Shown here piece by piece: positions 1-64,000 of a stretch of 64,000 bases of DNA. The position numbers were made by a program, and so were the translations under genes. Source of the stretch: Capsaspora owczarzaki ATCC 30864 (taxonomy: Eukaryota; Opisthokonta; Filasterea); the NCBI RefSeq assembly GCF_000151315.2, contig NW_011887296.1, forward strand, positions 901,095 to 965,094, written 5' to 3'. The notes beneath the pieces are model-generated. The model had not been told where the DNA came from. It ran no database searches and saw only the letters and a list, made by a program, of their open reading frames with translations. Numbering within the stretch: the stretch's first letter is position 1; the number at the start of each line of letters is the position of its first letter.

Positions 1-3000
1 CACTACGAGGTTGCACGAGCAATCGTCCTGCAGCGCGTCCAGCACGGCGCAGCTGAGTTTGCGACGTTCGAGCTGCACGTGTCGGCAGCGCAAGAGTCCG
101 GTGCTGCACCCGCGTTGGAGTCGCAGCAGCTGAGCGGCGGCCGTACCTCATCATCCCTCCTCTCCAGCTCGTCGCGGGCTGACACGACCACTACCTCCTC
201 CACCAGGCCTCCGCGATTCCGCATCTATGGCCAGCGCGGCAAAGTCGATGAATCTGTCGAGCAAGCCACGATTTCTTGCCGCTTCACCACAGAGTCCCTG
301 CTCGCCGAGCTCCTCTTTGGCGCGGTTGTCGCCGAGGCTCAGCGCGGTGGGTTTGCAAAAGTCCAAATCGCGTCGGCCTCGATTGGCTCGCCTCGGCGCC
401 GTCGCGATGCTCTCGAGTCGGCCTCCAGCTCGGCTGCTGCCACGCAACTGCCAGAGGAAGTCAAGCAGTTGGTGGCGGCCATCTTCCAAGACGCGCATGC
501 CCACTTGATCCGCACGGTGGACATGCCGCTTGGCACATTGTCTGTGCCGCAGATTGAAAAGGGTTTGACCATTTTAGGCACCATTGAAGGCATTCTACTC
601 AAGCAGACCAAGTCTGATGGTGCTCAAATGGACGACAACGGTGACAACGCAAACGGCACTTCTGCTTCTGCTTCTTCTTCTTCTTCTTCTTCTCCAATGC
701 CGAAGGGACTGTCTGCGTTGTCCAATGAGTTTTATGCCACCATCCCGCATAAGAGCCCTGCCAACCCGGTGACCAGTTTGCAAGCTGTCACGGACAAACA
801 AGAGCTTTGCCAGCTGCTGCTCGACGTGTGTGCAGTCAGCGAAACCAGCTGGCTCAGTTCGTCAACCTCCACGCCCGTCGAGCAGCAGTACCGCTCGCTG
901 GGCTGCGCCATATCGCCCGTCTCACTGGACAACCCGGAGCATGCCGCCGTTGCCACGCTGCTCCGTGAGGCCGCTGGCGCGCGGCCGCTCCCTGCTGGGT
1001 TTGCTGTTCGTCAGGTCTTTCAGTGTACGCGCAGTGCCGAAAGCGCGGCATTCATGGCCAACCTGCCTGGTGGTGGTGTGGCCGATGCGAACGTGCGCCA
1101 GTTGCTGCATGGTGCGCGTGCTGCCAATCTTGTCGGCATCCTGTCCCGCGGTCTGATGCTACCGCGCACGCTCGCTGATCGCTTCCAAATCGAGCGAACC
1201 GACTTTGGCTTTTTAGGGGCTGGCATTTACTTTTCGCCGGATGTCTCGTACGCGACAAGGTTTGCCATCCCTGGCTCGCTTGGTACTCGCTTTGCGCTCG
1301 TGTGCGACGTTGCCCTGGGCGAGGTGTACAAGACGACCGTGCACATGCCGTTGCTCTCTGCTCCGCCTCCTGGCTTTCACAGCGTCCACGGCGTTGGCGG
1401 ATCGGCCGCTTTTGCTGCGGACGAGTTTGCCGTGTACGACGCGCGGCGTCAGCGCGGAGCGTACCTTGTCGAGTTCACTGTGCTTGGCGACACGATCAAA
1501 CGACCTGCGACGACGCCCTCAGGTCTTCCCGCCGCCACGTCACCCGGCCCGCGCGTTCGCGATCTGAATGCCCCGTTCATGACCGGCGACTCGGACGAGG
1601 AAGACGAAGAGGAGGTGGCGGAACGTCGCCGACAAGCGCTTCTTTCCAAAGGCCGACCATTGGCAATCGAGGCCTCTCCTGCAGTTGCGCCTCAAGGAGC
1701 AAAGCCCAACGCGTCACGCAAGACACGCCAGCCGCAGCAGCGGCGGAAAGATGAACCGGCCGTGGCTCCGCCATCCCCAGCCCCTGTTGTTGCTGCTGTC
1801 GAGGCAAACCCCGCTCCAGCCAAAAATGTTCCGGCCTTCGTACTCGAAGCACCTGGCGAACCAGCCACTGTCAATCCCGTCTCCCTCGATGACGTCGCCA
1901 ACATCACCAATCCGATGGACAAGGTCGTTCCGGGCCTTGTGGCCGGCGGTGTCAGCGTTCCCCTGAGGTCTGTCCATGTCCGAACTCGCATCTTGGACTT
2001 GGTGGCTCAAGTCGTCGTCTTGCAAGAGTACTACAACAGCAGCGCCGATCCAATCGAAGCAAAGTACGTCTTCCCGCTCGACGACACAGCTGCCGTTTGC
2101 GGGTTTGAGGCGTTCATCAACGGCAAGCACATTGTCGGTGAGGTCAAGGAGAAGGAGCAAGCGCACAAAGAGTACAAGGAGGCTGTTGAGCGCGGCGATG
2201 GTGCCTATCTGATGGACGAGGAGACGCCAGACGTGTTTACGGTGAGCGTTGGCAATCTACCCCCGGCGTGTGCCTGCCTCATCAAGATCACGTACATTTC
2301 AGAGCTGGGCGTCGATGGCAGCGATGTCGTCTTTACGCTCCCAAGCTCGGTTGCCCCCAGCCGCCGCCAAGCCCTTCGCGCAAAGGCAGGCGCGACTCAA
2401 CAGACGGTGGCCTCGATCGACGTCGATGACACGAGCGCGCTCGACCTCTCTGTGCAGGTTTCCGTCTCCATGCCCTTTGACATCCAAGACGTGTACTCGC
2501 CCACGCATCCGCTCAAGCGCAAGCTGACTTCCACGCTTGCCACGGTTGAGCTGGATCAGCCACTGCTTGTTCGGATGGGTGAAGGATCTGGTTTCACCAA
2601 GGACTTTACCCTGCTCGTCAAAATGAGTCAAATCCACGTTCCGCGCATGTGGGTCGAGCAGGACGAGCAGGGCCACGAAGCCTGCATGCTGGCATTTTAT
2701 CCAGAGTTTGAGACGAGTGATGCGCTTGGGCGCAAGGGAGTGTCCACGCTGGACACCCATGAAGTCATCCTCATGCTTGACTGCTCCGCCAGTATGCGTG
2801 ACGCTGACGCTATTGTTGACATGAAAAAGGTCGCCCTGCTTGCGTTGCAGCGCCTGCCCGATGGCGCTCTCTTCAATGTCGTCTGCTTTGGCACCTTCTT
2901 TGACGAGCTCTTCCCGTGCGCTCGCCCAAAGATGCGCGACACTGTGCAGGCTGCCTGGCAGTACATTAACAACCTGTCACCATCGCTCGGTGGCACCGAG

Positions 3001-6000
3001 CTGTGGCACCCTCTCCACGCGTACTTTTTGTTGAACGCCCCTTCTTCCAGTGCTGCCGACGGCGGAAGCTCTGCCTCCTCGACCAGCAGTTTGGGCAGTG
3101 TGGCGCTCCCACCTGGCAGCACGCCTCTTCTGCATGCGGTCGAGCAGCAACGAGTGCGAAACGTGGTGCTCATCACCGACGGCCACGCCACCAAAGAGTC
3201 GGTTGTTTTGGATGCAGTTCGGGCCGCTGCGCCTGCCGTCCGCATTTTTACGTGCGCTGTCGGCTCGGCGTTCAATCGGCACTTTATCAACTCGGTGGCC
3301 CGCCTCAGCGGCGGCGCGTCCGAAGTGTTTGATCGCAAGCAGAAATCGGGATGGGAGCGTCGCGCTGGTCGTCAGGTGGATAAGGCGCTGCAGCCTTCTC
3401 TCACAGACGTCCGTGTGGAATGGGCAGTCCATGATGACAGCGCATCTGCCGACGTGACCACCATTGGCGGCAGCGACTCTCTCCTCTCCAAAGGCAAGGT
3501 GCAAGCGCCAGCGCAGATTGTGTCGCTCTTCCACGGCTCTCGGCAAATTGTCTACGGGTTTGTGCCGTTCTGTCGCATGGCCACCCTCAAGGCGCGCGTC
3601 GATGGCATGGAGGTCGAGACCATGGTGTCCACGCACGACCTTGCAGTGACCAAAGGCCGCATGCTGCATCAACTGGCCGCGCGTGCAGTCATCCGCGACT
3701 GGGACACTGGCTCGCTGGATTCGGATCGCATTGCTCACGAAGTGCGCAAGCGCGACTCCAAGCACCAAATTATCCAACTGAGCAAAAAGTACTCGATTGT
3801 CACTCAGTTTACGAGCTTTGTGGCTGTTGAGAAACGTGACAAGGAATCCGAAGCCAAGATCGACAAGTCGGCGATTCCTTCGATTGCCGAGCTCGTGGGA
3901 AAGGAAGACGTCGACAGCTTGCAGTACATGGGGTGGGAGGTGGACAAGCTCGCGCACGAGGCTGCCGCCAAGTCCAGCGCGACCAGCACTGCTTCCGACT
4001 CGTCCGTGTCCGAGCATGTTGCGCCCATGGTGTCGGCCGTCCGCGAATTATTGCGCGAGCTTCCTGCGATGGGCAGCCTGATCAACGCGCTGCTCGATGA
4101 CGCATGCTACACTGACAAGACGCAGAGCTACGCCGATGCCGCCATCAAGTTCCAAGAGGCCCTCGAACTGCTCGGGCAAGACGTGCCCCCGACCCATCCA
4201 GGTCTTCTTCGCCTTGCTGTGGCGTACGCCGACTACCTCGAGTATTACGCAGGAGACGGTCTTGGTGCGGTTGCCGTGCGCAAGGAGTTTTTCGACAACG
4301 CCATCAGCGAGCTGGATTGTTTGGCGGAAGACTCGTACAAGGACTCGACCCTGCTCATGCAGCAGCTTCGAGACGACCTGCAGCGTCAAGACGCCATGCT
4401 CAACGGTGAAGGCGGTGAGAACGATGACGCCCTTTCGTTCGGTGGCTTGACACGAGAAGAAGTGCAAAACACCCCTGCTCCGCCCCCGCTGCCCGACATG
4501 TCTGGTCTTCTTGATGCAATGACGACGACGAGCATTTCTCAGTCCATGAACGAACTGGGGCTCCATGCAGATGAGGACAAGCTCGATCTGCTGGTGGTTG
4601 ATGTTGGTATGGCGACTGTGAAGGCAGGAATGGCTGGCGAGGACGCCCCGTCTTCTGTCTTCCCGACGCTTGTCGGTCGTCCGCGCCACATAGGCGTCAT
4701 GGTTGGCATGGGACAAAAAGACTCGTACATTGGCGATGAAGCTGGATCCAAGCGAGGTATTTTGACACTCTCCAGTCCATTTTCCCGACCCGCTCCACGT
4801 CCTGCCGTGGCGGTTCCGCAGAACAAGCCCAAGCCAGCTCCTGACAACAAGCCAGCTCCTGAGAAGGCCCTTGTTTCCGACGCTCCAGTGGCTCCGCCGA
4901 TGAGGATGGCAGCGCCGGCGCCAATCACGGCATCAGCTCCCGCCGATTTCAGCCTCGAACCAGCACCCATCCAGATTCCTGCTCTGCCCAAGAAGCCACT
5001 GGCTCCGATCAGCTCTCAACTGCCTCAAGCTCAAACTGCATCCCTCCAGAAGGGCAAGAAGGCCGACAAAGGACCCGGGATTGATCTTTTGTTGCGGCAA
5101 TCGGTGGCTGATCCTGTTGCCTCTTCTTCTGCTGCTTCTGCTGCTGCTGCCGCTGCAGTTGCTGCTGCTGCTGCCTCTGCTGCTTTGGTTGCGGAACAGC
5201 AACAGCAGTCCAGTTTATTACCGACGCACTCTGAATGGAGACTGCCCTCTCAACCCTCGTTGGTGGGGGGATTGCCAATGATGCGGGGTGACCGGCTTGA
5301 AGGATCGACAATGCCAATGGTTGATGGAGTTCCTGCGCCTCAGCTTGAAGAGGAGCGATCCTTGAACCGAAGTCGACGGAAAGCAGAAGCAGTCTCTGTT
5401 CCTGCGACTGCCCCTGCTTCTGCTCCGACTCCTACTTCCGGCAAAACCGCATCCGCTTCGAGTCGCTCTCTGGCTGCTTCTGCCGTGTCCGCGCCTCCGC
5501 CTCCGCCACCAGCGCCAGCTCCAGCGGCAGCCCGACCGCCACCGCTACCGCCACGAGCGCCACCAGCGCCAGTTCTGCGCGGGGAAGCTGCTCCTCCCTC
5601 TGGCGGGCTCGCAAGGCAGTCGTCCTTGAGCGCGAGCACGGCAAGTGAAGCCGACTTTCTCTTCAAAGAAAGCCGCGTCAAGGACGCGCAGGAGAAAGAA
5701 GAGGCCAAAGCTCAAAACCGCCCGGCGCCGGTCGCCGCCGGTGCTGTCCGATTCACAGACACCCGTCAAGACGAAAGCTCCCGCCCAAGCCTGGAAGAGA
5801 CTCGGGCACCGATGCGGGCTGTTCCGGCCCCGGCATTCTTTGCCTCGCGCGCTGTTGGACCTTCGAAGGAGTTCTCGAATGCCACCAGTGCCTTCCAAAG
5901 CCAGGAAATCTCCATCGTCAGCTCAGTGAACGCAAGTCCCCGTGGCAGAGTTTTGGGTTTTGCCAGAAAGGCTGAGTGGGAGAATAGTAGTGCGCCTGCA

Positions 6001-7144
6001 GCGCCTGCTGGCCGTGGTGGTGCGCATGCTGGTCGTGGTCGTGGATCAGCAGCAGCTGCTGGCTCTCGAGGCCCAGCTCCGGAAGCCCTGATGCAGTCTC
6101 TTCAATCGTCCTTGAATGCTCGCCGAGGCGTAATCGAAAAAGCAGACAACTCTTCTGCAAGCGATTCAGAGGAGGACGACTGGTCAGACTCCCCGAGTTC
6201 GAAAGACTCCCAGAAACGATACGAGGCCAAAAAGGAACAGCCCAAAGCAGAAGAAGAGGAAGAGGATGGAGACATGGGCTACTCACTCTTTGATTCGGAG
6301 TTTACTTCGGAGACGATTACCGTCGAGTCTCCGAAACTGAAGGAAAAGGAAAAGGAAAAGAAGAAGAAGAAGCTGCGAGCATATGGCGGAGATGACGATG
6401 CTGATGAGGACGGCAAAAGCGGCAAGGCATCACGCGACAAGAAGGTGTTTGAGGGTTTCACCTTTGAGCCGCAAGCGCCTCCTCCGGTTTCCCAGCCTAC
6501 TTCAGCATGGCAGAAGGTCAAAGCCAAGCCCACTCCCAATCTCATGGCTCTGCAGCAAAGTGTATGTCTGGACGAGTGCATCGTGCTGGTGGAGAGGAGA
6601 GAGAGAGTGCGATGTGTGTGTTAATTCATGAATTGTTTGCAACATTCCCCGCGCATTCAGGATGGAAGCTTCTTGTTCAACTCCTCCACGTGTCGAGCCA
6701 TCCGGATTGACTTTGCCTTGCTGCAGAAAGAACTTGACCAAGCCGGTGTGCAATCGCTACGTAAGTGCTCGACTGGGAGCTAATGGGTAAAATCGGTTGG
6801 AGCAGATGGTTCTCTGTTTCTCATCATGATTCTCAATTTGCCTTGCAGTGCCGAGCGAACGTGCCGACGTTCCCAAGCTGGTTATGAGCATGCTGGTGCT
6901 GATTTACGCACACTTGCACTCTCTCTTGCAGGGCGTGCCTCAAGACACGCTGGACGATGTGGCCGAATCCATCTCGGGCCTCAATCTGTCCGCCTTTGGC
7001 ATGTCGGACCTCAGCATCATTGCGCCCCTCAAAGCGTATCTGCAGCGCGTGGATTCCAAGCATTCGGGCATTGTGAGTCGGCTCGAGCTTGGCAGCACCT
7101 GGGGCACCTTTGCTTTCCGCGTCTGGCGCACCATGTCCCAGTGA
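1..7144 (+). CDS. PARP4: Vault poly(ADP-ribose) polymerase (PARP4-like), 5' partial
   Basis: CDS join(<1..6561, 6662-1 (6661)..6760, 6849..7144); the frame is open from base 1, so the N-terminus (BRCT in PARP4) lies outside. It should transfer ADP-ribose from NAD+ and bind the vault particle. Order seen: WGR-like segment (about 1-400), PARP regulatory helices (about 448-600), catalytic domain (about 730-1500) with the triad His 1108-1110, Tyr 1228-1230 and Glu 1423-1425, VIT domain (1930-2350), VWA domain (2755-3300) with a DxSxS metal site at 2779-2793, a helical region, an actin-like segment (4582-4770), a long Pro/Ala/Ser- and charge-rich linker, and a C-terminal block in the last two exons (ending near a RLELG motif) that matches the PARP4 region binding major vault protein. 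About 2,318 residues are in the window. Domain order equals metazoan PARP4; the actin-like part does not. Family call is firm. Confidence 0.93.
4582..4770 (+). other. Actin-like N-terminal segment inside the vault PARP
   Basis: In frame with the PARP4 gene, about 63 residues follow the first part of conventional actin: the first phosphate loop region, the KAG.AG.DAP stretch, the GRPRH motif, the DNase-I-binding loop ([12 protein letters not shown]) and [12 protein letters not shown]. The match stops at the point where actin continues with KYP. The remaining actin fold (most of subdomains 1, 3 and 4) is missing, so ATP binding as in actin is not expected. No intron borders the segment. Similarity was judged by eye from knowledge of actin. 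Confidence 0.88.
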
Positions 7145-7651
7145 GTGAGCGGATGTGCGTGTTTGTAATTTTGCGCTTTGTTTTTGTTTTTCTTGCGTTG
7201 TTTGTGCGTGTGAGTGTTGTGCAACTGTATGTGCAAGCGGACTGATTGTGTTCGTGTCGTCGCCCGATTCGAGTGAATGAAGCAAGCCAATTTGTTCCAA
7301 TTTCTCTCTCATCATCCTATTCATGCATTCATCGCTTGTTAAAGTAGTATGCCAGTGCTATGCAGTCCTCTTCTTGCATTTCGGATTGGACATCAAAAAT
7401 GGAGCGAGTGTCTGCAATCATTGTGCGAAGTCCATTGCGTAGAGTTGTGGTGATCGTGGATATGAGCAAGCGCGCCTCGCGTGGTCGAAGGCGGAGTCGA
7501 GCAAAGAGCGAGAGTGTATGTGCGTGTGTGTTCCACCGACTGCGACGTGCTGTGGGTTGCTGGCTGGGCTGGCTGGCTGGGCTGGCTGGCTTGACTGGTC
7601 ATCAATCCGACGGGCGAACGGAAGCGGAAACGGCAAAACCCGACTCACTCA
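7145..7651. other. Intergenic, PARP4-like to ACOX3-like
   Basis: No gene is supported here. The stretch holds a short CTGG-rich minisatellite near 7558-7590 and should contain the PARP4 3' end and the ACOX3 promoter and 5' UTR. I see no clear TATA box. Confidence 0.5.
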
Positions 7652-10600
7652 ATGCGATTTTTGCTCACCCCAAAACCGGTTGTTGCAACTCGACTCGACC
7701 TTGATCGTCTGCAACTCGACTCATTTTTGAATGTTGATCGAATTGTTGCTGCACAGCGCCATCTCACGTTCGAAGCGCAGTCCGCAGCCAGCTCAGCTCA
7801 GGTGAGCAATCCCGCACACTTCAATCTTGACTTGGCATCAACAAATTTTGCTCATTTTCCGATGCCGGCATTCTGTGCTTGTTGTGTATGTGTGTGCGTG
7901 TGTGTTGGTGTAACTTGCTTGCATGGCAGTCGGGTGCTGCTGCTGGTGGACCGCTGGCGTCGTACCGCGCAAAGTCGTCCTTCCAACCAGAGACGGTTCG
8001 TTTCCCAACAGATACCTTGACGCTCGTCCCACCAATTGAGTGACAGCTGTACTGATGTAGGACAATCATCATTGTTGCACCTTAGATGCGACGCTACTTG
8101 GATGGTCGGTTTTACGAGTTCAAGAAGGCCATGTACGCCACACTGCTCCAGGACCCGCTGTTTCGCTTGCCGGTGAGCGATTTGTGTTTCAGCATGTCCG
8201 TGAACGTCCTTGGTGCTCATTTGTTTTCGGCTTCTTCCAATCACTCAAGATTGCTGAGCTGGAACTGAGTCGGAAGGACGCGCGCCACCAGGCAATCCGG
8301 CTCATGCGCCGAGTCATTGAGGTAACTTGACGAAATCCGAAACTAAAAACCGGAAACGTAAAACATGCAGTTAGACTCACACGCTATGTCGCCCGCGTGA
8401 CTATGGTCACAATCATCTAGTACCAATTCGTGACGGAAGCTGATCTGGAACAGGATCCGATGATTGCTCTCATTGTGAGCAACTTGCTGACATCGTTTGA
8501 TGTCTCTCTGGCCCCCAAGCTGTTTCTTTCTTGTGGCATGTTTGCGCAATGCCTGGTCAACATGGGCACCGAACGCCATCTCAAGTATCTTCCCATGATT
8601 GCCACGCTCGAGATTGTGGGCTGCTTTGCGCTGGTAACGCGACCGTTTGTTTGGAATCTCCGCTTTCTGTTGCGTTTTTCGCTGAGGCTGACGTTCTTCC
8701 TTCTCAATCCTTGTAGACCGAGCTTGCACATGGCAGCAACGTGCGCGCCATGATGACCACGGGTACAGAATGCTGTTTGTCTGGACTGGGAATGAAACCA
8801 AAACTAACGTTTTCATGTTGTGATTGCCTTTTGATCTGAACAGCCACCTATGACAGGACGACACGTGAGTTTGTGCTCCATTCCCCTTCGTACCTGGCTA
8901 CGAAATGGTGAGCATGCATGAAGTGTTGGTTGCCCCACCCCCCTTCCCCGGTCCATTCCTCTGCTCATCATCATCATCCCCCGTATCGACTTGTCGACAC
9001 CACAGGTGGGTGGGTCTGCTCGGCCAGACGGCCAACTATGCGGTCGTCTTTGCCCGCTTGATCATTGGTGACAAGGACCACGGACTGCATCCCTTCTTGG
9101 TGCCCATCCGCACCATGTCGGACCACATGCCCTTCCCAGGCGTAACTGTTGGCGGTAGGTGTCTAACGCACTCCCCGCCTTCTTCCACTGTGTCGCGGGG
9201 CTCACGTTGAACTATGCATGCAGACCTGGGCTCCAAGCTCGGGCAGAACAGCCTGGACAATGGATTTGTCGCGTTCAACCAGTACCGCATTCCGCGCGAG
9301 AGTCTGCTGAACAGACTCGCTGATGTTACTCCCGAAGGCGAGTATGTGTCGCAGTTTTCCAACGCGGATCGCTTGTTTGGCGCGACTCTGGCTCCACTGT
9401 CGGGTAAGTGAGCGAATGTTCAAAACGCAACCGAGGCACGCAACCGAGGCACGCAAACCAAGGCACGCGATCCAATGTTGACTCACGATCGCAGGCGGCC
9501 GCGTGTCCATCGTTGGGCTGGCGCTCACCAACTTGCGCTCAGCCCTCGCCATTTCCGTCCGGTACTCGGCTGCACGGAAGCAGTTTTCGCCCTCAGACAA
9601 TGTCGAGGAGCTTCCTGTCATCGAGTACCAGCTCCAACAGTACCGACTGATGCCTTATGTTGCCGCCTGCTATGCCCTTGACCGGTTTTACGTGTGGCTC
9701 TCGGGACACCACTTTTCCCAGTTGCAGAGCGCACGCTCGGGTGAGGGGGGCTGCATTGAGCGGTTGGATTTGCTGAGACTCGTCGTACTCAGTGGTTGCG
9801 TTGCCTTTTGCTCATTCGAGTCCACTCGTTGGTTGTCTTGCTGCTTTCCCGCCGGTCGTTCTACAGGACCCGTCGATCCGGCACTCGTCGCGGAAATGCA
9901 CGCGCTTTCATCTGCTGGCAAAGCGGTTGCCGGTTGGATTACCCGTGATGCCATCCAAACGGTACATCTCCCTGCTACTGATGAGCTATGCTTGCTATTC
10001 TTGTCGTGGCAGTCTGCCAGGCCATAACTTTGTATTTCGTCTTGTAGAGCCGCGAGTGCTGTGGCGGACATGGCTACTCGACCTGCAACCGCCTGGGTGT
10101 TTTGCGTGATGACAACGATCCCAACTTGACGTACGAGGGCGATAACAATGTGCTGATCCAGCAGACTTCAAAGTTCCTGATGACTTCACTCCGCAATGTC
10201 ATGACTGGTGAGGCGGGTTTGAGTCGACTTGGCTCCATTGCTCCTTTGTGCTGCAATTTGTTGACCGGCTCGTTGGTAATCACCAGGCAAACCTGTCAAG
10301 TCACCTCTCGGGTCTGTGGCATTCTTGGAGCAATTTTCCACCTTGATTGGCTCCAAGTGGGCTGTCGAATCCGAAGGCGACTTGCTCAAGCCAGCGGTCT
10401 TGTTGCACGCCATGCACTATCGAACCGCGTACTTGCTGCAAGAGGCAGGCACCAAGCTGCAGTCGATCATGGAGAGTGGAAAGGATGTCGACACGTTCTC
10501 CGCGTGGAATCAAACGCAGGTGCACTATCTGCACGCGGCGGCCAAGGCTTACTTGGAAGCCGTCATTGTGGCGCAGTTTGATGCTGCCATTCAGTCATGC

Positions 10601-11159
10601 CCGACCGTGGTAAACAAACAGGCTGCAGGATTTGTCGTTGGATTTGACCAGATTCTGGTTTTGTTTTGGTGTTGGGTTTTTTTTTTTTTTGTTTTTTTTT
10701 TTTTTTTTTGTTTTTTTTGTATTTTTGGTCGGTGGATTGCTGACCCTGCCGCTGTGTGCTTGTTGCTGATGACAGTCGCTGCGGGGTGTGCTTTCCAAGC
10801 TGCTGGCCCTTTTCGCGTTGTGGCGCTTGGAGGGTGACATTGCTGTTTTGCGCGAGGACGATTTCATCACTGGACAGCAAGCGAAATTGCTCAAGGAGAC
10901 TGTGCTGGCGCTGTGCCTGCAAGTCAAGGACGAGGCGGTTTCTCTCGTCGATGCCGTTGCGCCTCCGGATCAGATCCTGTTCTCTCCCATTGGCCGCTCC
11001 GATGGTGAGGTGTACAAGAATTTGTACAACACGGTGACCACCACTCCCGGCTGTTTCGAGCGCGCGCCCTGGTGGGCTGAAATGCATCCGCCCGTCGAGA
11101 AGGGAAGCAAGCGCGCCGTCTTTGACTCTTATTTGAAAGCGGCTAGCTCCAGTCACTGA
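7652..11159 (+). CDS. ACOX3: Peroxisomal acyl-CoA oxidase, ACOX3 type
   Basis: CDS join(7652..7801, 7930..7995, 8086..8172, 8250..8321, 8421..8633, 8717..8762, 8844..8907, 9006..9154, 9224..9403, 9495..9740, 9867..9961, 10048..10207, 10287..10609, 10776..11159), 744 aa, frame-consistent. It should oxidise acyl-CoA (branched-chain pristanoyl-CoA in ACOX3) to trans-2-enoyl-CoA with FAD, producing H2O2. Collinear matches to ACOX3: GPL.SYRA..SF near the N-terminus, GCFALTEL.HGSN, LGQN.LDNGF, SGRVSIV, CGGHGY, and [10 protein letters not shown], which holds the expected catalytic Glu. The C-terminus (SSSH) is not a PTS1; the N-terminus has two nonamers fitting the loose PTS2 pattern. Intron 2 uses a weak GTTCGT donor. 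The first exon is the least certain, because it is reached only through an ATG at 7652. ACOX1 is a poorer match. Confidence 0.93.
7691..7765 (+). other. Candidate PTS2-like nonamers in ACOX3 exon 1
   Basis: Residues 14-22 (RLDLDRLQL) and 30-38 (RIVAAQRHL) of the predicted ACOX3 fit the loose R(L/I)x5(H/Q)L pattern of the peroxisomal type 2 signal. Neither fits the stricter consensus at positions 5-6. They matter because the C-terminus lacks a type 1 signal. Plant ACX2 and ACX3 are known PTS2 oxidases. Confidence 0.4.
10679..10722 (+). repeat. Poly-T rich tract in the last ACOX3 intron
   Basis: Runs of T broken by single G or A bases within the intron 10610-10775. It lies about 50 bp before the acceptor at 10775 and may extend the polypyrimidine signal. 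Low-complexity sequence only. Confidence 0.7.
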
Positions 11160-11779
11160 GGTGCAATTGGTGTATTTGTTTGTGTGTGGGTTTTTGTGCG
11201 TGTGTGTGGTGTTGTTGTTGCTTTGCATTTTGCAGTGTGTTTGTTCTACTTCTTGTTCCATTGCGAATTTTCAAGCCAGTTACATGTGCCCCGTTGTTTC
11301 TTTCGACTCCACCACCTGCTCTGCTTGACTTGATGAGCTTTGCTGCAACAAAACGTATCATACTAGTGCAAGACAGAAAGCGCTTCGGACACTCTCCTTA
11401 TTGTCAAGCTGCTCGTTGTCATGAACCCACATGAGTGGGAAAACTGCAGCTCGGGTTGTTTGCATTCAAAGGAGAATTCCCTCACGCCACATGGCGAGTT
11501 CACACTCGTTTTCTGCTTGTCGCTTCTTCGCTTCCTCGCAAAAGTTCCCTTTTTGATCGTTCCCTCCTCCAATTTCTTCCGCAGTGGCTTTTTTTACTCT
11601 TTTCATTTGCTCTGATCATAACAGTTTCAGTCTTTTTTTCTTTGCGGTTGGTGAGTCTCGTTCCTTTTGTTTTTGTGTTGTTGTTGTTTTCGCTTTCTGT
11701 GGTTGGTTTGTGTCACGATCAACAACATGCTTCCACTTACCTTCGCTTTGCGTCTGATTGCTCGCTTGCTCTTCTTCCG

Positions 11780-11781
<2 letters not shown>

Positions 11782-11821
<40 letters not shown>

Positions 11822-11830
11822 CACACACAC
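11782..11830. repeat. (CA)n microsatellite
   Basis: An almost perfect CA dinucleotide run with one CTCT interruption, directly before the 48-bp duplication. Confidence 0.9.
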
Positions 11831-11832
11831 GT

Positions 11833-11927
11833 GTGCTCTCGTGTCGGTTCGTTGCTCTCTCGATCGATCAAACGCACAGTGTGCTCTCGTGTCGGTTCGT
11901 TGCTCTCTCGATCGATCAAACGCACAG
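11833..11927. repeat. 48-bp perfect tandem duplication
   Basis: Two copies, 11833-11880 and 11881-11927 (the last base of the second is cut), identical by eye. Each contains a self-complementary CGATCGATC-like core. It lies 436-530 bp upstream of the 7-TM start codon, so in promoter or 5' leader. Confidence 0.9.
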
Positions 11928-12363
11928 CCAGCCAACCAACTCTTGCGTTTCGCTTTTTCTTTTTTTTGCTTTTTTTTTTTCTTTTTTCCCTTCGCTTCTG
12001 TTGTTTCCCACCAGTCTGCCGCTCCCCGTTCTCCCTCTCCGCATAACTACATTCTCTCCATCGAGCAGCAAGATCCTCGACACAGCGATCGCCAACGCCC
12101 TTTTCCCCCGCTTCTCTGCATCCTGTACTTGTGGGTTTTTTGTTGTTGTTTTTTGTTTTGTCGTGTTGCGACAGGACGGTCGAGTTTTCCATTTCCAGCG
12201 ATTGTTTTTTATATTTTTGTTTCGCTATTTTTTTTTTTTTTGTCTTGTTTTGTTTTGTTTTCTATTCACTTGTTCCGCTTCCATCTATCTGGCTTTTTGT
12301 TCCAACCTCAGATCAAGACGAACAGACCACAAGAAGAAGAAAAGCAAAAAACAAACAACCACC

Positions 12364-13605
12364 ATGTCAGAGCAAGCGCCGAATGTGAACTGCACATACC
12401 CTTACTCGGGCGCGAACTGCACCTTGACATTCGCCGACGAGCTCGGCGGGATTTGGACGGCGTGTGAAGCAGTCTCGCTCAGCGTCTTTGGCATTCTGTC
12501 CACCGTTGGCCTGTTCATCTCACTCAGCATGGTTCGCAAGGATGGATTCCAGTTCTCTGGTGATCACAGGCTCGTGCACCTCTCAACCCTGTTGAGCATT
12601 CTGAGCGTGGTCCGATGCGTGGATGGCAATGGATGGGCCGCAACCTACCCGTTCTGGTTCGGCTTGCTTCTCTACGATATTGGTGGATGCATCGTCTTCT
12701 CCATTTGGCTCAACGTCGTCTACTCGTGGGCGCTATTTCTCTGCCGGGTCGTCTTGACACGTTCCCAAAAGTTTGCTCGCGCTGCCAAGTATGCCTTCCG
12801 AGCCTCCCTCATCTTCGTATGGACGTTGCAGCCCTTGGCCACCCTCATTGCGTTCGTCCACCACCCTTTCTATATCGGCAAGTGCATGCACTATGTCTTT
12901 TCGCTCATTATTTTGGGAGTTTGGATGAGCGGCGAAATTTGCTCGTGCTTCTTGATCCACCGAGTCCTCATGGACGCCCAGCGGCGATATGGACAAGACC
13001 GCACGGGTGTCTATACCTCAAAAGACGCCGAGAGCGTGACGGTGCCACCAAGTGCGGCCGACCCTGAAGAAAAGAAAGAGGAAGGCATGGCAAGTCGGCG
13101 ACGTCGCATGGCCGTGCGTCGCATCCACCGCCTGAATCTAATTCTCATTTTCATTGAGATTCTGGCCATTTTCGCCATGGCGTACTCGCTCTCCAATTGG
13201 CTGGACTCGCAGTATGGCTTGGAACCGCCGAATGTCATTCCGCTGCCAACTCCTGGTGGCGTGTTCTTCGAGTATGTCTTGGATATCGTCTTTGCGCTGA
13301 TTGCCACAACCATGTTTTGGTTCTTCCGGCCATCTCGCAACCGTCGAAGGTCGGATGCAAACGCTCGCGGTGCCGATCTTGACAATTCGAGCCATAGCCA
13401 GAGCCACAACGAGAGCCACAACGAGGTCGAATCGCCGCGGGGACAGTTCCGCAAAGCCTCGACAGGCCCAATGTCAATGTCACTTGTCGGTATTGGCCCT
13501 TCATCCAAATTCACCAGCCAGGCAGAACTGTCCGAGCCTGAAGTTGTTCAAGTGAGCGAGGAAGTTGTTCAAGTGAGTGAGGTTTCTTCGGAACAGAAAA
13601 ATTGA
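12364..13605 (+). CDS. Seven-transmembrane protein, family not assigned
   Basis: Intronless, 413 aa. The ATG at 12364 has an ACC just before it (good Kozak context) and follows a pyrimidine-rich leader. The N-terminus is short with two NCT glycosylation sequons, then seven hydrophobic segments at about residues 28-58, 68-86, 98-130, 145-167, 178-203, 258-285 and 300-324. The loop between segments 5 and 6 is basic and charged (SRRRRMAVRRIH). The tail of about 90 residues is hydrophilic, Ser-rich, with a short SHSQSHNESHNE repeat and a duplicated VVQVSE motif at the end. The topology suggests a GPCR-like or TOM1/GPR137-like receptor, but I see no family signature such as DRY or NPxxY, so function is left open. 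Convergent with the receptor kinase, 177 bp between stops. Confidence 0.8.
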   Translation: MSEQAPNVNCTYPYSGANCTLTFADELGGIWTACEAVSLSVFGILSTVGLFISLSMVRKDGFQFSGDHRLVHLSTLLSILSVVRCVDGNGWAATYPFWFGLLLYDIGGCIVFSIWLNVVYSWALFLCRVVLTRSQKFARAAKYAFRASLIFVWTLQPLATLIAFVHHPFYIGKCMHYVFSLIILGVWMSGEICSCFLIHRVLMDAQRRYGQDRTGVYTSKDAESVTVPPSAADPEEKKEEGMASRRRRMAVRRIHRLNLILIFIEILAIFAMAYSLSNWLDSQYGLEPPNVIPLPTPGGVFFEYVLDIVFALIATTMFWFFRPSRNRRRSDANARGADLDNSSHSQSHNESHNEVESPRGQFRKASTGPMSMSLVGIGPSSKFTSQAELSEPEVVQVSEEVVQVSEVSSEQKN

Positions 13606-13782
13606 TTGTGCATCATCAAATTCAGCTTTTGTGTGGTGGTGGTGGTGATGGAGTGTCAGTGTACTGCACTGAATAAGCATGCTTTAATAATACATGTAGC
13701 TTTGTTTCATGGAGCACGGGAACGACAGAAACGCACACTCGGCGTTTTCGTTGCGCCGAGCAAAATCACAACTCTGATGCTG

Positions 13783-16700
13783 TTACCCTCTGATCAACGC
13801 ACCAATATCTCGAATAGAGTGGCCGGAGGCCGAAGCAGTAAAGAAGGAGCAAAGATGATGGAACGAAGGACGAGCATCCGGGTCTCGCTCCCAGCAGCGA
13901 TAGATTTGCTCGAACGTCGCAACAGGACAAGCGTCAGGCTGTTCGAGCCTGCGTCCAGATTCGATCGCGGCAAGTATCTCTGGGCCAATTGTTTTGCCAT
14001 AAGGCGAGGCGCCGTATGCATAAACTTCCCCTGCAAGGTGAAGAACGAATCCGGGTCAATCAAAAACCGCGAAAACAGCAGCGCTTTCCCCAAACCCTGC
14101 TGGTCCCCTCTGTCACTTACAAGCCAAAATGCCAAACGCCCACACATCACTTTGATGCGTAAACTTGCGGAAGAGTAAACACTCAGGGGCCATCCACTGT
14201 CAAAGTTAAAAGAGTCGTATGTTAGTTTCAAGATACACTTGTGTTGCACTGTCCACCATTCGCAACCACTTGAGGGCTCACCTTGATTGGAAGCCGGCCT
14301 TTCGTCTGCATGCGATAGTAATCGCTTTCAGCGGCCAGCGAGCGCGAAAGACCAAAATCTGAAATTTTGACCGCCAGGCCAGCTCCCACGAGACAGTTGC
14401 GCGCCGCAATGTCGCGGTGCACAAACCGAATGGACTGCAGATAGTCCAGGCCGGACGCCACTTGCGCAAGGGCATGCGCAAACTCACCCACAGACCACTC
14501 GATATTGCGAAGCTGGGATTTTTGCAGCACGGCACGCAAATCGCCATACGGCATCAGCTCCAACACGCACATGAACGGCTCTGCCTCGAGCAGGGCGGCA
14601 ATGGCACGAACGACATTGGGATTGCTGAACTGCGTCACCATGCGGACTTCCTCGATAAATTCTTTGCGATCCTTGTCGGTGGCGTCCGGGAGCATTTTCT
14701 TGACGGCGACATCGAGGTACTGCTGAGTCGGGCTCGTCAGCAGGTATTGGGCATCGGCTGGCACCAGGTTTCTGGGCAGCTGACCGCGCAAAACCACGCC
14801 AAAGGCACCCGAGCCGAGTTTCGCTCCCATCAGAATACCGTCACGCAGCGATCGGGTCACCGGTGCAGCCGAGCTGTAGATTCGCTCGGATGCCGCGTAC
14901 GCATACTCTGGAGTGCTGTAGCCAACCTGACCAACCGCAGCATAGGTTGGATCGGCCGCAGCAGCTGCGTGGGGCAATTTGGCGGTGGCGTACGTTGGCT
15001 CCTCCATGACGCCTGATGAGGCCGGGGAGAGCTGGACGCTCTGCATTGGCACTAACGGCACACTGGTCTTGCTCGCCGATTCCAAGTTGTGGCGCTGACG
15101 CTGGCGGCGTCGGCGAAGCACGAGCAACGCAACAAGCAGCGCCACCACGACGATTCCTCCTGCGACGCCTCCAACAACACCGGCGACAGAGCCGCCGCTG
15201 CCTGAAGCTGCCCTCAGTCCGCTAGTAGCGGCTCCAACGGAGGCCGCAGACAATGAGCTTAGGGAGGCGGCTGACTCGGCAACAACTGCGCTGGTTGATC
15301 GAACAAACTCTGCAGATGCGGCGGAGGCGGATGCCGTGGATGCCACGGATGCGGATGCGGTCGTTGCGACGGACGCGACGGATGCGACGGATGCGAGGGA
15401 TGCTGAAGCTGTAGAAGCAGCGGAGGCAAGAATTCCGGCGGAGGCTGAAGCAGTAGAGGCCGCGGATGCCGACGCAGCCACCAGACTGGAAGCTTGAGAT
15501 GCGACGGATGCAGAGATGGCGGAGGCAAGAACTGCGGCGGAGGCTGAAGCGGTGGAAGCAGCAGACGCAGATGCAGCCACTAGATGGGAAGCGTAGGACG
15601 CAACGGATGTAGAGATGGCGAGGGCGACAGATGCAGCGGAGGCGGAAGCGGAAGAGGCAGCAGACGCTGACGCACCCGCTAAACGGGAAGCCAGCGATGC
15701 GACGGATGTGGAGATGGCGGGTGCAAGCGATGCAGTGGAGGCTGAGGCGGCAGAAGCAGCAGACGCTGAGGCAGCCGAGTTTGACAAAGCCGATGCGGCG
15801 GACGCAGAGGCCGCTGCTGGACCAATGGTGCAAGTATCGCCTTGGAGCAGGAAACCATCATAACATGTAGAGCAAGTAGTCGCGGTGGTGCATCTCAAGC
15901 AGTTGGGGGGACAGCAGTATGCGGCACCATCAAAAAAGCAAGTTGAGCAATTCGGGTGGCAGGCTGTGAAACATTCAGTGAGGCATTAGTGACCCACAGC
16001 CTATACACAAGCAACACGAAGACGACAGGCGGACACTCACCGTATGGGTTGGCGGCTGTTCCACGAGTACTCGGAGGCGGTACACCATTCGCAAAGGGAT
16101 TGTTGGTGGCCTGGAACGACCAGAGATTCGTCAGCCCTTTGAACAGCCCCGGAGGGAGGGTTGTGAGAGCGTTGTTATTGAGCGAGCTGTTGCAGTCACA
16201 AGCACACCAAAGCACGCGTCAGCGAGGGAGGAGGAGATGAGATGTCGCAAACAAATATAGTGCTTACATGACGGTAATGGAGGCAAGATCTGAGAAAGCT
16301 CCGGCTGCAATGCTTGTAATGTCACTGTTGGGCATCAGGCTGCCATGGGATGCAAGTCAATGAGCCGTGTCTCAGCAGTTCAACCAATGAATCTCTCGAA
16401 TCATTTGAAGTCGTACAGGGTTTTGAGCGCGATCAATCCGGCAAATGCGCCGGAAGGGATGGACGTCACACTGGATCCGGAACAATCGCTGGAGCAACAG
16501 TGGCATACAAGCCGTCGGGGTTTAGTGATGGCTGGTTGGAAATAACATCCATAATCCCAATGATGATGTGCTTACATCGACACGAGAGTCGAGAGCCCGG
16601 AAAACGCACCGGGAGAGATGGAGGTCAGCATGCTGTTGGAAGACGCCTCACTACGCGAGTCAACAGCAAAGTAAGGAGGACATTTGCAAGCAGACGCTTC

Positions 16701-18003
16701 GAGCGCAAAACTTACATGCGCTGGAGAGACCCCAACCCTGCAAAGACATTTGGCGGCAAGCTTCTCAAGTTCCCACCGTCAAAGTTTCTGTTGAGCCGAA
16801 CAATGTAGACGAGAGAGAAAAAGAACAGGTCAAAATGCATGGGGCGAAATGAGAAACGTGGCAGGTGGATGCTCAAATGAAAGCAAAGACGAATCATCGA
16901 GACATGCCGTACAAGTAGGTCAACGAGTTGAGGCCGGTGAAGGCTCCAGGAGCAATGATACTAATTTGAGTCGAAGGCAGCCATCTGTAGGCGTGGTCGA
17001 AGAAGGGACTGTGAGTAGCACTCAAGGAGGCGCATCGCAATGGTCTGCAATCTGTTTGTCCTCGTTACAATTGTTCAAGCGAGGATAGACCTGAGAATGC
17101 GTTCGCCGAGAGGGTTGTAATATTTGTGCTCGATAAATACCTGCGACAGGGGAGGGAGGTGAGTACCACCTCCTAGATGATCACAACACAGTGCCAAGCC
17201 GAAGGAGCGTTCAAAACCCAAAAGCGTTCCTTACAGAGCTTTGAGAGTGGATATGGACGAAACTGCAGCAGGAACGCTTAAGAACGGAGTGCTGGCCAGA
17301 ATCCTGTTGACAAACAACAAACAGGTCAGACACCAAATCAACTGTCGGTGAAAAGTCCATCCAAAGCGGGTTGAATACGTACAAAGTTTGGAGGCTTGGC
17401 AAGTTGTTGAAAGCAGTCGGGGACAGCACTTGGATTGGATTCTCATTGAGATACCTGGAACGCAAACCGACGCAAGCGCATCAGAGTCCGGACGTCCAAC
17501 AAACTCGGAAAGATCGACAGGCTTACAGTACAGTCAGAGCATTGAGACCAGAGAATGCGCTTGGTCCTATCGTCGTAATCTTGCCGTCGTAATCTTGCAG
17601 CCACTCAGATCGCTGCCAGGGACGAGAACAAGGAAAGAGCGAGAGCGCGAAAACGTCAGAAGCTGCGAACAATGGATGTCAAAACAACTCCCGCGAACCA
17701 GCGACGAATCGAAATTTACATGAACTGCGCTGTGGTTGGGAAGTTTGTTGGAACGGTGGTGATTGCGGTTGAGCATGCGTAGACTTGCTGGGTATCGCAG
17801 GTGCAAACAGTGCAAGCGTTGGCAGCGTCTGCACCCAGCACCGCGCTGCTTGCCGCGAGCCACCCGATGCAAGCGACCTTTGCGACAAGCAGAACCACCA
17901 TCAGTCCCAGTCGACGCTGCAGCCGCGTCGTCGCTGCGGGTGCCCCTGCGAGTGCACCTCTTGCTGCGGTGGTGGTGGTGGTCTCGCACCGCATTTTCAT
18001 CAC
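13783..18003 (-). CDS. LRR receptor tyrosine kinase; one exon carries a frame-breaking duplication
   Basis: Exons, minus strand: 18003..17720, 17612..17527, 17454..17383, 17303..17235, 17140..17069, 16984..16913, 16787..16716, 16650..16576, 16488..16417, 16339..16268, 16186..16041, 15963..14282, 14196..14121, 14030..13783. Order: signal peptide, Cys-rich cap, ten LRRs, a Cys-rich stretch (CHPNCSTC, CLRC, CSTC), an Ala/Ser-rich stalk (about 15280-15830 in the window), one TM helix, a juxtamembrane part rich in Tyr, and a tyrosine kinase. The kinase has GSGAFG, VAVKK, HRDIAARN, DFG, two activation-loop Tyr, WMAPE, SDVWAFGI and a CW..DP..RP end. It should phosphorylate Tyr on ligand binding at the plasma membrane. 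The second exon is 86 nt instead of 72 through a 14-bp tandem duplication; counting one copy, all exons sum to 1,028 codons in frame. As given the frame breaks there. Ligand unknown. Confidence 0.88.
15280..15830 (-). repeat. Ala/Ser-rich repeat region in receptor stalk
   Basis: Coding repeat, about 180 residues almost only Ala and Ser with regular Val, Leu and Ile. Loose units of about 30 residues recur (variants of ASxxVASxASxLVAASASAAS). It separates the Cys-rich stretch from the TM helix; such compositions are commonly extended and O-glycosylated, which is inference here. Confidence 0.85.
17571..17598. repeat. 14-bp perfect tandem duplication in an LRR exon
   Basis: Copies at 17571-17584 and 17585-17598 are identical. 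They lie in the first LRR exon of the receptor kinase and add 14 nt to a module that is 72 nt in most sister exons, shifting the frame. Confidence 0.93.
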
Positions 18004-18985
18004 GATTCGGAGGTTTGCGATTGTTCCCGTTCGTCAGTCAGCTGTAATGAAGCGAGCTTTGCGGGCCTTTTGGCGGTCGTAGTCTTGTGCTTTTGTAGTG
18101 CTTGTCGTCTTGCAAGTTTCCTGACCTCCGCGGCGTGTGTGTGTGTGTACGTCTCTGTTCTTGGGTCGTTGATCTAACAAGGGGAAAAGAATGCCAATCA
18201 GCAAAGACACAGAACAGAACGAACCTCACACACACTGTACACTGGGACGGCTGGTGGCAGGGATGAAGGGAAGGAAGGAAAAGCGGACAAGTAGGAGAGC
18301 ACGGAGGCGGAGGAGTGGGTGTTGGGGGGGGGGCTTGGACAAGGGTGAGGCAGGGCGGGCAGGCAGGTGAGCGGGGGTGGCAAAATGATGGGGCAATACA
18401 ATACAATACAACACAATACAATCAAACAAAAAATAAAAGTGAGATCAACAAAGTAAAGGCGGAGAAGCGCAGTGATTGAGATGTAGGCAATGAGTGTATT
18501 GACTTGTAGGTGATCAAGAGTTGATGAAGGAGGGAGAAGGGGGGAGAAGGGGCATTTTGGTGGCGCTCAACTCATCACCCGTCGGCACCAACAACAACAA
18601 CGACAACAACAACAACAACACATTGCGCTACCACCACCACCACCACCACCACCACTACTACTACTACCATCAGTAATCACTACTGCACTTGGGTGGAAGT
18701 GAGAAGTAAAAAAACTTGGAGAACGAGTGGAGACTTTTTGCAGTGGGAAAATCCCCACTCTGTGAACTCGATTCACTCCACTCGCTCCAGTGTGAGATGC
18801 GGGACGAGTCAAGTGAAAGTGGGTCGTTCGAGTGTCGCATTGATTGTGTGAAATTGTGTGGGAGTTTGAGTTGAAGTGGAGACGTTTTCCATTGCAAATC
18901 CTTACGCTGCGAAATCTCGCTCCAGTTTGAGATTCACTCCAGTATTTTATTTATTTTGAATACAGAATTTTAGTTTACAACACAA
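18004..18985. other. Divergent promoter region, receptor kinase / TTC1
   Basis: No gene supported. Contains AATAC repeats near 18395-18420, a trinucleotide (CAA, then CAC) tract at 18588-18665, and two diverged copies of a block with GTGGAGAC and CTCGCTCCAGT at about 18728-18805 and 18868-18940. The latter may be shared promoter elements or an old duplication. Confidence 0.5.
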
Positions 18986-20514
18986 ATGTCAGACGACGAA
19001 GGTGAGACCTTCTACGACGCTCAGCCAGAGCACCAAGCCGAGAGCCTTCCTACCACGACGACGACGACGACGCCGACGACGACCGTCTCAGTCTCAAGCG
19101 ATGCTGCACCCACCGCGACCGAGGAGATGACTACTGCTACTACTTCTACTATTACTCCTGCGAGTGCTGCTGCTTCATCATCGAACGGCAGCAGCACGAC
19201 GCGTGGCGACGGCAACGACCTAGAGTCTGCTGCTCAGTCATCATCGCCAAGCACAGGCGCACCAGCCACGGAGCCAGTGCAGCCAGCAATGCAGGATGGT
19301 GGCCATGCCGAGACAGAGCAGGCGGCCGCTTCATTGACCGCGGACAGCGTCGAGAACGCCGAGAACGTTGAGAACGTCGAAACGGAGGCTGAAATCCCGC
19401 CAATTGCGCGCGAACTCACTGACGATGACCGAGTAAGAAAGAACAACGCTCGACGCATCATCACCAAAGTGGAACTTGTTGGTATTGACTGGGTGATTTG
19501 GCGGGGAGTAGGCACGCTTGAAAGAACTGCGACAGTCCGGAAACGCTCACTTTGGCGCTGGCCGATACAATGAAGGTAAACAAAGTCAACCGAGCCAGTT
19601 ACGCATTGATACATGGATCTCACGGTTCATGGATGCATTTGGTGCAGCCATCACCGATTACACGGAGGCCTTGGACATTGCAGCAAGCGCGGGCGACGTT
19701 GAAGCGGCCATTTTCTTCTCAAACCGTGCGGCATGCTATTCCAAGCTGGTACGTGTGCCGTGTCCATGGTGGTGATGGTGCAGGTTTCAATCTCGCAGCT
19801 GAATTCGTGGGTGTTGCTTTTGGCAGAACAATCATGCACTGGTAGTTGAAGACTGCGATGACGGTAGGCAAATCAACAACAGCGTTATGGTCTTTGTTTG
19901 ACAGCGGGTATTTCTCTTGCCTGGGTCTCATTCCCTCCTCGTGCTGTCATCACTTTGTATCTTTAACAGCATTGCGAATCAATCCCGAATACGGCAAAGC
20001 ACTGACTAGGCGTGCGGTTGCGAACGAAGCGCTGGAACATTTAGACGAGGCGCTTCGCGGTATGTTCGAACGCCAGCCTCCTAGAATATTTGTTCTTTCT
20101 TCTGCCAGAAGCTCGTTGTATTCACAAACTAGCTGCTTCTGATCGCTACGCTTGTTAGATTACGAGGCGCTCTTGAAACTGGATCCGAACGACGCGGCCG
20201 CAAAGCGGGCTGTCAAGCGACTTCCTGACCAAATCCGAGAACGAAATGAAAAGCTCAAGGACGAAATGCTTGGTATGCAAAGTGATGGTGAAAAAAAGAG
20301 TGAAGGAGACGGGGGATTCGATTCGCCGTTTCATTTCTCACGTCGTTCCTTGACCTTCGCTTTTGTTTGTTTGGGGTTTTTTTCCTTGACCCGATCAGGC
20401 AAGCTCAAATCTCTCGGCAACATGGTACTTGGAAAGTTTGGTCTGTCCACGGACAACTTCCAGATGGTGCAAGACCCGACCAGTGGATCGTACTCGATCA
20501 ACTTTAAGCAATAG
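18986..20514 (+). CDS. TTC1: Tetratricopeptide repeat protein 1 (TTC1)
   Basis: CDS join(18986..19432, 19512..19575, 19648..19748, 19827..19863, 19970..20059, 20159..20272, 20399..20514), 322 aa, frame-consistent. The N-terminal 150 residues are acidic, Thr/Ser-rich and likely disordered. Three TPR motifs follow (LRQSGNAHFGAGRYNEAITDY; FFSNRAACYSKL; ALRINPEYGKALTRRAVAN), then the family-specific end LPDQIRERNEKLKDEMLGKLK and FGLSTDNFQ..QD..TGSYSINF, nearly the same as animal TTC1. TTC1 is an adaptor for Hsp70/Hsp90 and Ras/Galpha in animals; an adaptor role is inferred. Convergent with gluconokinase, 91 bp between stops. Confidence 0.95.
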
Positions 20515-20605
20515 CGTAACATTTGGTGATTTGTGCATGGCAACCTGGGAGTTGTGTAATTCTACATTGTACCAACTAGATTATGTGTAAACTATGGGGG
20601 TATTG

Positions 20606-21334
20606 TCAGGCCATCACAAAAATTTGAATAGTGTCGAGAGATTGACGAGCATCAACCGCCAGCACCTGATACTCGCGTGGCGAATCGAGCGTTGGATCTT
20701 CCAGCAGCGCAAATTGCGATTGCAGCAACGAGGCAGGCATAAAGTGACCAGTGCGATCACGAATCCGCGCGTCAAACACCTCGAATGGAGCTTGTAAATG
20801 GACGAACGCTATGCTTGGCGCCGTGGATGCACCCGTATGCGCGTCAGGACCCTCAGCGAGCACTTTGCGGTACAATTGCCGAAGCGCCGAGCAAGCCAGA
20901 ATCAGCGTTTCAGGCGCCTTGGCAGCATCACTGTCATTGCTCTCGTTATGACTATCATCATGGATGATGTTAGCATTATTATCAGCGCTAGTCTGGTCGG
21001 ACGAATGGACGCTGCTGGGATTGGCTTGGCTGCGAAATCGCTGCTCGGTGACGTGCTCCAGGATCTTGGCTCGGAGGGCCGCCAGCCATGGCGCCCGGTC
21101 ACGGTCGGAGAGCGGAATGCCCGCGCCCATCTTGGCCTTGTTGGAGGGCGGGTGCAGGTCGTCTGCGTCGAGCAGTCTTGCCGCGCCGGTCTGGCGGATT
21201 TCTCGTCCTGATGCACTGCTCGCACTCCATCCGTCCGCCAGCGCTTGAGCCACGGTCGATTTGCCACATGCGCTCACGCCCATCACAATGATGACTAGTG
21301 GCGATGGGTGACTGCCAGACACCTCAGCACTCAT
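20606..21334 (-). CDS. IDNK: Gluconokinase (thermoresistant/IDNK type)
   Basis: Intronless, 242 aa. It phosphorylates D-gluconate with ATP to 6-phosphogluconate, feeding the pentose phosphate pathway. Seen: P-loop GVSACGKST at about residues 19-27; DADDLHPPSNKAKM, the gluconate-binding and lid signature; GIPLSDRDRAPWL; ACSALRQLYR; and the C-terminal HFMP.SLL.SQ..LLE.P. A hydrophilic insert of about 40 residues (Asn/Asp/Ser-rich, near residues 105-145) makes it longer than the usual 180 residues. First of four minus-strand genes packed with 83-142 bp spacers. Confidence 0.95.
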   Translation of the reverse strand: MSAEVSGSHPSPLVIIVMGVSACGKSTVAQALADGWSASSASGREIRQTGAARLLDADDLHPPSNKAKMGAGIPLSDRDRAPWLAALRAKILEHVTEQRFRSQANPSSVHSSDQTSADNNANIIHDDSHNESNDSDAAKAPETLILACSALRQLYRKVLAEGPDAHTGASTAPSIAFVHLQAPFEVFDARIRDRTGHFMPASLLQSQFALLEDPTLDSPREYQVLAVDARQSLDTIQIFVMA

Positions 21335-21420
21335 GCGAGCAAGAAAATCGTGACTGCGGCAAATCTTCCAATTTGGAAGCTGAGATTCACAGTTGGGTGT
21401 TTATTATGTTACAGGAGCAA

Positions 21421-22498
21421 CTACAAATGCTTCATGGCCTCCTTTTGAGTCAGACGAGGCAGGACGTGGCGAAAGTTGCGAACAAATGCGCGAACAACGG
21501 ACGGACGAACGCGTGCATGCTGCCGAAGCGCCCAACCCATGGCCTTCTGGATGAAAAAGTCCGTTTCGTCGTGTCGCGCGAGGACGAAGGTGAACAGCAA
21601 GTCCTCGTTGGTCTTCTCCTTGTACTGCAGCTGGTGCAGAAGCGCCATGCGACGAACCCACAAGCAGTCGTCGGCAATCCAGGCGCGCATGACCGGCTCG
21701 AGCTCGTCGCGGTTTGCCATCACCACTTCTCCGACGACTGTGGTGGAAAGGCCGTCGATCGTGTCCCACCAAGCATGCAGCTGGGCAATCTCTTTCGTAA
21801 AGTTGAGAATGTCCAAGCCCGTCGTCGCGACTGCCGGTGTCGGGTCCTTGGTGTCCTTGTTCGCGGATGCAGAAGTCTTTTTCGAGCGCAGGAGCTTGAC
21901 GTGGGGCTGGACAACAAAATGCTGCAGGAAGTTCATGGCAAAGTAGTGGCATTCGCGCTCGGGCTGGGCAAACAAGAGTCGAATCGTTGCGGCGGAGGCG
22001 TCGAACGAGGCCGGATGGATGGCCTTTTCTGCCAGCTCGGTGAGAATGGCGGAGCTGAGGGCCGTGCGTTGGGGCGATTTCAAGCCAAAGTAGTGGAACA
22101 AGCTACGCATGTACTTGCGCATGTGGGCTGCCTCGGCAGCATTCGCTCCGCGCGTGTAGTGTGCGCGCACAATGTCAACCACAGATTGCGCAAACCGCTG
22201 TTCCTGAGGTGGGATGGTTGGCAGCACAGCAGCGTGTGTGTAGTGCGGGGTGTTGATGGCAGACGCAGTATCGACGTACGAAAGCTTGGTCGTGAGAGGC
22301 GATGGCGAACTGTGGGTAAAGCTGGTCGTGAATGCTGGCCAAGTGTGCTTCCCGGATGATGCGGCAGCAGCAGCAGAAGCAGCGCCGCCCTTCGCAAGAC
22401 GCGCAGCAGCCGATACGAGCTTCATCTTGGAGGAGGGCTTCTTTTTGGCCGAAGAGTGAGTTGATGCGTCTGCGGAGTCGTCGCTTGGCTCTGAAGCG

Positions 22499-22530
<32 letters not shown>

Positions 22531-22833
22531 GTCCTCGGGCTCCTCGTCCTCGTGATTGTCGTCGTCGTTTTTCTCACTGGACTGACGGTTTCGACCGTTG
22601 CCAGGCGAAGCTTGACGGTAGGTTGAGCGCCCTGCTTTGCGAGTAATTGCTGGCAATGCCTGCGCGGCGGTTCTCTTGACGCTAGCACGCGTTGCAGCCA
22701 AAGATGCTTGTTGGGTTTGTTTAGATGCTGTGGATGATGATGTTGTTGTTGCGGATGTAGTCGTTGAATCGGTCGAGCTCGAGTCAATCGGCAGAGTGGG
22801 GACGCGTCGCGGTGAATGGCGCAAAGCACTCAT
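21421..22833 (-). CDS. AlkD-like DNA alkylation repair protein
   Basis: Intronless, 470 aa. The C-terminal 300 residues are a HEAT-like helical repeat protein of the AlkD DNA glycosylase family, which removes alkylated bases (3-methyl- and 7-methylpurines). Seen: LHAWWDTIDGLS, holding the Trp and Asp expected at the catalytic site; DDCLWVRRMALLHQL with the Trp-x-Arg-Arg; and ETDFFIQKAMGWALRQ. The N-terminal 170 residues are low-complexity with basic patches and a run of Asp (about residues 80-90), possibly a nuclear-targeting tail. An insert of about 25 residues (KTSASANKDTKD) splits the domain. Activity is inferred from motifs. Confidence 0.88.
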
Positions 22834-22916
22834 TCAACGAACGGGAAAAAATTAAGGACTGAAGGGATATTGAGTTTGGGATTTGGAAATACTGAGAAGC
22901 AACTTGGAAAAGTTGC

Positions 22917-23519
22917 TTAGTGCTTCTTGGGAAGGTTGGCGTCTGGGTCTTCCAGGTTGTACTAAAAAAGCGAGAACCAAGTTCAACAGTGAGGCTTTGT
23001 TTCAATGGATTTGAGCCTCCCCTGAGCCAAGACTGCAAAAACTCAAACCTTCTTAATGTAAAACTGCGCGTCTTTGCGTGCTTGAGCAATGATCTGGCGG
23101 ATGCGCACTGGATCGCTCTCGTCCTTGTGTCCGCTGAACGACTGATCAGAGGGCAAAAGCGTTAAGAACCAAGTCAATGTGAGGCAGACCTCCCCCCAAT
23201 AGCAAGACCCAGACCTCCCCTTAAGAACTCTGCTTCATCTTACAGCTTGCACGGTCTGGAGGTAGTGATCGCGCGTGTCGTCGTCCTCGAGCTGGCGAAC
23301 GAGGCGAACGAGGTAGCGATACAAGTCGCGGGCTTGCTGCTGCTGCTGTTGTTGCTGTGGGGTTTTGCTAGTAGTAGTGTTGTAGCTGTTGCTGTTGTTG
23401 TTGTTAGTGGCGTTGGCAGTGGCGGTGGTGGCGATGCCTTGGAAGCGGGCGGCAGGCAGCAATGGAAGGCGAGCAATGGCAGTCCAGCGAGCAGAAACGG
23501 CAGCCAAGTGGCAAAGCAT
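22917..23519 (-). CDS. LYRM9: LYR-motif protein, LYRM9-like
   Basis: Exons, minus strand: 23519..23244, 23141..23049, 22961..22917; 137 aa, frame-consistent. Complex1_LYR family proteins are small mitochondrial adaptors for Fe-S or respiratory-complex assembly, often with acyl carrier protein. Seen: ARDLYRYLVRLVRQL, HYLQTV, FSGHKDESDPVRIRQIIAQA, KDAQFYIKKYNLEDPD; DHY and the HxDExxPxRI order match LYRM9. The first 30 residues (MLCHLAAVSARW, then Arg/Leu/Ala) look like a mitochondrial presequence and are followed by Asn-rich and Gln-rich runs, unusual for this family. A longer upstream frame (ATG at 23669) overlaps the CPT1 stop, so I chose 23519. Confidence 0.85.
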
Positions 23520-23661
23520 TTGTAAGAGTGGACCGGACTGAGAATGAGAGAGTTGCTCTACATCGCATTCATCAAACACAAGAAAGGGAGCAGTAGAAGA
23601 TTCAATGCAAGGCATGAACAAAGGTACTGTATTGATTGGAATAAAACCAGGATTGTGTTGC

Positions 23662-26600
23662 TCAGACAAAGAGGTCGCGCATCTCCATCAAGCTCTCCGA
23701 AATCAAACGAGCAAACTCGGTGGCATCCGTGTTGGAAGAGGAGCGCTTGCAGGACACGTGGAAGAAGAGCTGAGTCATGCAAACAAAGGAAAACACTGTT
23801 AGAATCCTTGTCGAACGCACCAACAACAAACAAAAGGCTCTCAGTACAAATCACAGAGTACATACCCGCTTCTCGCCAGCGACCATGTAAGAAACGCCAT
23901 AGCTGTCGGATGAAATCGATGCGGGAATGACATGACAAGTGAGAATGACCGTCCCGCAACACAGATTCATCAAACCACAGCATTACCCATCATCTGCCAC
24001 GGGTCCAAAGCCACCGCCGGCGCAAACACGGTCCCACGAATCGGGGGCGTTGGGATCCCAACGGTCGGTCTGCTGTTGCGGTTGCTGCAAGCGATCAAAT
24101 TCATCCGACAAGAGTTGCGTGAGTCATTTGTTCGGAGGTGCAACAAACCATTAAGCAGAAGCTTACTTGGCTCGTCGACAAGCGCCACGGAACGGACAGG
24201 GCGTCCGAAAGGAACTTGGACTCCTGCTGCTTGTAGATGGAGACCAGGTACAGCGCAAACAAGTGGCGGTCGACACCCTTGCCGCACATTGCGTCACGGT
24301 ACGCCTGCTGGTGCAAGTCTCCCGCCTTCTGCAGCAAACGCACGCGTTCTTCCTTCTGCAATTTGTGCAATCAGTGCCCAAAATTTGTCAGTGATCATCC
24401 CAAACACACAACCAAAAAAAAAAAAAAAACACTCCAAACGCCAACTCCAAACTGTCGCACCTTGCCGTCCTTGTCGACCATGGCCCGGACAAAGGCACAG
24501 GTCATGTCGGTGACGGGACGGACTGTCTCGGTACGGCCTTTGAGGTAGAGGCGGGTCATGGAAGACTCGTACGTCTGGGTGAACTTGCCCTGGTTTTTAA
24601 AGTACGCGAGCTGCAGCGCTAGCTGGATGAAGGCGTCAGGGGACACGCGGGCCTTCTTGATGGTGGACTTGCCAAACTCTTTAAAGTAGAGAATCTTCAA
24701 GTCAAAGTCGCTGATCATTGCCTGCGCGCGAACCAAGGACTCGTCAAGGAGCTGCACGGCCGCTTGGCTGAACTGGAACTGGAGCTTTTGCGGGCGTTGC
24801 GCGCTCAGATGAATGCTCAACTGCTCCTTGACGCGGGCAGCCTTGATGCTGGAATCGGAAGGGAGGTCGCCAATCGCGCCAGCGCGGCGAATGTCAGCAG
24901 CTTGGATGTCGACTGCGCCCGAGGTCAGGTAGCTGCCGGCCATGGTTTCGGCAGTGCCGGCCCATTCCCACATGTGTCCAATGACGGGTGCGTCGGCCCA
25001 CGAGTGCTCCGTGTTGAGGCCAGCCTTGCCGTTCGAGAACACGACAAGGGTGAAGGACTTGTCAAACCAGCGGTTGCGACCGTTGCCATGCAAGAGCGCG
25101 CGACCTTGATCGGACGCGCCTGCTTCGCCAAGAGCCGGCGCGCCTTCGTCGAGGTTGACAAAGAAGGCTGCCTTGTCAATGCGTGCAAGAGAGACGCGGT
25201 TGATGCCAGCGCTGAAGTGGTTGAGGCGAGCGTCGTGCCAAATGCCGCGGTTGTCGGCCGTCAGCGCCGCAAGGCGATCAGCGCCCTGAGCAGGCGCGGG
25301 CGATTGGGCAGCGTCACGAAGGATCCATTCGTACTGGCTGTTGGCGGAGGGGGGGGTGAATGAGTGTTGTGGCGTCGAGGTGAAAACACAAAACAAACGG
25401 GCAGGGAATGAGCAATCGGCTCGCTCTCGAGACAATGATGCATCTCAAACAACAGTCAAACTTGATACCGTACTTTTCGAAATCGGCCGCAGTGAACGGG
25501 CTGCCGTCAGTGTGGAAGAGCGAGACGTCGTAAAAGATGTTGCGGCATTGCACAATAATGTGGCGACTTTCGTGCTTGTCATAGTGCACAATCTCGTCGA
25601 ATTCCTTGCCACTATTTGTAAAAGTCGCGTAGATGGGGTCAGAACTCAAAGAAAAACAAAACGAGCGCAATGCCCAAAACAGCTTGCCCAAAACGTACGG
25701 AATGCGGCTGGTCGAGAAAATGCGCTCGTACTGCCACATGCAGAGCGGGACTGTGTCGCGGATGACCAACGGTTGAAGCTGTTCGCGCTCCCAGAGCTGA
25801 CGGAACTGGCAGAGCTGGTAAGTGAGCTGTCCGGCACGGGACGCTTGAATCGTGGTAGGCGACCAATTGTTTGAGTCCAGCACGTAAAAGTTGCTGTTGA
25901 TCATGATGCTCGAGCGGCCGCGGAGATAGACGTACTTTTCCCACCAGTCAGTCACCTGTCAGCATGACCAAGGAGCAAAACTCCTTGAAGGTGAGATACA
26001 TGCAGAGATCGAAGGCAAATGGTCTCATTCTTTGGGCCAACCGTCAAAACGAACAATTCAAAAGAAAAACTCATACATAGTTGTCAGCCATCCAGGACTT
26101 GAGAAGCAGCAGACGTTGGAACGCAGGGCCAGTGGTGTTGACAAAGTCTTGAGCGTTCTTCTTGACTGAGGCAAACTCCTCGGATGACAAAAGAGGTTCG
26201 ACCGTTTTCAGGTAGCGAGCCACAGTGTCTTTCAACGCAGGAACCGATTGCCGGGGCAGGGCATTCTGGTAGCTGTACATGAGCGGTTTTTTGAGCGAGA
26301 AGCTGAGCACCTGAACAATCAAGCCCCATGCAGTCACGGCATGCGAGCGCTTGCCCGGCTCTTGGTACATCCAGCCCTTCCATGACAGCGCCGTGCGCAA
26401 GAGGTATCGACGAACAATCGAAGTCAGCAGGAAGAAGAGCACCGCGCCGATGGACGAAACGATGAGAACGCGGAAGAGTGTCGGCGCCCATTCCGCCCTG
26501 GCAAGCATCGGTCAAGACAAGAGAATCGAAAAAAGCAACAAAAGAAGAGAAACAACGATAAAACACGCAAGTCAGGCAAACAAACAAACAAACAAACAAA

Positions 26601-27128
26601 CAAAACTCAGACGATCAACAACCTGTCGCAACACACGATGCAACACGTACCACCAGAGATGATCGTTAATCCAGTCCAGCTTGGAGCGCACAAAGTACAG
26701 ATTGGACTCTTCGCTGGCAGTGCCGTCTGCGAGCATGATGGCGGCAAAGACCGAGAGCATGACTGCGAGGGACGCGGGGGAGGCGGGCCAGACGCCATTC
26801 ACAATGGCATTGCTCACGCGAAAGTACCTGACGCAAGCGAGTAGTGGTTTGGGGGTTTTTTTTCCAAGTGAACAACAGTGAGATGACGTGGTCGTGTTTC
26901 CAATGCAATGCAATGGAAGGAGGGCACTGATTGACTGAAGCAAAAAACAATGAGCCGATCGGCTATTTCGCTTTTTGCCTTTTGCCGACGGGTCGAAAAC
27001 TTGTGGGTTAATGTTATTAGAACGTCATCGTCGCGTTGCCGTTGCTTGCAAACCAGAGTGTGCGTGCTGCTGGGGGCATTGCTTGAGAGAAGTGTGCAAA
27101 GACGAGGTGCTGAGGGGAAAGGGTGCGG

Positions 27129-27159
<31 letters not shown>

Positions 27160-27471
27160 CGCAAGCCACCGGCACAAACACCCGAAAATCCACCCTCCCA
27201 CAGTGATCATGTGCGTGTGCGAGTGAGTGTTGCGTGTGAGTGTGAGTGTGTGAGTGTATGTAAGGAAGAACAAGCTGAGCAACTGTGATGAAGCGAGCGA
27301 GAGAAAGAGAGGGCGTGAATGGGGTTACCGGCGAACAGCTGCCTTGCGAACGGCTTTTAGGAGCAGCGCGATGGCGTCTTTCTCCCAGTGGACGTGCAGG
27401 CTGCCGTCCTCACTGAGGGTGACACCCAGACGAGGCGGAACAACAGCCACAGCAGAGCGTGCTTCAGCCAT
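23662..27471 (-). CDS. CPT1: Carnitine O-palmitoyltransferase 1
   Basis: Exons, minus strand: 27471..27329, 26827..26651, 26497..26077, 25955..25699, 25611..25474, 25337..24461, 24355..24167, 24084..23987, 23902..23866, 23769..23662; 814 aa, frame-consistent. It moves long-chain acyl groups from CoA to carnitine at the mitochondrial outer membrane, the entry step of beta-oxidation. Seen: N-terminus MAEARSAVA like animal CPT1, two hydrophobic segments (about residues 55-80 and 110-135), LPRQSVPALKDTV, SNYV-like NYVTDWWEKYVYLRGR, RWFDKSFTLVVFSNG, catalytic His in EHSWADAP, TYESSMTRL, GRTETVR, GVDRHLFALY and GGGFGPVADDGYGVSY. It is CPT1 rather than CPT2 because of the N-terminal membrane region. 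The malonyl-CoA-sensing N-terminus is diverged. Confidence 0.96.
27130..27160. repeat. (GA)n microsatellite in CPT1 intron 1
   Basis: GA/GAAA run inside the 501-bp first intron of CPT1 (26828-27328), followed by GTGTGAGTG repeats at 27212-27260. Confidence 0.85.
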
Positions 27472-28163
27472 TGCAGGTTGTGTGTGGTTGTGAAAACAGA
27501 GAGAGAGAGAGAAAGAGAGAAAGAGAGAGCAAGCGAAAAGGAGAACTGAGTTTTTGTGGAGTCGTGGCAACATCCATTTTCGGGAAAGCAGAAGCCGAAA
27601 CAAACAGATCGGCTGTTGAATGTTTTTTGTTTTTTTGCTTTTGGATGAGGGGTTTGTCGGCATTGAAATCCGTCAGCAATTGTCATCAGAAGGGTGTCTT
27701 TTGTGTGTTTGCAGGGTTGCAGAAGTTGAGAATTGGGAGAATGAGTGGCGGCTCATCATTTGTTCTCTGCGACCTCCCAGGCTAAAAATGGTCCGCAGAC
27801 AAACGCATTCGTGGATTCTGAGCACGTTACAAAATTACAAGTCTCCGATTTCCTGCATCATCACTTTTGGGACTGCATCAAAGCCTCAAACCAACTGAGA
27901 ACTGCACACTTTACACTGTTTTACTTTCATTTGATTCCGAGTCTCCTTCTTCGGCATCGACACATGCAAGCAACTCATTGTCAGATCGCAACGCCATCGT
28001 CCTTTGCACTACAACACAGCAGTCTTCATTTTTCTTGTTTTTGATCGTTCTCAGATTTCGTTTCGTTGTGTATTTTTGTTTCCTTTTCATTCGATTCGCT
28101 TTTCACTCTCTCACACTCTCGCTCGCTCGCTCGCTTTCCATCCCTTTGGGGCGTTCGTCATCC
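27472..28163. other. Divergent promoter region, CPT1 / F-box-WD40
   Basis: No gene supported. GA-rich repeats at 27500-27530, T runs, and near the + gene a CTCGCTCGCTCG run at about 28115-28135 just before its ATG. Confidence 0.5.
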
Positions 28164-31100
28164 ATGAGCTCGAGTAATAGCAGCGGCAGCAACAGCTACA
28201 GCTCCATGGGCGGATTTGCACAAGTCCTGCTTGGCAGTGCTGAGACCCGCAATAGCAACAACAACAACAACAACAGCAGCAGCCCGCAACCGACTTCAAG
28301 TATGGTCGTCGCGTCGCCAGCATCCACACCCACATCTCCAACAATACTGCAAGCACCGTCAGCAACAAAGGCGCCTGCCACGTCGGTTGCTGCTGCCTCG
28401 GCAAACGGTTCGACAACAACGAGCGCGTCGGCGCCATTCGCAGCGGCGTTTGCTGCTGCTGCTGCCGCTGCCGCTGCTGCCCAGCGCCCACCAACGCAGC
28501 AGCTCGGCCACCCGCTTCAGTCTCAACCGCAGGCGCCCCAGCTACACGCTGACGAAGCGACTGCGGCTGGGTCTGGCTCGTCGTCCGAGCGCACATCCTT
28601 CACCGGCACCAAACCCGCAACACCTCTAGTCGCCTCTTCGCCACCGCAGTCACCGTCGCCGTCGCCGTCGCCGTTCACCGCCGCTCGCTTGGATGTCGCC
28701 GCAGCAGGGACGCCATCTGTTGTGCTTCCGAGTGGTGCTGGTGGGCCGCGGGCACCCCTTGGCGCAATGGCGTCGTCCGGTCGCGATTCTGATGCTGTGA
28801 ATGATGACGGGCTGCATCATCCTGCTACGGCGACGCTGATCAGCAACCAGCACCGGATTCTCGGTCGATCTGCCTCCGCCCGCGTCATAGGAAGCAGCAT
28901 TCACTCGACGACATCAGCAGCAGCAGCAGCAGCAGCGACAATGACTCGTCCTGAGGCGGCGCGGCGGCAGCACAGCACAGGCAACAGCGTCGAAGCGCTG
29001 AACGACGAGTCGCACTATGGAGGATCGATGCATTCGTCAGCGCAGGACAGCGCCAACGCGAGTGTCGAGGACATCAACCAGCTCGCAGGAGCCCCCATCT
29101 ATGCGCAGCAGCACCAGGCGGGTCAGTGGCCGGGCGCTGCTGGCACAGATACGAGCCAGACCTTCTCCGACACTCCATTGTCGTTCTCGCCAGGACCGCT
29201 CTCGCCCATCCGCCTCGATGCGCCCGTGGGCAACTCTTCTTCTTCTGCTGCTGCTGCTGCTGCTGCTTCCTTGTTCTCGAGCAGGCCAGATGTCGCGTCG
29301 CCCAATGTTGACGCAGCGACCCTCATCCGCCAAGGCAGCGATTCCACAATGCTGCCACCATCCACCATTCCGAAACCAGCCAACGATGGCGAATTGCCGC
29401 CAGCGAATGCGCACTCCATTGGACACCGACGTGTCAGTCAGACTACGATGCTGCACTCTGCTCTGCCGCTAGACTACGCGGCGCAGTGGCGTCTCATTCA
29501 TGTCTGGCAACAACGCTGGAACATTGACCAAAGACGAGCCATCATCAACGATTTGCTCCTAGCCGCAGGCGGCCAAGAGCTTCCCGTCGATGCCTTGCCT
29601 GTCGTTGAGGGCGACATGCTCAGTCGTTTGCCTAGTACGTTGTTGTGGTCTGCAGGTTTGTGTCGAGTGGCAGCGGATTGCTGACTTGTTTTTTGGGCTG
29701 GACTTTGTTACCTTTTGTTTGTTTTGTTTTGTTTTGTTTCGTTTTGTTTTGTTTTGTTTTGTTTCTGTTAGGCGAGTTGCGACACCTCATTCTGACTTTC
29801 ACCGACCAAAAAACGCTGAGAACTGCCGCTCAAGTGTGCAAGGCGTGGCATGCGTTTGCAAACGAAAATCTACTCTGGCGAGTCCTGTATGAGAAGCAAG
29901 GTATGGTCCAGCCGCGAAGGCACGAACACCACCACATGTTGCACTCAATCTATCCCCTCCCCCACAGGATACAAGATGTTCACGGGCGTCAAACACTCGG
30001 CGTTGCTCACAAGTAACTTTGACTGGAAACGCGAATACCGCATCCGAATGCGCTGTGCGGAAAACTGGAGGGTCGGGCTGTGCGGAAAACTGGAGGGTCG
30101 GGCGGTACACTGAACGGACGCTTCGCGGACACGAAATGGCCGTGTACTGCATTCAAGGACAAAACGATCAAAGTGTGGGATTTGCGCAGTGCCAATCCTT
30201 CGTGCGTGCGGACGCTGCAGGGGCATACTGGCTCGGTACTCAGCGTTCAGTTCTCGCTGCGAAAAGTGATTAGCGGCTCGAGCGATCATACAATTCGCAT
30301 CTGGGATTTGTTTACCGGCGACTGTCAGCATGTGTTGGAAGGGCACCGGGCCGCCGTTCTCCAAGTGCGTTTTGATGACCGTCGGATTGTCAGTTGCTCC
30401 AAGGATTACACGGTTCGCGTGTGGGACGTCCGTTCCCTGAAGCAGATTCATCGCCTGGAAGGCCACCAGGCAGCAGTCAACGGTGTGCAGTTTAACGATG
30501 AGATTATTGTCAGCGCCTCGGGAGACCGCACGCTGCGCATCTGGTCCCTTGAGACGGGCGTGCTCTTGCGCACGCTGACGGGCCATCTCCGCGGCATCGT
30601 GTGTCTTCACTTGTCTGGCGACACGATCGTTTCGGGGTCGTCCGATTTCTCGTACAAGATTTGGAATGTCCGGACTGGCGAGTGCCAAAAGACCCTCACT
30701 GGTCACACGGACTTTGTGCGCGCCATCCAGAAGGACGGCACCCGCATTGTCAGCGGGTCGTACGACCGCAATGTGCTGGTTTGGAACGCCGACAGTGGCG
30801 AGGTGACGTTGCGGCTCACGCCGTGCAAGTTCCCCGTCTTGCGACTGCAGTTTGACGACACCAAGATCATCATTGCTTCGCAAGACAAGGACATTCGCAT
30901 TGTAGATTTTGTGGAACCTATTCCTGCCGAGCTCGGTGTGGCCAGTGGCAGTAGCAGCGGCAGCACCAAATCGCGCAAGTTAAACAAGAGTGCCAGCGTG
31001 GGCGGCGTTCATGGCACGCACTTGCTCATGTCGAGTTTGAGCAACAGCTCGGCCAGTAACGGCAGTGCGCCAAGTACCCCTTCTCCATTGGACAGCGGCA

Positions 31101-31435
31101 TTTCGGCCTTGCTTGGTGCGTCGGGCATTCGGACCGGGTCAACACCTGCAAATCTGCAGCAGGTCATGCAACAAGCTGCACTGCAGCAAGAAGCAGACTC
31201 GCCTTCGCCACAAAACACGAGCGGTCTGAGCAGGCACGCCCCGCACCATCCCCAAATGCACGGCGCGACCTCGCGTGCTCATGTGCAGCACCCGGCACAG
31301 CCAACCACGGGCTCGCCAGTCGGCGGCGATGGTGCCTATGCCGCATCCTCCACAGGTGCAAGCCATCGGCTCAGCAATTCGTTCTCTGCAGTGCGGCCCA
31401 TGTCCGATTCGAGCGGATCGTCGCGAGCACGTTGA
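28164..31435 (+). CDS. F-box/WD40 protein of beta-TrCP type, reading frame interrupted
   Basis: Exons 28164..29634, 29772..29900, 29968..31435. It should be the substrate receptor of an SCF ubiquitin ligase. The N-terminal 440 residues are Ser/Ala/Gln-rich and disordered; a helical segment (about 29470-29600) precedes the F-box (29772-29900; LRHLILTFTDQKTLRTAAQVCKAW). Then comes a linker (NWRVG, as in beta-TrCP NWRCG) and seven WD40 blades (GHTGSVLSVQF, GSSDHTIRIWD, GHRAAVLQV, SCSKDYTVRVWD, GHQAAVNGVQF, SASGDRTLRIWS and so on), then a 170-residue low-complexity tail. Two lesions occur in the first blade: a 25-bp tandem duplication (30054-30103) and an apparent loss of about 32 nt near 30155, so three frames are used. 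All else is intact. AATAAA at 31507. FBXW7 is the alternative family; blade order favours beta-TrCP. Confidence 0.85.
30054..30103. repeat. 25-bp perfect tandem duplication in the F-box/WD40 gene
   Basis: Copies 30054-30078 and 30079-30103 are identical. One copy reads on in frame as NWRVGRYTERTLRGHEMAVY; two copies shift the frame to a stop. Confidence 0.95.
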
Positions 31436-33274
31436 CCACAACGACGGGTTGAATCGCCGCAACACAATGATGGTCTTTTGAACATGGACAGCGGGGGGTG
31501 AAACAGAATAAAGAAAGGCATGCTTTATTGCTCAACATCCGATCACATTTGAAGTCAGGGGGGATGATGGATCAAGAGGAACGAATGGCAGCATTAGCAG
31601 CAAAGGAAAGGTGGCGCAACCGGGTGAAAGGTTGAATTGAGGGCCAGTGTCAACAGCAGGCAGACGCTGATGCCTTCGCTCGATGGAGAAAGCGTCGACA
31701 GACACAAAATGGGAGCGCGGCGCTCAAACCGGGCTGCAGAGACTATGATCAGAGCGGGAGATTAAGGACAGGATTGCTCGCGTGCCTTGTTTCAGCGAAA
31801 CAGCCGAAAGTAAAAAACACTCAAAACGAGCTTGGGAAGAGGGACAGGACGGATTTGCTCAGACGCGCGCGTAAATTCAACTGAAAAGCCGAAACTACAA
31901 ACGCTTTGAGACTTGGGGTGGAAAGTTTCCAAAAATTGACCGACAAGCACCTTGGACAACGTCGAGGAGTCCTCAGAAATGCCGACAGCGAGAATAAACC
32001 AGAAAAAGCGTGGGGAGCACCCATTTCAACGGAGCACTGTGAACACAGAGCGAGGAGACGAAGCTCGAAAAGAACAACCAAAAAAACGCAAAAGTATCTT
32101 CCGAGAGTCAGCAAAAAGACGCGACCTGCATGCAGCCAAACAAAGCAAATGGTGGTCAAAGCAGGTGAGTCGCCACAAATTCAGCAAGTTCCCAAATCGA
32201 GCTCCCATGAACTCGGCTATTCTGAGAAGCTGAATCAACCAACGAGCTTTTTGACCACCAAAGCCTCCCTTCCTTCCTTTGTTTTTTTTATTTTTTTTTT
32301 CTTTTTCGTTACAGGCTTCAATGGCTTATCGAAATCGCGCTCAATGAGATTGAGCGAGAAAAAGAGAGAACATGGCAGACTTCGAGCCAGCGATCGCCAT
32401 CTCGCCATCGTCCACCCACGCCTCTCTCTCTCGCTCTCTCTCTCACACACACTTGATCAATACACTTGCAATGTTCATTGCAGACCCAATCGAGCCAGCC
32501 ACGGTGCGAGCGATGGGGGAAAGGTACAAGAACCAAAGCTCTTCTCTTTCTTTCTTCTCTCTCTCTCTCTCTCGCTTCTCCCTCCTCTTCTTGCCAACCA
32601 CACACCCAACACCCTTGCAACCAAAAAGGCGCCTTACATTTCGTCGCGCCTCAATGCGTCGTCCAGTCGGCAGAGATCAGCCTTCCGCGTCTTTGAGAAA
32701 GCGGCTGGTCTTGAACGTTCAACGTTTCGTCCTCGTTTGTGTTCGTCTCCCATTGAAAGAAGAGCGACCGCCAAACCGACCGCCAGACAGGGGTCATCCA
32801 CGCTGCCAAGTGGCGAGTGCCGCACGACGCACAGTCCAAAAGTGAAGCTAATGCCGGTGACTGGGATTTTTTAGTTTTGATGATTGATCACCAGCAGAAG
32901 GTACGAAAGCGTCAGGAACAAGTTCCCTTCACTCGCTCCGACCGATTGGCTCTCCGCCACAAAACGAACGAGTGAGCGCCTGCACAAATCCGGATCAAGA
33001 TCGGGCTTTTCGGGCAGAGAACTCTCTGAGACGCAAACTCAAAAAAACTGTGGAAACTCAGATCTGAACGTTTGGCACAAGAGTTTTCCTCAGAGATGCT
33101 GAGATGTGCTCAGATGAGCTCGGACAGCTTGTTTTTTTGCTCCCTCTCGAGCCATCGTAGTGCTACCAGCATTACTTTTGTATGGCATGCTCTATCCACT
33201 TTCTTGTTTGTTGTTTGTTGCTTGTGGTCGAGGCAGACAGTACTCTCAGGTTGGATGAACGAACGCTGGCAACG
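31436..33274. other. Long intergenic region, F-box/WD40 to J protein
   Basis: About 1.8 kb with no gene I can support. A 969-nt open frame at 31906-32874 is Ser/Arg/Lys-rich and crosses CT repeats and T runs (32281-32301, 32425-32450, 32555-32573); it has no recognisable domain. AATAAA at 31507 marks the end of the upstream transcript. The rest could include an unrecognised RNA gene. Confidence 0.5.
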
Positions 33275-33892
33275 ATGACCGAGCAGCTCGCACTCGGTCG
33301 CCTCAAGTTCGATCCGTACCTCGTGCTGGGCGTCCCGCGGCATGCATCCAACAAGGACATCAAGCGAGCCTTCTATGCACTGTCACGGAAGCTGCATCCG
33401 GACGTCGTGCCGGCAGCCGCACGCGCCGCGGCTCACTCGCGCTTTGTCGTCGTCAGCCAGGCCTACACAATTCTCTCAAGCCCGACGCTGCGACTCCAGT
33501 ACGACCGCCTCCGCGGCCTGCACGAGTTTCAGCCGTCGAGTTCGTCCTCGTTCCATGAGGGCTCAAGGGGGTTTTCTGGGGCTTCGCAGTCCTCCGCTCC
33601 AAACCCGGGCGAAACATGGCAGCAGGATGCAGAGACGTTCAAGCGCCAGGCTGCAGGACAACTCACCGCGCATCGGCGATGGATGACCAATGGACGTCTG
33701 ATTCTCAGCCTCGGAGCGCTCGTGGTCGGGGCGACGGCGCTGCAATTTGCGCTCGCTGGACGGCAGCAAGCACGTCGGACCGAGTACATGGACGCGCGAG
33801 ATGTGTGGCTCTCGTCGCTGGTTGGAAAAGCTCGCACTCGTGCTGCAGTTGAGCGAGAAGCCTCGAGCGAGGCGGAGCCGTTGTCCAAGTAG
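33275..33892 (+). CDS. J-domain (DnaJ-like) protein with C-terminal membrane segment
   Basis: 205 aa from the ATG at 33275. The J domain spans residues 13-75: DPYLVLGVPRHASNKDIKRAFYALSR, the HPD tripeptide needed to stimulate Hsp70 ATPase, and SQAYTILSSPTLRLQYD. A Ser/Phe/Gly linker follows, then one hydrophobic segment (about 140-162, LILSLGALVVGATALQFAL) and a charged tail. The layout resembles DNAJC4-type or other tail-anchored J proteins; the organelle is unknown. An in-frame ATG at 33182 would add 31 residues that look like a signal peptide (MACSIHFLVCCLLLVVEA); either start is possible, and GACAG at 33235-33239 could instead be a splice acceptor. Confidence 0.85.
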   Translation: MTEQLALGRLKFDPYLVLGVPRHASNKDIKRAFYALSRKLHPDVVPAAARAAAHSRFVVVSQAYTILSSPTLRLQYDRLRGLHEFQPSSSSSFHEGSRGFSGASQSSAPNPGETWQQDAETFKRQAAGQLTAHRRWMTNGRLILSLGALVVGATALQFALAGRQQARRTEYMDARDVWLSSLVGKARTRAAVEREASSEAEPLSK

Positions 33893-34755
33893 CGTTTGTA
33901 TTGTTTGGTTTATTGTGATTTTTGAGCCACTCGATTCTCATGCATTTTTGAAGCCGAAAACAGCTTCATTGGAAGATCAGTCGATCACATTGTGTCGCGT
34001 TAGAATATCCAACACATCCATTCTGAGTTTCTTATTATTTTTATTTTGCGCATTCATCCAACCTTCCTCATTCAGCACTTTGGATCAGTCTTTCATGTTC
34101 GTAAAGAAGCGCTGACTTTTGTTGTTTTCGCATCTCGCTGCCACTTCCATTGTTTTCCATCTCTCTCTTTTTCTCAGCACTCTGTTCTCGTTGATCTCTT
34201 TTTTTTGCACGTCATTTCTCCAATGGACAAGCACACACAAACGCAGCCAAACAGCCTCACCATTCCAACAAGCGCAAGCTCAAGCGAGCATCCAAAGCAA
34301 CAAAGAAAGAAGGAGAGCGGAAAAGCGACTTCCGTGACTGTGTCCACAACCTGTTTTTTTCGTTTTTTTTTTTTTTTTCTTTGTTTTCTTCGTTTCCTAA
34401 GCCAATGCAATGCAACGCTCACCACCACCCCCCCCACCTCGCATTGCTTTGCATTGATCCTTTCATTCTTTGGTCCGCGGTCTCCTTCCTCCTGTTCCAA
34501 CTCCATCACAGTGTGTTTTTCTCCCATGTGCGCTTTTTCATTCTTTCCCTTCGACTTTAGGCTCTTCCGTCCTTCCCCCCCCCCCATTTCACCTCTATTT
34601 CACCCCCATTCTCAGCCTCTGCACACACAAACGCACACACTTCACTTTGTCCATTTGCGCTTTTGCAAACTTTGTGACTTGTTCCACACTGCACTCTCTT
34701 TCATTCTGCCAGTCAATCAACACCCTCCTTCTACACTGTGGCCTCTCAGTTTCCC

Positions 34756-34787
<32 letters not shown>

Positions 34788-35349
34788 CTCTTTTCACTCT
34801 TTGTCATTTTGACTCTCCATCTCTCATCATCCTGATCTCCCCCTTTTTGTTGATCTTCTTCTAATCTTTTCCGTGTTTTTATTCTTCTAAATCCTGTTTT
34901 GCTGATCTTGTTTCAATGGTGTGATTTTTGTTTCTTAACTCACTCTTTCACTCTTGCTTTTCTTGGTGTTTTTTTGTTTTCCATTGTATTTCACTCTGTC
35001 TCGGTCGATCATCATACTGTCGTCTCGCATCCATCTGCATCTGCAGAGAGCGTTCGCTCGCATCATCCCAAAGCGTCCTCTTCCCCTTCTCCTCCACTCG
35101 TCGCCCGTAGTCGCCGCCGCCGCCACCGCCACCGCTCGTGTCCTCCACCCGTCGCTGCTGCTGTCGTCGTCCTCCTCATCGTCGGCTCCCTCATTACTCC
35201 TACGACTTGATCTTCATCGCGCATTCACTACCAGCTGCCGTAGCTCGCTACCCTATCGCATCGTGCCTCGTCCCTACCCGACGTGCTCGCCTGCCCTCAC
35301 TCGCTATCTCGATTCACTTCCATCATCATCTTCTTCTTCCTCATCCTCC
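33893..35349. other. Intergenic and pyrimidine-rich leader of C1-THF synthase
   Basis: No gene supported. T/C-rich throughout on the + strand, with poly-T (34360-34378), C runs (34421-34435, 34575-34586) and a (TC)n tract at 34757-34782. The last 400 bp stay open in the frame of the downstream gene (see finding). Confidence 0.5.
34757..34782. repeat. (TC)n microsatellite
   Basis: Perfect TC run in the leader region of the C1-THF synthase gene. Confidence 0.9.
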
Positions 35350-38348
35350 ATGTCTGCCACCATTCTCGACGGTCGCGTCATCGCCAAGGCGCTGCGTGAC
35401 GAGGTCGCCGCCGACGTTGCCAAGCTCAAGGCTGAGAACGACGGCTACACGCCCGGTCTCGCCATCGTCCAGGTCGGCGGCCGCGAGGACAGCAACGTCT
35501 ATATTCGCATGAAGACACGCGCCGCTGCCGAGGCGGGCGTCGCCTTCCGTCACCTCCACTTCCCGGAATCCATCCCCCAGGCCGATCTGCTCGATGAGAT
35601 TGAGCGCCTCAACAACGACGCGGCCGTCCACGGCATCCTCGTCCAGCTGCCCCTCCCCAAGCACATTGACGTCGAGGCCGTCACCGACGCCATCGACTTC
35701 CACAAGGACGTCGACGGCTTCCACACCCTCAACGTCGGCAAGCTCGCCAAGTCCGGCGAGACCCCGCTCTTTGTGCCCTGCACCCCCAAGGGCTGCATGG
35801 AGCTGCTCAAGCGTGCCGGCGTCCAAATCTCGGGCAAGAACGCCGTCGTCGTTGGCCGCAGCAACATTGTGGGCCACCCCGTCGCCGATCTGCTCCTGCG
35901 CCAGAACGCCACCGTCACCATCTGCCACTCGCGCACCCAAAACCTCCCCGAGGTTGTTGCTCGCGGCGACATTGTCATTGCTGCCGTCGGCCGCCCCGAA
36001 ATGATCAAGGGCGACTGGCTCAAGCCCGGCGCTGTCGTCATTGACGTCGGCATCAACTCGATCAAGGACGAGAAGACTGCCAGCGGCACCAAGCTTGTCG
36101 GCGATGTTGACTTTGCCAGCTGCGTCGGCAAGGCGGGCATCATCACCCCCGTCCCCGGCGGTGTCGGTCCGATGACGGTCGCCATGCTCATCGAGTCCAC
36201 CGTCGAGAGCGCCAAGCGCCACCTCGCTGCCTCCAAGGGCGACTGGAAGGTCCGCATCCTCAACCTCGACCTCAAGACCCCGGTTCCCAGCGACATTAAC
36301 ATTGCCAAGGCCCAGCAGCCCAAGCCCATCGCCAGCCTCCTGAAGGAAATCAACCTCCTCCCCAACGAGGTCGACCTGTTTGGCAAGTACAAGGCCAAGG
36401 TCTCCCTCTCCGTGCTCGAGCGCCTCGCCAACAAGAAGAACGGCCGCTACATTGTCGTTGCCGGCATCACCCCGACCCCGCTCGGTGAGGGCAAGAGCAC
36501 CACGACCATTGGTCTGACCCAGGCGCTCGGCGCCCACCTCAAGAAGAACGTGTACGCGTGCGTTCGCCAGCCCTCGCAGGGCCCCACCTTTGGCATCAAG
36601 GGTGGCGCTGCCGGCGGCGGTTACTCCCAAGTCATCCCCATGGAGGAGTTCAACCTCCACCTGACTGGCGACATTCATGCCATCACTGCCGCCAACAACC
36701 TGCTCGCTGCCGCCATCGATGCGCGCGTCCTGCACGAGGGCACCTCCACCGATGTCCAGATGTTTGACCGCCTGTGCCCCAAGTCCAAGGCCGGCGTCCG
36801 CACCTTTGCCCCCGTCATGTTCACTCGCCTGCGCAAGCTCGGCATTGACAAGACCAACCCCGAAGACCTGACCGCCGAGGAGCGCTCCAAGTTTGTCCGT
36901 CTCGACATTGACCCGTCGACCATCACGTGGCGCCGCGTGCTCGACACCAACGACCGCTTCCTGCGCCAGGTGCAGGTCGGCCAGGGCGAGCTCGAGAAGC
37001 AGTTTACGCGCGAGACTGGCTTTGACATTGCCGTCGCCAGCGAGATTATGGCCATCCTGGCCCTCACCAACGATCTGCCCGACATGCGTCGCCGCCTCGG
37101 CGCGATGGTCGTCGCCACCAGCCGCTCTGGCGAGCCCGTCACTGCCGACGACATTGGCGCTTCTGGCGCCCTCATGGTCCTCATGAAGGATGCCATCCGT
37201 CCCAACCTCATGCAGACCCTGGAAGGCACCCCCGTCTTTGTCCACGCCGGTCCTTTCGCCAACATTGCCCACGGCAACTCGTCCATCATTGCCGATCGCA
37301 TCGCCCTCAAGTCTGTCGGCGCTGACGGCTATGTCGTCACTGAGGCTGGCTTTGGCGCTGACATTGGCATGGAAAAGTTTTTCAACATCAAGTGCCGCTC
37401 GTCCGGTCTCCAGCCCAACTGCGTCGTGCTCGTCGCCACCGCGCGCGCCCTCAAGATGCACGGCGGAGGCCCCGAGGTTGTTGCCGGAAAGCCCCTGCCC
37501 GCTGCCTACACTGAGGAGAACATTGACCTCGTTGTCAAGGGCTGCTCCAACCTTGCCAAGCAGATTTCCAACGCCCGTCTGTTTGGCGTCCCCGTCGTCG
37601 TGGCCATCAACCACTTTGCGACCGACTCGAACGCCGAGCTCGAGGCCATTCGCGAGCAGGCCCTGAAGGCTGGCGCCTTCGATGCGGTCATTTGCCACCA
37701 CTGGGCAAAGGGCGGCGCCGGTGCCACCCTCCTTGCTGAGGCCGTCGTTCGTGCCACCGAGCAACCCAGCAACTTCAAGCTGCTGTACGACGTCAAGCTC
37801 CCCATCGAGGAGAAGATTGCCAAGATTGCCACCGACATCTACGGCGCGGCTGGCATTGAGCTCAGCGAGAAGGCCAAGACTCAGATTGCTCTGTACAAGA
37901 AGCAGGTTGGTGGTTTTGGAAACGGGGCAGGAAGGGGGCGTTTTGCAACTGTGTTTGTGACGTGAGGCTGCTGTAAGGAGGAAGTGCTCAATGTTGTCTG
38001 TGACACGATGCAGGGCTTCAATGATTTGCCGATTTGCATGGCCAAGACCCACCTGTCGCTGTCCCACGACCCGACTGTGAAGGGTGCTCCGACCGGCTTC
38101 ACTCTGCCCATTCGCGAAGTTCGCGCAAGTGTTGGTGCTGGTTTCCTCTATCCCCTGGTTGGCGCTGTACGTGCAGTTTGCGTTGTTAGGAAATTGGTCG
38201 CGTTTCAGTTTTGACTCAGTTGTGTTGACCCCGTCCCCTTCCCTCCCCTTCATTGTAGATGCCAACCATGCCCGGCCTGCCCACTCGCCCCGCGTTCTTT
38301 GAGATTGATCTCGACCTCACCACTGGCGAGGTTATTGGTCTGTCTTAA
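35350..38348 (+). CDS. MTHFD1: C1-tetrahydrofolate synthase, trifunctional
   Basis: CDS join(35350..37905, 38014..38166, 38259..38348), 932 aa (human MTHFD1 is 935). It interconverts formate, 10-formyl-, methenyl- and methylene-THF in the cytosol. Residues 1-300 are the FolD-type dehydrogenase/cyclohydrolase: [10 protein letters not shown] with the catalytic Lys, [25 protein letters not shown] (NADP site) and [12 protein letters not shown]. Residues 310-932 are formyl-THF synthetase: [16 protein letters not shown]-loop, [41 protein letters not shown] and [14 protein letters not shown]. Both halves look active, unlike mitochondrial MTHFD1L. Codon use is strongly C-ending, suggesting high expression. 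The chosen ATG gives the family start; an upstream in-frame extension exists. Confidence 0.97.
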
Positions 38349-38618
38349 ACGACGCTGTTGTGCGTTGTTATTGTCTGTGTTTTTGTTGCGTTGGTTGTTT
38401 TTGAGTTTCTGTGCACATAAAGTATCCTTTTTTTGCCACCCGCCTTGTGCAGTACCCTTGTGTGACAGTACTCTGCTTGTAGTTGAACAACTCACAACAA
38501 CAGGTGTTCGGCCTCTCTTCCTTTTTGACTTTTTGTTTTTCAAAGGGTTGTCTCTTTTTTTTTTTTTCCCCCCCCCCACTCTTCGGCTCTTCTCATCAGC
38601 GCATCAGCCACATCGGGA

Positions 38619-40291
38619 ATGAGTGTAACTGGAGGTTGTAGCGACGAGTGGTGCGTTGTCACCGAGGTACGTTTGCCGCGCTGTTTGTCATACGCGTAAT
38701 TCCATTCATGCCGTAGAACGAAATGGAAGAAACTGAATTTTGATTCACATTTTGTGCGGCGTTCGAATTGGCAGCGAAACGCACCGGAAGATGCAGTTCA
38801 GCCGCAGACCAAAGTGCAACAGCAGCCAACGCATGCGCAACCATTGCGCGGGAAGGACGACCACGAGAGGAATGGTCGCGATGCGGACGAGCTCGAGCAA
38901 GAGCCCGTGGCGATGGAGGATGACGAAGAAGCCATTCTCATCTACCTGCCGGGCGAGGCGCGCCGCAGAAACACCACTGGGGGCGCTGCCGATGATGGGG
39001 ATGACGATGACGACGACGACGATGACAATGGTGATGATGACGATGGTGATGATGGGGTGGAGACAGATCCAACCATCTCGGCGTCGGTCGTCCTCAGCGC
39101 TTCAGCAGCAACCCCGCTGATGACGGAGAAGGCTGCAAGGTCCAACACTGGGGTCACATCGCGCTCGGTGGTCGTGGGCTCGCTGGCTGCTGCAGCTGGC
39201 ATTGCTGCACTCCAGGCATCGACCTTGACGACCGCAGAGGCTGCGCCGGCGCTGCAGAAGGGCGCGCCGAGTGCGGCTTCCATCTTGGGCGCAAACGCCG
39301 ACAGCCCGCGAAACAGCTCCGCCAACAACGCCAACAACGCCAGCAGCTCGTCTGTAGCCGCAGCCACCGCGAAGGCTGTCGCAAATGCTGCTGCGCTCAA
39401 CGCTGCGGACAAGGCTGCCTCGGTTGCTGCGGCGACGATCGAGCGATTGACTGCGGAGCGCGACGACTACTGTCGGCGTTACGAGAATGCGAGTCGCTTG
39501 CTCAGTGTCATCACGAACGAGCTGAGCGATCGGGAGAACGAGCGCAGAACGCTGACGCCTGCACAGCTCATCCATTCATGGGTCGCGAGCCAGCGTCAAA
39601 AGCCGACCTTCGATGTCGACTCGGCCGATTGCGTCGGTCGACTCACTGCGGCGACCATCGACATGATTCGCGACCGAAACGAGCTGCTTCGTCGCACAAT
39701 TGAGACCGCGCAGCGAAACGACGACAATCGCCCTCGGCTAGCGTTCTCAAAGTATGTAGGATGATGGATTAGAATGTCAGACGAATGGGGGGAAGGGTTT
39801 TTTGTGAAAATGCTCACTGCATGCTCTTCTTGGTGTTCAGCCTGACTGTTGGGGATTTGGTCGTCTTCTTCCCAACTACCCATGGACATTACATTGCGTT
39901 CTCGCAGCAACCGCGATACTATCTCTCGCAAGAGTCCATCAAGGCGTTTGATGGAAGCCGCACAAGGTGAGAGATGGCTTGGCGATCTGCAAGACAAGAA
40001 AAAGGTTTGCTCACACTCTTTTCGGTTGGTTTGGTTGAAAAGCGGATCGCGTCGAGACTATTTGCTTGGCGAGATCATCCAGATTTCAGAGCATGTTGCC
40101 GATGACTCGGTCAGTGCACTTCATGGGCGTTGTGGACGATTGTTTCAACCAAAACACCAACTTGGTCTCCATTGTTTTTGCTATTCTTTTGTTTCCTGTC
40201 ATTGCAGAGCCCTGATGGCAATCCCTACAAGCTTCCTGCAAACGTTCGCTATCACACCATCATTGCTGCACTTGCATCTTCGGCATCTTGA
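38619..40291 (+). CDS. Short ATG11/FIP200-like autophagy protein (C-terminal claw)
   Basis: CDS join(38619..38666, 38775..39751, 39841..39966, 40043..40109, 40208..40291), 433 aa, frame-consistent. The last 110 residues follow the FIP200/RB1CC1 and ATG11 C-terminal domain: LTVGDLVVFFPTTHGHYIAFS, PRYYLSQESIKAFD, RRDYLLGEIIQIS and YKLPANVRYHTII. In FIP200 this claw binds FIR motifs of cargo receptors. Before it lie a short coiled coil (ERLTAERDDYCRRYENASRLL), an Ala-rich stretch and a poly-Asp region; residues 9-16 (SDEWCVVT) form a plausible LC3-interacting core. Full FIP200 and ATG11 exceed 1,000 residues, so this is either a short family member or a gene with exons I missed. The family call rests on the claw alone. 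Confidence 0.72.
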
Positions 40292-40493
40292 GGTCGCTGC
40301 TTCTTGTTCTGTTTAAGTTTTGTGCCCGGATAGTTTTTTGCGTCTGGTGTTGGCGAGTGTGTGTGTGTGTGTGTGTCAAGGGGTTGCGGTTCTTCGTGTG
40401 TCTACGCAATTGTGTTTCCGCCATTTGTTTTTCATGTGCCGCGAATCGCTGCTTGCGTGTGACGAAGCATTGTACAAAAGAGTTGGTGCAGTC

Positions 40494-40494
<1 letters not shown>

Positions 40495-40531
<37 letters not shown>
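40495..40531 (+). repeat. 37-nt poly-T run
   Basis: Uninterrupted T run ending 15 bp before the AP-3 sigma start codon. Confidence 0.95.
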
Positions 40532-40546
40532 CCTGGATTTTCCATT

Positions 40547-41827
40547 ATGATTCGCGGCATCCTCGTCTTCAACAACCACGGCAAGCCGCGCCTTTCCAAG
40601 TTCTACCAGCACTACGTGCGTTTGTTCACATTGTGCTCTCTCTCATAATTCACTCTGCGTCGATCCTGGCGGGGATGTCGAGAAACGGGACGTCAAGTGA
40701 CTTTGGTCGAGCCAGCGAGGAAGGCAGTGGAAGGGGAGGGGCCCTGGTCGCGCTCCTGGTGCTGCGATGCTTGAGAGAGTAGTGGCAGCAAACTGGTCAT
40801 TGGATGATCAGGAGGCGGGGGGGGGCCGGGAGCCAGGCGGCAGAGTAGAGAGCGCGGCAATGCTGTCATCGGCACTGGCTCAACATTGAGCCCCAGACAA
40901 GCCAGATGCAGAGACACAGGACGGCCATGGTTGCTCTGTCGTGTTGCTTTTGACCTGCGCGAATCATCTACCTCGTTGTAGTGGCAGCGGGACGAAACCG
41001 GCGACCCGGATGCCCTTGTTGTGCTCCCGTTTTCAATGCGCTCACATTGATTTTGGCTTTTCGTCTGCAGTCGGAAGAGATGCAGCAACAGATCATCCGA
41101 GAGACGTTCTTCTTGGTATCAAAGCGATCGGATAATGTCTGCAACTTCCTCGAAGGCGGCACGTAAGTATTTGGCTTGTTCAAAGTCGATCGTGTTCACC
41201 TTGCGTTCGTGGTGCTCCAGCTGTATCAGAATTCTTTTTTGAACGGGGATCAGCATTTGTTTGCTGTTTGAGATGTGTTTGTGGTGGAGCCGGGGGAGGA
41301 GAATGCAGGGCAACGAACCACAGCTCTAACTGAAAACCTCTTGCTCGCATGAACAGGCTCATCGGCGGCTCGGACTCCAAGCTCATCTACCGCCACTATG
41401 CCACCCTCTATTTCGTCTTCTGCGTGGACTCTTCGGAGAGCGAGCTTGGCATTCTCGATTTGATCCAGGTACAGAAGTCAAACCAAACGACTGTGACTAT
41501 GTCTCAAGCACTCTCCAACAATGTTTTGTTGTTGGTTTTTTTTTTTTTTTTTTTTGTTTGCTTTTTTCTCACCGTCGAAACAACCCGCATCGTTATGTCT
41601 AGGTCTTCGTTGAGACTCTGGACAAGTGCTTTGAGAACGTGTGCGAGCTCGACCTCATCTTCCATGTCGACAAGGTTCACTACATTTTGGACGAGATCGT
41701 TATGGGCGGCATGGTGCTCGAAACCAACATGACCGAAATCCTCGGCGCTATTGATTCACAGTCCAAGCTTGAAAAGCAGGAGGCTGGCTTGATGGTACAA
41801 GCGCGCCGCGCCACCACCACGCGATAA
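40547..41827 (+). CDS. AP3S: AP-3 complex sigma subunit
   Basis: CDS join(40547..40615, 41071..41162, 41357..41468, 41603..41827), 165 aa. A small longin-fold chain of the AP-3 adaptor, which sorts cargo from endosomes and Golgi to lysosome-related organelles. The sequence is near-identical to animal AP3S1/2: ILVFNNHGKPRLSKFY, QQQIIRETFFLVSKR, NVCNFLEGGTLIGGSD, KLIYRHYATLYFVFCVDSSE and VFVETLDKCFENVCELDL. It ends about 28 residues earlier than human AP3S1 (193 aa). Intron 1 is 455 bp. AATAAA at 41991 is a likely poly(A) signal. Convergent with the CCCH gene, 192 bp between stops. Confidence 0.98.
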
Positions 41828-42019
41828 TTGCGTTTTACTCGTTTGGAGATTTTATGCTTGTACATTGGGTTTCCCCCTTTCATTTTCTTTCATTTTTTTG
41901 GTCATTTTGTCGTTCATGACCTGTTTTTTCGCCATGTCATAAGAGTCGATCACGTATTGGGTGATTGCGGTGCGTGGCTAACTTTGTGCAAATAAATGTA
42001 TTTGTCCTTTTGGAATTGG

Positions 42020-43462
42020 TTATGCGGTATGGTTGTATGCACACCCAGAACGAGTACATTGCATGCCGTACTTGCAAGGTACGCTAGGATGGATGAAATA
42101 ACACGATGAGGCGAACGGGCAAGCTGGGAATTTTCTGCGTGTCCCAAAAAAAAAACGATGAGCTTTCAAAAAAAAAAATACGACGTTAAGCAGGCGGAGG
42201 TGGAGCGCTGCAATGATCAAAGGCCTCACCTGCATAACTCGGAGGGATGGTGAAACTTGCATTCATCACCCCACTTGCATCGCGGCCAGTATTGACAGAG
42301 CGGCTTGGAGAAGATGTACGAGTGCGCACTGCTTCCCTCAGGAGGCACAGTCGATGATTGTGTATCGAAGGCTGTTGCGGTTTGATCATCCATGCTTGCC
42401 AAAGATGTAGATGCTTCCCACGCCGCAGGCATTGCATGGTTCACCGCAACTTGCCGTTGATGCTGCTGATTTAGTGCGCGATCGCGAGCGTGGAACTTGC
42501 CCGTGATGCCACTGCCTGCAGCGGAAGACGCAAACGCCATCGCCTGCGGAATTGCTGGAGTTCCACTGAGCCTCAGACTGATTGGCCTTGCTGGTTGTGA
42601 AGAAGGGGCTCCAACGCCGTGGGTTTCTGAACGTCGAGAAACACAAGCGCACACAAGCAACAGTTATCTCAAAAGAGCATCCGCAACCCCCAGAGCATCA
42701 AGCGCGTTACAACTCGCACTACAACAACTTGTACCTGAAACAGAGTGTGCTGCATTGGCCTGCCGGGCAAAACCAGCGAGAGCTTGTTGGAGCCGTCCAG
42801 CGGGGGTTCGAGATTTGTCTGCCGCCAGGGTCTTGGCAGCACGCTGTGTCGCGCGATTCGGTTGCTTGTGTGCCACTATAGACGATCTGCCGCCACAATG
42901 CGGCAACGCAACAGCATGCACCAGAAAATCGCGTTAAAAAGTGCTTGCTAAACAACATTTTCGAAAGGATGTTGAGGTTTCATGGCTCACTTTGGTGGAA
43001 CAACGGCGACGGATGACAAATCCGTCACGGGCAATTCTGTACTACTTGTACTGTTAACAGCATGAAGCACTCTGTTGCAAACGTAGAAAATGAGCCAGCG
43101 CACACAATGTAAGTCCAGCCATCTTTCGTCCAACCCCAAAACTCACGCTTGGGTTGCGAGGCGGGCGTGCTCGGGCGCCATGAAGAAGGACAGCGTCTCG
43201 ATCATGTGCTCTTCCCTGCGCTCGTTCTCAATCATGAGCTCGATCAGCGTCGGCAACGAAGACTGGTCGACGTCGCTCAGTCGCGGGTACGGCTCGAGCA
43301 GCGCCTACAAAGTCATCACTCGCTCGCGTTAGTCCCGCGCATTCCATCCATGGAAGGTCAGGTCCAACCGTGTGCAGTTGAATCAACAAAGTGCAAGCGA
43401 CCGGAAGCGGCGGGGGAAGAGAGTTGGACCAAACTTGCAATGATCTGATCGCGGCGCGCCAT
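42020..43462 (-). CDS. ZC3H14/Nab2-like CCCH zinc-finger protein
   Basis: Exons, minus strand: 43462..43430, 43304..43147, 42886..42735, 42626..42230, 42134..42020; 284 aa, frame-consistent. The C-terminus has three closely spaced CCCH fingers, CQYWPRCKWGDECKFHH, CPFASSCYFIH and CKYGMQCTRSGCAYNH, the arrangement of ZC3H14/Nab2 fingers that bind poly(A) RNA. The N-terminal exons (LPTLIELMIENERREEHMIETLSFFM) resemble the PWI-like helical domain of ZC3H14 (LPDYI.VMI.N..S..QM.EDLSLF). The middle is Ala/Ser/Gln-rich. A role in poly(A) length control or nuclear export is inferred. The first intron uses a weak GTCCAA donor, so the first 11 residues are less sure. Confidence 0.8.
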
Positions 43463-43865
43463 CCTCGCTACAAAAAAGGTTGAATGACCCGAACGCGATC
43501 GTGTTCATTCTCGCATCAGTCCTACACATCATGGGAGGCGGGGGGGTGGGACGAGATAAAGTGCAACGTGGAAATTTTTACAGTGCAAACTGTCATCCCA
43601 ACTGTGTGTCGTCATGATTTGTTCAAACTGTGACTGAATGGAGGGGAAGTAGGGCGCACAGTTCCGACGCATTTCCAAACTTGGCAGTTCCCCGTCTGCG
43701 CTCGTTCAGCACAAACTGGCGCCCTATAAAAGGATTTCGAAACCAGTGCCATTTGCCCTTCACTCTTCTTTTTTCCCTGATTTTGACTTGTGCAGCGCCC
43801 TGTCTGGCCTTTGCAGCTCGAAACCCCAGCATCAACCCCAAAAAAGTTTGAACAACTCTCCAATC
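43463..43865. other. Divergent promoter region, CCCH gene / cofilin
   Basis: 403 bp without a gene. Holds the TATA box of the cofilin gene and a G run near 43533-43547. Confidence 0.6.
43723..43733 (+). promoter_or_regulatory. TATA box of the cofilin gene
   Basis: A clear CTATAAAAGG element about 135 bp upstream of the cofilin ATG, the only textbook TATA box I found near a start in this window. A TATA box fits a strongly expressed cytoskeletal gene. Confidence 0.7.
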
Positions 43866-44306
43866 ATGCATTTCTCGCCCGAGTGCCTCGCTCTCTTCAA
43901 CAACATGCAACGCGGCAAGGCCAACCATCGCTTTGTCATTTTCGCAATGAACGACCAGGGCTGCGTTGACATTTCCCAGCTTGGCAGCGCGACCGCCGAG
44001 TTTGACGAGTTTATTTCGGCTTTGCCCGAGAACAAGCCGCGCTATGCCCTGTACAACGTCCAGTACAATGCTCAAGATACCAGCAGTCGTGTGCTCGTTG
44101 TTCGTCACAAGCTCATCTTTGTGCAGTGGATTCCCGAATCCTCCACGGGCAAGGACAAGATGTACTACGCCATGAACGCTCCGGGAGTGCGTCTCGCTGG
44201 CCCGAGCACCAACACTTGCGTCCAAGCCTGCAGCATTGGCGACCTCGATCTTGAAACGATTACCAAGGCTGCCGCTCGCTTTGAAGCAGATAAGCTTGTT
44301 GCCTAA
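43866..44306 (+). CDS. ADF/cofilin family actin-binding protein
   Basis: Intronless, 146 aa. It should bind actin and promote filament severing or depolymerisation. Seen: MHFSPECLALFNNMQRGK at the N-terminus with Ser at position 4, PRYALYNVQY, LIFVQWIPESSTGKDKMYYA and a final helix. PESS.GKDKM.YA matches the cofilin core (PES..K.KM.YA). The following long helix, which in cofilin carries Lys residues for actin contact, here reads NAPGVRLAGPSTNTC with Pro and Gly and few charges. It may be a diverged paralogue. AATAAA lies at 44401-44406, 95 bp after the stop. Confidence 0.88.
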   Translation: MHFSPECLALFNNMQRGKANHRFVIFAMNDQGCVDISQLGSATAEFDEFISALPENKPRYALYNVQYNAQDTSSRVLVVRHKLIFVQWIPESSTGKDKMYYAMNAPGVRLAGPSTNTCVQACSIGDLDLETITKAAARFEADKLVA

Positions 44307-45235
44307 GTCGCAACAGCTCTGAATGTCTTTATTTGGTGTCACAGCGTTCCGCATGAATGAAAACGATTCTTGAATTGATTTTTTTTTTCACGTATCTGTG
44401 AATAAATATTTACTTGCGCCCGAACACAGAGTCCCATCGACGTTGTGGGTGGAAGCGCGATGAGCTTCGCGCTCCTTAAAACAACTTCCCTTACCAAGAT
44501 ATTTCATGAAGCTTCTTGAGACCACTTGCACTGCCGATTTACCTCACCTTCCAAGCCCCATTCTCATCCCTCCAGTGCACTGCGCCGTCCTCTCATCCGT
44601 CATTATCACCATCCACATCCACCACGGCGTTTCGCGGCCGCTTTTATATCCATTCGTTAGCGCAAGTGTGACTGACCATCAAAGCAGTGCGATGAAACGA
44701 TGGCAGGACTTCTTGCGCGCTTTCTTTCTCACCATGAGGCGCATCAACAACTTTGAATTTCTTGCGTGCTGCTTTGCGTTCATCTCCAAGGATTTATGCA
44801 GTTTCGTTTCGTGCTTGTTTCACTCGGTGTTGTTTCGCCTTTTTGTTTCTTTTAATAGGCGGGCCCGACAAAGTCGATCAAGCCCTGACAGCAGTGAGAC
44901 AGGTTTATGTGTGTATGTCTAGATCATCCCATCCCTTCTTGTTGTGTGTTTTTGCATAAATCCACGAGTCTGCCCAACCTCTTCAACAAATCGATCTAAA
45001 CGATTGCTTTTCAGAGAGAAATCCACGCCTTGATTTCACCACCTGCAGCTGGCTCGTAAAGCACGCCGTTCTTGGGATGCCACTCATCGCATACATTGAT
45101 GGTTGGTCTGGTTCAAGAAGGCTGGTGTGCGCCAACAAAAAAAAAAAATACAAATTTACAAACAAAATTTAAAAAAAAAAATATATAAAAAAAAATCGTT
45201 TAGATCCAGAATCGGTTTTTCAAACAACATGAGAT
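44307..45235. other. Intergenic region with AT-rich tract and inverted repeat
   Basis: No gene supported; convergent transcripts end here. AATAAA at 44401 belongs to cofilin. An AT-rich tract (45127-45192) and a 13-bp inverted repeat (44993-45005 with 45195-45207) lie near the right end. Confidence 0.5.
44993..45207. repeat. 13-bp inverted repeat flanking about 190 bp
   Basis: GATCTAAACGATT at 44993-45005 and its reverse complement at 45195-45207. The enclosed DNA includes A-rich runs next to the right arm. No transposase or target duplication seen. Confidence 0.7.
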
Positions 45236-45721
45236 TCAATGATTGAAGAAGTGACGCAGAAAGTGCCTCAGGCCTTCGGACTTGGCCTTGTCCCTCGGGA
45301 AGATCAGGTTCTTGGCACGCGAGTACTTTGCCAGTTCCTTGACGGAGGGGAATGTGCGACCGTTGAAGGTGCCGCTGTTGTCGGCGTTGTAGGCGGCGAT
45401 GAGGTCATAAATGTTGACGTGGATGCTGCTCATTGCCTCGCAGGCCTTGTTCGTTGACGGCTGGGGAGACCGACCGAGGAAGCGAAGTAGCTTGTTGAAC
45501 TCCTGCAGATTGCTAAACATACGATTAGCTTGACGTTGCAGTCTCGCTCGAGCCTCCTCGAACAATTCGATGGCTTCGTCCATGAGGTCACGCCGCACGG
45601 CTCGAGTCCAGCGCTCCTTGCCGTGAATGGCGATCGTTTTTTCAATCACGCCAATGCTCAGAGCTTGATCAGGGTATGGGATGCCGTAAGAAGCGAACCA
45701 GCTACGCAATTCTTCTTGCAT
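45236..45721 (-). CDS. Unrecognised helical protein
   Basis: 161 aa, no intron seen. The start is taken at the internal Met (MQEELRSWFASYG) because 15 upstream in-frame residues (FFYFKTKKTPNPK) look like leader sequence. It is rich in charged helix, with a possible coiled coil at about residues 45-80 (LMDEAIELFEEARARLQRQANRMFSNLQEF) and a basic His/Arg-rich end (LRHFLRHFFNH). No TM segment or signal peptide. I do not recognise a family. Codon use matches neighbouring genes, supporting a real gene. Divergent with ALDH7A1. Confidence 0.65.
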   Translation of the reverse strand: MQEELRSWFASYGIPYPDQALSIGVIEKTIAIHGKERWTRAVRRDLMDEAIELFEEARARLQRQANRMFSNLQEFNKLLRFLGRSPQPSTNKACEAMSSIHVNIYDLIAAYNADNSGTFNGRTFPSVKELAKYSRAKNLIFPRDKAKSEGLRHFLRHFFNH

Positions 45722-46031
45722 TGTCTTGGGATTTGGGGTTTTTTTGGTTTTGAAATAAAAAAACAAGAATGATATTGTTCCAGATTTTGCACTGTTTGTT
45801 GAGACTAAGACGAATTTTCAGATGTCCAACAGAGCAAGTCGGGTTGGGTTTTTGCTTTTCCCATTTCGGTCTGAGTTCATTCTTGTTTTGTTGTTTGTTT
45901 GGTTTTTTTTTTTTTTTTTTTCCCCCTTTCGCTTCATCGTGTCGCATTGTCGACATTTTCGCGCGGGTAAACCCTCTCTTCTTATCTCTCTTATCGCTCT
46001 CATTCCCTCATCGCGTGTATACCTCTCTCGT

Positions 46032-46071
<40 letters not shown>

Positions 46072-46295
46072 GCTGATCTCGCTCAGCTTGTTTCTCTGCA
46101 CCTGTTCTCGGTCGATCGCGTTGTGGATGTTTGTACTGACATGCCGTCCGTGACGCGTAAATCACCGTTTTTTATGCAACGTTTCGTCTTTTTTTTTTTT
46201 TTCCATTCTCTTCTTTCTTTCCTCGTTTGCTTCTGGTGCGCGTACCGTCACAGTGGCGACTGCGCAGCGTTCGCTTTCGTGCTCAGTTGTGTCCG
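45722..46295. other. Divergent promoter region, helical protein / ALDH7A1
   Basis: No gene supported. T runs at 45904-45922 and 46190-46202 and a (TC)n tract at 46035-46066. Confidence 0.5.
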
Positions 46296-46576
46296 ATGCG
46301 TGTGATCAGCGCCCACCGCTTCGCTGCCGTGTGCTGCCTGCGTTCTTCGCCACGGCTTTTGTCGCTGTGCACATGGAGCTGAACTGTGGAAAAAAGTGAA
46401 TGTCCGCTGGTTGAGGTCTTTTTGTTTTCGCTGTCTGTGCCTGTGTCTGTGCTTGTTCGCTGGATTGCTGGGTTGTTGTGTCTTGAGTGCTTTCATGTTG
46501 TGAGGTGGGAAGGTGGGTTTTTTGCAACGGTCGTCAAACTCACTGAGTCTTCGCTGTCCAAACTGAATGTCCGACT

Positions 46577-46616
<40 letters not shown>

Positions 46617-48786
46617 CCTTTGGGAATTCTCCACCTGCTTCTCAACGTCCGTTGCTTTGCTGACTTTTGTTCTTCGATACAGTGCTCGCTTCGCATCGTC
46701 GTCTGCAGCTTCGGCATCCAAGTACCCTTTCCTGGCACAGCTCGGCTTGACGGCTGAAAACCCAGGCGTCTTCAACGGCAAGTGGGGCGGCTCTGGATCG
46801 CTCACCCATTCGGTCGACCCCGCAACCGGTGACACGATCGCATCCGTCCGCCAAGGCACTGCCGCAGAGTACAAGGACACTGTTCAGAAGACGCGCGCTG
46901 CTTACAAGCAATGGGCCTCGGTGAGTTTTAAAGCTTCACAGGCGCGGTCGAATTCGCCGTTGATTGCTCCTTTGCTCGTGTCTAGTCCATGTCAGACACA
47001 TTGCAGTGCCTGTCGTGGGAGGAGGAATAATAATGATGATGATGATGATGATGATGCCATTGACTCCATTGATCTGTCTGAGTCCTGCACCAGGTTTGTG
47101 CGCCGCTCACCTTGACTTCTTCTTGACTTCTTTGATTGATTCGGTGTAGATTCCCGCGCCCGCTCGCGGTGAGATTGTCCGCCAGATCGGTGATGCCTTG
47201 CGCGAAAAGAAGCGCCCGCTGGGTCAGCTTGTCTCGCTCGAAATGGGCAAAATCCTGCCAGAGGGCGAAGGTGAGGTCCAAGAGTACGTCGACATTTGCG
47301 ACTATGCTGTCGGCTTGAGCCGCATCATGTCGGGCAAGGTCATTCCGTCCGAGCGTCCCGGCCATATGCTCCTCGAACAGTGGAACCCTATGGGCATCAT
47401 TGGTGTCATCTCAGCTTTCAACTTCCCCGTGGCCGTGTTTGGCTGGAACCAGGCACTTGCCCTCGTTGGCGGCAACGCCACCTTGTGGAAGGGTGCTCCC
47501 AGCACCAACCTCGCGTCCGTCGCCGTCACTCGCATTGTCGCCGATGTTCTGGAGCGCAACAACATGCCTGGTGCAGTCTCGTCGCTCGTGTGCGGTGGTG
47601 CCGACATTGGCCAACTGATGGCTGAGGACAAGAACGTCAACGTCCTGTCCTTCACCGGCTCGACTCGCGTCGGCCGTGAAGTCGGTCTCACTGTCCAGCG
47701 CCGCTTTGGCCGATCCATCCTCGAGCTCGGTGGCAACAACGCCATCATTGTCATGAACGATGCCGATCTTAAGCTGGTCGTGCCCGCCACCGTTTTTGCC
47801 GCTGTTGGTACCGCCGGTCAGCGCTGCACAACCACCCGTCGTCTGCTGCTGCACGAAGACATTCACGACACTGTCGTTGAGCGCGTCGTCAAGGCCTACA
47901 AGCAAATCAAGATTGGCTCCCCTCTTGAGCCTGGCGTGCTCTGCGGCCCTCTGCACACTAAGGCTGCCGTCCAGCAATACAAGGACGCCATCGCCGCCGC
48001 CGTCGCCCAAGGTGGCAAGGTCATCCATGGTGGCAACGTCCTCGAGCGCAAGGGCAACTTTGTCGAGCCCACCATCATTCTCGCCTCGCCCAACATGCCG
48101 ATCGTCAAGCAGGAGACCTTTGTCCCCATTCTTTACGTGATGAAGTTCAAGGTGAGTTGTCGCAGCAGGTGGAGCAGGGGGGAACTACTAGTGCAGTGCA
48201 GTGCAACAATGATGGATTGACTTGGTTGGTTGCGGTTTGTTCTTGTTCGTCCCTTTTTTTTGCGGGGGTGTTTGCTTTTGGCGCGATCAGACCTTTGAGG
48301 AAGCCGTTGAAATCAACAACAGCGTCGATCAAGGCCTGAGCAGCTCTGTTTTCACCAAGGACACCACCAACCTGTTCAAGTGGATGGGTCCGCATGGCTC
48401 TGACTGCGGCATTGTCAACGTCAACATTCCCACCAGCGGTGCTGAAATTGGCGGTGCTTTCGGTTCGTGATGATTTTCTCGTGTTGGAAGCAGGGTTTTC
48501 GGGGGTTCTCGTTGACTGATTTGCGATTTGATTTTCGTTGCTTTGCAGGTGGTGAGAAGGAAACTGGCGGTGGTCGCGAGTCTGGCAGCGATGCTTGGAA
48601 GCAATACATGCGTCGCTCCACTTGGTACGTCTCCTTTCGTTGATCAGTGTTTGTTGCTTCATTTGCGCTCTGATTGACTTTGCGTTTCCTGTTGTTTTTG
48701 TTTGTGTGTGTGTTTGTGTGTCTCTATTCAGCACGATCAACTACAGCGACCAGCTGCCCCTCGCTCAAGGCATCAAGTTTGAGTAA
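46296..48786 (+). CDS. ALDH7A1: Alpha-aminoadipic semialdehyde dehydrogenase (antiquitin)
   Basis: CDS join(46296..46366, 46683..46920, 47150..48151, 48291..48462, 48549..48624, 48732..48786), 537 aa (human 539). It oxidises alpha-aminoadipic semialdehyde in lysine breakdown and other aldehydes, using NAD+. Seen: [92 protein letters not shown] with the general-base Glu, [12 protein letters not shown] with the catalytic Cys and a final [15 protein letters not shown]. Exon 1 is the weak part: an ATG at 46296 and a GTGCAC donor give a presequence-like start ([14 protein letters not shown]) and fit the frame. Intron 1 contains a 37-nt poly-T run. Confidence 0.95.
46580..46616 (+). repeat. 37-nt poly-T run in ALDH7A1 intron 1
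   Basis: Uninterrupted T run 66 bp before the acceptor at 46682. Confidence 0.95.
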
Positions 48787-49888
48787 AATTGTAGCATTAA
48801 CCGGGAATCGCTGATTGTCAAGAACGGTCTCTGCCCTAGTGTTTGTGTCGTTTCGTCTACATGCTGTATCGTTTATTTTTTTTTTTTTCAAACCGTGTTT
48901 TGTTTGTGCTCGATCCATCGATTACATGCATTTCTATCTCTGCCAGTGGTTTTGATTTCTTTGACTTTTGAGATGTGGTTGGAAACTGGATGGCTTCGGG
49001 GATGTTGGAAGGACGCATGTTTGAGTGACACAATCAACCATCTACTGTATTCGAGCCCATGACATGAGATGGGAGGACAAGGTGAGAACCATTGAGAAGG
49101 ACTACCGAGATATGCGATAAGTGGCATCTAGAACAACGTGTATTCAGAGCCAGTTGTAGGTGGTGAAATGAGCGAGACACGATACATGTATGAAAGAGCG
49201 TGACCCCTCTGATAAAGTAGCATTATAGAATTGGGGTCACCCGTTTATTTGGGAGTTGTTACTATGAGACCGAAGGGCGACCACTATTGTGTGTTTCCAC
49301 CCCCTTCAACCTCCCTCATTTGGGCGCTCAACCACCGAGCGTCGCATCTCGCATCTACGCTGTGCATGCCCGTATTTTACATAAAATATGATTCTTTTTG
49401 GTGTGCAACCACGAAGGAGGGCGCACCTCAGATCCACAAGCTCAAAAGCCGCTTGTCAAAAGAGCAACGCTCAGCGACGCGACGGATTGTTCGTGGAGCG
49501 ACCTAATTGTTCCATTCTCCTTTGTTCCTGATATAACTCCATTGTATTTATCTTGGAAACCATGATTCTTAAAGCGCGATGCCACAAATATCGCTACACT
49601 GAATGAGTCTGCGTCCGCTCATGCCCAAGAAACCATTGACTTGAAGAACGCCAAAACCTCAGAACAATGAATCAAAAACTGGAAACGACCATCCTTCTTT
49701 CGAGCGATATCCGCCCACTCTGGTCATCTCTAGGCATCAAGTACACATGGGACTGAACACCCGAGGCGTTGCAGGCTCTGCATGCGGCAGATTGGCAAAG
49801 CAAACTTGTTCTGGCCATCAATTCGTGTCAAGTAATCCAAAAGCCGAATTGCCCACGATTTTCATCAACCAGTCGAAAGGTTGGCTGT
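48787..49888. other. Intergenic region, ALDH7A1 to tRNA-Pro
   Basis: 1.1 kb with no gene I can support; the short open frame at 49231-49506 has no recognisable feature. An 8-bp perfect inverted repeat (GTGACCCC / GGGGTCAC, 49200-49240) could form a stem with a loop of about 25 nt. Confidence 0.5.
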
Positions 49889-49960
49889 GGGTCCATCGTA
49901 TAGTGGTATTATGCACGCTTCGGGTGCGTGAGGTCAGGGGTTCGATTCCCCTTGGACCCC
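49889..49960 (+). tRNA. trnP-CGG: tRNA-Pro (CGG)
   Basis: 72 nt, no intron. Acceptor stem GGGTCCA/TGGACCC pairs fully. The anticodon stem CACGC/GCGTG encloses loop TTCGGGT, giving anticodon CGG. The T arm AGGGG-TTCGATT-CCCCT holds the internal B box. Discriminator base C fits eukaryotic tRNA-Pro. A T run (ATTTTTT) follows, as a Pol III terminator. Confidence 0.95.
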
Positions 49961-50034
49961 AATTTTTTGGCTCATTTTCTTTTTTTTCTTGTTCGTCACT
50001 CTCCGCTCAAACTCGGTTTTGCCCGTCGGGCACG

Positions 50035-50106
50035 TGGTTCATCGTATAGTGGTATTATGCACGCTTCGGGTGCGTGAGGTCAGGGGTTCGATTCCCCTTG
50101 GACCCC
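50035..50106 (+). tRNA. trnP-CGG: tRNA-Pro (CGG), second copy with altered 5' acceptor strand
   Basis: Identical to the first copy from the D arm to the discriminator, 146 bp downstream. Its 5' acceptor strand reads TGGTTCA instead of GGGTCCA, so position 1:72 cannot pair and 5:68 becomes T-G. A long T run follows at once. It may be a functional variant or a decaying copy; the internal promoter is intact. Confidence 0.7.
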
Positions 50107-50120
50107 GTTTTTTTTTTTTC
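50107..50120 (+). terminator. Pol III terminator after the second tRNA-Pro
   Basis: T run beginning one base after the discriminator of the second tRNA copy. Confidence 0.7.
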
Positions 50121-50309
50121 GTTTTTTTTTCTTTTTCTTTCTGCTTGTTCTCCTCCAACCTGCCTTGCCCTTGTTGACTTCCTTGCATCTCGTACAACAA
50201 CATCCGAGTTTCACTACACTGCTGGACATCGTTTCGTTTTTCTCCCCACCGTCAGTCTTGTTTTATTGGCGACCAAGTTGCGCACTTCTCTCGACTTGTT
50301 ACATCTCCA

Positions 50310-53300
50310 ATGACATCGCGCTCGTCGCGCTCTGACGCTGCGTTCTTTGGAGGAGGAGCAGCCCGAGGGTCGAGCGGCTCGGGTGGCGGCGAATGGCGGC
50401 GCGCTGGTGCAGCAGCATCAGCATCAGCAGCAACACCTGGCCGCCGCACCAAGATGTACCAGTCGCACCAACGCGGGATGCTGCTCCTGGACGACGACGA
50501 GTTCAAGAGCGACTCCAGCTCCGTGCTCCGCGGCTACGACGGCGGGTTTGGCGATGACGAGGACGACAACGACAACGACGAGGACTACGCGGCGGCGCAA
50601 ACTGCCACGCAGGCTGGATGGGCTGCGCAGGGCTTTGACGCGGGCACCCAGGGTGAATGGCGTTCGAGCACAGGGCAGGCAGTCTTCCAGGCACAGGCAC
50701 AGGCACAGGCGCACTCGCAGCAGTTTGGATCGCCGTCGCTCAGCGGGGGCGATGATGACGAGGTTGACGTGTTCAATCTCAGCAATGGTAGTACTAGCAC
50801 GCGAGGAGCAGGCACCTCGTCCAAGCCGGCTACAATTCACACCCAACCAACGAAAGGGCTTGGCTCGAGCGCGGGGGTCGGGCAGTGGGCAGGCGTTCCA
50901 GTCCCAGGTAACAATCCGCTCGAACCTCGGGGTTTTAGAGGCTTTTTCTGCTCCTCGGCATTCACCATTGTTGCATTTTGGTCTCGTGGTTTCCTCTGGT
51001 CTTGGTCTTTTCGTGGGGTTTCAGGCTCGCGCAGAGCGACAGGCGCTGGGAGCAGCGCGTTTCAACCATCCAGCACGTCGGCGCCAATGCGGTCGCGACA
51101 ACAGTCAAGCATGCGTCTGGACGACGATCATGAGATCAGTGACACGGAATCTGAACACAACCCTCGTCGACGCAAGCGCGCAGGAGGTGAGATCCGTTTC
51201 GAGCCGTGTTGCTCGGTCTGCCGCCTTTTCGCAACTCACCCTTTGCACTTTGTTGTTTTGTTTTTCTTGTCATGCTGACACCGGATGCTCCAGGATTTAC
51301 GAAATGGTTTTGCCAAGGTGGGTGGCTTGTAATGCTGCGAAATCTACGGGGAGAGGCTCTGCGATGGCGGCCATTTGCGTTGATTTTTGCCTCGAGCAAC
51401 CCGGACGACAAGCTTGTCGCTCGAACTGTCATTCCCGCTCGGCCACCCATTCCGTCGCACGGGTCGTCATCAAGAGCATCCTCCTCCTCCTCTACAGCAC
51501 ACGCACCATCGCCATCACCAGCAACAGCTGCCGGCAACCACCAGCTGTTTCCACGAAACGTCATTTGCAACCAAAAGTACACACTTCTGTCGTTTGTGCC
51601 TTTGGTGCTCTTTGAGCAGTTCAAGTTCTTCTTCAACCTTTACTTTTTGCTGGTCGCCATGTCTCAGTTTGTTCCTGCGCTTCGTATCGGCTACCTGTAC
51701 ACGTACTGGGGCCCGCTGCTGTTCGTGCTTGCCGTAACAATGGCGAAAGAGGCCTTTGATGAGTTTCAGCGTTTTCGGCGAGACCGCCAAGTCAACTCGG
51801 CGCAGTATCAGCGGCTGATTCCGGGTCCTCGAAGGAGCGCAACACCCACCGCTTCGTCCCGCAGTGCCTTGTCCAGCAATTCTGGCGTTTTCACGTCGCT
51901 GTCCACCTCCAGCAGCATTCACCTGCCGGACGTCGACCGCGAGCATGTCGCCAGTTCGGAATTGCGTCTCGGCGATGTCATTGTCGTGCACACCAACCAG
52001 CGCGTTCCTGCAGATCTGGTGCTTCTCCAAACCAGCGAGCCAACTGGCACGTGCTTCATCCGCACAGACCAGCTCGATGGCGAGACGGATTGGAAGCTTC
52101 GAGTGGCCGTTCCGTCGTTCCAAAGGCTCTCTCGACAGTCTGACATCTTTGGGACGAACGCTTCCGCCTTTTTCGTCGAAAAGCCGCAACGCGACATTCA
52201 CTCGTTTGTTGGTACGGTCACGACGCATCCCAGCTTGGCCGTGGACACTGGTGCTGCACACGCGACCTCACCTACCGTTGAGCCCGTGAGCATTGAAAAC
52301 ACGCTCTGGGCAAACACGGTGGTTGCGAGCGGCGTTGCGATCGGCATTGTCGTCTACACTGGCAAGGAGACGCGCGCATCCATGAACACGTCCGCGCCGC
52401 GCACCAAGGTCGGTCTCCTCGACATCGAGGTAAACCGGCTGGCCAAGGTCTTGTTTGTGGTGACTCTCATCCTCGCCTTCATTCTCGTGGCCCTGCGAGG
52501 GTTTCAAGGCTCGTGGCTGGTGTCCTTGTTCCGCTTCCTGTTGCTGCTGTCGTACATCATCCCAATCAGCCTGCGCGTCAACCTGGACATGGGCAAAACC
52601 GTGTATTCTTGGCTCATGATGCGGGACAAGCATATTCCCAATACCATTGTTCGCACCAGCACCATTCCCGAAGAGCTTGGTCGGCTGGACTATCTCCTGT
52701 CCGACAAGACGGGCACACTCACCCAGAACGACATGGTGTTCAAAAAGCTCCACCTTGGTACAGTGTCGTTTAGTCGCGATGGCATGCACGAAGTTTCGCA
52801 ACACTTGCACAATTACCTAGCCGACCAGTCAGCAAGCGCCCCATCTAGCTCCACCCCTACCACCACCATCACCACCACCACCAGCAGTACGATCGGGATT
52901 GCCATTGCGACCACAACCACTTCGTCCGCCCCTCGACGCAGTACCACCACATCTCGCGTGGCAGAATTGCTGCAAGCGATTGCTCTGTGTCACAATGTTA
53001 CGCCCTCGGCTGCAGATGCCAATGACGATGATGACGATGATCACACCAAACCCGCGGGCGGTAGCGCGTCGTCGACATCCGCACCCATTGGCTCTGGCAA
53101 GGGCCGCTCACAAGCTGGCGGAAAACGGCGACGCGACGGATTTGAAGCCATCGAGATGGGCCGTCTTCAAGAGCACAGTGATAACTCTGATGATGATCGC
53201 GGCCACGCTGACGACCACGAAGACAACGACGACGACGACGACGACGACGACGACTCGGACCAGGACGTTGTCACTGACAAAACGGCCATTATTGGGTCTG

Positions 53301-55599
53301 CATCGCGAGCTCGCCAGTCTGTTTCCAAGGGGGCCCGTCGGCGACAGTCGCGTCTTCCAGCGCTTGGCAAACAAGCATTGCCGGTTGATTCCAACGTTTC
53401 TGCCGCTCTCAAGTCCATGCATGCCTCGCTACCGGCGCTCGCCTACCAAGCATCGTCACCCGACGAAGTTGCACTCGTCAAGTGGGCTGCCAGCGTCGGA
53501 TTGGCACTGACGCATCGCGATTCCAGTTCGATCGAGCTGACCTCGCTGTACCGCGGCGCAAAGCTCCGTTTCGCAGTTCTTCAGGTCTTCCCATTCACGT
53601 CCGAAACCAAACGAATGGGCATCATTGTCCGAGACCTCCAGACAAACCAGCTATACTTTTACATGAAGGGCGCGGACGCCGTCATGAGCAAGCTCGTTCA
53701 GTACAACCACTGGCTGGACGAGGAGTGCGGAAACATGGCACGCGAAGGTTTGCGCACCCTCGTCGTCGGCAGAAAGCTCCTCTCCGAAGCCGACTATTCC
53801 AATTTCGTTGCGCGCTACGATGCCGCTCGAATCAGCGTCACAGACCGGGCGCAGCGAATGGCCGAGGTCCTGTCCCAGTGCTTGGAAACAAACCTCGAGC
53901 TACTTGGACTGACAGGCGTCGAGGACAAGCTCCAGGACGACGTGCGCGGCACGCTCGAGCTGCTGCGGAATGCTGGCTTGCGCATTTGGATGCTCACTGG
54001 CGACAAAACCGAGACCGCCGCCAACATTGCCATTTCGTCCCGACTCGTATCCCGGTCGCAAGGTCTGTTCATCTTTCGCTCCGTTGCTGACCAGTACGAA
54101 GCGCAGGCAGAGCTGAACGCCTTTCGTCGAAAAATCGACTGTGCGCTTGTGATTGACGGCCAGTCACTGCGAATTTGCATCGAGCACTGCGAGCGCGAGT
54201 TTATGGACTTGGCCTGCGATGCACCTGCAGTCGTCTGCAGTCGTTGCGCGCCCACCCAAAAGGCACAAATCGTGTCGCTCATCCGCTCTCACACTGGCAA
54301 GCGGACGGCCGCCATTGGCGACGGTGGTAACGACGTCAGCATGATTCAGGCTGCGGATGTCGGCATTGGCATTGTAGGCAAGGAGGGCATGCAGGCGTCG
54401 CTTGCCGCGGACTTTTCCATCACTCAGTTCAAGCACATTTCGCGCCTCATGCTTTGGCACGGGCGCAATAGCTACAAGCGATCCGCTGCACTTGCGCAGT
54501 TTGTCATCCATCGAGGTCTGATTATTTCAATCATCCAGGCAGTGTTTTCTGCGCTCTTTTACTTTGCCGCTGTCGCCCTGTATCAGGGCTTGCTGATGGT
54601 CGGGTATGTTTTTGACTTTTTGCTGGCGGTTTTGACCTTCGGTGCCGGAGTTGTCGGACACTGTATTGATGATTCCATTGGATGGTTGTTTTCGTGACAC
54701 AGGTACGCCACAGTCTACACCATGGCTCCGGTCTTTTCCCTTGTTGCTGACACGGACGTGTCTTCGGAAATTGCCATGACGTTTCCCGAGCTCTACAAGG
54801 ATCTTACAAAGGTACCAGCTCTCTTTTGGTGCCTGTCATTGTTTCAAGGTGGTTTGTTTTGTCAATTCTGACCATCTTCGGTCATGGACTGGTATTTGGG
54901 GAGACAGGGTCGCGTGCTTTCGTTCAAGACCTTCTTCATTTGGGTTCTTATCAGTGTTTACCAAGGTATGCTTGTTTTGTTTTGTTGCTCGAAGCGAGTG
55001 CTGGTTTTTTCAAAACACCCTTTTTCTCCTTCGTCGCTCAATTGGTCGTGATTGCTTTTTGTTAGGCGGCTGCATCATGTACGGAGCCATGTTCATGTTT
55101 GAGGAGCAGCTCGTTCATATCACGGCCATCACCTTCACTGCTCTGATTCTGACCGAGTACTTGATGGTAGCGCTTTCCATCAACACCTGGTCAGTTCTTG
55201 GTTTCTGTTGAAGAGCTACGTTGCACTTGCCGCGATCTTTGAATGACTCACTTTTGGATTGGATTCTGGTCTGCAAACACAAACAGGCACTGGATGATGA
55301 TTGTCTCGGAAGTTGGCAGTTTGTTCGTTTATGTTGGCTCGCTCGTCTTCCTTCAAGACTACTTTGGTACAGTTGAATGTGGAGTGTTGTTCGGTTGGGT
55401 GTATGACAATGGACTCACGGTTTCACTTTTTTTTTTTTTGATTTGTGTCTCGCTTCAAACGTCAGATCTGAACTTTATCCAAAGCTGGACTTTCCTCTGG
55501 AAGGTGACGCTGATTACACTCGTGAGCTGTGTTCCGCTCTACATAATCAAGTTCCTGAAGCGCAAATTTGCTCCCCCAATTTACTCCAAGTTGCGATGA
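50310..55599 (+). CDS. ATP9: P4-type ATPase, ATP9/Neo1 class (phospholipid flippase)
   Basis: CDS join(50310..50907, 51025..51186, 51294..54603, 54703..54811, 54908..54965, 55066..55189, 55287..55366, 55466..55599), 1,524 aa, frame-consistent. Neo1/ATP9 flippases move aminophospholipids across Golgi and endosome membranes without a CDC50 subunit. Seen: [44 protein letters not shown]-like [20 protein letters not shown] (actuator DGET), FSYIIPIS-like [28 protein letters not shown] with the phosphorylated Asp, [29 protein letters not shown], and the ATP9-like end [31 protein letters not shown]. The first 370 residues are disordered and acidic, and the nucleotide-binding domain has an Asp-rich insert of about 200 residues (52800-53400), so it is longer than human ATP9A (1,047). 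Confidence 0.96.
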
Positions 55600-55698
55600 T
55601 TTGTTTTCCAGCGCGATTTCTCGTTCTTGATTGTGTTTTGAAATTTGTACGTTCATTTTAATCTGGTTTCGTTACAGTTTACAGTACTTGTCCGTCCA

Positions 55699-58565
55699 TC
55701 AACGAGTGTCGTCGCGAAGGCATCGCAGCACGACGCGCTGCCAGGTCACAAAACTCAGCGCTGCGTCGAGTTCTTGTTGCAAATCTTTCTTCTCGGGCAC
55801 AGGACTGGGAGGGCTGTTCAATGCTTGCCGCTTGGAAAATCGGGCAAATAGCTGTGGCGGGATCCAATCTTCCGCAGACGGCACGGAAGGGAGAGCAACA
55901 CTGCAGGAAGGCACGTGCTGAGGCAGCTGACGTGCAATGGTTGCATCGCTGATTGCTTGATCTGGAGTTGGTTCCGAGACAGCGAAAGATGGACCTGATT
56001 CAAAGGCAGCCACTGCTGGTGTGGCTGATGTGGTCGCCGCTGCCATGGCTGGCTGCGAGGGAACTGCGGCTTCCATCCGCAAACGAACGGCCATCAATCT
56101 GAAACGCACCCACAAAATTGGTCAAACCGACTCAGTAAACGCCTCAATTTTCAAAGAATCACACGCGCGACATCAGACAATCGTGAGCAAAACCTTTCAA
56201 CTGCCGTGCTTTCGCGCTCCTTGTCAATGGCAGGGCCGGTTTGCACGGCGGAGAAGCGAGTTTTCGCAGCTGCAGGACCCGGAGTTTGATGGACAACCTT
56301 TGTTTGCACCACAGGCTCCTGAGCAGCTTCAAGCTACACACAAAGCTCCGAGTTGAGCGTATTCTACATCCGTTGTTCAACCAACACGATGCTTAGCTTG
56401 GTACAACTGTACCTCGAGGCGCGAGGGCGAGTGAATTGGGGACATTGGGAGCTCAAGCTCAACCTCCGCTGGAGCAGCTCGACCCAGATCGACAAACGTG
56501 CGACGACCAAGCCTCGTGGCGGGTAGAGCTACGGACAACACAAAGCACAACACGAGTGAACGCTGAATTTGGTTGGACAGCACAACGATGGCGTGTATCC
56601 AACTGTATGAGCCTTACTCGGTGGCATGCGGTACTGCTGGGTCTGTGCATGCGCAATCTCGAGCTGTTTGAGACGTTCGAGATCAGCGCCTGCTCCGCCC
56701 GATGCAGCTGTGGCTGCCCATTGCTCTCGGAAGCGATACAGATCCTCCAGTCCATTCTCGTCGTTCGAGCAAGCATCCGAGGGCAAGTCTAGCGACCCGC
56801 CCAACTCGTTACTGCTGATCTCGTTACTGCTGATCTCGTTACTGCTGATCTCGTTACTGCTGATCTCAAGGAGGGGTCGAGCCGTCTTGTGTTCGCGGGA
56901 AGCATTGCCGAGCACTGCTTGAGCGACTGCGGCAGCGCGCTTGCGATCTTCGAAAAACTTCTGCAAGTTTCACGTTGGGGAGGCATACGAATGCGTGCTG
57001 AGCAAACCTTCCAATCGAGATGACTGTTCTCGTCGAGCTCGAGAGCCAGGTTGAAGTCACGACGACACGAAACAAACACTTTGGTTTTTTTTTTTTTTTT
57101 TTTTGGCGGGAAAACAGTGTGCGTTCAAGTTTTTACCTGCTGTTTCAAACGATCCTTGCTGATCTTGACGCGGCTCCTGCACAGACCAAGCAAGCGACAT
57201 TAAGCAACAAAACAATATGGCACATGATGGCAACGAGTCAATGAGGAAGGGAAGACGGCGAGCGTGAAGGGGACAAGGTGGCTCAATGTTCCTCTGGGAC
57301 GAAACGACTCTGATGAGATGCAGGCCCCCACCCCAACTCTCTCACCTTGCGCCGCCAACCCAGTTCATGAGAGGCAGCTGGCAATGCAATGCAGACGAGC
57401 GGAGGAGGCTGAGGGAGAAGAGGTGTTTGGTTGATCGCTCGCTTGCAAGCAACAAAACACAAAGACTGAAGCAAAGGATGTATTGATGGAACTGGAAAAC
57501 AAATACAACGACAAAGAGACAAAGACAAAGGATGCCGTGGGGCGGATATTAACTTCATGGCTGTTAACGAGGTGCAAGACAAAACCCAAACCAAAGAGCG
57601 CACAATCACGCAAAGATCTGGCTTCGATCATGAGCGTGTTGGAGGTGCGTACAATCCAAATGGGAATGCTGCGTGTGAAATGCATTTGATCTGGGGCCCT
57701 ACTTGTGCGTGTGCTGCTTCACAGCGGGGCTTGATAGCCAGGAGCGCTGGGATCAAGCGGAGCCTTTGACAATACAATTTGAATGGTCGGCTGGTTGCGG
57801 CTCGCTTTCAACCTATTACGTTAGAGTGATTGTACACAGTGAGTCCCAGCGAGTCAGCAAGACGCCGCGCAGGTATTGCGAGCTCAGCGCGACCAAGCAA
57901 GCAAGCGCTGGACCCGATTTTCAATAACAACCACTCACTTGTCAAGGCCTGGCACTGTCGGCTCCCACACCTCAACCGTCTTGGTGTAGAAGATTTGCGT
58001 ATTTTGATGAAGTCCAGGATACTTTCGTTTGACAATCTCAGCGACTGAAATGCCCCGATTGACAGCTGCACCAATTGCATGGAGGACAATCTCTGTGGCC
58101 TCCGTTTCCTGTTCAGCACAATACATTTTCAACCAAACCAATAGTACCAACCATTGTGGCGTGTTGGGTGATGTTGAGTGAGTGCTCTGACATGCCTGAA
58201 GAGGTGCCCCGCTCTGCCACTCTCGAAGAACGCGTGGACGAACCAACCCAACCAAAAGCCCTCACCTCGAGTTGCCGCAGCGCGTAGCTGATAAACCCCT
58301 TCATGCTGCCATGAGGAGTGATGCGCACATGGTTGACGGGCAAGTCGGCGACGCCCGACGACGTTGTGCTTGCGCTGGCTGCTGCTTCGGACGCCGCCGT
58401 CGTGCTCGTTGCGGGATCAGTGCTGCTGCTTGCCGATGAAGACGGGGCAAAGACTTGTGTGCGCGCGACTGATCGCACATGTGGGGCAAGCACGGCGGCG
58501 TTCGAGGCGCTGTTTGGCACGAGCGGCTGTGCCTGCACGGTTCGCTTGTAGTTTGCAACCGACAT
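55699..58565 (-). CDS. RPP25: Rpp25/Alba-domain RNase P/MRP subunit with long C-terminal extension
   Basis: Exons, minus strand: 58565..58266, 58108..57939, 57176..57137, 57037..57008, 56960..56618, 56528..56413, 56333..56194, 56098..55699; 512 aa, frame-consistent. The Alba domain (about residues 75-175) reads NHVRITPHGSMKGFISYALRQLE, TEIVLHAIGAAVNRGISVAEIVKR, GLHQNTQIFYTKTVEVWEP and KISKDRLKQ, as in Rpp25, the RNase P/MRP protein that pairs with Rpp20 and binds the RNA. The remaining 330 residues are unlike human Rpp25 (199 aa): low-complexity, with four perfect EISSN repeats, and end in a helical stretch. The join at 57008-57037 is the least certain. Intron 2 (762 bp) is the longest in the window. 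Convergent with ATP9, 99 bp between stops. Confidence 0.82.
56807..56868 (-). repeat. 15-bp coding minisatellite (EISSN x4)
   Basis: Four identical 15-bp units in the Rpp25-like gene, each coding EISSN, an in-frame expansion. Confidence 0.95.
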
Positions 58566-59273
58566 TCAACAACGGGCGTCAGATGCTTTGCTGATCTGAG
58601 AATAAGAGTGAACAAAATACACAATACAAAAAAAGCAAGATCATCAACAGCAAACATCAGGTGGATGGACTGACTGGACAGCTCAACGCAACAGATCGGA
58701 TCTCCAACGCTCAGCAAAGGTGTGCAGACTGTTCGTTGTTGCAGTCCTTCATTCAGAAATGGCAAGTTCTTCGACCTTAGCTTGAAACAAGGATCTCAAC
58801 GTACCAAGATGGTCGCGCGCACGAGGGTGGGGATGAAGTAGTTGCAAAAGAGCAGATGAAACCGTGTTTCAGTTCTTCCCGCCTTTGCTCCAAACACTTG
58901 CATTGGCCCGGTTCACCATGCCCGAGCTTTTTTTCCCCGTCGATCTGCGGGTGCGGTGCGTTTGAGCATGTCGCGCGAGCGTGGCATGCCCGGCAGTGTG
59001 GGACTGAGATTCGGATGTTGTAATCGTTTTCATCTTGCGTCAGTGCGCTCGCATTGCGTCATTTTCTCCCTCCATATGAACGATTGCTTTATTTTGCCTC
59101 GAAACGAATTGAATATGATTTCAGTCTTTATTTTTATTTTCGTCTGTTCCATTTGTTCTTTTGCTTTCTTCTTTCTTCTTGACCTTGCTGTCTGAGTTTT
59201 GAGACCAATCATCGTCCCCAACTCAACTCGACAGCCAAACTAGCTGGTCAACCTTTTTAATTTGTATCAGAAA
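58566..59273. other. Divergent promoter region, Rpp25-like / E2 fusion
   Basis: 708 bp with no gene supported and no clear TATA box. T-rich towards the + gene. Confidence 0.5.
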
Positions 59274-61173
59274 ATGGCGCAAAACAACTTGAAGGAGATT
59301 TACCGCGAGCTTGTCTCGATCGACAAGCGCGGTGTCTTCAATGACGAAGCTACTCTCCAGATGGACGAGGAGAATCCTCTCAAGATCATGCTCGAGCTCA
59401 CGCCCAAGTCGGGTTTCTACGAAGGCGGCCGATTCAAGTTCCGCATCTCCCTCCCCAAGGATTACCCCAACTCGCGGCCAACCGTGTCCTGTTTGCAAAA
59501 GATGTACCATCCCAACATTTCGTAAGTGACCACCAGTCCGTCAGTCAGTCAGTCAGTCAGTGGGGGGGGGCAGTGAGGGTTGGATATGCTGATGTCAGTG
59601 GGCGGCAAACAAACAAACAAAAAAATGACTTAAAAAGGAGAACGTTGCGTGCAAGCATGATCAAGTGGTGTGTGTGTGTGTGCCACTGCGTCAACGATCG
59701 AGGCTGTTAACAGTAGCGAGTGACACAACAAACACAGACTCAAAACTCGGCATGCACTCGAGAACGAACAGCGCAGAAAATCAGCGAGAGCGTGCTTTTG
59801 TTTCATCATTGTTTCTTTGTTTTTTGTGCTTTTTTGCCTTCATTTTCTTGGCGTTCACACTCACTTGCTGCCCTGTTTCCCCCACTATCAACGCATCTGA
59901 CTGCGCTTGCTCAAATACCAGGCACGACGGCCACATTTGCTTCAACATTCTGTCGTCCGACTGGGACGCGTCAATCCGAGTTGAACAGCTCGTGAACTGC
60001 TTGCTTTGGCTGCTCCAAGTGCCAAACCTGGACTCCCGGCTGAACGGCAATGTCACCCACAACATGGCCGAGTTTGAGCGTCTCGTACGCGTGTCGATGG
60101 CCGGCGGCAAGGTCAATGGCACCACGTACCCTCGCACGCTGATCGCGCCCATGTCCGCCTTGGACGTGCTGCTGATGCTCATCAGCGTCGGCAAGAATCG
60201 CGAAGCAGCTGTGGTTGGCGATCCCGCGGCACCAATCAGCGGCATTGCTCTGACCACTATCGCCACCTTGCCCGAGCGAAACAACGTGATTGAGCGAATG
60301 CCGCTCCTGCTGGCTTTCAACAAGGCCGGGTTGTGTCTGGACGAGATCACCCTGTTCGTGATGCCTTCCACTCGGTGTTACTCGATTGTCGACTGCGCGC
60401 GACTGATGCGCAACAACAACGTCTGCGAAAACGAGGTGGTCAAGGAGTTGGTGCTTGAGGACAGCAACTCGCAGGCATGGCTCGTCCTTGCCCACGGCGC
60501 CCAGCCCGTCAATTTGGCGCGGATGAGCAAGCTGGCCAACACGGAACTGGCGCTGGCCAAGCGTTCCTCGATTGGACGTCTGCTGCCTGATTGCGAGGCG
60601 CGCACGGTGAACATTGGCACCACCTCTGTGCCTCAGACTCGCATTGTGGTTCACGAGTCCATCCTTCGCTTTGAGCACGTGTACATGAAGACGGGCCTGG
60701 GAACTGTTGTGGCAAAGGTTCCCACCAAGATGATCCTGCAGCTGTTGCCTGCCGCCATTCTGTGCACCGATGAGGAGATGGAGCTCGCTGCCGACCCACA
60801 ACCTGAATCCACTCCTCGGCAAGATCAGGGTTTTGCTGTTGTTGCTGCTGCCCTGCAGCAGGATCAGACTGCTGCTGCCGCTATTCCCGAAGCTCAGGCT
60901 CTCAAGGAAGAATTGACGGTTCCAACCGCCACGGACGAGGTCTCGATTTTGCAGCAGGAGCCACGGACAAACCCCGATACCGAGCCCTTGTCTCAACAGC
61001 TCGATGAACTGATTACACGAGTTGTTGTTCAGCAAATGGAGCAGCTGCGACTGCTCTCTGCCGCAGGGTCAGAGTCAACCGCCAGCGCTGCCCAGCCTTC
61101 CGCTGCTCCCGTCCCCGTTCGCTCTTTGCTGGGGTCTGTACAGGCATGGTTTTCCAAGCCCGCCACTGCCTGA
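59274..61173 (+). CDS. E2 ubiquitin-conjugating domain fused to an unrecognised C-terminal region
   Basis: CDS join(59274..59521, 59922..61173), 499 aa, frame-consistent. Residues 1-150 are a UBC fold: MAQNNLKEIYRELVSIDKR, FKFRISLPKDYPNSRPTVSCLQKMYHPNI (HPN motif) and GHICFNILSSDW, where Cys is at the active-site place, then LVNCLLWLLQVPNLDSRLN. It should carry ubiquitin or a ubiquitin-like protein as a thioester. Residues 170-380 form an apparently folded region (ALDVLLMLISV, MPLLLAFNKAGLCLDEITLFV, QAWLVLAHG) I do not recognise; the last 120 are Gln/Glu/Ala-rich with an amphipathic end (LLGSVQAWFSKPATA). Stand-alone E2s are about 150 residues. Class within E2s not assigned. Confidence 0.85.
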
Positions 61174-61352
61174 TTTGAGTGCTGCCTGATTTGAGTGTTT
61201 TGTCATGTATGTTAATAGTTGCACTATAGTTGTCCCTCATCAAAAACCCCCTTAAACAACCCCCAAAACAAAAAACCCAAAACCAAAAGACAGCAATTCA
61301 ATCTATTTGCTCATTGACAACGAGACAACAAAAAAACCTCCCCTTGCCCTCA

Positions 61353-63248
61353 TCAAGCCAGATGAACGCGAGGACGGTGTCGCTCGATGATGGCTTCAGC
61401 CTCGGCGGCACGAATGTCGATGGCGCCATAGTTGCCAGCGTAGCGGTGGCGGAGGCGGTTGCGACAGAACACATCTGCAACTTCCTGCGGAGCGTGCCGC
61501 ACGAGCAGGGATCCTTGCAGCGTCAAAGCCATCAGATCGACCAGGTTTCGGCCATTGGCCTCCATCGCCTGTTGGGCGTTGCCATCGCGACTCAGCTTCT
61601 GCTGATTTGCAATCTGGGCTTCGAGATCTTGCACGGCCTGATCGAGATCGGCGTTTTTGCCAGAGGTGTCCGTCTTGATTTCCTGCAGGAACGCCTGAAT
61701 GGCCTCTGGGGCGGTTTGCATTGCGCGCAGCACGTCCAATGCAATCACGTTGCCAGAGCCTTCCCAGATGGCGTTCAGCGGAGCCTCGCGGTAGGCGCGT
61801 GCCAGCACAAAGTCCTCAGTGTAGCCGTTGCCGCCATGGCACTCCATCGCCTCGTACACGTGGTTGGGCGTCCGCTTGCAAATCCAGTACTTGGTAATCG
61901 GCGTGGCGATGCGAGCAAACAGACTCTCTTGCTTGCTGCCGCTGCCCATGTCGAACGACTCTGCAATGCGGAAGGCCATCGCCGTAGCCGCTTCCGCCTC
62001 GATGGCAAGATCGGCCAGCACAGACTTCATCAGAGGCTGGTCCAACAGGCGGTTGCCGAACGCAGAGCGATACGTGACGTGGTGGAGCGCGTGCGCCAAG
62101 CCGATGCGCATGATGGCAGCGCCACCAATCGAGCAGTCCAGCCGCGTGTGGTTGACCATCTCGATAATGGTGGGCACGCCACGGCCAGGCTCGCTCACGA
62201 GCACCGCCCAAGTGTTGTGGTACTCAATTTCCGACGACGCGTTGGCCTTGTTGCCAAGCTTGTCCTTGAGGCGCATCACGGTCAGGTTGTTCTTGGTGCC
62301 ATCTGGACGGAAGCGTGGCACAAAGAAGCAGCTCATCGCACCTGCGGCAGCAGACTTGCCGGCGGCCGAGGAGGCGGCAGCGCTCGTTGCCGTGGCCGGA
62401 TCCGTTTCGCGAGGAATGTACGCGAGGGTGAGAAAGCCATCGCTCATGGGAGCAGAGCAAAACCACTTGTGACCCCACAGCAGGTACTCGGAGCCCGGGC
62501 CTGTTTGGGAGGGGTTGACGGGGCGTGCAATGGTGGTGTTGGCGCGCACATCCGAGCCACCTTGCTTTTCGGTCATGGCCATGCCGATCGTGGCGCCTCG
62601 CTTTCCTTGGTTGCTGGAGCCCGCAGCCGCAGCAGAAGCAGAGGCAGAGGCAATGGCAGCCGCCTGGAAGCGCGAGTCGTACTCACGCGACAGCAGCAAC
62701 GGTTCCCAGAGCTCTGCGAGCTTTGGCAGCTTGCGAATCACCGGCACACCGGCGTACGTCATGCTCATCGGACAGCAGACACCATACTCTGCCTGGCTCA
62801 TCAGGTAGAGATACGCGGCGCGGGCGACATGCGCGCCTCGCACGGACTTGGTTCCGGCAGGGGCAGCGGCGATGGCGTTCCACGCAAACGAGGCGACTCC
62901 CGCGCCAATGCCAATGGACATGAGCTCATGGTAGGACGGGTGGAACTCGACCTCGTCGATGCGGTTTCCATAGCGGTCGTGCGTCTTGAGGATTGGCGGG
63001 AATCGGTTGGCCGTGTGGCCGAGATCAATGACGCGCTTGGAGCCAATCACAGCGCCAAAGCGCTCCAGTCCAGCGGCCTCCCAGCCAGCCCCGTGGCGCT
63101 TGACGGTCTCGACGAGCGCGCGGTCCTGGCTAAACACGTTGTAGTCGGCGAGCGGCGGCGGCTGGTTGGTGACGACGTGCGTCGCAGCGCTCATCGACCG
63201 GAGCGGAACGACTGGCAAATTGGTCCTGGCCGAACAGAGCAACTCCAT
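61353..63248 (-). CDS. AidB-like acyl-CoA dehydrogenase
   Basis: Intronless, 631 aa. It follows bacterial AidB, a flavoprotein of the acyl-CoA dehydrogenase superfamily linked to alkylation stress: NQPPPLADYNVFSQDRAL, GAGWEAAGL, FHPSYHELM, CPMSMTYAGVPVI, IGMAMTEKQGGSDVRANTT, GHKWFCSAPMSD, SCFFVPRFRPDGT.N, RLKDKLGNKANASSE, ICKRTPNHVYEAMECHGGNGY and NAIWEGSGNVIALDVLR (Glu at the usual base position). The first 30 residues (MELLCSARTNLPVVPLRSM) could be a mitochondrial presequence; no PTS1 (ends HLA). Ala/Ser-rich inserts separate blocks. Substrate unknown. Convergent with the E2 fusion, 179 bp between stops. Confidence 0.92.
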   Translation of the reverse strand: MELLCSARTNLPVVPLRSMSAATHVVTNQPPPLADYNVFSQDRALVETVKRHGAGWEAAGLERFGAVIGSKRVIDLGHTANRFPPILKTHDRYGNRIDEVEFHPSYHELMSIGIGAGVASFAWNAIAAAPAGTKSVRGAHVARAAYLYLMSQAEYGVCCPMSMTYAGVPVIRKLPKLAELWEPLLLSREYDSRFQAAAIASASASAAAAGSSNQGKRGATIGMAMTEKQGGSDVRANTTIARPVNPSQTGPGSEYLLWGHKWFCSAPMSDGFLTLAYIPRETDPATATSAAASSAAGKSAAAGAMSCFFVPRFRPDGTKNNLTVMRLKDKLGNKANASSEIEYHNTWAVLVSEPGRGVPTIIEMVNHTRLDCSIGGAAIMRIGLAHALHHVTYRSAFGNRLLDQPLMKSVLADLAIEAEAATAMAFRIAESFDMGSGSKQESLFARIATPITKYWICKRTPNHVYEAMECHGGNGYTEDFVLARAYREAPLNAIWEGSGNVIALDVLRAMQTAPEAIQAFLQEIKTDTSGKNADLDQAVQDLEAQIANQQKLSRDGNAQQAMEANGRNLVDLMALTLQGSLLVRHAPQEVADVFCRNRLRHRYAGNYGAIDIRAAEAEAIIERHRPRVHLA

Positions 63249-63556
63249 CGCGGGTTAGTGCCGTGGTCACCATCATCATCATCATCATGGATCACAAATA
63301 CAGCAAAAAATCGTCCATCTCAGCCGGGGGGGGGTTGGTTGGTTACCGGACGAGCGATGCTGTGCGGCTAAGAGCAGCGTGGCTGAACATGATCAACAAT
63401 GAGAAGTGAGCAAAAATCTGAGAATTGAAGATGAAGCAAGGAAACAAAAAGAAAAAAAGAAAAAGAAAAACTAAAGCATACTGGATGAACAAAATCAAAA
63501 ACCATGTTGGACAGTGCTCAAGCAAAACAAACACCAACACCAGCCAAAGAAAACAA
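63249..63556. other. Intergenic region, KMO to AidB-like
   Basis: 308 bp without a gene; contains a CAT trinucleotide run (63268-63286), a G run, and an A-rich tract (63440-63475). Confidence 0.5.
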
Positions 63557-64000
63557 CTACTTGGTCAGACGCTGCTTGGCAAGAAGCGCAGCACCGAGCA
63601 CACTGGCGCCAAGAAGAAGGTAGCCTGCGCGGGAAACCACACGGTCTTGCCACTTTTGACGCTCAATCACCTCGGCGTAGGGGATGCGCGAGAAGGTCAC
63701 CATCGTGTACAGCGGAATGAACGTGTTCGGCATCAGGCTGTGCAGCAGCGAGTCGAGCTTTTTGCGCAACAGGAAGCTCGTGGACGTGACGTGGTGCCGC
63801 ATTTCAACATAGTTGTGCAGGGCCAAATCGCAGATGGCCTCCGCATCAGGGTTGCGCTCCTTGCTGTACGCTGGCAACGCAGTCGCAAGATCCATGTTGT
63901 GCTCGCCAAGCAGACGGTGAAGGACGGTGCAGTCTTCAAAGCCACAGTTCATGCCTTGACCATAGAAGGGCACCATGGCGTGCGCTGCGTCGCCGATAAT
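63557..64000 (-). CDS. KMO: Kynurenine 3-monooxygenase, 3' part (partial)
   Basis: The C-terminal 147 residues; the gene continues beyond the right edge. KMO hydroxylates kynurenine with NADPH and FAD at the mitochondrial outer membrane. Seen: IIGDAAHAMVPFYGQGMNCGFEDC (FAD-binding GD motif), ALHNYVEMRHHV, LLHSLMPNTFIPLYTMVTFSRIPYAEVIERQ.WQ and a C-terminal hydrophobic anchor (GYLLLGASVLGAALLA) followed by KQRLTK. These match animal KMO closely. Confidence 0.96.
   Translation of the reverse strand: MIGDAAHAMVPFYGQGMNCGFEDCTVLHRLLGEHNMDLATALPAYSKERNPDAEAICDLALHNYVEMRHHVTSTSFLLRKKLDSLLHSLMPNTFIPLYTMVTFSRIPYAEVIERQKWQDRVVSRAGYLLLGASVLGAALLAKQRLTK

Follow-up and report, generated by a model that had tools for sequence, protein, structure and literature searches.

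A PARP4 homologue at the locus

The window, the whole stretch of 64,000 nucleotides analysed here, lies at C5:901095-965094 in a genome of 27.46 Mb in 29 contigs. Reading frame 1 is uninterrupted from window position 1 to 6624 and continues for 129 codons upstream, giving an open reading frame of 2207 amino acids within the window and of 2336 amino acids with the upstream DNA included (Table 1). In a phmmer search, human PARP4 aligned with this frame in three stretches over window positions 1-4110 (E 3.4e-186). Judged by this similarity, the host gene is a homologue of PARP4, the vault PARP (Clade 5), as the initial annotation had proposed. The Pfam matches and the alignment with human PARP4 place the domains in the order of PARP4, in which VIT and vWA come after the regulatory and catalytic PARP domains. 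The H, Y and E residues of the ADP-ribosyltransferase (ART) triad were read off the same alignment, at what we take to be the H-Y-E triad positions. Upstream of the window, the second half of a BRCT domain was detected (PF00533, 22.2 bits against a cut-off of 21.3, profile positions 44-78 of 78), the scan covering this second half only. PF16589 stayed below its cut-off on this region, and the best PDB match of the region is a DNA repair protein (E 0.0026), with SufC appearing in two further rows (E 0.74-0.75).

Table 1. Features of the PARP4 homologue in the window
Feature	Position	Strand	Basis
Large PARP4 exon, start upstream of the window	1..6561	+	Open frame; human PARP4 match
PARP regulatory and ART catalytic domains	445..1410	+	Pfam PF02877, PF00644; alignment with human PARP4
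VIT and vWA domains	1963..3324	+	PF08487 E 1.5e-38, PF13768 E 1.6e-17
C-terminal piece of 14-3-3	4114..4383	+	PF00244 E 1.8e-12, profile 131-220/223; phmmer E 4.4e-16
Actin residues 1-67: N-terminal hairpin and subdomain 2 with D-loop	4570..4770	+	Pfam, phmmer, gapless alignment
Pro/Ala/Ser-rich linker, no recognised domain	4771..6204	+	PDB, Pfam and genome searches
Tail like the C-terminal end of ribosomal P0/P1/P2, 24 residues	6223..6294	+	P0 alignment, shuffles, PDB, motif
5' splice site of the large PARP4 exon, GTATGT	at 6562	+	Read from sequence
Second exon, PARP4 C-terminal region	6661..6760	+	Splice sites read; intron 6562-6660 GTATGT...CAG
Third exon, end of MVP-interaction-like region; stop 7142-7144	6849..7144	+	Splice sites read

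Two short introns of 99 and 88 bases were read from the sequence in the 3' part of the gene. The C-terminal region obtained by splicing them out matches residues 1570-1698 of human PARP4 weakly (E 0.0078 for the sequence and 0.045 for the stretch), over positions 8-140 of a query of 151, and human PARP4 is its sole PDB hit at E<=1. The homologue thus resembles human PARP4 in the PARP, VIT and vWA domains and, weakly, in a C-terminal region like the MVP-interaction region, whereas it differs in between, where the phmmer alignment ends at human residue 1215 and restarts at 1570. Matches to MVP, the vault shell protein, occur at two separate loci (G000:C11:690144-690908 and C9:376253-377038), in open frames of 861 and 784 amino acids, with 8 repeats listed. 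The only other VIT match in the genome (L036, G000:C7:879282-879611) belongs to a VIT-vWA protein, and no 14-3-3 or actin piece was seen by eye in the 679 amino acids of it that were inspected.

An actin fragment within the PARP4 frame

Analysis of the linker confirmed an actin stretch inside the PARP4 frame. The Pfam Actin family matches amino acids 1527-1594 with 37.8 bits (cut-off 27, E 1.1e-9, profile positions 3-65 of 410). A phmmer search of the PDB returned 128 sequences at E<=0.001, the best 60 of which are actins with E values from 2.1e-27 to 7.8e-26; human PARP4 is absent among these best 60. None of 2000 shuffles matched the alignment score (best 56 vs 242). Shuffles, Pfam and PDB matches together rule out a chance similarity, and its significance, on which the initial annotation had staked its claim of actin origin, held. 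Whereas that annotation had only the actin segment, the similarities described below present it as one of three foreign-protein fragments in a single linker.

Searched against the genome, the stretch matches itself and two actins (67% over 70 residues) and, more weakly, three other loci. The two actin genes encode identical proteins and are 2 nucleotides apart across the compared gene. Ungapped alignment of the piece with this actin gives identity at 46 of 67 residues and 133 of 201 nucleotides, and stops sharply at ILTL, as had been noted before. Comparison along the alignment revealed that residues 33-67 (subdomain 2/D-loop) are identical at 30 of 35 positions and the D-loop itself (residues 40-50) at 10 of 11, with 16 of 32 for residues 1-32 and 3 of 8 for residues 11-18, which we take to be the first nucleotide-binding loop. 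The initial annotation had described a near-canonical segment of about 63 residues at 4582..4770. Its reading frame, its position in the linker and its inclusion of the D-loop all stand, but the start is better placed at 4570, which makes 67 residues, and "near-canonical" suits residues 33-67 and not residues 1-32. In terms of actin anatomy, the piece presumably comprises the first hairpin of subdomain 1 and nearly all of subdomain 2; the second nucleotide-binding loop lies outside it, and it falls short of a complete actin fold of about 375 residues.

No 5' splice site of the form GTRNGT was found in 4301-4620 and no polypyrimidine-AG in 4761-5000, both scanned with simple consensus patterns, and codon statistics trained on the 5' part of the same PARP4 gene favour frame 1 in all 8 regions scored. 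No intron is therefore indicated beside the actin piece, in agreement with the earlier reading. AlphaFold gave no confident fold for the piece, either together with the 14-3-3 piece (block pLDDT 35-45) or alone (mean 43.8). Since these models rested on 5 sequences each, the missing fold is weak evidence, although it still counts against a rigid subdomain.

Two further linker pieces, similar to 14-3-3 and to the tail of ribosomal P-proteins

The 14-3-3 similarity, which phmmer extends from about 4069 to 4392, starts about 40 residues past the human-alignable region of PARP4. Its PF00244 score is 47.7 bits against a cut-off of 33.2, and it shares 39 of 89 residues with the single 14-3-3 gene that the genome search yielded; human PARP4 is absent among the best 60 of 123 PDB matches. 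The profile range shows that the N-terminal dimer helices are missing. Among the residues that we take to bind phosphopeptides in 14-3-3 (K49, R56, R127 and Y128 in its numbering), R127 and Y128 correspond to N and A in the PDB alignment, and the N-terminal part is absent. Because of the missing helices and these two replacements, the piece should not bind phosphopeptides in the manner of 14-3-3. AlphaFold predicted five helices for it, with block pLDDT values of 52-77. A Foldseek search with the helical model gave 14-3-3 as the best match (E 2.6e-5); among the best 50 of 662 matches at E<=10, 49 have 14-3-3 in the title, the exception being 5m35, and the TM-scores range from 0.28 to 0.37. A survey of viral contigs with the 14-3-3/actin region yielded one pattern match and no relative.

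The third piece resembles the C-terminal tail of the ribosomal P-proteins. The P0 tail of the genome reads EAKKEEPKKEEKKEESEEGDMGFGLFD, and the PARP4 tail aligns with it at 18 of 24 identical residues with one gap of 3 amino acids, a score equalled by none of 5000 shuffles. Used as a 35-amino-acid query against the PDB at E<=10, the tail matched P0, P1 or P2 in 27 of 27 cases (uL10 and L10E counted as P0), each aligned to its last residue, with a best E value of 0.0019 and the other 26 between 0.02 and 1.7; human PARP4 is not among the 27. Within a linker query of 595 amino acids, the tail gave no PDB match at E<=1. The Pfam score of a 60-amino-acid piece containing it (24.5 bits, E 3.9e-5, profile positions 59-88 of 88) is below the cut-off of 28.1, and this profile range leaves out the N-terminal ribosome or dimer domain of the P-proteins. 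A DNA pattern for DMG[FY]xLFD, picked after the tail had been seen, occurs three times in the genome, in the PARP4 gene, in P0 and in a P2-like gene (named by eye), and the reversed pattern, used as a control, occurs nowhere in it. A further P-protein gene, the third, escapes the pattern, as its frame departs from the motif ahead of LFD. The tail retains the acidic DMGF(G/S)LFD-type end, but carries it inside the chain and not at its terminus.

PDB, Pfam and genome searches detected no further piece in the linker. No PDB match at E<=1 was obtained for 4777-6561 and no Pfam family exceeded its cut-off in the linker pieces scanned; the segment between the 14-3-3 and actin pieces (4384-4569) likewise matches no Pfam family, and 5566-6222 has only its self-match in the genome at E<=0.01. 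By eye, 6079-6201 shows a helical-looking stretch followed by DSEEDDWSD, 3' of the Pro-rich region, and recalls a WASP-type connector with an acidic end. This WASP-like reading was rejected, because Pfam, PDB and a genome WH2 search returned nothing for it: Pfam found no WH2 motif in PARP4, and PARP4 is not among the 11 genome WH2 matches at E<=10 (best candidates scored).

Age and selection of the actin piece

The initial annotation had suggested dating the capture by codon comparison with the genome's own actin genes. The piece and the actin use the same codon at 23 of their 46 identical residues, against 20.4 expected when each gene follows its own usage independently. The synonymous record is thus nearly erased, and the piece looks old. 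The NG86 estimates are dN 0.256 and dS 2.16 over the 67 codons and dN 0.10 and dS 1.18 over residues 33-67, the two ranges for which dS was computable (residues 1-32 gave none). If the donor was a diverged actin gene, it would mimic age, and dS would then overstate the time spent in PARP4.

Simulations of neutral drift did not reproduce this divergence. In a two-lineage model, in which the piece drifts neutrally, the parent takes only synonymous changes and protein identity is held at the observed value, with the donor and the mutation rates assumed, none of 1000 runs reached the observed nucleotide divergence for any of residues 1-67, 8-67, 33-67 and 1-32; a simpler one-lineage model gave 0 of 400. 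Because so conserved a protein with such diverged DNA was never reproduced, a purely neutral insert is unlikely, and plain neutrality is rejected under this model. The option of a neutral insertion, left standing by the initial annotation, is accordingly disfavoured by the dN and dS values and the simulations, and the piece is apparently under protein-level constraint. For the other option of that annotation, an actin mimic acting as a competitor for actin-binding proteins or docking through the D-loop, the observations point both ways: the D-loop is conserved, yet the nucleotide loop is eroded and no fold is predicted for the piece. At the protein level, residues 8-32 and 33-67 contrast weakly (p 0.067). 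Four-fold synonymous sites also differ more in the first half (10 of 12 vs 7 of 18, p 0.026), which leaves room for a contribution of codon bias or conversion. The D-loop is the best retained part of the piece and the nucleotide loop is poorly retained, a pattern that fits a binding piece and not an ATPase.

Actin D-loops outside PARP4

A scan that covered 84,980 prokaryote genomes yielded 17 matches to the pattern as well as 7 relatives. By ORF reading, 4 of the relatives are actins or actin exons and 3 are non-actin ORFs with an isolated D-loop (L050:5158-6204, L051:5197-6294 and L052:5347-6480), which by eye follows a signal-peptide-like start. L051 carries two D-loop copies, and L052 has an additional, later actin piece with a Pfam Actin score of 25.2 bits, just under the cut-off of 27. 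L050 and L051 look homologous, being 38% alike overall and identical at 21 of 21 D-loop residues. The search pattern contained the motif, so that any ORF it returned was chosen for having a D-loop; the 21 residues shared by L050 and L051 extend beyond the 8 residues of that pattern. Among 377 genomes of the phylum of L050-L052, 5 have a match, and three of these are L050-L052 themselves. The bacterial sequences (L047-L052) resemble the PARP4 piece in their near-identical D-loop, isolated from the rest of actin in L050-L052, whereas they differ from it in being secreted-looking ORFs, and in L047 and L049-L052 Pfam found no PARP or VIT family. On this comparison, the actin D-loop may be a portable module for binding that unrelated proteins have gained, those of bacteria included.

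Two further actin-like sequences were observed. One is a bacterial full-length actin (L049:1568-2854, Pfam 316 bits), which stands behind SRREFLALTAG, by eye a twin-arginine-like signal that would suit an exported protein. The other is an actin-related domain (L007:1501-2073, G000:C3:1181606-1182178; Pfam Actin 139 bits) that lies in one open frame behind stretches resembling PX, SAP and PH by eye.

Discussion

Perina et al. (2014, PMC4245714) described PARP4-like proteins with 14-3-3 (four amoebae, lancelet, sea urchin, Capsaspora) and with actin or actin-binding domains (Salpingoeca, Capsaspora, Acanthamoeba), and proposed that these proteins are linked to the cytoskeleton. The gene in the window is very probably the Capsaspora PARP4 of that list. 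By domain name the two descriptions agree (PARP, VIT, vWA, 14-3-3 and, in some proteins, actin), so the architecture is not new, but the sections of that article on PARP4-likes present neither the partial nature of the pieces nor a selection test or a P-stalk tail. Any recurrence of the actin piece in other species therefore rests on those domain names, one genome being examined here. The passages on Clade 5 or human PARP4 in PMC2964712 and PMC10711553 describe the protein without actin, 14-3-3 or P-tail parts. For the fragment nature of the pieces, the selection test and the P-tail, no account was found in the open-licence PMC literature, covered mostly by title and abstract.

We consider it an even proposition that the actin piece was captured long ago and kept by selection, and that together with the 14-3-3 piece and the P-tail it acts as a docking strip in the flexible linker of the vault PARP. 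The C-terminal region would anchor the PARP4 homologue to the inner vault wall, and the linker of more than 700 residues, with its three pieces, would hang in the vault lumen. There, the pieces would engage proteins that bind 14-3-3, actin or the ribosomal stalk, and these would be brought near the ADP-ribosyltransferase or be held as cargo. We infer the lumenal position from human PARP4, whose MVP-interacting domain has been seen on the vault wall (PMC13174449), and the binding and its consequence are likewise inferred. The proposal starts from the three homologies and their order in the chain, the age and constraint of the actin piece, the erosion of its nucleotide loop, the lost phosphopeptide residues of the 14-3-3 piece and the presence of MVP genes.

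Actin, 14-3-3 and the P-stalk proteins are typically abundant, and the pieces could be tolerated relics or spacers, left by old cDNA insertions from very abundant mRNAs in a permissive linker and binding nothing specific. The low complexity of the linker, its lack of recognised domains and the missing predicted fold of the actin piece are in keeping with such an origin, but we regard it as unlikely, given the protein-level constraint on the actin piece and a 14-3-3 appendage that, if homologous, is too widespread, from amoebae to lancelet, sea urchin and Capsaspora (PMC4245714). Alternatively, the pieces may be ancient structural parts of PARP4, the 14-3-3 helices and the actin hairpin folding together or with VIT-vWA and shaping the enzyme, with no partner recruited. 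The closeness of the 14-3-3 piece to the human-alignable region, its predicted helices and Foldseek match, and the domain-level recurrence in amoebae and Filasterea (PMC4245714) speak for this structural role. It is nevertheless quite improbable, as the model contains no confident actin part, the D-loop is the best kept portion of the actin piece and the segment between the two pieces matches no Pfam family. We give very little credence to the idea that the pieces serve as auto-modification substrates or decoys, offering abundant-protein sites to the ART domain or competing with their parents for modification or degradation: they do share a chain with an ART domain bearing an H-Y-E-like triad, but Arg177, which we take to be the actin residue best known for ADP-ribosylation, lies outside the piece. 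An artefact is barely credible, since a chimeric join with the genome's own actins is ruled out by the 21 of 67 residues that differ from them, while a stretch spliced out of the mRNA is opposed by one continuous frame in which the scanned ranges show no strong splice consensus, and Perina et al. (2014, PMC4245714) had already seen actin or actin-binding domains in the Capsaspora protein.

For the docking strip, the P-tail is the most telling piece, because the P-stalk serves as an activator of translational GTPases and a partner of Gcn2 (PMC11624264) and because 80S ribosomes lie inside the vaults of Dictyostelium with ordered orientations (80 of 985 cytosolic, 4 of 14 membrane-bound; PMC13100048). 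Proximity labelling of these vaults also enriched 69 of 79 ribosomal proteins (PMC13100048), and the P-tail fits the recent images of ribosomes within them (PMC13100048). A bolder and decidedly doubtful extension is that in unicellular holozoans the vault PARPs bear a "bait strip" made up of short fragments of the most abundant cell proteins, in which, here, the P-tail would hook translation GTPases, stress kinases or ribosomes, and the D-loop would hook actin, into the lumen beside the ADP-ribosyltransferase. If this were true, the strip would hint directly, at the molecular level, at the reason why ribosomes are found inside vaults. A vault enzyme with apparently selected fragments of actin, 14-3-3 and the ribosomal stalk points to candidate partners for direct experimental tests of what vaults do.
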